DNA of 32,131 bases from contig CALFPI010000648.1 of assembly GCA_937919035.1 (NCBI GenBank), positions 1 through 32,131 of the forward strand. Direction: 5' to 3'. The DNA comes from an uncultured Gemmatimonadaceae bacterium (GTDB lineage: Bacteria; Latescibacterota; UBA2968; UBA8231). Positions 1 to 32,131 of the stretch are shown here, piece after piece. Each line of letters begins with the position of its first letter. The stretch's first letter is position 1. Position numbers and translations under genes: made by a program. A model generated the notes under the pieces. That model was not told the origin of the DNA. It saw nothing but the letters and a program-made list of their open reading frames with translations, and made no database searches.

Positions 1-4
1 AGGG

Positions 5-391
5 TTGACGAACGTCATTGATGCCGTGCAGGTGCTGCGTTCCCTCGACCTTGAGCCGGTGCCAGAAACGGCGGTGCCAAAGCCGTCGCCACAATGGCTG
101 GCCATGGCCCACGTCCGGGACCTCGCCCCGGGAACGGCAACGGTTGTTGCCACCGCCGATCGCTCGGTGGCAATCTACAATGTGGACGGCACGTTCCATG
201 CCACGGACAACACCTGTCTGCATCAGGGCGCCGAGCTTGGCTGTGGCATCCTTCGTGGCGCGACGATTACCTGCCCGTTGCATGGCTGGCAGTTTGATGT
301 GACGACAGGCGCCTGTCTGACACACGCCGACCGCCAGGTGCAGAGCTTTCCCGTGCGTATCGAGAACGGCGAGATCCACGTTCTGCTCTGA
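5..391 (+). CDS. Rieske [2Fe-2S] ferredoxin-like protein, 5' end uncertain
   Basis: Small Rieske protein of the NirD/ferredoxin-component type, an electron carrier for an oxygenase or reductase. The cluster motif is complete: C71-x-H73, 16 residues, then C90-x2-H93 (CPLHGWQFD). The frame is open to the window edge. The first possible start is a TTG at base 5 lying directly against AGGG, which is too close for a ribosome site, and about 33 residues precede the usual domain start. The true start may therefore lie outside the window, or the domain may be the tail of a longer protein; an internal ATG at residue 34 would give a standard-length ferredoxin. No oxygenase partner is visible downstream, so its redox partner is unknown. 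Confidence 0.85.
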   Translation: MTNVIDAVQVLRSLDLEPVPETAVPKPSPQWLAMAHVRDLAPGTATVVATADRSVAIYNVDGTFHATDNTCLHQGAELGCGILRGATITCPLHGWQFDVTTGACLTHADRQVQSFPVRIENGEIHVLL

Positions 392-444
392 GGGCCTGCG
401 GGCACGGGGTTCAGACGCCGTCGATTTCGCCGCCGATCACGCCG

Positions 445-1248
445 TCAGCTGAAGGCCGAAAACAGCTGCAGCACAAAAGCCAGAACGGTCGCCACAGCGC
501 AGGCGGCAGCCAGCCCGTAGGCGCTGATTCCTTCGCGGTCATTTGGCGTGCGGCTGAAGAACCACGCGGTGGCATACCCACCAACAAAGCCACCACCGTG
601 GGCCCAGTTGTCGATGCCGGGCATGATGAGGCCGAAGACGAACATGATCAGCGCCCACTGGAGGAACTGGCGTGTGAACATGCCCGAGCCCACACGTCGC
701 CCATAGACGATGGCTGCCGCCAGTAGCCCGAAAATGGAGCCGGAGGCACCCAGGGTCAGCGATGAACCCATCATGGATGAGGCGATGAAGCCGACGGCGC
801 CGGAGACGGTAAAGATTACGAACAGCCGATAGGGACCGAAGAGTTCTTCCACAACGGGTGCCAGCTGGCGCACCCACATCATGTTGAAAATGATGTGCAG
901 CAGGCTGCCATGCAGGTAAATGGCAGTGATCACCGTCCACCAGCGGCCGTAGCGGTAAACGGGGATCGTGCCCGCCGCCCCGACGTGGAACGAGGCTGTG
1001 CTGCTGGGCGAGAGAATGTCCATCATGCCCCGCGGATGCAGAATCGCCTCCGGATCCAGTGCCAGGCAGAGCACGTAGAGGGCGCCGCAGAACACGGTGA
1101 TGATGTGGGGAAAGTCGAGGGTCAGCCCCAATTGCCGGAAGCGACTGGCCAGGCCGAACATCCCCGGGCGCATTTGGCCGCAGTGCGGGCAGCGAGGCAC
1201 GTCGTCACTGATCAGCTTGTGACAACTGGGACAGAGGATGGCAGGCAT
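445..1248 (-). CDS. Rhomboid-family intramembrane serine protease with N-terminal zinc ribbon
   Basis: Polytopic membrane protease of 267 aa that cleaves transmembrane substrates within the bilayer. Residues 6-23 form a zinc ribbon (CPSC...CPHC). The rhomboid core follows, with the HxxxN loop (H118, N122), the nucleophile in GASGS (S169) and the second catalytic residue in NWAHGGG (H217), so the Ser-His dyad is complete. The start is ATG with AGG six bases upstream; this ribosome site overlaps the stop codon of the oxidoreductase gene just upstream, so the gene is probably the last member of that operon. The functional link to the sugar-acid genes is not evident. Confidence 0.92.
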   Translation of the reverse strand: MPAILCPSCHKLISDDVPRCPHCGQMRPGMFGLASRFRQLGLTLDFPHIITVFCGALYVLCLALDPEAILHPRGMMDILSPSSTASFHVGAAGTIPVYRYGRWWTVITAIYLHGSLLHIIFNMMWVRQLAPVVEELFGPYRLFVIFTVSGAVGFIASSMMGSSLTLGASGSIFGLLAAAIVYGRRVGSGMFTRQFLQWALIMFVFGLIMPGIDNWAHGGGFVGGYATAWFFSRTPNDREGISAYGLAAACAVATVLAFVLQLFSAFS

Positions 1249-1254
1249 GCGTGC

Positions 1255-2520
1255 CTACAGGCCCAGACTGTCGTTGATTTCAGCCTGATACGCGTTCGTC
1301 TGATCGTTGAGCACCTCATCCACCGTGACGGCGCGGCCGGCGACCTGCGACTCCATCCACGCGTAGGCGATGGCAACCGATCGCGCGCCCTGGGCGCCGT
1401 CGACCTCCGGGCGGCCGGCGTTGCCCTGGATGGCGAGGCCGAAGTCGGCATACTCGACAGCAATCAGCTTGCGGTCCGTCTCGGTGAATTCGAAGCTGTA
1501 GTCAAAAAGACGATCCCCGCCGAAGAGGGCAGCCGTCGCTTCATCCAGATGGAACTCGGGAACAAGCTCAAGCAGCGCGGCACCGTTCTGTGCCTCCTGC
1601 CCGGGCAGATGCACAGTCAGGCGGCGGCCACTGCGATCGCCCGGCAGGTCCATGGAGCCGCCGCTACCGAAGATGGCACGTTTCCACATGCCCTCGCCGC
1701 GGGAGGCGTGATCCTCGATGTAGGAGACTACGGCACCGGACTCAAAGAGCATGGTCGAATACGCGGCGTCATCGGCGGTGGCGGCGAACTCGGCGGGCAT
1801 GTCCTTCTGCCAGCGCTCGTAGATGCCGCCGCCTTTGGTGGCTGCTTTGCCCGCATTGGGGTTCCGGCGTGTTTTTTCGTGCAATCGAGTCTGGGCAAAA
1901 ACTGTGGCCGCCGGCCCCAGGTAGAACTCGAGGATATCGGCAAAGTGCACGCCCACATCCAGCAGCACGCCGCTGCCATCCTTCTGATGGCGCCACACCG
2001 AGATCAACATGCCATCGGCGCCACCCATGGTATGGTGCAGCATGAGCCGGGGATCGCCGATGACGCCGGCGTCGAGCAGAGCCTTGCCGAGACGGTTGAT
2101 CGGATCGCGGCGGTAGTTTTCGGCGGTGGACAACACTTTGCCATGTTGTGCGGCAGACTGCACCATGAGTGCGCAGGCCCGGGCCGTCAGGCCCAGAGGC
2201 TTTTCGCTCATCACGTGCCAGCCGCGCTCGAAGGCTTCGACGGCGACGGTATGGTGGTAACGGGGGGTCGTCGTCAGATCGATGGCGGCAACGTCGGTAG
2301 CCGCTGCCAGCGCCTCGAGGGAGCCGGCAACCACGGGGCGCTGCCCGAGCAGGTCCGCGGCCTCATCGGCGAGGGTGTTGGCATTGCCTTCATCTGGATC
2401 GCAGGCGCCGACCAGGGTGAAGGGTGAAAGTCCGGCGCGTGTGAGTTCGGCCAGGCCATACATGTGACGGTGGCCCATGCCACCGCAGCCGACAATGGCG
2501 AGGGGGATGGTCTCAGGCAT
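1255..2520 (-). CDS. Gfo/Idh/MocA-family NAD(P)-dependent oxidoreductase
   Basis: Dehydrogenase of 421 aa expected to oxidise or reduce a sugar, inositol or sugar acid. The N-terminal Rossmann fold begins with VGCGGMGHRHM (GxGxxG), and the family lysine lies in SEKPLG. The C-terminal domain has the expected length. I place the start at the ATG at 2520 rather than the longer track start. TAGGGA sits eight bases upstream and overlaps the stop codon of the preceding enolase-superfamily gene, and the Rossmann strand starts within a few residues of this ATG. It is cotranscribed with that gene, so the two probably act on the same sugar acid. Substrate unknown. Confidence 0.92.
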   Translation of the reverse strand: MPETIPLAIVGCGGMGHRHMYGLAELTRAGLSPFTLVGACDPDEGNANTLADEAADLLGQRPVVAGSLEALAAATDVAAIDLTTTPRYHHTVAVEAFERGWHVMSEKPLGLTARACALMVQSAAQHGKVLSTAENYRRDPINRLGKALLDAGVIGDPRLMLHHTMGGADGMLISVWRHQKDGSGVLLDVGVHFADILEFYLGPAATVFAQTRLHEKTRRNPNAGKAATKGGGIYERWQKDMPAEFAATADDAAYSTMLFESGAVVSYIEDHASRGEGMWKRAIFGSGGSMDLPGDRSGRRLTVHLPGQEAQNGAALLELVPEFHLDEATAALFGGDRLFDYSFEFTETDRKLIAVEYADFGLAIQGNAGRPEVDGAQGARSVAIAYAWMESQVAGRAVTVDEVLNDQTNAYQAEINDSLGL

Positions 2521-2531
2521 ATGCGAAGTCC

Positions 2532-3671
2532 CTACAGGTCGGACGGAGTCAGATCCATCCCGGAGAAGCGCCTGACGCCCTCGGCATTCCACGTCAACCC
2601 GAGGCCGGGCGCGTCCGGAATCGACAAACAGCCTTCCTCGTCCAGGGAGAAAGGCTGTTCTACGAGATCTTCAATGTAGGGGGCGGGCGTGATATACTCC
2701 ACCCAGCGTGCCGTGGGCACGGCGGCCACCAGCTGCAGGTCGGCTGCCAGGCCGACGGCGGTGTTCCATCCGTGGGGGACGAAAAGGATGGCATGATCGT
2801 AGGCGTGCATGGCGATGCGGTACTCTTCCGTCAGGCCGCCCACCTTGGTCACATCGGGCTGGATATAGTCGACGGCGCGCTGCTCGATCCAGGGCATGAA
2901 GGCCTGCCGCCGTGTGAGGACCTCACAACTGGCAATCGGCAAGCGGGCATTTTCGGTGAGCTTTATGTAGCCGGCCAGATCATCCGGGCGCAGAGCTTCC
3001 TCGAACCAGGTGATGTCGTAATCCACGAGCATATCCGCCGTCGTCAGCGCCCACTTGTAGCCGTGGGGCCAGTAGCGGTCGGAGCCCCCGGCGTCGACCA
3101 TGAGCTCGACATCCGGCCCGACGGTCTCGCGAGCGACGCGGACGATGAGTTCGTCTTTCTCACGGGACTGACGACCGAAGGGGCCCCAGCCCATCTTGAT
3201 CGCACGGAAACCGCGCTGCACGGCCTCCTCGAGCCGTGGAATCAGCACATCGGGATCTGCCATCAGCAACGAGCCGTACGGTTTGATACGGTCGCGGTAG
3301 CGCCCCCCGAGCAGTCGTGAGATCGGCTGTCCCGTGACCTTGCCGAAAATGTCCCACAGGGCAATGTCGATACCGGAAATGAAGTGGGTCATGGCGCCAC
3401 CGCGGCCCTGCCAGAAGGTGGACTGATGCAGGTTTTCACTGACCCGGGAGGGTTCGATGGCCGACTCCCCCAGCAACAGGGGCAGTAGAATGCCGAGAGC
3501 TCCCGCACATGACGTGGCCGACGTGTAGACCGAGCCGAGGCCGGTGACGCCCTCGTCGGTGATGACTTCCACGAGGGTATGGAGGTTTTCTGCGGACTCG
3601 AAGCCCTGGTCCCAACCGCCGTCCATGGTGGCGCCCGTGAGTGGCAGCAGGCGGATATCGGTGATCTTCAC
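2532..3671 (-). CDS. Mandelate racemase/muconate lactonizing enzyme-family protein (enolase superfamily, sugar-acid dehydratase-like)
   Basis: Enolase-superfamily enzyme of 379 aa, abstracting a proton alpha to a carboxylate with Mg2+. The metal ligands are visible as D193 (VDAGG), E224 (WFEEAL) and E250 (SCEVL). The D273 (QPDVTKVGG)-H300 (VPHGWN) dyad of the mandelate racemase subgroup is present. The usual K-x-K on strand 2 reads K159-M-G, so the second lysine is missing; that leaves the His as the evident base, which fits a sugar-acid dehydratase better than a racemase. The start is GTG at 3671. It heads an operon with the Gfo/Idh/MocA gene, a pairing typical of sugar-acid catabolism. Substrate cannot be inferred. 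Confidence 0.9.
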   Translation of the reverse strand: MKITDIRLLPLTGATMDGGWDQGFESAENLHTLVEVITDEGVTGLGSVYTSATSCAGALGILLPLLLGESAIEPSRVSENLHQSTFWQGRGGAMTHFISGIDIALWDIFGKVTGQPISRLLGGRYRDRIKPYGSLLMADPDVLIPRLEEAVQRGFRAIKMGWGPFGRQSREKDELIVRVARETVGPDVELMVDAGGSDRYWPHGYKWALTTADMLVDYDITWFEEALRPDDLAGYIKLTENARLPIASCEVLTRRQAFMPWIEQRAVDYIQPDVTKVGGLTEEYRIAMHAYDHAILFVPHGWNTAVGLAADLQLVAAVPTARWVEYITPAPYIEDLVEQPFSLDEEGCLSIPDAPGLGLTWNAEGVRRFSGMDLTPSDL

Positions 3672-3798
3672 TTGCTTGGCCTTTCGTTGCCGCGTTGGAA
3701 GTTGTTCATCGCTCTGGCCATCAACAGTTGCAAGGGCTTGGCCTCGAGATCGTTCGTCCGATCAAGAAACCGGCGGGCCGCCGTCCCCGCCAGCGCGA

Positions 3799-4269
3799 TC
3801 ACCTTTCACCGCCCGCAAACGGCAGGGCTCGTCGGTCAGGGCGTCCGTCATAGGCGGGATTCCAGACGACCTCCCAGAGGAAACCATCCGGGTCAGCAAA
3901 ATAGCCCATATAGCCGCCCCATGCAGTTGCCGCCCCGGCGCGTGTCAGACGACAACCGTACGGGCCGGCGTGCTGCTGCACATGTGCCAGCAGTGCATCG
4001 ACAGCCGCAGCAGAATCTACATTGTGGGACAGGGCAAAGGTTGGGCCGGCGGCGACGCCAGCCCCGCTGTCCGGAACGTTGTCCACGCCGGCGACCGCTG
4101 CCAGCAACTGCCGGGGGTAGAGAGCCAGCCGCAGGTCCCCCAGGGCAAAAAAAGAGACATCCGCCGCGGAGGAGGGCAACAGGTCAAAGTCGAGGACGTC
4201 GCAGTAGAAGCGCGTCGCCCGTGTCAGCTCCGTGACTCCGAGGGTGATGAAGCTGACGCGAGGTTCCAT
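3799..4269 (-). CDS. VOC (glyoxalase/bleomycin-resistance fold) family protein
   Basis: Single VOC module of about 156 aa built from two beta-alpha-beta3 units. It opens with a strand followed by TRATRFYCDVLDF and ends with the typical YFADPDGFLWEVVWNP. Of the usual metal ligands, the final Glu (LWE) and a His in FALSHNV are present, but the first-strand His is replaced (FITLGV), so it may not have the standard glyoxalase metal site. It lies 127 bp upstream of the enolase-superfamily gene on the same strand and could be in the same transcript. The ribosome site at ATG 4269 is weak. Function unknown. Confidence 0.85.
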   Translation of the reverse strand: MEPRVSFITLGVTELTRATRFYCDVLDFDLLPSSAADVSFFALGDLRLALYPRQLLAAVAGVDNVPDSGAGVAAGPTFALSHNVDSAAAVDALLAHVQQHAGPYGCRLTRAGAATAWGGYMGYFADPDGFLWEVVWNPAYDGRPDRRALPFAGGER

Positions 4270-4576
4270 GCCGACTCAGACCGTCTTTTCGAGGTGTGTC
4301 TTTACGCTGTTATGCAACTGTCTACAGTGTTACGCAACTGGGCGACGCGTATCGGCTTGCAGACGAAATCATCGAAGCCAAGATTGCCAGCAGCCGCATC
4401 AGCAACATAACCAGAGAGTCCGATTCCGGTCAGGTCGGGGCAACTCGACGCCCTGGGCGGTCCGTGTCTGGTGGGTGAAAACCCGCTCCCCTTCGAGGCG
4501 GCCCAGGCGCGATACCGTAGATTCCGGATCCGCGAGAGGTGGCTCCATCCTTCATGGGCAGCTATACTCCAGCGCC
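4270..4576. other. Divergent intergenic region, no gene seen
   Basis: These 307 bases separate the minus-strand VOC gene from the plus-strand nucleotidyltransferase and must hold both promoters. The track ORF crossing it from 4232 is an upstream extension of the nucleotidyltransferase frame without protein-like content. The only structure I see is a short direct repeat near the VOC start, listed separately. Confidence 0.5.
4308..4340. repeat. Two 13-bp direct repeats at 20-bp period (possible operator)
   Basis: TGTTATGCAACTG (4308-4320) and TGTTACGCAACTG (4328-4340) differ by one base and are 20 bp apart, about two helical turns. They lie 39-71 bp upstream of the VOC start in a divergent promoter region. 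This would suit a regulator binding as a tandem dimer; it is only a geometric argument. Confidence 0.35.
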
Positions 4577-5344
4577 ATGCGAGCGATCATTCTCGGTGCC
4601 GGCAGAGGCAGTCGCCTCAAGGCCCTCACCGATGACCAACCAAAGCCCTACGCGCCGATCGGCGACCATCGGATCCTGGACTGGCTGCTGGCGGCTCTGC
4701 GGCAAGCAGGCGTCGAAGACATCGTCTTCATCGGCGGCTATCGCATCGACCAGGTGCAGCGCGACTATCCACAGTTGACCTTCCGCCACAACTCCGAGTG
4801 GTCACAGACCAACATTCTGGCGTCGTTGATGTGCGCCGAAGACTGCATGGATGACGGCTTTGTCGTCACGTATGCCGACATCCTCTATCGACAGGATGTC
4901 GTGCGCCGAGCCATCGACCACCCGGCCGATCGCGTGCTCTGCGTCGATACGGACTGGCGTTCCCGCTACGCCGGGCGCAGTCAGCACCCCGAGGATGATG
5001 CCGAAAAGGTCATCGCCTCCGGCGATCAGATCCTGCAGGTGAATCGTAGCATTGACGCGGCACAAGCACATGGCGAATACATCGGTGTCGCGCGCTTCTC
5101 TGCTGCCGGGGCCCGGTCCCTGCGCACGGCCTACCACAAGGCATGCCAGCTACACGATGGCAAGCAATGGAAGGGCGGGACCCCTTTCCGCAAGGCGTAT
5201 CTCATCCATCTCTATGAAGAGATGCTGGCTGCCGGTCTGGCATTCCACATGGTGACCACCGACGGGCAGTACATGGAGATCGATACGGAAGAGGACTTTG
5301 CTCAGGCCAATCAACTCTGGCCGGACAGGTTCGGCAGGCTCTGA
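4577..5344 (+). CDS. LicC-like sugar-phosphate/phosphocholine nucleotidyltransferase
   Basis: NTP-transferase of 255 aa that would couple a phosphorylated small molecule to a nucleotide. The nucleotide-binding loop is GAGRGSRL with a following QPK. The stretch NSEWSQTNILASL and the end YMEIDTEEDF resemble CTP:phosphocholine cytidylyltransferases (LicC type) more than glucose-1-phosphate thymidylyltransferases. I chose ATG 4577 because the protein then begins directly with the first beta strand (MRAIILGAGRG). No choline kinase or LicD-type transferase is nearby, so the substrate (phosphocholine or a sugar phosphate) is open. It may feed surface-polymer decoration. Confidence 0.85.
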   Translation: MRAIILGAGRGSRLKALTDDQPKPYAPIGDHRILDWLLAALRQAGVEDIVFIGGYRIDQVQRDYPQLTFRHNSEWSQTNILASLMCAEDCMDDGFVVTYADILYRQDVVRRAIDHPADRVLCVDTDWRSRYAGRSQHPEDDAEKVIASGDQILQVNRSIDAAQAHGEYIGVARFSAAGARSLRTAYHKACQLHDGKQWKGGTPFRKAYLIHLYEEMLAAGLAFHMVTTDGQYMEIDTEEDFAQANQLWPDRFGRL

Positions 5345-5436
5345 CCGCTTGCCGTTTGTGGGCGTATGCATCCGTGGCTGTGTAGCTTACAGGTCAATTC
5401 CCTTCATTGAGCCCAAGGTGTGAAAGCAGGTATAAC

Positions 5437-6525
5437 ATGCCAAGCCTCGTAGAGCGCAGCGGATTGCTCTTCCCCACAGCCATTGTCGGCTCCCTGCCGC
5501 GCCCCGATTACGTGCGCGAGATCGTCGTTGATGGCTGGCGGGAACAGGGCTGGGAGGGCCGCCTCGATGCAGGTGTCGCCTTTGCCATCAGTGTCCAGGA
5601 GGCAGCCGGCATCGACGTGATTTCCGACGGCGAATGGCGGCGGGCTTCCTATATCGGCATCATCGCGGAGATGGCCCACGGCTTCGAGCTTGGCTACGCA
5701 GAGGATGGTCGGCCATGGACCGTCGTCACCGGTGAGGTCTCGTCCAAGGCATCCGGGGTGATTGCCGCTGAAGTCGCCTTTGTCCGCTCGCGGACGGATC
5801 GCCTGATCAAGGCAACGTTGCCGTCGCCCGCCCTGCTGGCCGAGCGCATGTGGGACGCCGAACGATCCTCCGGCGTCTATGAGACGCCAATGGCTTTTGC
5901 TGAAGCTGTGGCGCCGTTGCTGCGTCAGGAGGCGGCGCTGGTGGCACAGGCCGGGGCGGATATGATCCAGGTTGACGATCCGCACCTGTGCCTGCTGGTC
6001 GATCCCGAATTTCGCGCCCAGTACGACGACGAATGGGATGGTGCCGATGCCGAGGCGGAGTTCTCCGCTGACATGGACAACGAAGTGCTCGCCGATGTCG
6101 GAGACCAGGTCGTGCGCGCTGTACATCTGTGTCGCCGAGCTGGAGCCCGGGTTCGTGGCGAGGCCTACCATTCCGGCAGTTACGACCACATCGTCAATGA
6201 TCTCTCCCGCCTGGACGTGGACCATCTGACTCTCGAGTTCACCAGCCCAGGTTCCGGCGACGTCGACGTTCTCGAACGGTTGCCCGACCACATTGAGATC
6301 GGCCTGGGGTGCGTCAGTGTGCATCCCGGAGAAGTTGATGATGCCCAGACCATCGTCGAGCGCGTTGAGAAAGCTGTCGAAATTGTTGGCGCCGAGCGCA
6401 TCGTGTTGAATCCGGACTGCGGCTTTGCCCCCGGGTCTGCCGCCCGTGTCGATCTCGATGAGGTCTACCAGAAGTTGCGCAACCAGGCTGAGGCAGCCCG
6501 ACGACTGCGCGAGATCTACTCGTAG
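5437..6525 (+). CDS. MetE-like (cobalamin-independent methionine synthase C-terminal family) protein
   Basis: TIM-barrel protein of 362 aa related to the catalytic half of cobalamin-independent methionine synthase. It opens with TAIVGSLPRP and contains SDGEWRR, QVDDPHL, LEFTSPGSG and a final NPDCGF. The usual zinc ligands correspond to H245, E267 and C328, but the Cys of the HxC motif is replaced: the sequence reads YHSGSYD (G247). The zinc site therefore looks incomplete, so methyl transfer to homocysteine is doubtful and another substrate is possible. ATG 5437 is preferred to the upstream TTG because AGCAGG is well spaced and the barrel starts soon after. It is much shorter than full MetE, as usual for archaeal-type stand-alone forms. 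Confidence 0.85.
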   Translation: MPSLVERSGLLFPTAIVGSLPRPDYVREIVVDGWREQGWEGRLDAGVAFAISVQEAAGIDVISDGEWRRASYIGIIAEMAHGFELGYAEDGRPWTVVTGEVSSKASGVIAAEVAFVRSRTDRLIKATLPSPALLAERMWDAERSSGVYETPMAFAEAVAPLLRQEAALVAQAGADMIQVDDPHLCLLVDPEFRAQYDDEWDGADAEAEFSADMDNEVLADVGDQVVRAVHLCRRAGARVRGEAYHSGSYDHIVNDLSRLDVDHLTLEFTSPGSGDVDVLERLPDHIEIGLGCVSVHPGEVDDAQTIVERVEKAVEIVGAERIVLNPDCGFAPGSAARVDLDEVYQKLRNQAEAARRLREIYS

Positions 6526-6588
6526 CGGTGTCGAGGACGCAGGGCGGGCCACGTGCAATACCGTGACCCCTGATTCCGGGCTACCGCT

Positions 6589-8433
6589 TCAGCGCAACGG
6601 GCCACGGGCTGCGTCGATGAGGGGCATGGGCGCCGACAGGCGTTGCAGGTCGGGCACGTCGAATTCGGCGAGCAGCCCGGGGCAGAAGAGCTCCGGGTGG
6701 GACGTGTAGCCCACCGGCAGATCAATCAGTCGATCCAGCGAGTCGAGGGCGCCGTACGTCGTCAGACTGGTGAACCGATGTGGGCGTAAGGCTGTTGCCA
6801 GTTGGGCCACGACGGGCATGGAACGGCCATTGGCGCGCAGGTGCACGCTGGCACTCCGGTGCCGACTGCAGGCCCAGGCCGCCACCGCAAGCAACTGCGC
6901 CGTGAGGATGCCGAGCGGCCGCTCACCGGCGCAGGCCAGCAGCATCGGTTCCTGAAACGTTGTTGCTGCTTCTCCGGTGCCAAACAGATCCACAGAAATC
7001 ACTCGCCGCCCATCCCGCAGACCGGCAAGGCCGCCCGTTGCCCGCCCGCCATCGCTGATGAAGATCTCCGTGCCGCCCCGGGCTCCAGCGGCAGGTGTGC
7101 AGGTGGTGGCGGCAATCATCCAGGGGCCCACGGTGAGTACATGCTGCTGGACGCTGCTGCCCTGGCGTAGCACGGCAGCACCTCTGGCCGCTGCGGTTAC
7201 GGCCGCGTAGCGTGGCAGCCGCAGCAGTTTCTGCAGGCGCTTGCGGGCTGCAGCCGGCGCCAGGGATCGGCGTCGAGAGCGACTGCGCCGAATGTTGTGC
7301 AACTGCTCCAATGCCAACGAATGCAGCGTCGCATTGTCCGCCGGCAGGCCGACATTCAGTTCGGCTTCGGTCCGCAACTCGTCGACAAAAGGCAGATCAT
7401 CGGTCGATGTATCCAGACCGAAGTGCTTGTTCAGGAAACGATACAGCTGGCAGCGGTTGTCGCGTTCGTAGTTGTGGGTACCCGGATCGACATTGTCGTA
7501 CAGTTCCAGTTGTTCACCAGCACCCAGCAGTTCGAAAATCTTTCGCGCCGGGCGATAGATGGACAGGCGGGCCCGTTTCGTCTGGAAACAGCAATCGTCA
7601 GAACGGTTGTAGATCATCAGCGTCGGTCTGGGCGCAAACATGGCGGCCAGCACATCGTAGTCAGCGATGGTGCACATGTCCGCCGGACACTGCTCCAGAT
7701 CACCGATGTCCTGCGGACAATTGCGACGCTGCCACATGGCGGAGAAACCGGCGACAGGTACGACAACCTTGATACGCTCATCCACAGCGGCGAGCAGCCC
7801 CGTTTGCCAGCCGCCACCGGAGAGCCCCGTCATGGCGATACGTTCAGCATCGGCATGACGATGGGCCAGCAGCACGTCCAACGCGCGCTTCATCAGCAGA
7901 TAGAAAACGCCGATGCCGGCAACACCGCATACATCGAGCAGGGCGATGCGCGCGTGATCGACGTCAGCGCGCAATTCACCCATACCGATAAACTCCGTGT
8001 TCAGCGCCAGCATACCACGCTTGGCAAGATTGATGCAACGCGCCTGTTTGTAGTCCATCGCCTTGCCGCCGGCGTGATGCCCATTCGGGTTGAGCACGGC
8101 GGGGACCTTGCCTCGCAGGATCGTCGGCTCGTAGAGCAGGGCCGGAACCCACAGCCCAGGGTAGCCTTCGTAGCGCAGTTTACGAATGCGATACCCGGGT
8201 CCTGCCTCAATGACACCCAACCATTGCACGCGTGGCCTCTGCTCCAGCAGCCCTTGCGGGTGCCCCTGAAAAAAGAGCTCGAGCAGATCTGCCCGCACCT
8301 GTGTGGCTCGTTGTTTCCAGCGGGCCGGCGTCGTGACGCCATCCAAGCGGGGCAGGGCGCCATTCAGAACCTGCAACCAGGCCTTGCGGGTCGTCGTTCT
8401 GCCGAGCAGTCGTCGTGACAGTTGCTGGTGCAT
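6589..8433 (-). CDS. Large alpha/beta hydrolase (acetyl-xylan-esterase/prolyl-oligopeptidase-like)
   Basis: A 614-aa hydrolase. Its first half is an alpha/beta hydrolase with nucleophile S205 in GLSGGGWQ, an acid at D279/D280 (NRSDD) and the catalytic His at H320 (DPGTHNY). The N-terminal lid part (PNGHHAGGK, YEGYPGLWVPALLYEP) resembles esterases that deacetylate carbohydrates. Residues from about 350 to 614 form a second domain without an obvious nucleophile, as in long planctomycete-type family members. No signal peptide is evident, so it is probably cytoplasmic. It lies 9 bp after the radical SAM gene, so the two are probably cotranscribed. Substrate unknown. Confidence 0.85.
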   Translation of the reverse strand: MHQQLSRRLLGRTTTRKAWLQVLNGALPRLDGVTTPARWKQRATQVRADLLELFFQGHPQGLLEQRPRVQWLGVIEAGPGYRIRKLRYEGYPGLWVPALLYEPTILRGKVPAVLNPNGHHAGGKAMDYKQARCINLAKRGMLALNTEFIGMGELRADVDHARIALLDVCGVAGIGVFYLLMKRALDVLLAHRHADAERIAMTGLSGGGWQTGLLAAVDERIKVVVPVAGFSAMWQRRNCPQDIGDLEQCPADMCTIADYDVLAAMFAPRPTLMIYNRSDDCCFQTKRARLSIYRPARKIFELLGAGEQLELYDNVDPGTHNYERDNRCQLYRFLNKHFGLDTSTDDLPFVDELRTEAELNVGLPADNATLHSLALEQLHNIRRSRSRRRSLAPAAARKRLQKLLRLPRYAAVTAAARGAAVLRQGSSVQQHVLTVGPWMIAATTCTPAAGARGGTEIFISDGGRATGGLAGLRDGRRVISVDLFGTGEAATTFQEPMLLACAGERPLGILTAQLLAVAAWACSRHRSASVHLRANGRSMPVVAQLATALRPHRFTSLTTYGALDSLDRLIDLPVGYTSHPELFCPGLLAEFDVPDLQRLSAPMPLIDAARGPLR

Positions 8434-8442
8434 CCCATGGCC

Positions 8443-9306
8443 TCAGGGTAAGAGGAAACGGCCGGCGAATCCGTCAACGCTGACGCCGACACGTCCAGGC
8501 AAATGGCGTCGGGCAATGTCGACCATCCGGTCGCGATAGGCGAGATCCGTGCACGCAGCGTCGACGCTGGCCATAGCCTGGGGTAAGCTAGTTCGCCGTG
8601 TGCGGCTGCCTTTGCTTGAGCCGTCGCCGCCGATGAAGTGATCGATAACGACGGCATCTGCATGTGCCGCGATACGGCCGAAAAACGCTTCTGGATCGGC
8701 AATCGGCAACAGCGGCGCTGAGGTAATGACGACACGAATGCCGGCGGCACGCAGCAGGGCCGCAGCTGCAAAGCGCCGATCCACGGAGCTTGCCGGCGCC
8801 GGCAGACCGGGCAGTGTGTCGCGATCACTCTCGATGGATATGTGTACCCGCAGGTTGCAGACCGCAGCCAGTGTCGTCAGGCGATCCACGTATTGGGCAA
8901 TCGTGTGACTGTGTGTCTGCAGGATCAGTTCGTCAGGAGGCATGTCACACATCGCCGCAAGGATGGCGGCCGTGACGCCATACTTCTTCTCCTGCGGCAC
9001 GAAAGGATCCGTTGAGCTGGACAGGAAGATGGAGAAATGCCCGTTGCGCCGAGCCCAGCGACGTTCCACAACCACCTGTCTCTGATAGGCGTCGGCGGCA
9101 TTCGTGCGTACTTCGAGAAATGAACCCCACGCCCGTCCCCGGGTGAGCAGGCCGTTGTGGCGTACGTAGCAACCGATGCCGCACAAGGCCGAACCAAAGG
9201 AGCAGCCTTGGTAGGGTTGCAGCGAATGCGAGCACACGGTGCGCAAAAAGCCACTGGTTCGTGTGAGGATGCTGCGCACCTGCGTCTGACTGACTGTGAC
9301 AGCCAC
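8443..9306 (-). CDS. Radical SAM protein, SPL-like family with non-standard cysteine spacing
   Basis: A 287-aa protein resembling the spore-photoproduct-lyase-like radical SAM family: SLQPYQGCSFG near the start, CYVRHN, STDPFVPQE and a TIM-barrel pattern (LILQTHS, VHISIES, VVITSAPLLPI). The canonical CxxxCxxC is not present; the cysteines are C35, C42 and C46, that is Cx6Cx3C ending in CY. The barrel is intact, so this looks like a subfamily rather than decay. GTG 9306 is the first start and has no clear ribosome site. It is the upstream member of a pair with the alpha/beta hydrolase (9 bp gap). Reaction unknown. Confidence 0.82.
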   Translation of the reverse strand: MAVTVSQTQVRSILTRTSGFLRTVCSHSLQPYQGCSFGSALCGIGCYVRHNGLLTRGRAWGSFLEVRTNAADAYQRQVVVERRWARRNGHFSIFLSSSTDPFVPQEKKYGVTAAILAAMCDMPPDELILQTHSHTIAQYVDRLTTLAAVCNLRVHISIESDRDTLPGLPAPASSVDRRFAAAALLRAAGIRVVITSAPLLPIADPEAFFGRIAAHADAVVIDHFIGGDGSSKGSRTRRTSLPQAMASVDAACTDLAYRDRMVDIARRHLPGRVGVSVDGFAGRFLLP

Positions 9307-9485
9307 CGTCGATTCAGCCGCTAGACTGCGCGCAGGGGTCGGTCATACCGTTGTCCTGGGGCACACACACTTGAGATCGCGAGCCCGCGGATGCGTTCTG
9401 TCGTACACTGCCGGCGGGACGGGTTCGGGCGACTGTCATCTGGCTGAACATGTGGCGTAATATAAAGCGCTAGGGAGACCGACAT

Positions 9486-10043
9486 ATGACCACGATTTAC
9501 TTGTTACGACATGGCGAAGTCCACAACCCGGAAGGCATCATCTACGGGCACTTGCCGGGGTATCGACTCAGTGAGTTTGGTCGGGCTGAAATCGGTAGTG
9601 CTGCCGAGGCCTTGTCCGAGCGCGGCCCCTTCGACGCGTTGCTGACCTCGCCACTGGAGCGAGCCCAGGAGTCGGCAAGTATCGTCGCCGGCCGGCTACA
9701 GCTGACGCCCGTGATCGAGCCACTGTTGGCAGAGACCGACGTCAGCGGCTACCAGGGCAAGCCGTTCTCCGCATTGCCGACGCCGTATATCACCGAGGAT
9801 GGCGTAGCGGGCATTGAGGGGGCGGCCTCGTTGCGGGCCCGCATGATCACCTGGGTCGCCGGCGCCCGGCAGTATGATCGCGTGATCGCCGTGTCTCATA
9901 GAGACCCGATTGCGCTGTTGCTGCTACACTGGACCGGCCGGGGGCTCAATGAGCTTGCGGCTCTGACGCTGCCCACCGGCTCCTTACACGAGGTGCAACT
10001 TGACGGTGCCAGGGTGCGTCTGAGTGGGCCTGCGATCGGCTAA
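9486..10043 (+). CDS. Histidine phosphatase (phosphoglycerate mutase-like) family protein
   Basis: A 185-aa phosphatase of the branch containing CobC and broad-specificity phosphatases. The phospho-acceptor is H9 in LLRHGE, the second catalytic His is near residue 138 (VSHRDP), and LTSPLERAQESA contains the family arginine. ATG 9486 has a good AGGGAG site, and a TAATAT lies just upstream at 9458-9463, a weak candidate -10 box. It stands alone between a minus-strand pair and a minus-strand small gene. Substrate not predictable from sequence. Confidence 0.92.
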   Translation: MTTIYLLRHGEVHNPEGIIYGHLPGYRLSEFGRAEIGSAAEALSERGPFDALLTSPLERAQESASIVAGRLQLTPVIEPLLAETDVSGYQGKPFSALPTPYITEDGVAGIEGAASLRARMITWVAGARQYDRVIAVSHRDPIALLLLHWTGRGLNELAALTLPTGSLHEVQLDGARVRLSGPAIG

Positions 10044-10064
10044 AGTCAACGGGGAAGAACAACA

Positions 10065-10097
10065 AACAGGGCGTCAGCATGGTGCCGGCGCCCTGTT
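10065..10097 (-). terminator. Hairpin terminator for the small minus-strand gene (possibly bidirectional)
   Basis: Perfect 9-bp stem AACAGGGCG / CGCCCTGTT around a 15-nt loop. On the minus strand the stem is followed by TTGTTGTTCTT, so it fits an intrinsic terminator for the gene ending at 10122. It also lies 22 bp past the stop of the plus-strand phosphatase. Confidence 0.6.
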
Positions 10098-10121
10098 GCA
10101 GATCCCTGGTCTGTAGAGCCG

Positions 10122-10334
10122 CTACTCTTTGTTCTCTTTGTTGGCACGCTTCAGGACGGGAAGCCCATTCTTGCTCTCGGCCACTTCATAACCTTCAGGG
10201 ACGGCGTCAATCGCGCCTTCCTTGGCTTCCTTGGCGAAGAAAAAAATCGTCTGTGAATTCCCGTTCTTCAACTGGGTGGTCCGCTGGTGCAGGATGTAGG
10301 ACTTTCCCTTTGAGTTCTCGAAGGAAAATGGCAT
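10122..10334 (-). CDS. Small conserved protein of unknown function (70 aa)
   Basis: A 70-aa protein with the look of a widespread uncharacterised bacterial family: GKSYILHQR, QTIFFFAKEAKEGAID, PEGYEV and GLPVLKR at the end. The pattern LH...FFFAKE...PEGYEV...GLP.LK is what I recognise; its role is not known to me. The N-terminal part is probably a small beta structure, and the protein is charged and soluble. The start is well supported, with AAAGGAG eight bases before ATG. It has its own terminator hairpin downstream and shares a long divergent promoter region with the Nudix gene, so it is probably monocistronic. Confidence 0.85.
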   Translation of the reverse strand: MPFSFENSKGKSYILHQRTTQLKNGNSQTIFFFAKEAKEGAIDAVPEGYEVAESKNGLPVLKRANKENKE

Positions 10335-10456
10335 CTGCTGGGCTCCTTTCGTGGAGTGTGACGGCTGCTGTAGTGTTCAGTTCGAATTCGCTCAGGTTCC
10401 CGATGATTCGAGCAATAATACCGATATTCACGAAAGTTGGCCATCTGCTACGCAAC

Positions 10457-10507
10457 ATCTTGTGGGTCGCAGGATCTTGTGGGTCGCAGGATCTTGTGGG
10501 TCGCAGA
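10457..10507. repeat. Three tandem 17-bp repeats
   Basis: The unit ATCTTGTGGGTCGCAGG occurs three times head to tail at 10457-10473, 10474-10490 and 10491-10507 (last base A in the final copy). It lies in the 268-bp divergent intergenic region between the small conserved gene and the Nudix gene. There are no spacers, so it is a minisatellite or multi-site operator, not CRISPR. Confidence 0.9.
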
Positions 10508-10545
10508 CGGCGTGACGCACGTCCCTGCGCAACTTGACATGACAA

Positions 10546-10560
10546 ACCCACCCACCCACC
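10546..10560. repeat. CCCA microsatellite with G-quadruplex potential on the minus strand
   Basis: ACCCACCCACCCACC gives GGTGGGTGGGTGGG on the opposite strand, with tracts of 2, 3, 3 and 3 G. It lies 43 bp upstream of the Nudix start. At least a two-tetrad quadruplex is possible; a role is not shown. Confidence 0.5.
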
Positions 10561-10602
10561 ATGTAGCACACCTTCGACCTCCTACCGACTTTGAGGTGCC
10601 GA

Positions 10603-11382
10603 GTGACTGACATTCCAGACGTTCTTCCCGCCGCGGAAAATCCCTTCGGTGGCATCCTGCCCCAGCCGGATGGGCTCGATGCAGACCCAGTTCGATTCGC
10701 CGTACGTTTGCAGCATTCGCTGACTGTATGGCGCAACGATGGCTACCGCGTCGTCTGGCTGGAAGTGCCAATCGAACGCGCCGATCTGATTCCACTCGCC
10801 GTGGCTGCCGGCTTCGGTTTCCACCACAGTGACAGTCGCTATCTCATGATGACGCTGCAGTTGGAAGAGGGCGCTTTTATTCCCGCCTTTTCGTCACACT
10901 ATATCGGTGCCGGAGGTGTCGCCATCAACGACCGGGACGAACTGCTCGTGGTCCGCGAACGCTACCACCGGGACCCAAAACGGCCGCCCCGTTTCAAGCT
11001 CCCAGGTGGCGCCCTCGATGAAGGGGAACATCTCGAACAGGGCGTTGTCCGTGAGGTCTTTGAGGAGACGGGTGTGCGCACCCGCTTCGATGCACTGGTC
11101 TGCTTCCGCCATTGGCATGGATACCGGTACGGCAAGTCCGATATCTACTTCGTCTGCCGCCTCAAGCCTCTGAGCGAAGAGATCACCATCGAGGCAGAGG
11201 AGATCGCCGAGAGTCGTTGGATGCCGGTGCAGGAGTATCTGGCCGCCGAACAGGTGAGTGGCTTCAACAAGCAGATCGTCCTGGCAGCACGAAATTCTCT
11301 CGGCATTGTCCCCACCGACATCCCCGAGCACGACGATAAATCACGCTTCGAATTCTTCATGCCGGGGCCGGAGCCCCAGTAG
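10603..11382 (+). CDS. Nudix hydrolase with NUDT6-like N-terminal domain
   Basis: A 259-aa Nudix protein. The box is complete: GALDEGE, seven residues, REVFEETGV, from about residue 136. The N-terminal 95 residues (FGGI, VWLEVPIERADLIPLA, GFGFHHSDSRYLMM) match the pre-Nudix domain of animal NUDT6 and plant NUDX2/10-type proteins, a GNAT-like fold. Substrates of that group are nucleoside diphosphate derivatives such as ADP-ribose or NADH; which applies here is unknown. I prefer GTG 10603 over the track TTG because GAGG lies six bases upstream. The promoter region carries the tandem repeats listed separately. Confidence 0.9.
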   Translation: MTDIPDVLPAAENPFGGILPQPDGLDADPVRFAVRLQHSLTVWRNDGYRVVWLEVPIERADLIPLAVAAGFGFHHSDSRYLMMTLQLEEGAFIPAFSSHYIGAGGVAINDRDELLVVRERYHRDPKRPPRFKLPGGALDEGEHLEQGVVREVFEETGVRTRFDALVCFRHWHGYRYGKSDIYFVCRLKPLSEEITIEAEEIAESRWMPVQEYLAAEQVSGFNKQIVLAARNSLGIVPTDIPEHDDKSRFEFFMPGPEPQ

Positions 11383-11389
11383 GCCGCAG

Positions 11390-11566
11390 ATGAAGCAGCG
11401 CCCGAATCTGTTGCAGCTGACGACAGATCAGCCGCGGGCCGATGTGCTGGGATGTGCCGGCCATGCGCAGTGCCACCCGGCTGGTTCGGACTCGGTCTAC
11501 GTCAAGGCGGACATCTGTGGGCACATCATTGAACAACTGTTGCGGACGCAGGTTCATACGACGTGA
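11390..11566 (+). pseudogene. Remnant of a sulfatase N-terminus (58 codons)
   Basis: The ORF starts MKQRPNLLQLTTDQPRADVLGC, a good match to the first strand and metal-binding Asp region of type I (formylglycine) sulfatases, whose N-termini read RPNILxITTDQxRxDxLGxxG. The similarity ends after about 25 residues. The rest does not continue into TPNLDxLA or the CxPSR active site, and the frame stops at 11566, overlapping the start of the next gene. It lies 7 bp after the Nudix stop, with AGG before the ATG. Most likely a deletion remnant; a translated small peptide is also possible. Confidence 0.5.
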
Positions 11567-13170
11567 CAGGTACCGAGGGTCGACGCGTCGTGTGGTTGTT
11601 GGTACTGGCGGCGGCGTTGCCCTATCTCAACGCTCTGCCAAATGACTTCACTCTCGATGATCATGGCCTCATTGAGCAGAATGAAGCCGTTGCAGCATTC
11701 GACCTAGTCGCATTCTTCAGCCAGGACTACTGGGCCGGCTACGACGTCCATGCAGAGTCCGGCCTCTATCGCCCTCTGACGCTCACAACCTTTGCCATTG
11801 AGCGGGCCCTGTTCGGCCTGCGGCCGTTGCCTTACCACGCGACGAATCTGCTGCTGCACATCGGCGTTACCTTGTTGGCCTGGCGCTTGTTGCGCGCTAG
11901 CGCCGGTGACCGGGTCGGTCTGTGGGCAGCGGCGCTCTTCGCTGTACTGCCGGGCCACTCCGAAGCTATTGTCGCTGTCGCGGGGCGTGCGGATCTGCTG
12001 GCGACGGCGGCGGCTCTGGCGGCGCTGTGTATCTGGAATCGACCCGGAGGCTGGCAACGCTGGTTGGCGGGAGGCCTGTTTTTTGGCCTGGCGCTGCTGG
12101 CCAAGGAACAGGCCGTTGTCGTGCCTGGCCTGCTGGTGGCGCTCGATTGGTTGCGATACCATCGCCAGCCGCGGCGTTGGCACTGGCAACCACTGGCTGT
12201 GTCGGTGCTGCTGGTACTGACGTACCTACTCGTGCGACAAATAGTGCTCGGATCATTGGCCGGCATCACTGTTGAGCCCCTCGACAATGCTCTCATCGAG
12301 TTGCAGGGCAGTGAGCGCGTACTGGCGGCGCTGGCAGTGGCGACACGTTATGCAGGACTGCTCATCCTGCCGTTGCACCTGTCGGCGGACTACTCCCACG
12401 CAACCATCGACGTACAACATATATCAAGCCTCGAAATCTTCGCGGGCCTGTTGCTGGCAGCCTGCAGCATTGCCGCCGTCTGGCGTTTCGTGCACCGGCC
12501 GGACGTACCGGGTCTGGGCATGGTCTGGCTTGTTGTCTGCTTTTCGCCCCTGGTGAACGTGCTGTTCCCCATTGGCACGATTCTGGCGGAGCGTCTTACC
12601 TACGCACCATCGCTGGGGTTCTGTCTCTGCCTGGGGTGGGCCTTAGAGCGCAGCAGGCCCCGTCTGGGGCAGCGGCCGATGAATACGCTGGGTCTTGCGT
12701 TGCTACTGGTGCTGGGGCTGCGAACGACGGCTCGATGTGCCGACTGGCGCAGTGAACAGAGCTTGTTTCAGGCCGTCGTTGCAGAGTACCCCGAAAGCGC
12801 CAGAGGTCACAAAGGGCTGGCCAAAGCCTTGAGTGATGCCGGCCAGCTGGCGGCGGCCGAGAGCCACTATCGACGCGCTATCGAGATCTACCCACGTTTC
12901 GATACCGCCCACTACAATCTGGGCAACCTGCTGCACGGCACGGCGCGCTTCGAGGAGGCGCTGTTTCACTTTGAGCGAGCCTGCATCCTGCGTCCGACCT
13001 TTGCCGACGCGCACCTCAACCGCGGGGCGGCGTTGTTTCAGCTCGGCAGAGTGTCCCAGGCGTTGGCGGCAACAGAACGTGCACTGGCGTTGCGCCCCGA
13101 CTGGGACGTGGCGCAGCAGAACCTGAGCGACATTCAGGCGACAATCAACCGTCAGGGGAATGGACCATGA
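11563..13170 (+). CDS. TMTC-like GT-C family membrane protein with C-terminal TPR repeats
   Basis: A 535-aa polytopic protein resembling the TMTC/PMT-like glycosyltransferase group. The N-terminal helix (VVWLLVLAAALPYLNAL) leads into a loop with FTLDDHGLI, whose acidic pair sits where GT-C catalytic acids lie, then YRPLTLTTFAIERALFG and YHATNLLLHIGVTLLAW. The last 150 residues are three to four TPRs (AESHYRRAIEIYP, DTAHYNLGNLLHG, ADAHLNRGAALFQLG). It would transfer a sugar from a lipid-linked donor on the periplasmic side. The start is GTG 11563. The end overlaps the acetyltransferase by four bases (ATGA), so the two are translationally coupled. Confidence 0.85.
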   Translation: MTGTEGRRVVWLLVLAAALPYLNALPNDFTLDDHGLIEQNEAVAAFDLVAFFSQDYWAGYDVHAESGLYRPLTLTTFAIERALFGLRPLPYHATNLLLHIGVTLLAWRLLRASAGDRVGLWAAALFAVLPGHSEAIVAVAGRADLLATAAALAALCIWNRPGGWQRWLAGGLFFGLALLAKEQAVVVPGLLVALDWLRYHRQPRRWHWQPLAVSVLLVLTYLLVRQIVLGSLAGITVEPLDNALIELQGSERVLAALAVATRYAGLLILPLHLSADYSHATIDVQHISSLEIFAGLLLAACSIAAVWRFVHRPDVPGLGMVWLVVCFSPLVNVLFPIGTILAERLTYAPSLGFCLCLGWALERSRPRLGQRPMNTLGLALLLVLGLRTTARCADWRSEQSLFQAVVAEYPESARGHKGLAKALSDAGQLAAAESHYRRAIEIYPRFDTAHYNLGNLLHGTARFEEALFHFERACILRPTFADAHLNRGAALFQLGRVSQALAATERALALRPDWDVAQQNLSDIQATINRQGNGP

Positions 13171-14324
13171 GCGTGGATGTTGTGCAACTGACAGCGGCAG
13201 ACTGGGACGAGGGTCTGGCATTCATCAACGAAGTCTTTGGCGAGCACCGTGAACACAATTTTGCCACGCTGCTGCCGTCGATCTACCAGCCGACACAAGA
13301 GTTCATGGCAAACAATCACGCCGTGCGCGAAGATGGCAGGATCCGTGCGGTGGTCGGTCTGTTTCCGCTGCACTGGCAGGTGGGGGATGTACGCTTGCGG
13401 GTGGGTGGCATTGGGGGTGTGTCGACACATAGCAGCGTGCGTGGCAAGGGTTACATGAAAATACTGATGCACCATTGCGTGGCGAAGATGCAGGCTGAAG
13501 GGTACCACCTGTCCTGGTTGGGTGGCCAGCGGCAACGCTACGGCTATTTCGGCTACGAGACATGTGGACAGCAAGTGCACGTCAGCCTGACGTCGGCGAA
13601 TGTGCGCCATGTGTTCGGTGACAGAAAGCCCCTGCGCTTCGAGCCGTTGGCCAGCGACGACGCAGCCAGGATCGATAGGGCCCGGCAGCTACACGACGCG
13701 CAACGGGTGCACAATCGGCGTGGCGGTGTCGATGTATTTCCCCGGTTTCTTGCCAGCTGGTACCATCAGCCCTTCGCCGCGCTCGATGACACGGGCGCCA
13801 TGGTAGGCTACCTGGTGGCTGATGCGGAGGGCGGCAGTGTTGTGGAACTGCTCGGGCAGGACACGACGACGGAGCTTGATATGGCCCGGTCATGGGTGCA
13901 GTCACGGGAGGCTGGCAGCGCCCGCTTTGATATTGGGCCCACCCGTTTCGACTTCCTGCAGCGCATGTCTGCCATCGGCGAAGGTCTCAGCCTGGGCAGC
14001 TCAGGCAACTGGCAGATCTACGACTGGGCGGCGACCGTGGGGGCTCTGTTGCAGGTGCGCGCCGCCGGTGGCGCATTGGCCGATGGTGATGTCGTCGTTG
14101 GCATCGAGGGCTACGGCAACCTTCGCATCCATGTGACCGGCACACAGGTGACGTGTGTGCAGGTCACAGATCCGGCGGCCGTCACCTGGAATGCCTTCGT
14201 CGCCATGCGGGTCTTCTTTGGACCCCTGCCCCCGTCAGCCGTGGTGCATATACCAGAGGCTGCCGCGCACCTGTTGTCGTGGTGCCCATTGCCGTTGGGA
14301 TGGCCACGCCAGGACGGTGTCTGA
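13167..14324 (+). CDS. Eis-like GNAT family N-acetyltransferase
   Basis: A 385-aa acetyltransferase of the enhanced-intracellular-survival (Eis) type: an N-terminal GNAT domain, a second GNAT-like region and a C-terminal sterol-carrier-like domain. The acetyl-CoA loop is SVRGKGYM near residues 90-97, preceded by the strand GGIGGVSTH. YRYGYFGYE-type residues appear as RYGYFGYETCG. ATG 13167 has AGGGGAA upstream and overlaps the TGA of the TMTC-like gene. Eis relatives acetylate lysines or aminoglycosides; the coupling here suggests an envelope or protein-modification role, but that is inference. Confidence 0.87.
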   Translation: MSVDVVQLTAADWDEGLAFINEVFGEHREHNFATLLPSIYQPTQEFMANNHAVREDGRIRAVVGLFPLHWQVGDVRLRVGGIGGVSTHSSVRGKGYMKILMHHCVAKMQAEGYHLSWLGGQRQRYGYFGYETCGQQVHVSLTSANVRHVFGDRKPLRFEPLASDDAARIDRARQLHDAQRVHNRRGGVDVFPRFLASWYHQPFAALDDTGAMVGYLVADAEGGSVVELLGQDTTTELDMARSWVQSREAGSARFDIGPTRFDFLQRMSAIGEGLSLGSSGNWQIYDWAATVGALLQVRAAGGALADGDVVVGIEGYGNLRIHVTGTQVTCVQVTDPAAVTWNAFVAMRVFFGPLPPSAVVHIPEAAAHLLSWCPLPLGWPRQDGV

Positions 14325-14341
14325 CACGCAGCCGAACGCTG

Positions 14342-15334
14342 TTACTGCAGACGCAGCTTCTTCAGCACTTCATGGTTGACGACCTGTTCCGGAATACGGC
14401 CCTGCAACACGTCGACCATGCTGCGTGCAGCCATCTGCGCCATACGTACGCGAGCGGTGATCGTCAGCGAACCCGAGTGCGGACTGGCGATGACATTGTC
14501 CAGCGCGCAGAGTTGGGCCGAGACACCCACGGGGGGTTCGGTCGCCTGACAATCCAGCCCGGCACCTGCAATCTGGCCGCTGCGCAGTGCATCCAGCAGG
14601 GCCGGCTCATCCACCAGGCCGCCACGGGCGGTGTTGATCAGATAACTGCCGCGCTTCATGGCACCGAGGAACGCGGCGTTGACGACATTGGCGTTTTCCG
14701 CCGACATCGGTACGTGCAGGCTGATCGCGTCCGCTTCGGCCAGCAACGTCGCGCGATCCACTGCCTCCGCACCAAGCTCCCGCAGTGAGGCGGCATCAAC
14801 ATAGGGGTCGTGTACCAGCACACGCATGCGGAATCCCTTGGCGCGGCGCACGGTTTCGGCGCCGATGCGGCCACAGCCGAGCAGGCCGAGCGTCATCGAT
14901 GGCAGATCCTCACCAATGGCAACATCATACCCGCCGGATTTGATCGTGCGATCACCGGAGGGAATCCGCCGCACGGCAGCCAACAGGAGGGCGAACGTCA
15001 GATCTGCTACCGCGTCGGCCATGACCCCCGGGGTGTAGGTGACGACGATGCCGCGCTCGGTGCAGACCCCAAGGTCAACCTTGTCGTAGCCAACACCATT
15101 GCGGGCAATCACCCGCAACTGCGTCGCATCCTTCAGCGTGTTGGCATCGAAGTTTTCGGACCCGGCAAGGATGGCGCTGACGCCATCCAGCGCATCCCGG
15201 GTGGCCTCGTCCGCCCAATGGGGCCCCCCGTACTTGTGGGTCCACGTCAGTCCCGCAGCGTCGAAGATGTCAGCCGCCGGCTGGCGGCCGCCAATGTCGA
15301 GACCCACGGTGATGATGCAACGGTCCTCACTCAC
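14342..15334 (-). CDS. D-isomer-specific 2-hydroxyacid dehydrogenase
   Basis: A 330-aa NAD-dependent enzyme related to 3-phosphoglycerate and glyoxylate/hydroxypyruvate dehydrogenases. The nucleotide-binding motif is GLLGCGRIG near residue 150, followed by VLVHDPY. Catalytic residues are visible as Arg in INTARGGLVDE, Glu in ATEPP and His in ASPHSGS. TPGVMADAVADLTFAL is the typical interdomain helix. GTG 15334 is used, with GGAGAAAGG upstream. It lies 8 bp after an Ldh2-type dehydrogenase gene, so two unrelated 2-hydroxyacid dehydrogenases are probably cotranscribed. Confidence 0.93.
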   Translation of the reverse strand: MSEDRCIITVGLDIGGRQPAADIFDAAGLTWTHKYGGPHWADEATRDALDGVSAILAGSENFDANTLKDATQLRVIARNGVGYDKVDLGVCTERGIVVTYTPGVMADAVADLTFALLLAAVRRIPSGDRTIKSGGYDVAIGEDLPSMTLGLLGCGRIGAETVRRAKGFRMRVLVHDPYVDAASLRELGAEAVDRATLLAEADAISLHVPMSAENANVVNAAFLGAMKRGSYLINTARGGLVDEPALLDALRSGQIAGAGLDCQATEPPVGVSAQLCALDNVIASPHSGSLTITARVRMAQMAARSMVDVLQGRIPEQVVNHEVLKKLRLQ

Positions 15335-15342
15335 GATAGTGG

Positions 15343-16362
15343 TCAGCCTTTCTCCAGTGAACCAGCGCCGAAGCGCGTGTTTTCGTAGTGCGCAAAGGGA
15401 GATGCCACGCCAAGCTCGGCGGCGATGTCCTGCAGCAATTGTTGGTGTCGCACAGAGATGGGGATGCCATCGCGCTCGAATTCAGTGACATTGCGCCATT
15501 CGATGCCCCCCGGCAGTTCGGCTTGCGTGTGCCCCGGAAAGGGCTCCAGTCCCCGACACTGCTCGACATAGCGTGCCATCTCCGCATAGAACTCATCCAC
15601 GGGTGCGAAGGCAGCGATGTGGAAGGCGGCAAAGAAGCCTCCCTGATTCGACTCCCACTTTGACACAGGTGGCATACGGCCGGGCTGCCAGATGCCGGCA
15701 AGCACACCACCGATGGCATGGGTCACCGCGCCAAGTCCCAGTTCCTTGAAGTAGGCGAAGGGCATCTGCGTGAAGAGATCTTCACTCCAGGTAAGCAACC
15801 GGGTACCCATATCGATGACGAGAGGCGGCACGCCGGGTCCTGCAGGAATGGCAATGCTCATGGGTGACGCGCCGGTGGCTCCGGTGCGAATCGTGCCCTG
15901 CCGTGGCCACCGATGGGAGGATAGGGCCAGACCAATACAGTCATTCTCCGCCGCGACGCGACTGTACTTGCCGGCACTGCCGAAGTGGAAGTGGTTGCCG
16001 GTGGTGGCGGCGCCGACACCGAGCGCCATGGCAGTATCTGCGACGAAGTTGGCCGCCCGCCACGAAGGCAGGTGGCCCATACCGCCGTCCCCGTCATACA
16101 CCCGAGTGGTGGTCGTCGTCGCCTGCTCGGTTATATTAGGGCTGGCATTGACGCGGCCATCACGAATCATCTGCACATATCCGCTCGTCTGCTGGCTGCC
16201 GTGGCTGAAGACGCCGCGCAGATCGGTGGCCACGAGCAGTTGCGCCATCAGAGTGGCATCGGCAGCACGCATTCCTACTGTGTGGAACAGTGTCTCAACG
16301 AGGTCGCGCAGATCCTGCGCGGGTACGCGAATCCCGGATTCCGGGGGCAGATTGGCTCCCAA
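15343..16362 (-). CDS. Malate/L-lactate dehydrogenase-family (Ldh2) oxidoreductase
   Basis: NAD(P)-dependent 2-hydroxyacid dehydrogenase of the Ldh2/MdhG (non-Rossmann) family. LRGVFSHGSQQTSGY contains the family catalytic His, and GNHFHFGSAGKYS, SPMSIAIPAGPGVPPLVIDMGT and GAVTHAIGGVLAG are the core motifs. I moved the start from the track GTG (16425) to TTG 16362, because AGGAG lies eight bases before it, the upstream GTG has no ribosome site, and the resulting 339 aa matches the family. It also leaves 95 bp of promoter space before the divergent DAHP synthase gene. Substrates could be malate, lactate, ureidoglycolate or sugar-acid-like compounds. Confidence 0.88.
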   Translation of the reverse strand: MGANLPPESGIRVPAQDLRDLVETLFHTVGMRAADATLMAQLLVATDLRGVFSHGSQQTSGYVQMIRDGRVNASPNITEQATTTTTRVYDGDGGMGHLPSWRAANFVADTAMALGVGAATTGNHFHFGSAGKYSRVAAENDCIGLALSSHRWPRQGTIRTGATGASPMSIAIPAGPGVPPLVIDMGTRLLTWSEDLFTQMPFAYFKELGLGAVTHAIGGVLAGIWQPGRMPPVSKWESNQGGFFAAFHIAAFAPVDEFYAEMARYVEQCRGLEPFPGHTQAELPGGIEWRNVTEFERDGIPISVRHQQLLQDIAAELGVASPFAHYENTRFGAGSLEKG

Positions 16363-16457
16363 ACGAATTTCTCCTGTGTCAGTGCCAGGCGCAGTAATAA
16401 CGGCCCCGGTGCAGCCCGGCGCCACGATGCGTCGATAACGAAAGGATGTAGTGCGCG

Positions 16458-17519
16458 ATGTTGCACACGACTGACGATCTAAGAATCTCCGGCCTTCGGC
16501 CCCTCATCCCACCGGCGATCCTGATGGAAGACCTGCCGGTGACGGAAGAGGCGTCCATCACGGTCAGCACAGGACGCCAGCAGGTGAACGCCGCCCTGGC
16601 GGGTACGGATGACCGCCTGGTGGTTGTTGCCGGTCCATGTTCGATTCACGACACGAAGGCGGCTCACGAGTACGCCAGCCGGTTGCAGAAGGCCGCCGCC
16701 CACCACACCGCCGACCTCATCATGATCATGCGGGTCTATTTCGAGAAGCCGCGCACCACGGTGGGCTGGAAAGGTCTGATCAACGATCCCCGGCTGGACG
16801 GCAGTTTTCAGATCAACGAGGGCCTGCGCCTGGCGCGCGGTCTGCTGCTTGACCTGTGTAACATGGGCCTGCCCGTTGGCAGTGAATTCCTCGACACCAT
16901 CAGTCCACAGTTCATTGCGGATCTGGTTTCCTGGGGGGCGATTGGTGCCCGCACAACGGAAAGCCAGGTGCACCGCGAGTTGGCATCGGGGCTGTCCATG
17001 CCTGTCGGTTTCAAGAACGGCACAGGTGGCAGCACACAACTGGCCATTGATGCGATCAAGGCGGCGCGCGGCGCGCATCATTTCCTGTCAGTGACGAAGC
17101 AGGGCATCTCCGCCATCGTCGCAACGACGGGTAACGACGCCTGCCACATCATTCTGCGTGGCTCCAGTCTCGGGCCGAACTTCGATCAATCATCCGTCGA
17201 CGAGCTTGCCGGCAAACTGGCGGGAGATGGATTGCCGCACCGGTTGATGATCGACTGCAGTCACGGCAACAGTGAAAAGGATCACAACCGGCAGCCCGCC
17301 GTCGCTGCCGCCGTGGCGGCACAGCTTGCGGCTGGCTCCGACAATATTTTCGGTGTCATGCTGGAGAGCCACCTCGTCGAGGGGCGACAGGATCTCGTCG
17401 CTGGCAAGGCTGGCACCTACGGACAGAGCATCACCGATGCCTGCATCAACTGGGAATCGACGCAGCTTGTGCTCGAACAGTTGGCCGCCGCCGTACGGGC
17501 CCGGCGCGCGCAACGGTAG
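16458..17519 (+). CDS. aroG: 3-deoxy-7-phosphoheptulonate (DAHP) synthase, class I
   Basis: First enzyme of the shikimate pathway, condensing phosphoenolpyruvate with erythrose 4-phosphate in the cytoplasm. At 353 aa it has the length of the AroF/G/H type. Conserved stretches are VVAGPCSIHD, MRVYFEKPRT, GWKGLINDP, GARTTESQ, GFKNGT and IDCSHGNSEKDH, which include the metal-binding Cys, His and Glu. ATG 16458 is 11 bases after AAAGGA. Which amino acid feeds back on it cannot be read from the sequence. It is adjacent to an MFS gene on the same strand; no other aro genes are in the window. Confidence 0.95.
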   Translation: MLHTTDDLRISGLRPLIPPAILMEDLPVTEEASITVSTGRQQVNAALAGTDDRLVVVAGPCSIHDTKAAHEYASRLQKAAAHHTADLIMIMRVYFEKPRTTVGWKGLINDPRLDGSFQINEGLRLARGLLLDLCNMGLPVGSEFLDTISPQFIADLVSWGAIGARTTESQVHRELASGLSMPVGFKNGTGGSTQLAIDAIKAARGAHHFLSVTKQGISAIVATTGNDACHIILRGSSLGPNFDQSSVDELAGKLAGDGLPHRLMIDCSHGNSEKDHNRQPAVAAAVAAQLAAGSDNIFGVMLESHLVEGRQDLVAGKAGTYGQSITDACINWESTQLVLEQLAAAVRARRAQR

Positions 17520-17527
17520 GCCGGACG

Positions 17528-18721
17528 ATTCTGACAATCCGTCCGAAGCTCCAGGTCGGCCTGCTGTTTCTATGTGAGGCGCTGACACGCTCATCGGCGA
17601 TCATCGTGCTCACGACGATGGCCCTGATCGGGCGCCGACTGGCACCTGACGCGGCACTGTCAACGTTGCCCCTGGCCCTCGTCCCTGTGGCGACGACGTT
17701 GATGACGATTCCCGCGGCGCAGTTCATGCGTCGCCGGGGACGGCGCCCCGGATTTGCTCTGGCGGCCCTGATCGGCATTGTCGGCGCCACGGTCGCTGCC
17801 AGTGCGGTCTGGTTGGAAAATTTCTGGCTGCTGTGCGGCGGCGGTCTGCTGATTGGCAGCGTCAATGGTTTTGCCACCTACTATCGGTTCGCCGCCGGCG
17901 AGGTAGCGCCGCCGGAGTTCCGCACACGTGCCATCTCGCTGGTCATGGCCGGCGGCGTCGTCGCTGCATTCCTCGGATCGACGCTGGCAACGCAGACAAA
18001 GGATCTGATTGCCGGCCACCCCTTCGTCGGCTCCTTTGCCTGCATCACCGTGTTGCAGGCGCTGATCCTGCTGATCCTGTCGCGCGCACAGTTGCCGGCG
18101 CCCACCCCAAAAACCGACGCTGACGATGGTCGTCCATTGGGCACCATCGCCCAAAGTCCCACGTTCGTCCTGGCCGTCCTGGGTGCCGTTGCCAGTTGGG
18201 GCTTGATGTCACTGCTGATGAACGCGACGCCCCTATCTATGGAGCGCCATCACCATGCCTTCGGCGATACGGCCAACGTGATCCAGTGGCACGTGCTGGG
18301 CATGTATGTGCCGTCCTTTTTCACTGGCAGCTTGATCCGACGTTTTGGCGAACGGCCGATGCTGCTGCTCGGCGTCCTCTGTATCGCTGCTTCGGCCTGG
18401 CTCAACACCGGTGGCACCGAACTGATGACCTACATGACGGGGCTCACCGTGCTTGGTATCGGCTGGAACTTTCTGTTCATCTCGTGCACGTCCCTGATCA
18501 CAGCCACGTACCGAACAGAAGGGGAGAAGGCACGGGTGCAGTCGGCCAACGACTTCCTGATCTTCGCGACGATGATCGTGTCGACTTTCTCCGCCGGCCC
18601 CCTCGAGGAGCGCATCGGCTGGTATGCGCTCAATCAGGCGGCCCTGGGGGTAACGGCTGTCATTGGGGTCGCGCTGCTGCTATTGATGTGGCGTGAGCGC
18701 CGCACGGGACACAGAGCCTGA
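17528..18721 (+). CDS. MFS transporter (start codon unclear)
   Basis: Polytopic permease with twelve expected helices. MRRRGRRPGF is the loop 2-3 signature, and FATYYRFAAGE and MAGGVVAAFLGS follow. The first canonical start in frame (GTG 17606) falls inside the first membrane helix. In frame upstream is KLQVGLLFLCEALTRSS, which completes that helix, but no ATG, GTG or TTG exists before the frame enters aroG. I therefore give ATT 17528 as a possible start, seven bases after TAGG at the aroG stop; CTG 17531 or a sequencing/frameshift problem are alternatives. Substrate unknown. Confidence 0.78.
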   Translation: MLTIRPKLQVGLLFLCEALTRSSAIIVLTTMALIGRRLAPDAALSTLPLALVPVATTLMTIPAAQFMRRRGRRPGFALAALIGIVGATVAASAVWLENFWLLCGGGLLIGSVNGFATYYRFAAGEVAPPEFRTRAISLVMAGGVVAAFLGSTLATQTKDLIAGHPFVGSFACITVLQALILLILSRAQLPAPTPKTDADDGRPLGTIAQSPTFVLAVLGAVASWGLMSLLMNATPLSMERHHHAFGDTANVIQWHVLGMYVPSFFTGSLIRRFGERPMLLLGVLCIAASAWLNTGGTELMTYMTGLTVLGIGWNFLFISCTSLITATYRTEGEKARVQSANDFLIFATMIVSTFSAGPLEERIGWYALNQAALGVTAVIGVALLLLMWRERRTGHRA

Positions 18722-18743
18722 TGACGCATATGATCGTCATCAG
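18718..18743 (+). terminator. Hairpin overlapping the MFS stop codon
   Basis: Perfect 9-bp stem CTGATGACG / CGTCATCAG with an 8-nt loop; the left arm includes the TGA stop. No T-tract follows, so it may be a Rho-type or stabilising hairpin rather than a classic intrinsic terminator. Confidence 0.4.
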
Positions 18744-18818
18744 CCAGCCACCAGCAGAGCCGCATGGCAGCGAGCGAGCCCGCCGTGAGGCGTCACACGG
18801 TGGCCGTGAGGCCCGGGA

Positions 18819-20204
18819 TCACTCGGTGTAGTAGTACCCGTAGAGGATCATCATTTCTTCCTTACGCGTGAAGCCGAAGTACAGATCGCTGTCCTCGGGG
18901 TTGTCGTACGTGGCGCGAACGCGCAACCCTTGCCCCTGTCTCATGGACAGGGGCGGATCGAAACGCAGTGGCGCCGGGTGCTCCCAGTCGACACTCCGGT
19001 ATATCGTCTCGCCGTTGCGGTCACCGCCGACGATCTCGGCGCTGAAGTCGATCATACGCTGGTGTGTATGCGCCACCAGCTGCACGATCTGGCGATCCTC
19101 CAGGAACTCAAACTCTTTCTCCAGAGTCGTCACCTGTCCAGCTGGCAACAGGATGTCAAAGTTGCTCAAGGCGAAGATTCTGGCAACGTGCTGCACTTCA
19201 TCAGCTTTCAACAGATGCAGATTGATGTAGGCTTCGCCGTCGATGGCGTCATCGGAATAGTTGGCGTAGTGCGCGTTCAGGTCGATCCCGGAGCCGGCGG
19301 GCAGGCGCATGGCGACACCCTCCGGTAAGGAAAAGTCAAGCCGGCGCGACTGGCTGATGACGATCGGTTTGGCATACTGCATCTGACGCCAGTCGAACAA
19401 GTCGTCGCCATTGGCGTCCTGGTAGTTGTCATTTTCATCGCGCAGGTCGCGAACCTCGAATGGATTCGGCACAACATCCGCTGGCGTGTAGTCGGGGTAT
19501 GTATACATGATGAAGTGATGGCTGCCGGGCCGCAGGGAGATGTCGAAGCGATTGACGTACATGTCCTCGTCATTGTTCAGAGGCATGTAGGAAAACACCT
19601 CGCGCTCGTGGTTGGCCACGACCGGGAAAGTATCCAGATGCAGTTGCAGGCCTTCGACCGGGATCGGCAGGGGGGCGAAGGGGCTGGGCTCGTAGCGCTG
19701 TGTATCGTCGAGCACTGCCGGGTCGATGATGACACCCGTCCTGGGTGCACCGGCGGCAATCCATCGGCGGATATACTCAAGCTCGCCGGTGGTCAGGGGC
19801 GGCCGACCCAGGGGCATGATTTCACCGTACTCCGGGTGATCACTGAAGAGGTGGTCCGAAGCGGGGGCGTTGATTTTCTCCCAGAGGTAGCTTTGCTCGA
19901 GCCCCCCAGGACCGATGTTGCTGACGCGGACGAGGCCGGCGTCGGCTGCGTGACTGTTGCTGGGAGCTGCGCCGACGAGTTGGTCGTAGGCGACATCCGC
20001 TGTCAGCACCAGGTTGGACTGCCTGGCAAAGGCAGTACCCGCCGTATGACAAGCGACGCAGTTGTCGTCGAAGATCTCGTGTTGAATGACTTCGAAGGAG
20101 GACAGCGTCTCCGGCCCGGATGGGTCCGATGAGTCGGAGCAGCTGGCCAACAATCCTGCCATCGCTAACAGACAGAGGCTGAAAAAAGACTTGGTGTTTT
20201 TCAT
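18819..20204 (-). CDS. Lipoprotein with cytochrome c and PHM-like copper monooxygenase domains
   Basis: A 461-aa envelope lipoprotein. ATG 20204 gives a signal peptide with lipobox LASC22 and has GGAG eight bases upstream; the track start is too long. C49-V-A-C-H53 binds heme c, and EIMPLGRPPL supplies a possible axial Met. The rest resembles the copper type II ascorbate-dependent monooxygenases (peptidylglycine alpha-hydroxylating type): H229-H230 (SHHFIMY), H312 (NAHYAN), H379-x-H381 (AHTHQ) and a Met in EEMMILYGYYY match all the copper ligands of that family. The heme domain could deliver electrons in place of ascorbate. Substrate unknown. Confidence 0.85.
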   Translation of the reverse strand: MKNTKSFFSLCLLAMAGLLASCSDSSDPSGPETLSSFEVIQHEIFDDNCVACHTAGTAFARQSNLVLTADVAYDQLVGAAPSNSHAADAGLVRVSNIGPGGLEQSYLWEKINAPASDHLFSDHPEYGEIMPLGRPPLTTGELEYIRRWIAAGAPRTGVIIDPAVLDDTQRYEPSPFAPLPIPVEGLQLHLDTFPVVANHEREVFSYMPLNNDEDMYVNRFDISLRPGSHHFIMYTYPDYTPADVVPNPFEVRDLRDENDNYQDANGDDLFDWRQMQYAKPIVISQSRRLDFSLPEGVAMRLPAGSGIDLNAHYANYSDDAIDGEAYINLHLLKADEVQHVARIFALSNFDILLPAGQVTTLEKEFEFLEDRQIVQLVAHTHQRMIDFSAEIVGGDRNGETIYRSVDWEHPAPLRFDPPLSMRQGQGLRVRATYDNPEDSDLYFGFTRKEEMMILYGYYYTE

Positions 20205-20315
20205 GGGAGAACTCCGGGATCCTGCGTCGCACCGAACGTCGAACACATCGCCGACAATCCGCAATAAGTAGCTAGCTCAGGGGCAGAAGTCAATTCGAGC
20301 GCAGCCAACGGGGCA

Positions 20316-22376
20316 TCACTGCGGCGGCGTTTGCCCCGCATCGACGCGCAAACGACGGGCCAAATTCAGCGCCGCCCGGGACAGTTCAGGCCTGCCCGTG
20401 CGCTGGTAAAGAATCCCCAGGTGGGCATGGGCGGTGGCCAATGTTGGCTCCAGGTCGACGGCTTGCTTGAGGGATCCTTCGGCGGCGGCCCATTCGCCTC
20501 GCATCATGCGTAGTGTGCCCAGATTGAGATGAGCGGCGGCGAAGGTCGGTTGCAGATGCACGGCACGTTGCAGATGCTCCAGCTCCTCGTCGACGCGACC
20601 CAGCTGGTGACAGACATTGGCCAGGTTGTACCGCGCCTGGGCCAGATCCCGGATCTGCAGGGCGCTGTGCATGTTCTGGTAGGCTGCCTGTGGATCGCCT
20701 GCCTGCAACTGCAGGATGCCCTGGCACAACCGGGCCTCGTGCTGCATCCGCGGGCGTGGATCCACTGCCAGCACCGCGGCGACTACCGCTGACGCCTCGG
20801 TATAGCGGCCGGACCGACCCAGCAGACGCGCCAGATTCACGCCGGCTCGAGAGTGATCGGGGGCCAGCCGCAAAGACTCGCGATAGTTGCCTTCGGCTTC
20901 TTCGAGGCGTCCCTGACGCTCGTGCGTGGCGCCGAGACTATTGTGGATATCAGCGTCTCCGGGATGCGCCTCAAGCGCCAGAAGGAAGGCGCGCTCCGCC
21001 TCGCGCAGTCGGTTCGTTTGCAGGAGGATTTCGCCCTGGAGCCAGGCGGGGCGCAGATGGTCGGCATGAGCTGGATTGACGCCGGTGTGGACGATGACCG
21101 TCGCTGCAACCAACCAGGCACCGTGGTGCAGCAGCCCGCGTCGATCCCCCGCCCGCAACAGCGTGGCAAGGCGATAGAGCGCATCTGCGGCGAACAGCAG
21201 CAGGAATGGTACCGCCGGCAGTCGGTAGCGGGCACAGACGGTGAACAACATGCCCGACACCAGGAAGGCAAGAACGCCGCCGTAGGCCAGAGACCAGGTT
21301 CGCCAACGATGGCGGTTGACGATCATACCCAGAAGTGCCAGGGGCGCCAGCAGGCCGAAAGTCGCTGGCAGGATCCGGCCAAGCAGGCTGTGCTGGTCGA
21401 ACCAGGCCAGATCCACACTCACCGGGACTTCGAAGGCGTTCCAGAACAACCGAACTTTCTGGTACGTCAGGAGCGCCGCCCGCAGTGGCTGCCCGGTCCA
21501 GAAGCCGACGACTTCCGTCAGGTAAATACGCCCGCGTTGTGCTGGCGTGGCCTGCCATCCATCCCGGAAGCCGACCGATTCGAGGCGCTGCCAGTCGATG
21601 CCCTGACGGGCATAGGGCGTGCCGTCAGCTGCAGGATTATTGCCCATGTGGAGCGACCAGGCCCCCTCAAAGGGCAGTGGGGTACCCTGGGTGGCGATGT
21701 TGTGCATAACGAAGGGTGCCATGCCGATACCGAGGCCGGTGCACAGCAAAAGCAGGGCGCGTCGCGGCGATCGCCCTTCCGCCTGGCTGCGCGTCACCGA
21801 AACCCAGGCTACCACCGGAAGCAGCAGCAGGGCGTTGGCTCGCGTCGCGCCCAGCAACGCCAGCAGCAGCCCTGCACCTGCCAGGCACCGGTCGGACATC
21901 GCCGAAGGCCGGCTCAGCCAGGCGAACAGCGCCGCAACAAGGAAAATGACGAGGGTTGTTGCCAATGGCTGGGCGCCGAACACCAGGAAAGGCTCATACA
22001 GGCTGGCCAGCACACCACACACGATCGCCGCCGGCGGCGCCAGCAGGTGACGGGCGCCACGATAGAGCAACACACAGGTCAGCGAGCCGAGGAGGGCCTG
22101 CAGCAGAAGCAGGGCGGTTACTCCAAGGCCACACCATTCGACACCTGCCCACAGGATCGGGTAGAGGATTCCGTGAACGTAGGTCTCGGCGGTAGCCTCA
22201 CTCCAGGTTCCGTCCAGCAGGCCTCGAGCCAGATGCTGGTATTCTTCGGCATCCAGTACGAGCGTGTCGGCGTACGGGGAAGCGGCTGCCTCCGCCAGCA
22301 GCACCAGCCGCAACGCCAACGCCAGAAGAAAAATGCCGGCAGCAATGCCGCGAGGGGTCCAGTGGGCCAGCCGCAT
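20316..22376 (-). CDS. GT-C glycosyltransferase-like membrane protein with C-terminal TPR repeats
   Basis: A 686-aa protein. After the first helix (IAAGIFLLALALRLVLLAE) comes a periplasmic loop with LVLDAEEYQHLARGL, the acidic loop typical of PMT/ArnT-like GT-C enzymes, then about ten further hydrophobic helices to roughly residue 430. From about 450 to the end there are six or more TPRs (DADIHNSLGATHERQG, AAAHLNLGTLRMMRG, ATAHAHLGILYQRTG). ATG 22376 is chosen because it begins right before the first helix and avoids overlap with the divergent lipoprotein gene; its AAGGA touches the ATG, so the ribosome site is poor. Second GT-C/TPR fusion in the window. Confidence 0.85.
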   Translation of the reverse strand: MRLAHWTPRGIAAGIFLLALALRLVLLAEAAASPYADTLVLDAEEYQHLARGLLDGTWSEATAETYVHGILYPILWAGVEWCGLGVTALLLLQALLGSLTCVLLYRGARHLLAPPAAIVCGVLASLYEPFLVFGAQPLATTLVIFLVAALFAWLSRPSAMSDRCLAGAGLLLALLGATRANALLLLPVVAWVSVTRSQAEGRSPRRALLLLCTGLGIGMAPFVMHNIATQGTPLPFEGAWSLHMGNNPAADGTPYARQGIDWQRLESVGFRDGWQATPAQRGRIYLTEVVGFWTGQPLRAALLTYQKVRLFWNAFEVPVSVDLAWFDQHSLLGRILPATFGLLAPLALLGMIVNRHRWRTWSLAYGGVLAFLVSGMLFTVCARYRLPAVPFLLLFAADALYRLATLLRAGDRRGLLHHGAWLVAATVIVHTGVNPAHADHLRPAWLQGEILLQTNRLREAERAFLLALEAHPGDADIHNSLGATHERQGRLEEAEGNYRESLRLAPDHSRAGVNLARLLGRSGRYTEASAVVAAVLAVDPRPRMQHEARLCQGILQLQAGDPQAAYQNMHSALQIRDLAQARYNLANVCHQLGRVDEELEHLQRAVHLQPTFAAAHLNLGTLRMMRGEWAAAEGSLKQAVDLEPTLATAHAHLGILYQRTGRPELSRAALNLARRLRVDAGQTPPQ

Positions 22377-22480
22377 TCCTTGACAGTCCGAAAGGCAGGC
22401 GTAACCTACCTTCCTTTTCCGGCCACATGCAGGCCTCCGGGGTGAACAATCAACTTTCGACGAAGACGGGAATAGACAGT

Positions 22481-24169
22481 ATGACCGCAATGTTAGCAAA
22501 AGCCGGCGCATTCATCCTGCTTGCAGCCACCCTCATGTTGCAGGCCTGCGCCCAGGAACCCGTGCCACAGGATGCGCCGCCGGTTGCCGGAGAGGATGAG
22601 GCTGTTGTCCTTGCCCGTGTCGATGACACCATGATCACGCTGAAGCAGTTCCGGGAGTTCTATGCGGACATACCCGACTATCTGCAGAGTGGTAACGCTG
22701 GCATTGAACAGGTGCGCGACCATTTGCAGACCCTGATCGACATGGAGCTGTTGCAGATCGAGGCGCTGGACCAGGGCATTGCCCAGCAACCCGAATTTCT
22801 CAGCAAAACGAAGCGGCAGCGTATGGACCGGTTGGTCGGCTTGTATATCATCGACCAGATCAAGGTGAATCTGCTGCCGTCACAGGTGCGCGATGAATGG
22901 GCGGCAAAGGGCCTGTCACGCACGATTCGCGTCGGTCAGATTCTGACGAGCAGTCTCGATAGTGCGCAAGCCGCTCTGAAGGACATCGCCTCGGGCGCCA
23001 CTTTCGGTGAAGCCGCCCGCATGTGGTCGACGCACAAGGAGTCGGCTCAACAGGGAGGAGACCAGGGCCGCTACATGAACCGTCTCGATGTGCAGCCAAG
23101 CCTGGGAGATCGACTGTTCGCACTCACCGAGGGGGAGATATCCGAGCCGATCGACCTGAAGGGTGGCTTCGGTGTCTTCACGGTATTGGCCCAGTTTGAC
23201 GCGGATCTCAACCAGGAACGTTTCCTCGCACTCTATCAGAAGATGTACATGGAGCGTAGCGTCGCCGAACGCCGTGCCCTCGTGGACAGCCTCAAGAGCG
23301 ATCTGCAACTCAGCCTCGACAGAGATGGGCTGAAGCGGCTGTTGGAGATTACCCGTCGCGGGGCCTGGGACGACCCGGCGCTTGCTGAATTGACGATCTA
23401 CCGATACCGCGGCGGGCAGATCACCGGGCTCGATGTAGTCATGTCCGTCGACCCCGTCGACCTCGGCTCTCTGCGTCAGTTGACAGCTGAGTCCATGGCT
23501 CAGCGCATGAGTCGCACGCTGGTGCCGGACGCAATTCTCATGGCCGGGGCACTGGAGGCCGGCTACGCGCAACGTGAAGACATTGCCGACTGGTTGCTGC
23601 AGCGCCGCAAGGAAGAGCTCATCGTCCAGTTGCGGGTGAAGATTCTCGATGAACGGGTCGAGATCAGCGAAGAGGAGATCCGTGCCGAGTATGACGCAAA
23701 GCCGGAGCGTTACACGCGCCCGGAACACATCACCATCGAGGAGGTGCTGGTGGCGACGGAGGCCGAAGCCCAGGCCGTGCGTGCGCGGATCGAAGCGGGG
23801 GAGAAGATCGCAGACCTGGCACGGAAAATGTCCCTGCGGTCCCTCGAGCACCGCGACGCGAATGGGCGAATCTCGTTGACCCTGGCTGACGGCCGCTACC
23901 TGGGTCGGCTGGCGGCCTCCGCCTACAAGAGCCAGCCTGGCGAACTGGTAGGGCCGCTGCCGGTATTCGAAGGTTTCTCCGTCTACCGTTTGCTGGATCG
24001 CACGAAGGAGTCTGCCCCCTACGAGGAAGCCCGCCGCCGAGCCCAAGCAACCGTCAACTGGATCAAGAAGCAGATCGTCTTCGAACAGTTTTTGCAAGAT
24101 CTGCGGGTCAAATACCAGGATCGAATCCAGATCTTTGACGAGGGAATCGCGCAGGCCGTTACCGGGTGA
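22481..24169 (+). CDS. Double-parvulin peptidyl-prolyl isomerase lipoprotein (SurA/PpiC-like)
   Basis: A 562-aa lipoprotein foldase. ATG 22481 gives a signal peptide ending in lipobox LQAC23. A SurA/PrsA-like N-terminal helical region (FREFYADIPDYL) follows, then a first parvulin domain (IRVGQILTSS, GGDQGRYMNRLD, LFALTEGEISEPID), a central helical part and a second parvulin domain (HITIEEVLVATEAEAQ, KSQPGELVGPLPVFEG). It would assist folding of secreted or outer-membrane proteins in the periplasm. The last codon overlaps the GTG of the next gene (GTGA), so the two are coupled. A promoter should lie in the 104-bp divergent gap upstream. Confidence 0.9.
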   Translation: MTAMLAKAGAFILLAATLMLQACAQEPVPQDAPPVAGEDEAVVLARVDDTMITLKQFREFYADIPDYLQSGNAGIEQVRDHLQTLIDMELLQIEALDQGIAQQPEFLSKTKRQRMDRLVGLYIIDQIKVNLLPSQVRDEWAAKGLSRTIRVGQILTSSLDSAQAALKDIASGATFGEAARMWSTHKESAQQGGDQGRYMNRLDVQPSLGDRLFALTEGEISEPIDLKGGFGVFTVLAQFDADLNQERFLALYQKMYMERSVAERRALVDSLKSDLQLSLDRDGLKRLLEITRRGAWDDPALAELTIYRYRGGQITGLDVVMSVDPVDLGSLRQLTAESMAQRMSRTLVPDAILMAGALEAGYAQREDIADWLLQRRKEELIVQLRVKILDERVEISEEEIRAEYDAKPERYTRPEHITIEEVLVATEAEAQAVRARIEAGEKIADLARKMSLRSLEHRDANGRISLTLADGRYLGRLAASAYKSQPGELVGPLPVFEGFSVYRLLDRTKESAPYEEARRRAQATVNWIKKQIVFEQFLQDLRVKYQDRIQIFDEGIAQAVTG

Positions 24170-26049
24170 AGGGCCGGGCCCGCCCCGCAATGACTGACGC
24201 GGTACAGGCCCGACTCTTCCGTTGGGGGGTTCCGGTTGTTGTGCTCGCCGCCCTGGGGCTGCGCTGGCCGACGCCATTGCCGACATGGTCTCACTTCGAT
24301 GAAATCGCCTTTGTCGTTCTGCCTCTCGGGTTCTGGGGGGGCGATCTCAATCCGCACTACTTCAACTACCCGACGTTCCACTTCTATCTGATCTCGCTCT
24401 GCGATTACCTGGCCTGGAACCTGGCCTGGATGACGGGTTGGGGCGCAGGCGCCGCCCGCACCGCTGCGCAGTTCGTCGCCTACCAGTATCTGGTGGATGG
24501 CAGCGCCCTCCTCGCCGTCGCCCGGGTCGCAGGCGTTCTGCTGTCAACGGCAACGGTCCTGGTTCTTGCCCTGCTGGGCCGACGTCTTTTCGGGCCACTT
24601 GCGGGCGGGCTGGCGGCCGTCGCCCTGGCTGGCATGCCCTTGGCGACACGTTTCGCCCCCCTGGCCAATACGGACACGCCGGCGCTGTTCTGGACGGTCC
24701 TGGCCTTGCTGTGGGCCACTCGTGCCAGGCAAACCGGTGTGACACGGGATGTATTGTTCTGCGGTCTCTTCGTCGGACTGGCGGCGGCCAGCAAGTACCC
24801 CGCCGTGCTGATCGCGCTACCGGTGGCGGTGGCTCTGTCAGACCGATGGTCCGTGCGCACCGTGCCACGGCTTTGCCTGTGTGCGGCATCGGCGTTGTTT
24901 GCTTTCAGTGTCGCATCACCCTACGTCTGGCTCGATTTCGTCGCCTTCTGGCATCACTTCAGCGACATGGCTGGCACACACCTGCTTACACCGACACACA
25001 CATCCGCCGTGGCCCGATTGTTCGAGGCGACTCGATTCGCCTGTGGGATCGGCGGTTTGCTGGCGGTTGCGGCGGGGCTGGTCCAGGCCGTTCGTTGCCG
25101 AACGTGGCAGGACCTGGTTGTCCTGTCGACCGGGTTGGTGACGGTTGCGCTGCTGTTGGCAGCCGGATCCTCCTTCCTGCGTTATGCCCTGCCCCTGGCA
25201 CCCGTCCTGTGTCTGTTGATGGCCCGCGGACTGTTGCTCGTTCGCCGGTCAGAGCTGTTGATCCTGCTGACGGGTGTCGTCATGCTGGAGCCGCTATACG
25301 TGAGCCTGGCCAGTCGACAGTTGCTCGGTGGCGCCGATACCCGTAGCGAGGCGCGCGCGTGGATCCAGCAGCGGGCGCCGCTGGGGGCCTGGCTGGTGGA
25401 ACCCGAATCTGCCTGTGGCCGGATCGACCTGCTGCGGCCTGCGGACGTGTTCACTCGCCAGGCCCATTTCCTGCGCAGCTATGGCATCGACGGTCTGCAC
25501 GCCGCCTACCAGTATCTGGCAACGAGGCCCGACTTACCCGCTCTGTTCCCCCCGGGTCTGCCGGCTGTCGCCACGCAGGTTCTCCCAGGAACCGGTGGCT
25601 CGCAGGCATGGATGCCGGCGGTGCGCCTGTACTACGAGCATCCCGTTTGTGGGCCCGCCGAGGAGGCCCCCATGGGTGATGGCGACGGGCAGCTGTTTGA
25701 TCCATTCTCCACTGACGCCTCGCCGCCGGCGACGGATTTTGATTCACAGGACTGGTACTTCCTGCCGACCCGAGGGCTGCACCATGTGCGGGCCACAGGT
25801 CCGAAGCTCACGGCGCAGAGACAGGCCCAGGTGATGTTGCCTTCGGTGCGCTCTGCGGAGTTCTTCGAGGCCCTTTCCTGGATCACGGCTGCGGTGCTTG
25901 CAGCACGACAGGACGATGCCGAGACAGCCATCGCGTGGTACGAACGCGTTCTGGCACTCTGGCCCCGGCCCGAAGCTGTGTTTGGGAGCCGGACCGTCGC
26001 CGGGATCCACGGACAGATTGCGCGCCTGCAACGCGAATCGAGCAGGTAG
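24166..26049 (+). CDS. ArnT/PMT-like GT-C family membrane glycosyltransferase
   Basis: A 627-aa polytopic protein of the glycosyltransferase 39-like group that uses lipid-linked sugars. The first periplasmic loop holds SHFDEIAF, with the acidic pair expected of the active site, and HYFNYPTFHFYL. About ten hydrophobic helices follow, then a soluble C-terminal region from about residue 390. GTG 24166 overlaps the stop of the isomerase gene; ATG 24190 is an alternative. Coupling to a periplasmic foldase suggests glycosylation of exported proteins or a cell-surface polymer, by inference. No TPRs are visible, unlike the two other GT-C proteins here. Confidence 0.85.
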   Translation: MKGRARPAMTDAVQARLFRWGVPVVVLAALGLRWPTPLPTWSHFDEIAFVVLPLGFWGGDLNPHYFNYPTFHFYLISLCDYLAWNLAWMTGWGAGAARTAAQFVAYQYLVDGSALLAVARVAGVLLSTATVLVLALLGRRLFGPLAGGLAAVALAGMPLATRFAPLANTDTPALFWTVLALLWATRARQTGVTRDVLFCGLFVGLAAASKYPAVLIALPVAVALSDRWSVRTVPRLCLCAASALFAFSVASPYVWLDFVAFWHHFSDMAGTHLLTPTHTSAVARLFEATRFACGIGGLLAVAAGLVQAVRCRTWQDLVVLSTGLVTVALLLAAGSSFLRYALPLAPVLCLLMARGLLLVRRSELLILLTGVVMLEPLYVSLASRQLLGGADTRSEARAWIQQRAPLGAWLVEPESACGRIDLLRPADVFTRQAHFLRSYGIDGLHAAYQYLATRPDLPALFPPGLPAVATQVLPGTGGSQAWMPAVRLYYEHPVCGPAEEAPMGDGDGQLFDPFSTDASPPATDFDSQDWYFLPTRGLHHVRATGPKLTAQRQAQVMLPSVRSAEFFEALSWITAAVLAARQDDAETAIAWYERVLALWPRPEAVFGSRTVAGIHGQIARLQRESSR

Positions 26050-26113
26050 GCAAGAATTCAATGTCGATAACGGAAAAAAAAGACAATTCTCATGTAAATT
26101 CGCCAATGTAGAT

Positions 26114-26148
26114 TGCATTGCTTCTGCCACCAATATTCAAAGCAATGC
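26114..26148. repeat. 10-bp inverted repeat
   Basis: TGCATTGCTT / AAGCAATGCA is a perfect 10-bp stem around a 15-nt loop (CTGCCACCAATATTC). It lies 65 bp past the stop of the glycosyltransferase gene without a following T-run, so it could be a terminator-like hairpin or an operator. Confidence 0.6.
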
Positions 26149-26294
26149 ACAACCCCTTGTGTAGGGGTCGCTGGTGGGCCACATATAGCAGCAAGAATAT
26201 ATAATTTTCATAATATATCTATAATTGAAAATATACCTGTCTTCAGGTCGTTTTCTCTTGGATTCTATCGTTCTCTTCCGTAATGTACAGCCAC

Positions 26295-26368
26295 CATGGA
26301 ATCGTCAATCTTGTCAGGTTGAGTGCCCATTGTGGTGCATTCAATGTGACCACGTTGACGATTCCATG
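26295..26368. repeat. 14-bp perfect inverted repeat enclosing a second hairpin
   Basis: CATGGAATCGTCAA (26295-26308) and TTGACGATTCCATG (26355-26368) are exact reverse complements, 46 bp apart. Inside the loop GTGGT / ACCAC (26332-26336 and 26349-26353) can form a nested stem. No clear target-site duplication flanks it, so an inserted mini-element is possible but unproved. It lies 100 bp upstream of the CBM9-like start, where it would be in the transcript leader. Confidence 0.65.
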
Positions 26369-26468
26369 ACACACAGAAAGCCGGCAAGGGCATCCCGTTC
26401 CTTGTATGGGCTTGTTGTGTTGTGAGAAAGACTCACGCATCACCACCCTCGCGGAAGGATTTTTGCAC

Positions 26469-27395
26469 ATGCGATTTTTGCGCACGTCATTGGCCGCCCT
26501 GCTGATCGTTGGCAGTTCGTCCACGCTGTTCGCACACGAACCACCTGGAGAGGTGTTCTTCGCCTTCCAGTTCCCGGCCAATGCTGTACCGGCAATGGAC
26601 GGCGACCTCAGCGACTGGAACATGGTTCCTGCCGACATCTTCGAGGTGTCGATGGAGAACGGCTGGATCCAGGAAACGGTCCGCGGCGATGCGGGCAATG
26701 ACCTGTCTGACTTCAACGCCCGGCAGATCTGGGCCTGGAACGAAGAAACCAATCGCGTCTATGCCATGGCCTCGGTCGTTGACCAGTACCTGCACAACAG
26801 CCGTGAAGATCCGACGTTGTACAACTGGGATGATGACTGGGAGTTTGTCCTGGATGCCGACCACAGTGGTGGCGACATGTACAACAACGACTGGACCGCG
26901 CTGCCCCAGGAAGAGAACCGGGAGTTGTTCTTCACCACCGGTCGTCTGTGGGAGATCCATGTGCCGCCGATCGATGGCTACTGGGCCTTCACGTTGATTG
27001 AAGGCACCGACTGGCTGACAACAGGCCAGGAGTTGCCCTTTCCTGAGTACGTCGAAATCGGTTGGGCCCGCACGGGTGCCACCGGCGGCCCTGGAACCTA
27101 CGCTTACGAGATCAAGTTGACCCCGTGGGAGCGCTGGGACTTTGACGGCCCCGGGCAGAGCACGATCGTCGACCTTGAAGTGGGCAGCATCATCCACGTT
27201 GGTTCGCTGACCAAGGATTACGACGAGAGTGAAAGCTACGAAGGTTCCTACGACTTCCCGCCGGTACACAACGTTTGGCGGAACGCCAACCTGATGGCCG
27301 ATATGGAGTTGTTGCCTGTGGACGGCGCTGCCTTCCCGACAGCAGTGGCGCAGGACAGTTGGGGTAGGATCAAGACGCACTTCCTGACCAAGTAG
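26469..27395 (+). CDS. Secreted CBM9-like carbohydrate-binding domain protein
   Basis: A 308-aa exported protein. ATG 26469 gives a signal peptide (RTSLAALLIVGSSSTLFA, cut before HEPP) and has AAGGA nine bases upstream; the longer track start has neither. The mature part looks like one family-9-type sugar-binding beta sandwich: MDGDLSDW near the start, IWAWNEETNRVYAMASV, WEFVLDADHSGGDMY and YAYEIKLTPWERWD. No catalytic domain or surface anchor is visible. Its long structured leader and the strong hairpin just downstream suggest a well-expressed gene. It precedes the FlgD-Ig protein series on the same strand, so the products probably meet at the cell surface. Confidence 0.83.
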   Translation: MRFLRTSLAALLIVGSSSTLFAHEPPGEVFFAFQFPANAVPAMDGDLSDWNMVPADIFEVSMENGWIQETVRGDAGNDLSDFNARQIWAWNEETNRVYAMASVVDQYLHNSREDPTLYNWDDDWEFVLDADHSGGDMYNNDWTALPQEENRELFFTTGRLWEIHVPPIDGYWAFTLIEGTDWLTTGQELPFPEYVEIGWARTGATGGPGTYAYEIKLTPWERWDFDGPGQSTIVDLEVGSIIHVGSLTKDYDESESYEGSYDFPPVHNVWRNANLMADMELLPVDGAAFPTAVAQDSWGRIKTHFLTK

Positions 27396-27417
27396 TTTCC
27401 GTTCGTTCCTGTTGCAC

Positions 27418-27452
27418 GGAAAAGGGGGGGATCAACGAATCCCCCCCTTTTC
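27418..27452 (+). terminator. Strong G/C-run hairpin after the CBM9-like gene
   Basis: GGAAAAGGGGGG (27418-27429) pairs with CCCCCCTTTTCC (27441-27452), 12 perfect pairs with a short loop that can extend by GU or bulged pairing. No clear T-run follows the right arm. It ends 37 bp before the next start, so it may attenuate transcription into the large-protein genes or protect the 3' end of the CBM9-like message. Confidence 0.7.
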
Positions 27453-27489
27453 CATTCCTATCTGCCACCGACCACAAGGGGATCCGAAC

Positions 27490-30054
27490 ATGCCCGGTCT
27501 CGCAGGCGTCTGTCACATTCGGGCGGCGTTGCAGGGTGTCGTCCCACTCCTCCTGATGGCCTTGGTGCAGGCTGCGGCGCAGCAGGGCCACGTGGTGCGT
27601 GGCGATCAGGTCCTGGTCAATCAGGCGAGTCATTGGCAGGCTTGGGCTGGCGCGGCGAGCCTCGTGCGGATTTCCCAGCAGGATGGTGTTACCCCTCTGT
27701 TGGTGCGTAAGGGGATCAACGCTGCCCTCGATGCCCCGCAGTTTTCTCTGACCGGCGATGGCGGGCCGGTCGTTGGCTCGAACCCGGCGACGCGGATCAA
27801 TGTCATCGACGGCGATCCGAGCACCAGCTGGGGGCCGGATCCGCGCAGCCCTTTAAGTGACTGGTGGCTGGATCTGCACCTTGGCCGATTGGTGGTGGTG
27901 CAGAAGATCGTCATCCGTTTTGCCGATGAGGGTGAAGGCGACCCCTTTCTGCAATTCAAAGTACTCGGCTGGCGCCAGCCGCCGCCCCGTTCCACCTCAA
28001 AGTATTTCCTCGACGGTACGAAGATCCCACGTTTTTGGGAGATCGGACGCACGAGTCAACCGAGCAAGACGCAGCGGATTTTCGAATTCGTTGTGCGCCC
28101 CACCGAAGGTGCCAACGACGATTTTGTTGGTGACCCCCTTGAGCGCATCCAGATCGTGGCCTTGAGTTCGGATTCCACACGAGCCCAGGAACTCACCAAC
28201 GACGCATACGATGCTTTGCCCGCCTCCCAACAGGGCGCCATTGAGTACTACCGCCAGGAGCGGTCGGGGCGCGAAACACGGATCACCGAGGCGGAGTACA
28301 ACGTGATCGATGTGGCGCGTCGTGGACCCATCCGCTACTACCGCCGCGAGACGCCACGCATCGCTGAGATCGAAGTTTTTGCCGTCGGCGACAATGTCAA
28401 CCTGGGTCTGGTGGATCGCGGGGGCTCAGCGACGATCGAGATCGGTGGCGGCAGCGTGAAGGATATCGGCGCAACGGTGGCCGACGGCGACTACTCCGTC
28501 GGGCACAATGGCTCGGCTTTCGATGAAGAGACCTACGAGTTTCTGGAAGATCTGGGCTCGTTGTTCTGGGTCGACACGATGCATTTTCTCACCGATGGCG
28601 CCTCGGCTCTTGATGTGTTCTCGGTTGACATATCGGATGGCACACGGGCGCCGGACGGCAGCGTCCAGTATACCCGGGTCAACGACAGCAGCGGCAGCGG
28701 CAATGTCGGCATCAGTTCGGCGACCGGGATCCGCTACCGTGAAATTCGTACCGCGCCGAGCAAGGTGCGCTACGTGCGCTCCACCTTCGCCAACCCACTG
28801 AGTTTGCTCAGTTACGTTGGTTTCACCGAGGTCATGTTCTATGGCGCCGGGTATGTCCCTGAAGTGTCTCTCACGTCTGACCTGGTGTTGCTGGCAACGA
28901 GGAAGAATCTGATCTCCATCGACTGGGACGCCGACACGCCGGCCGGTACCCGGATCCAGTTGCAGACCCGGACGGGCAACGAACTGGTGGAAGAGAAGAT
29001 CTACCATGACGACAAGGGCAATGTTGTCACTGAATCAAGGTATAATCGTCTGCCTGGCTCCAAACAGGGCGAGATCAGCAGCAGTTTCGAAGCCGGACCC
29101 GACTGGAGCACCTGGAGTGTTCCATACAATACTTCAGGGTCCGAGATCACCTCCCCAAGCCCGCGGCAGTACCTGCAAATTCGGACGACGCTGTTCACCG
29201 ACCGGGCCGATACGGCTGCCACGTTGCGTGCGATCGTGCTGAATATGTCTGACCCGGTGGCGGCGCAGTTGCAGGGCGAGATCTGGCCCATCCGCGTGGG
29301 TCAGGTGGGTGTAGCAGAGGAATTTTCGCTGTTTGTGCGACCCACTTTCACCGAGTCCGGGCAGGGCTTCAATGAACTGAAGGTAGAAGCCACGGCAGGT
29401 GCGCGTATGGAGTTTCTGGGACTGCGGCTTGGAACCGATGCGCAGTTCGAGTCGGATGCAGCCACCCGGTTGGCAGCGGCGGAACTGGTTTCACTGTCCG
29501 CCGCCGAGGATACGATACATGTGCGACTGCCGCAGAGTGTAGGCCAGGGCACCGATCTGCTGGAGGTGCAGTTCCGTGCCACAATTCTCGGCAACAGCGC
29601 CTCATTTCGCGGCTTCGTTCGCGACACCTCCAAGTCCGAGTTCTGGCAACGCGTAGATGCTGGTGATGCCACGACTCTGGCCGCCAGCCAGACGGTCACT
29701 GTCCTGGCCCTCGAGGGCAGCGAGGTGCTCGGAGATTTTCGTTTGGCACAGTCGGTGCTCACCCCCAACGGCGATGGTATCAACGACGAGTTACGGGTCG
29801 AGTTTTCGGTGGCACGAGTCGCCGGACAACGCGCCGTGACACTGGTGATCTACGACCTCAGCGGACGTGCCGTGGCTCGGGTCGAGGAACTGCGGCCGGA
29901 TTCTCGTGGTCAGTATGCGTTGGTGTGGGACGGTAAGGATGCCGCCGGCAACCTGGTCTCCCCGGGCATCTACATTGCGCGAGTCGATGTTGCTGTCGAC
30001 TCCGATCGAGCCGTTAAGACGTCCGCCCAACGCGCGATCTATGTCGCCTTCTGA
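27490..30054 (+). CDS. Secreted multi-domain discoidin-like protein with C-terminal FlgD-Ig domain (paralog 1)
   Basis: An 854-aa exported protein; ATG 27490 has AAGGGGA seven bases upstream and is followed by a hydrophobic signal segment. A first discoidin (F5/8 C)-like region lies near residues 95-200 (INVIDGDPSTSWG, WWLDLHLGRLVVVQKIVIRF). A second similar region lies about 305-460 (TVADGDYSVG, DLGSLFWVDTMHFL). A beta domain then leads to the C-terminal FlgD-like Ig domain from about residue 757 (VLTPNGDGIND, LVWDGKDAAGNLVSPGIYIAR). Between domains a short motif recurs (YDALPASQQGAIEYYRQE, YNVIDVARRGPIRYYRRE, YNRLPGSKQGEI). Such C-terminal domains are linked to secretion and surface attachment in FCB bacteria. 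Exact role unknown. Confidence 0.85.
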   Translation: MPGLAGVCHIRAALQGVVPLLLMALVQAAAQQGHVVRGDQVLVNQASHWQAWAGAASLVRISQQDGVTPLLVRKGINAALDAPQFSLTGDGGPVVGSNPATRINVIDGDPSTSWGPDPRSPLSDWWLDLHLGRLVVVQKIVIRFADEGEGDPFLQFKVLGWRQPPPRSTSKYFLDGTKIPRFWEIGRTSQPSKTQRIFEFVVRPTEGANDDFVGDPLERIQIVALSSDSTRAQELTNDAYDALPASQQGAIEYYRQERSGRETRITEAEYNVIDVARRGPIRYYRRETPRIAEIEVFAVGDNVNLGLVDRGGSATIEIGGGSVKDIGATVADGDYSVGHNGSAFDEETYEFLEDLGSLFWVDTMHFLTDGASALDVFSVDISDGTRAPDGSVQYTRVNDSSGSGNVGISSATGIRYREIRTAPSKVRYVRSTFANPLSLLSYVGFTEVMFYGAGYVPEVSLTSDLVLLATRKNLISIDWDADTPAGTRIQLQTRTGNELVEEKIYHDDKGNVVTESRYNRLPGSKQGEISSSFEAGPDWSTWSVPYNTSGSEITSPSPRQYLQIRTTLFTDRADTAATLRAIVLNMSDPVAAQLQGEIWPIRVGQVGVAEEFSLFVRPTFTESGQGFNELKVEATAGARMEFLGLRLGTDAQFESDAATRLAAAELVSLSAAEDTIHVRLPQSVGQGTDLLEVQFRATILGNSASFRGFVRDTSKSEFWQRVDAGDATTLAASQTVTVLALEGSEVLGDFRLAQSVLTPNGDGINDELRVEFSVARVAGQRAVTLVIYDLSGRAVARVEELRPDSRGQYALVWDGKDAAGNLVSPGIYIARVDVAVDSDRAVKTSAQRAIYVAF

Positions 30055-31942
30055 TGCTGACCCGCGACGTGTATGCCTGCTTGGACTGTTGCTTGTGTTG
30101 CTGACAGCCGAACTGAGCCCGGCCTCGGCCCTGGTCATTTACCGCTTTGGCGGCCAGGACCTGCCGCCTCCGCCGGAGGCAGCCAGTCCCGGGGTTCAGT
30201 ACATCCAGCGATCCTGGCGTGAACTCGAGACAGATGCCAACGCACAGTTTCTCGACCTCGCCGTGGCGCCCAACAGCATCAGTCCCCTGCGCCGGGACCC
30301 CGAAGTGAACATCGCGCCCACGGCGGAGTTACGGGGCGGCATGTTTCTGCGACCTCACGTGAACGCCCAGGTGTGGGACGGTGATACCAGCACCGTCTGG
30401 CAGTCGGGAGCCTACCTCTGCGCTGAGTACTCGGCCTATAGCCTGACGTGTACCGACGACTTCGGCACGACGGGCACGGCCAACATCGACCTGGGCGGCC
30501 TCTACCAGATCGACCGGATCCGCCTGTTCTCGGGCCTGCGCGATCCGAGCAAGGTGGCGCAATCGGTCCGGGTTTATCTGGCACCCAGAATGCCTTTTGT
30601 CACTACCCAGTTCCAACCACCCCCTTTTTCCCCGCACCAAGTCGAAATTCGTGACAATCGGCAGCAGGTCCTCGATATCGCGATCCCACCACATGAGGAT
30701 GCCGGCTTCGTACAGCTCACTCTGGGCGAGCACAACGAGGACTGGGAAGTGCAGGATATCCACATCTTTGCCAAGGGTTTTGTCCGTCGCGCGACCTTCG
30801 TTACCGAAATTCTTGACCTGGAACGACCCATGGCCTGGGGCCAGGTCCGGTGGGGAGGCAGCACGGACGAACGGGCCAGGGTGTTGATCCAGTCACGCAG
30901 TGGCGCCGATGAGGATCCGCTACGCTACTGGCGCGACACCGGACGCGGGGGAGACCGCCAGGAAGTCAGTGCCGCCGAGTACGATGAATTGAAGCTGGGC
31001 GAGCGAGTTGGCACCAGCTACGATCAGGACCATTGGGACTTCTGGTCCACGTATGCTTCTGGGGACAGTCTCGGAACTCAGATCGTGTCTCGCAGTCCGC
31101 GACAATTTCTACAATTGCGCGTCGACTTCTTACCGCAGGAGAATGACGGTGGCGAGATCCGGTTCCTGGAATTCCGGGCCTCCGAGCCCGTCGCTTCCTC
31201 GTTGGTAGGCGAGGTGTGGCCCCTGGTGGTGCGCGTGGGTCAGTCCACGGGTTTCACCTACGTGTTGCGCCCCACTCTGAACGAAGAGGATGCGGGATTC
31301 GACCGCCTTGAGATTCGCAGCCAGTCGCTCCTGGGAGCGGTGACACAGGTCCGCATCGGTGATCTGGTCGTCCCCTTTGAGCTGGAACTGGCGGAAGCTC
31401 ATCGGCTGATTCTGCGTTTGCCGCGGTTGGCATCGAAGGACTCCGGCGCTCTGGTGGAGGTTGACTTCAACGCCCAGGTACTGCGCTACGGAAGCCGCTT
31501 TGAAGGACGTGTATCCGACAGTTCCCGCCCCCTTGAAGTGCCCCAGAGTATCAACGATGGCGACGCGACCGGCGAGTATGAGGGCAACACGGTGGCGGTG
31601 ACCACAGCCCAAGCCGATGAGGGCGAGCTGCTGCGTCTGCGGCTATTGCCAAAAGTGTTGACGCCGAACGGCGACGGTATCAATGAGGCAGTAGAGGTTG
31701 CCTACGAAGTCTTCGAGATCACCGGGTCGGCCCGCGTTCGGGTCGAAATCTGGGATCTGTCGGGTCGTCGCATGCGCTTGATCCACGAGGGGGAGGACGG
31801 CATCGGTACCTACTCTCGTCTGTGGGACGGTCGTGATCAGACTGGCCACCTGTCGCCGCCCGGAGTGTATCTAGTGACAGTCTCTCTCGATGCTGACGCC
31901 GACCACTTTGTCCGTTCAAGGATTCTCCATGTTGTCTACTGA
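30041..31942 (+). CDS. Secreted discoidin-like protein with C-terminal FlgD-Ig domain (paralog 2)
   Basis: A 633-aa exported protein. ATG 30041 lies inside the end of paralog 1 (14-nt overlap) and precedes the signal peptide CLLGLLLVLLTAELSPASA; the track start upstream is a shadow. The mature N-terminus is LVIYRFGGQDLPPPPEA. A discoidin-like region follows (VWDGDTSTVW, ANIDLGGLYQIDRIRLFSG), then a beta domain clearly homologous to paralog 1 (SRSPRQFLQLRVDF against SPSPRQYLQIRTTLF; VGEVWPLVV against QGEIWPIRV), and VLTPNGDGINE with the FlgD-like Ig domain from about residue 539. No strong ribosome site, consistent with translational coupling. Confidence 0.85.
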   Translation: MSPSDADPRRVCLLGLLLVLLTAELSPASALVIYRFGGQDLPPPPEAASPGVQYIQRSWRELETDANAQFLDLAVAPNSISPLRRDPEVNIAPTAELRGGMFLRPHVNAQVWDGDTSTVWQSGAYLCAEYSAYSLTCTDDFGTTGTANIDLGGLYQIDRIRLFSGLRDPSKVAQSVRVYLAPRMPFVTTQFQPPPFSPHQVEIRDNRQQVLDIAIPPHEDAGFVQLTLGEHNEDWEVQDIHIFAKGFVRRATFVTEILDLERPMAWGQVRWGGSTDERARVLIQSRSGADEDPLRYWRDTGRGGDRQEVSAAEYDELKLGERVGTSYDQDHWDFWSTYASGDSLGTQIVSRSPRQFLQLRVDFLPQENDGGEIRFLEFRASEPVASSLVGEVWPLVVRVGQSTGFTYVLRPTLNEEDAGFDRLEIRSQSLLGAVTQVRIGDLVVPFELELAEAHRLILRLPRLASKDSGALVEVDFNAQVLRYGSRFEGRVSDSSRPLEVPQSINDGDATGEYEGNTVAVTTAQADEGELLRLRLLPKVLTPNGDGINEAVEVAYEVFEITGSARVRVEIWDLSGRRMRLIHEGEDGIGTYSRLWDGRDQTGHLSPPGVYLVTVSLDADADHFVRSRILHVVY

Positions 31943-32131
31943 ATCAAGGTCTAGCGGGTCAAGAGCCAACAGAATCACACCTGGCCGTTGGTTGAGTCTG
32001 GCTGTGGCCATCACACTCATACTCGCTGTGGGCCAGGTCGATGCTCTTGTTATCTACCGCTTGGGTGGCGCTGAACTGCCCCCCCCGCCCGAGGCAGACA
32101 GTGCGGGGGTAGAGTTCGTGCAGGTCGCCTG
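31929..32131 (+). CDS. Third paralog of the secreted FlgD-Ig series, N-terminal part only
   Basis: Not in the ORF track because it runs off the window. ATG 31929 opens 67 codons: a basic segment, the hydrophobic stretch WLSLAVAITLILAVG, then ALVIYRLGGAELPPPPEA. The mature N-terminus is identical to paralog 2 at 19 of 29 aligned positions, so it is a close relative. It overlaps the end of paralog 2 by 14 nt, as paralog 2 overlaps paralog 1. A run of eight C (32079-32086) encodes part of the proline stretch. The rest of the domain structure is unseen. Confidence 0.85.
   Translation, partial: MLSTESRSSGSRANRITPGRWLSLAVAITLILAVGQVDALVIYRLGGAELPPPPEADSAGVEFVQVA

Follow-up and report, generated by a model that had tools for sequence, protein, structure and literature searches.

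A series of related exported proteins, encoded head to tail behind a CBM9-like protein, raises the question of whether such genes form one surface system, how far the series extends, and which other genes belong to it. The window (the whole stretch of DNA analysed, 32,131 nucleotides) is an entire contig, C648, of a 5.9-Mb draft genome in 782 contigs, and its last position, 32131, is the contig end.

Gene order and its conservation in relatives

Gene calls and alignments uphold the original prediction, made from the sequence alone, of two complete (P1 and P2) and one partial (P3) related exported proteins in series behind the CBM9-like gene (Table 1). All genes from the CBM9-like gene to P3 lie on one strand, the start codons of P2 and P3 fall within the ends of P1 and P2, respectively, and signal peptides can be read directly in P1, P2, and P3. 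As had been claimed, P1 and P2 share central beta domains and a FlgD-Ig end, with 30.6% identity across 421 aa (E about 2e-43; 156 bits versus 25 bits for the best of 200 shuffles), the common part consisting of about 400 C-terminal residues with the FlgD-Ig/CHU_C domain at the end. The claimed common mature N-terminus of P2 and P3 also held (70% identity over 27 aa; mature P2 starts with LVIYRFGGQDLPPPPEA). Upstream, the start of the PMT_2-type gene overlaps the end of the foldase gene, and in the complete genome G018 the copy of the PMT_2-type gene is a fusion with TPRs.

Table 1. Features of the window locus (positions in the window)
Feature	Position	Strand	Remarks
PpiC-type peptidyl-prolyl isomerase (SurA/PrsA-like foldase)	22427..24169	+	Pfam Rotamase_2 E 8e-18, Rotamase 8e-18; syntenic in G018
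PMT_2-type membrane glycosyltransferase	24166..26049	+	PF13231 E 2e-12; syntenic copy L102:1504-3645
CBM9-like protein, exported, 308 aa	26469..27395	+	Signal peptide by eye; syntenic orthologues 67-72% identical
Perfect 15-bp hairpin between the CBM9-like gene and P1	27418..27453		-30.1 kcal/mol, z -4.95
P1, 854 aa	27490..30054	+	Signal peptide, then a domain resembling discoidin (F5/8), central beta domains, and a FlgD-Ig/CHU_C end; syntenic orthologues 58-61% identical
P2, 633 aa	30041..31942	+	Signal peptide; N-half discoidin-like as judged by eye; central beta domains and a FlgD-Ig end
P3, initial 67 codons (truncated by the contig end)	31929..32131	+	Complete in sister genome

With the contig stopping at the window edge, there is no direct way to extend P3; the contig's final 25 bases were found in no other fetched contig of the same assembly. 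In a sister genome (isolate casp40-mb.301), contig L107 contains a stretch 96% identical to the window, in which L107:3464-5437 encodes the complete P3, a protein of 657 aa with a TPNGDGIND/FlgD-Ig end and 56% identity to P2, followed by a fourth FlgD-Ig relative. The series therefore runs past the window edge, as predicted; a next gene without the central and FlgD-Ig domains would have refuted the proposal, and the next gene has both. Within the window's own genome, contig C274 starts inside the fourth gene (264 residues aligned, 97% identical to the copy in the sister genome) and continues with two proteins of ~930 aa, here termed OMP1 and OMP2 on the strength of an inferred location, and an amidohydrolase-like gene; the rest of P3 and the beginning of the fourth gene are absent from this assembly. 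The operon order is thus PpiC, PMT, CBM9-like, P1, P2, P3, a 740-aa FlgD-Ig protein, OMP1, and OMP2, with the join between the two contigs inferred from synteny.

Seven other genomes share the window's order CBM9-like gene, P1, P2, with identities of 46-72% (Table 1 for the first two proteins; 46-56% for the P2-type gene). Wherever the contig of a relative is long enough, the 740-aa gene and the OMPs follow the P2-type gene, and OMP1 and OMP2 are 73% and 63% identical, respectively, to their counterparts at this position in other genomes. Several relatives possess a second array of three P2-type genes some 6-7 kb away, past the foldase, transferase, and PMT/TPR genes. A search with P2 returned at least 20 matches in each of the 24 relatives of the same family that were searched (24/24), and no relatives of the FlgD-Ig and OMP families were found in the viral contigs searched. 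The named relatives are Latescibacterota, some of them deposited as Gemmatimonadetes, and include the complete chromosome OX638377.1 (G018); several are, as we take it from the names of the sample series, probably sponge symbionts.

Repetition of the block in a complete genome

G018 possesses at least 144 distinct FlgD-Ig genes (P2 query; a lower bound) and 48 OMPs (OMP query). Of the 48 OMPs, 34 have a same-strand FlgD-Ig gene no more than 500 bp away, compared to 2.07 expected and a maximum of 8 in 500 random-shift trials, and in 33 of these pairs the FlgD-Ig gene is immediately upstream. The same arrangement, with a FlgD-Ig gene directly upstream, occurs for 39 of 55 complete OMP genes, the outer-membrane location of the partner being inferred. 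OMPs and their upstream FlgD-Ig proteins co-diverge (Mantel r 0.61; permutation maximum, 0.20), also when only the last 250 residues of the FlgD-Ig protein are used (r 0.56), and it follows that whole operons duplicate. Amongst the 40 fetched G018 loci, recurring companions include the PpiC foldase (26 loci; its HMM family is found in these and in the window), CBM9-like proteins (25-27), TPR or ASPIC-UnbV/FG-GAP proteins (23), a ~260-aa protein without a Pfam match (12), and DUF6785/6784 membrane proteins (12).

The operon is repeated as a block, with ~40-50 cognate sets in G018. The original prediction of a duplicating surface-protein locus beside a CBM9-like gene is supported, with the amendment that the unit of duplication is the whole block and not the FlgD-Ig gene alone, and that the set includes two members that had not been foreseen, the envelope partner of ~930 aa and a dedicated foldase. 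Homologues that were scattered, never in tandem or beside a CBM9-like gene, would have counted against it; most of them lie in tandem, and CBM9-like genes are frequent neighbours, with some FlgD-Ig genes solitary in G018 and paralogue numbers differing strongly among genomes. In the fetched loci, the FlgD-Ig, OMP, and CBM9-like genes occupy at least 428 kb of the 6.27 Mb of G018 (about 6.8%), which suggests a heavy investment in a specialised cell surface in these uncultured bacteria.

Domains, the ~930-aa partner, and secretion components

The FlgD-Ig/CHU_C domain matches are direct. P1 is over the cut-off of the Pfam FlgD_ig model and P2 is at it; for CHU_C (cut-off 27), P1 scores 30.9, the 740-aa protein 40.2, and P2 24.2, below the cut-off. 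Both domains are present in 57 of 60 paralogues, and the last ~80 residues match the Ig-like domain of FlgD (PDB 3osv, E 5e-11). F5/8 discoidin domains occur in 24/60, with the match in P1 below the Pfam cut-off. By a simple pattern, 200 of the 209 genes in the FlgD-Ig family encode a Sec-type hydrophobic N-terminus; the proteins are acidic (pI about 4.7) and most are without an enzyme domain, though some paralogues bear one (e.g., MauG). Matches to the type B C-terminal model TIGR04131 outnumber those to the type A model TIGR04183 amongst the 60 paralogues (34 versus 16; best TIGR04131 E 1e-7), but the window proteins reach at best 16 bits for TIGR04131 against a cut-off of 35, and the window proteins, like all paralogues whose scores were examined, fall under the cut-offs of both models. 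In controls, FlgD-Ig domains were also found in bacteria without a type IX secretion system (T9SS).

The description of the neighbouring protein as CBM9-like needs one correction: the window protein has no Pfam match of its own, and the likeness rests on 7 of its 33 family members, which match CBM9_1 (PF06452; best 2.1e-10). Glycan binding and surface location, also part of the original prediction, remain inferences. In a structure model of P2, the beta domains at the centre and the C-terminus are of usable quality, and a whole-chain fold search returned mainly multi-Ig chains, one S-layer protein among them, matches that say little because the TM score is about 0.15.

The ~930-aa family carries signal peptides and has no match to a curated Pfam or NCBIfam family, nor does its profile match the PDB up to E 10, such that the largest component of the set is without a family model. 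Across an alignment, 22 amphipathic 10-residue beta windows were counted versus 14.8, a weak excess reached by 2 of 200 shuffles (SprA control, 61 versus 40), with many of the windows in the last 300 residues. The ratio in a test on single sequences was 1.07, near background, versus 2.06 for SprA, and a structure model from only four sequences had a pLDDT of 23.6; given this near-background test and failed structure prediction, the outer-membrane label is by inference only and a barrel fold is not shown. Two of 50 OMPs have a weak match to an S-layer beta-barrel domain. An EF-hand-like loop, DLNNNDWIDRFE, is present in 42 of the 50, where shuffling predicts 0.65. A pairing of this loop with a cohesin-like region of P2 (residues ~395-530) was considered and remains a lead only, resting on one weak fold match (2w1n) without a Pfam cohesin or dockerin. 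Kinship with SprA was rejected (hhalign probability 2.2 over 23 columns), as was a TonB receptor, with no plug or receptor domain found in the 50 OMPs by Pfam at E 0.1 or by NCBIfam.

The family is present in 39 of 64 genomes of the phylum, comprising 25/25 from the window's family, 0/22 from the rest of the class, and 14/17 from the remainder of the phylum, a patchy distribution for which loss or transfer may be responsible.

Of the T9SS, SprA, PorU, PorV, and PorP/SprF were searched for; the motor genes GldK/L/M/N were outside the search. SprA (TIGR04189) and PorV (PF19572) are over the cut-off in the window's own genome, G018, and G024, and PorU (NF033707; 630 bits) is over the cut-off and adjoins PorV in both complete genomes, G018 and G024, with only a partial PorU match in the window's genome. 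No PorP/SprF (TIGR03519) was over the cut-off in the three genomes, which yielded a single sub-threshold match (50.7 versus 90.55 bits). SprA is over the cut-off in 61 of the 64 genomes of the phylum; such near-universality makes co-occurrence of SprA and OMPs uninformative on T9SS dependence and, given the patchy OMP family, the presence of a T9SS does not predict the system.

A type-B-like reading and its rivals

In Flavobacterium, type B cargo depends on a cognate PorP/SprF protein, the gene for which commonly lies directly downstream (PMC12618676), and to which the type B proteins bind at the surface (PMC9143113). The loci described here resemble such pairs (SprB-SprF and PG1035-PorP in Bacteroidota) in having exported proteins with a TPNGDG-type CHU_C end, a partner gene commonly directly downstream, and several cognate pairs per genome (PMC12618676, PMC9143113). 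They differ in that the Latescibacterota partner is ~930 aa and has no detected similarity to PorP/SprF (TIGR03519, 292 positions) or SprA, that there are 2-4 cargo genes per partner along with dedicated PpiC and CBM9-like genes, and that G018 has about 48 partners, compared to 12 type B substrates in F. johnsoniae. SusC/SusD loci likewise consist of many paralogous loci with a large envelope protein and surface proteins of a carbohydrate-binding type; here, however, no TonB plug or receptor domain and no recurring glycoside hydrolase or lyase family was seen, and the binding proteins are FlgD-Ig/discoidin proteins and not SusD. Likeness to the F5/8 type C and CBM9 families is limited to the domain matches in some family members noted above, with window P1 under the cut-off and the window CBM9-like protein unmatched, and the flagellar hook cap FlgD has only its Ig-like domain in common with these exported, multidomain proteins. 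As the defining features were tested and not met, the operon is not classed with PorP/SprF or SusCD and appears to be an undescribed variant of the cargo-plus-partner kind. No paper joining Latescibacterota with a T9SS was found in the open-access literature searched, most subscription papers being outside the search: a 2025 study on the T9SS describes it as exclusive to Bacteroidota (PMC12618676), and one from 2024 names other FCB phyla as possibly possessing it, Latescibacterota not among them (PMC11285876). A 2015 analysis of Latescibacteria mentions porins and Plug-domain receptors, and the passages searched in it do not describe the gene system of this locus (PMC4454575).

Because gene order is the same as for Flavobacterium type B cargo, with a larger and apparently unrelated partner, the best explanation is that the operon encodes type-B-like T9SS cargo and a new family of cargo-specific envelope partners, as in SprB/SprF. 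This reading, by analogy and from genome context, could as readily prove wrong as right. P1, P2, P3, and the fourth protein would be exported by Sec and then by the bacterium's own T9SS (SprA/PorU/PorV), with the FlgD-Ig/CHU_C domain, whose function is inferred, acting as a type-B-like signal. The discoidin-like and other beta domains would be displayed outside the cell, where glycans or glycoconjugates may be their ligands. The protein of ~930 aa encoded immediately downstream would be the cognate outer-membrane partner that takes cargo from SprA and holds or places it on the surface, as SprF/PorP do for SprB-type adhesins in Bacteroidota; binding between cargo and partner, like T9SS export itself, is not shown. 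PpiC would serve as a dedicated periplasmic foldase, the CBM9-like protein as an exported sugar-binding accessory, and duplication of the operon as a block would have given rise to the cognate sets of G018.

A bolder version, against which the balance tips slightly, holds that the ~930-aa family represents a new, cargo-specific class of outer-membrane shuttle or anchor for the T9SS, unrelated to PorP/SprF, and that a cargo-shuttle-foldase operon was amplified to about fifty cognate surface complexes per Latescibacterota genome, a convergent repertoire on the scale of SusCD outside Bacteroidota. If true, SprA throughout Latescibacterota along with tens of type-B-like cargo sets would extend the known reach of the T9SS and make it possible to test, in a natural setting, whether cargo-specific partners arose more than once in evolution. 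The FlgD-Ig/OMP sets are a concrete candidate for how uncultured Latescibacterota contact their surroundings.

The rival that survives best, and remains possible, is SusC/SusD-like uptake, in which the ~930-aa protein would transport a specific substrate across the outer membrane, and the FlgD-Ig/discoidin proteins together with the CBM9-like protein would capture that ligand on the surface. Many diverged copies with their own binding proteins would be expected of substrate-specific uptake, sugar-binding-type domains are present (F5/8 and CBM9_1), and DUF6785/6784 membrane proteins and ASPIC-UnbV/FG-GAP proteins are amongst the neighbours. Against this rival stand the lack of a plug or TonB-receptor domain in the 50 OMPs and of a recurring glycoside hydrolase or polysaccharide lyase family amongst the first 25 neighbour-gene families. 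SusD-type binding proteins are also not known to have FlgD-Ig/CHU_C ends.

An unlikely alternative is a sheath, S-layer, or adhesin coat, in which the FlgD-Ig proteins would form a polymer or tile the cell surface, with the FlgD-Ig domain serving only as a structural beta-sandwich and with export proceeding without a T9SS. The tandem, acidic, multi-beta-domain exported proteins, mostly without an enzyme domain, fit such a coat, as do the S-layer protein in the fold search and the weak S-layer beta-barrel matches of two OMPs; however, dozens of diverged cognate sets per genome do not resemble a uniform coat, and co-divergence with a large partner suggests specific pairing. Neutral, lineage-specific tandem expansion without a common machine, where adjacency reflects duplication history only, would fit the variable paralogue numbers, the lone FlgD-Ig genes, and those with MauG, but is very unlikely given the same four-component make-up across diverged loci, the syntenic block kept across the window and seven other genomes, and the conserved intergenic hairpin.

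That hairpin, located between the CBM9-like gene and P1 (Table 1), is found at the same position in six relatives, with stems of 12-17 bp, and the alignment supports 17 consensus pairs, two of which are changed on both sides. It is possibly a terminator/attenuator or a transcript stabiliser, and may allow expression of the CBM9-like gene above that of the rest of the operon.

Conserved features around the tandem genes

Genes encoding a lipoprotein and a PMT/TPR membrane protein retain synteny in relatives 5' of the foldase (PpiC-type peptidyl-prolyl isomerase) gene, and therefore the conserved block extends beyond the foldase, CBM9-like, FlgD-Ig, and OMP genes. A conserved hairpin, with compensatory changes between genomes, separates the CBM9-like gene from P1, a tandem FlgD-Ig gene.

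Coordinates of conserved features in the window and in the relative locus L101
Feature	Window	Strand	Synteny in relatives
Cytochrome c/Cu-monooxygenase-like lipoprotein	18819-20264	-	L101:8719-10116
PMT/TPR membrane protein	20316-22511	-	L101:16540-18687
Hairpin	27418-27453		

The OMP family

The alignment (A1) of 50 OMPs, putative outer-membrane proteins, contains a strongly conserved D/N-rich stretch (~residues 540-640 of L119:12184-14979), within which 42 of the 50 possess an EF-hand-like loop (DLNNNDWIDRFE), possibly a calcium site. Two clusters in the complete chromosome G018 (L129 and L136), with three OMP genes and few FlgD-Ig genes, encode a divergent OMP subfamily (~26% to the remaining OMPs).

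SprA and FlgD-Ig paralogues

In a phylum-wide search, the T9SS translocon protein SprA was above cut-off in 61/64 Latescibacterota genomes, both with and without the OMP family. Single FlgD-Ig paralogues in G018 possess a MauG/cytochrome peroxidase or metalloprotease domain, and thus enzymes also bear the same FlgD-Ig tail.
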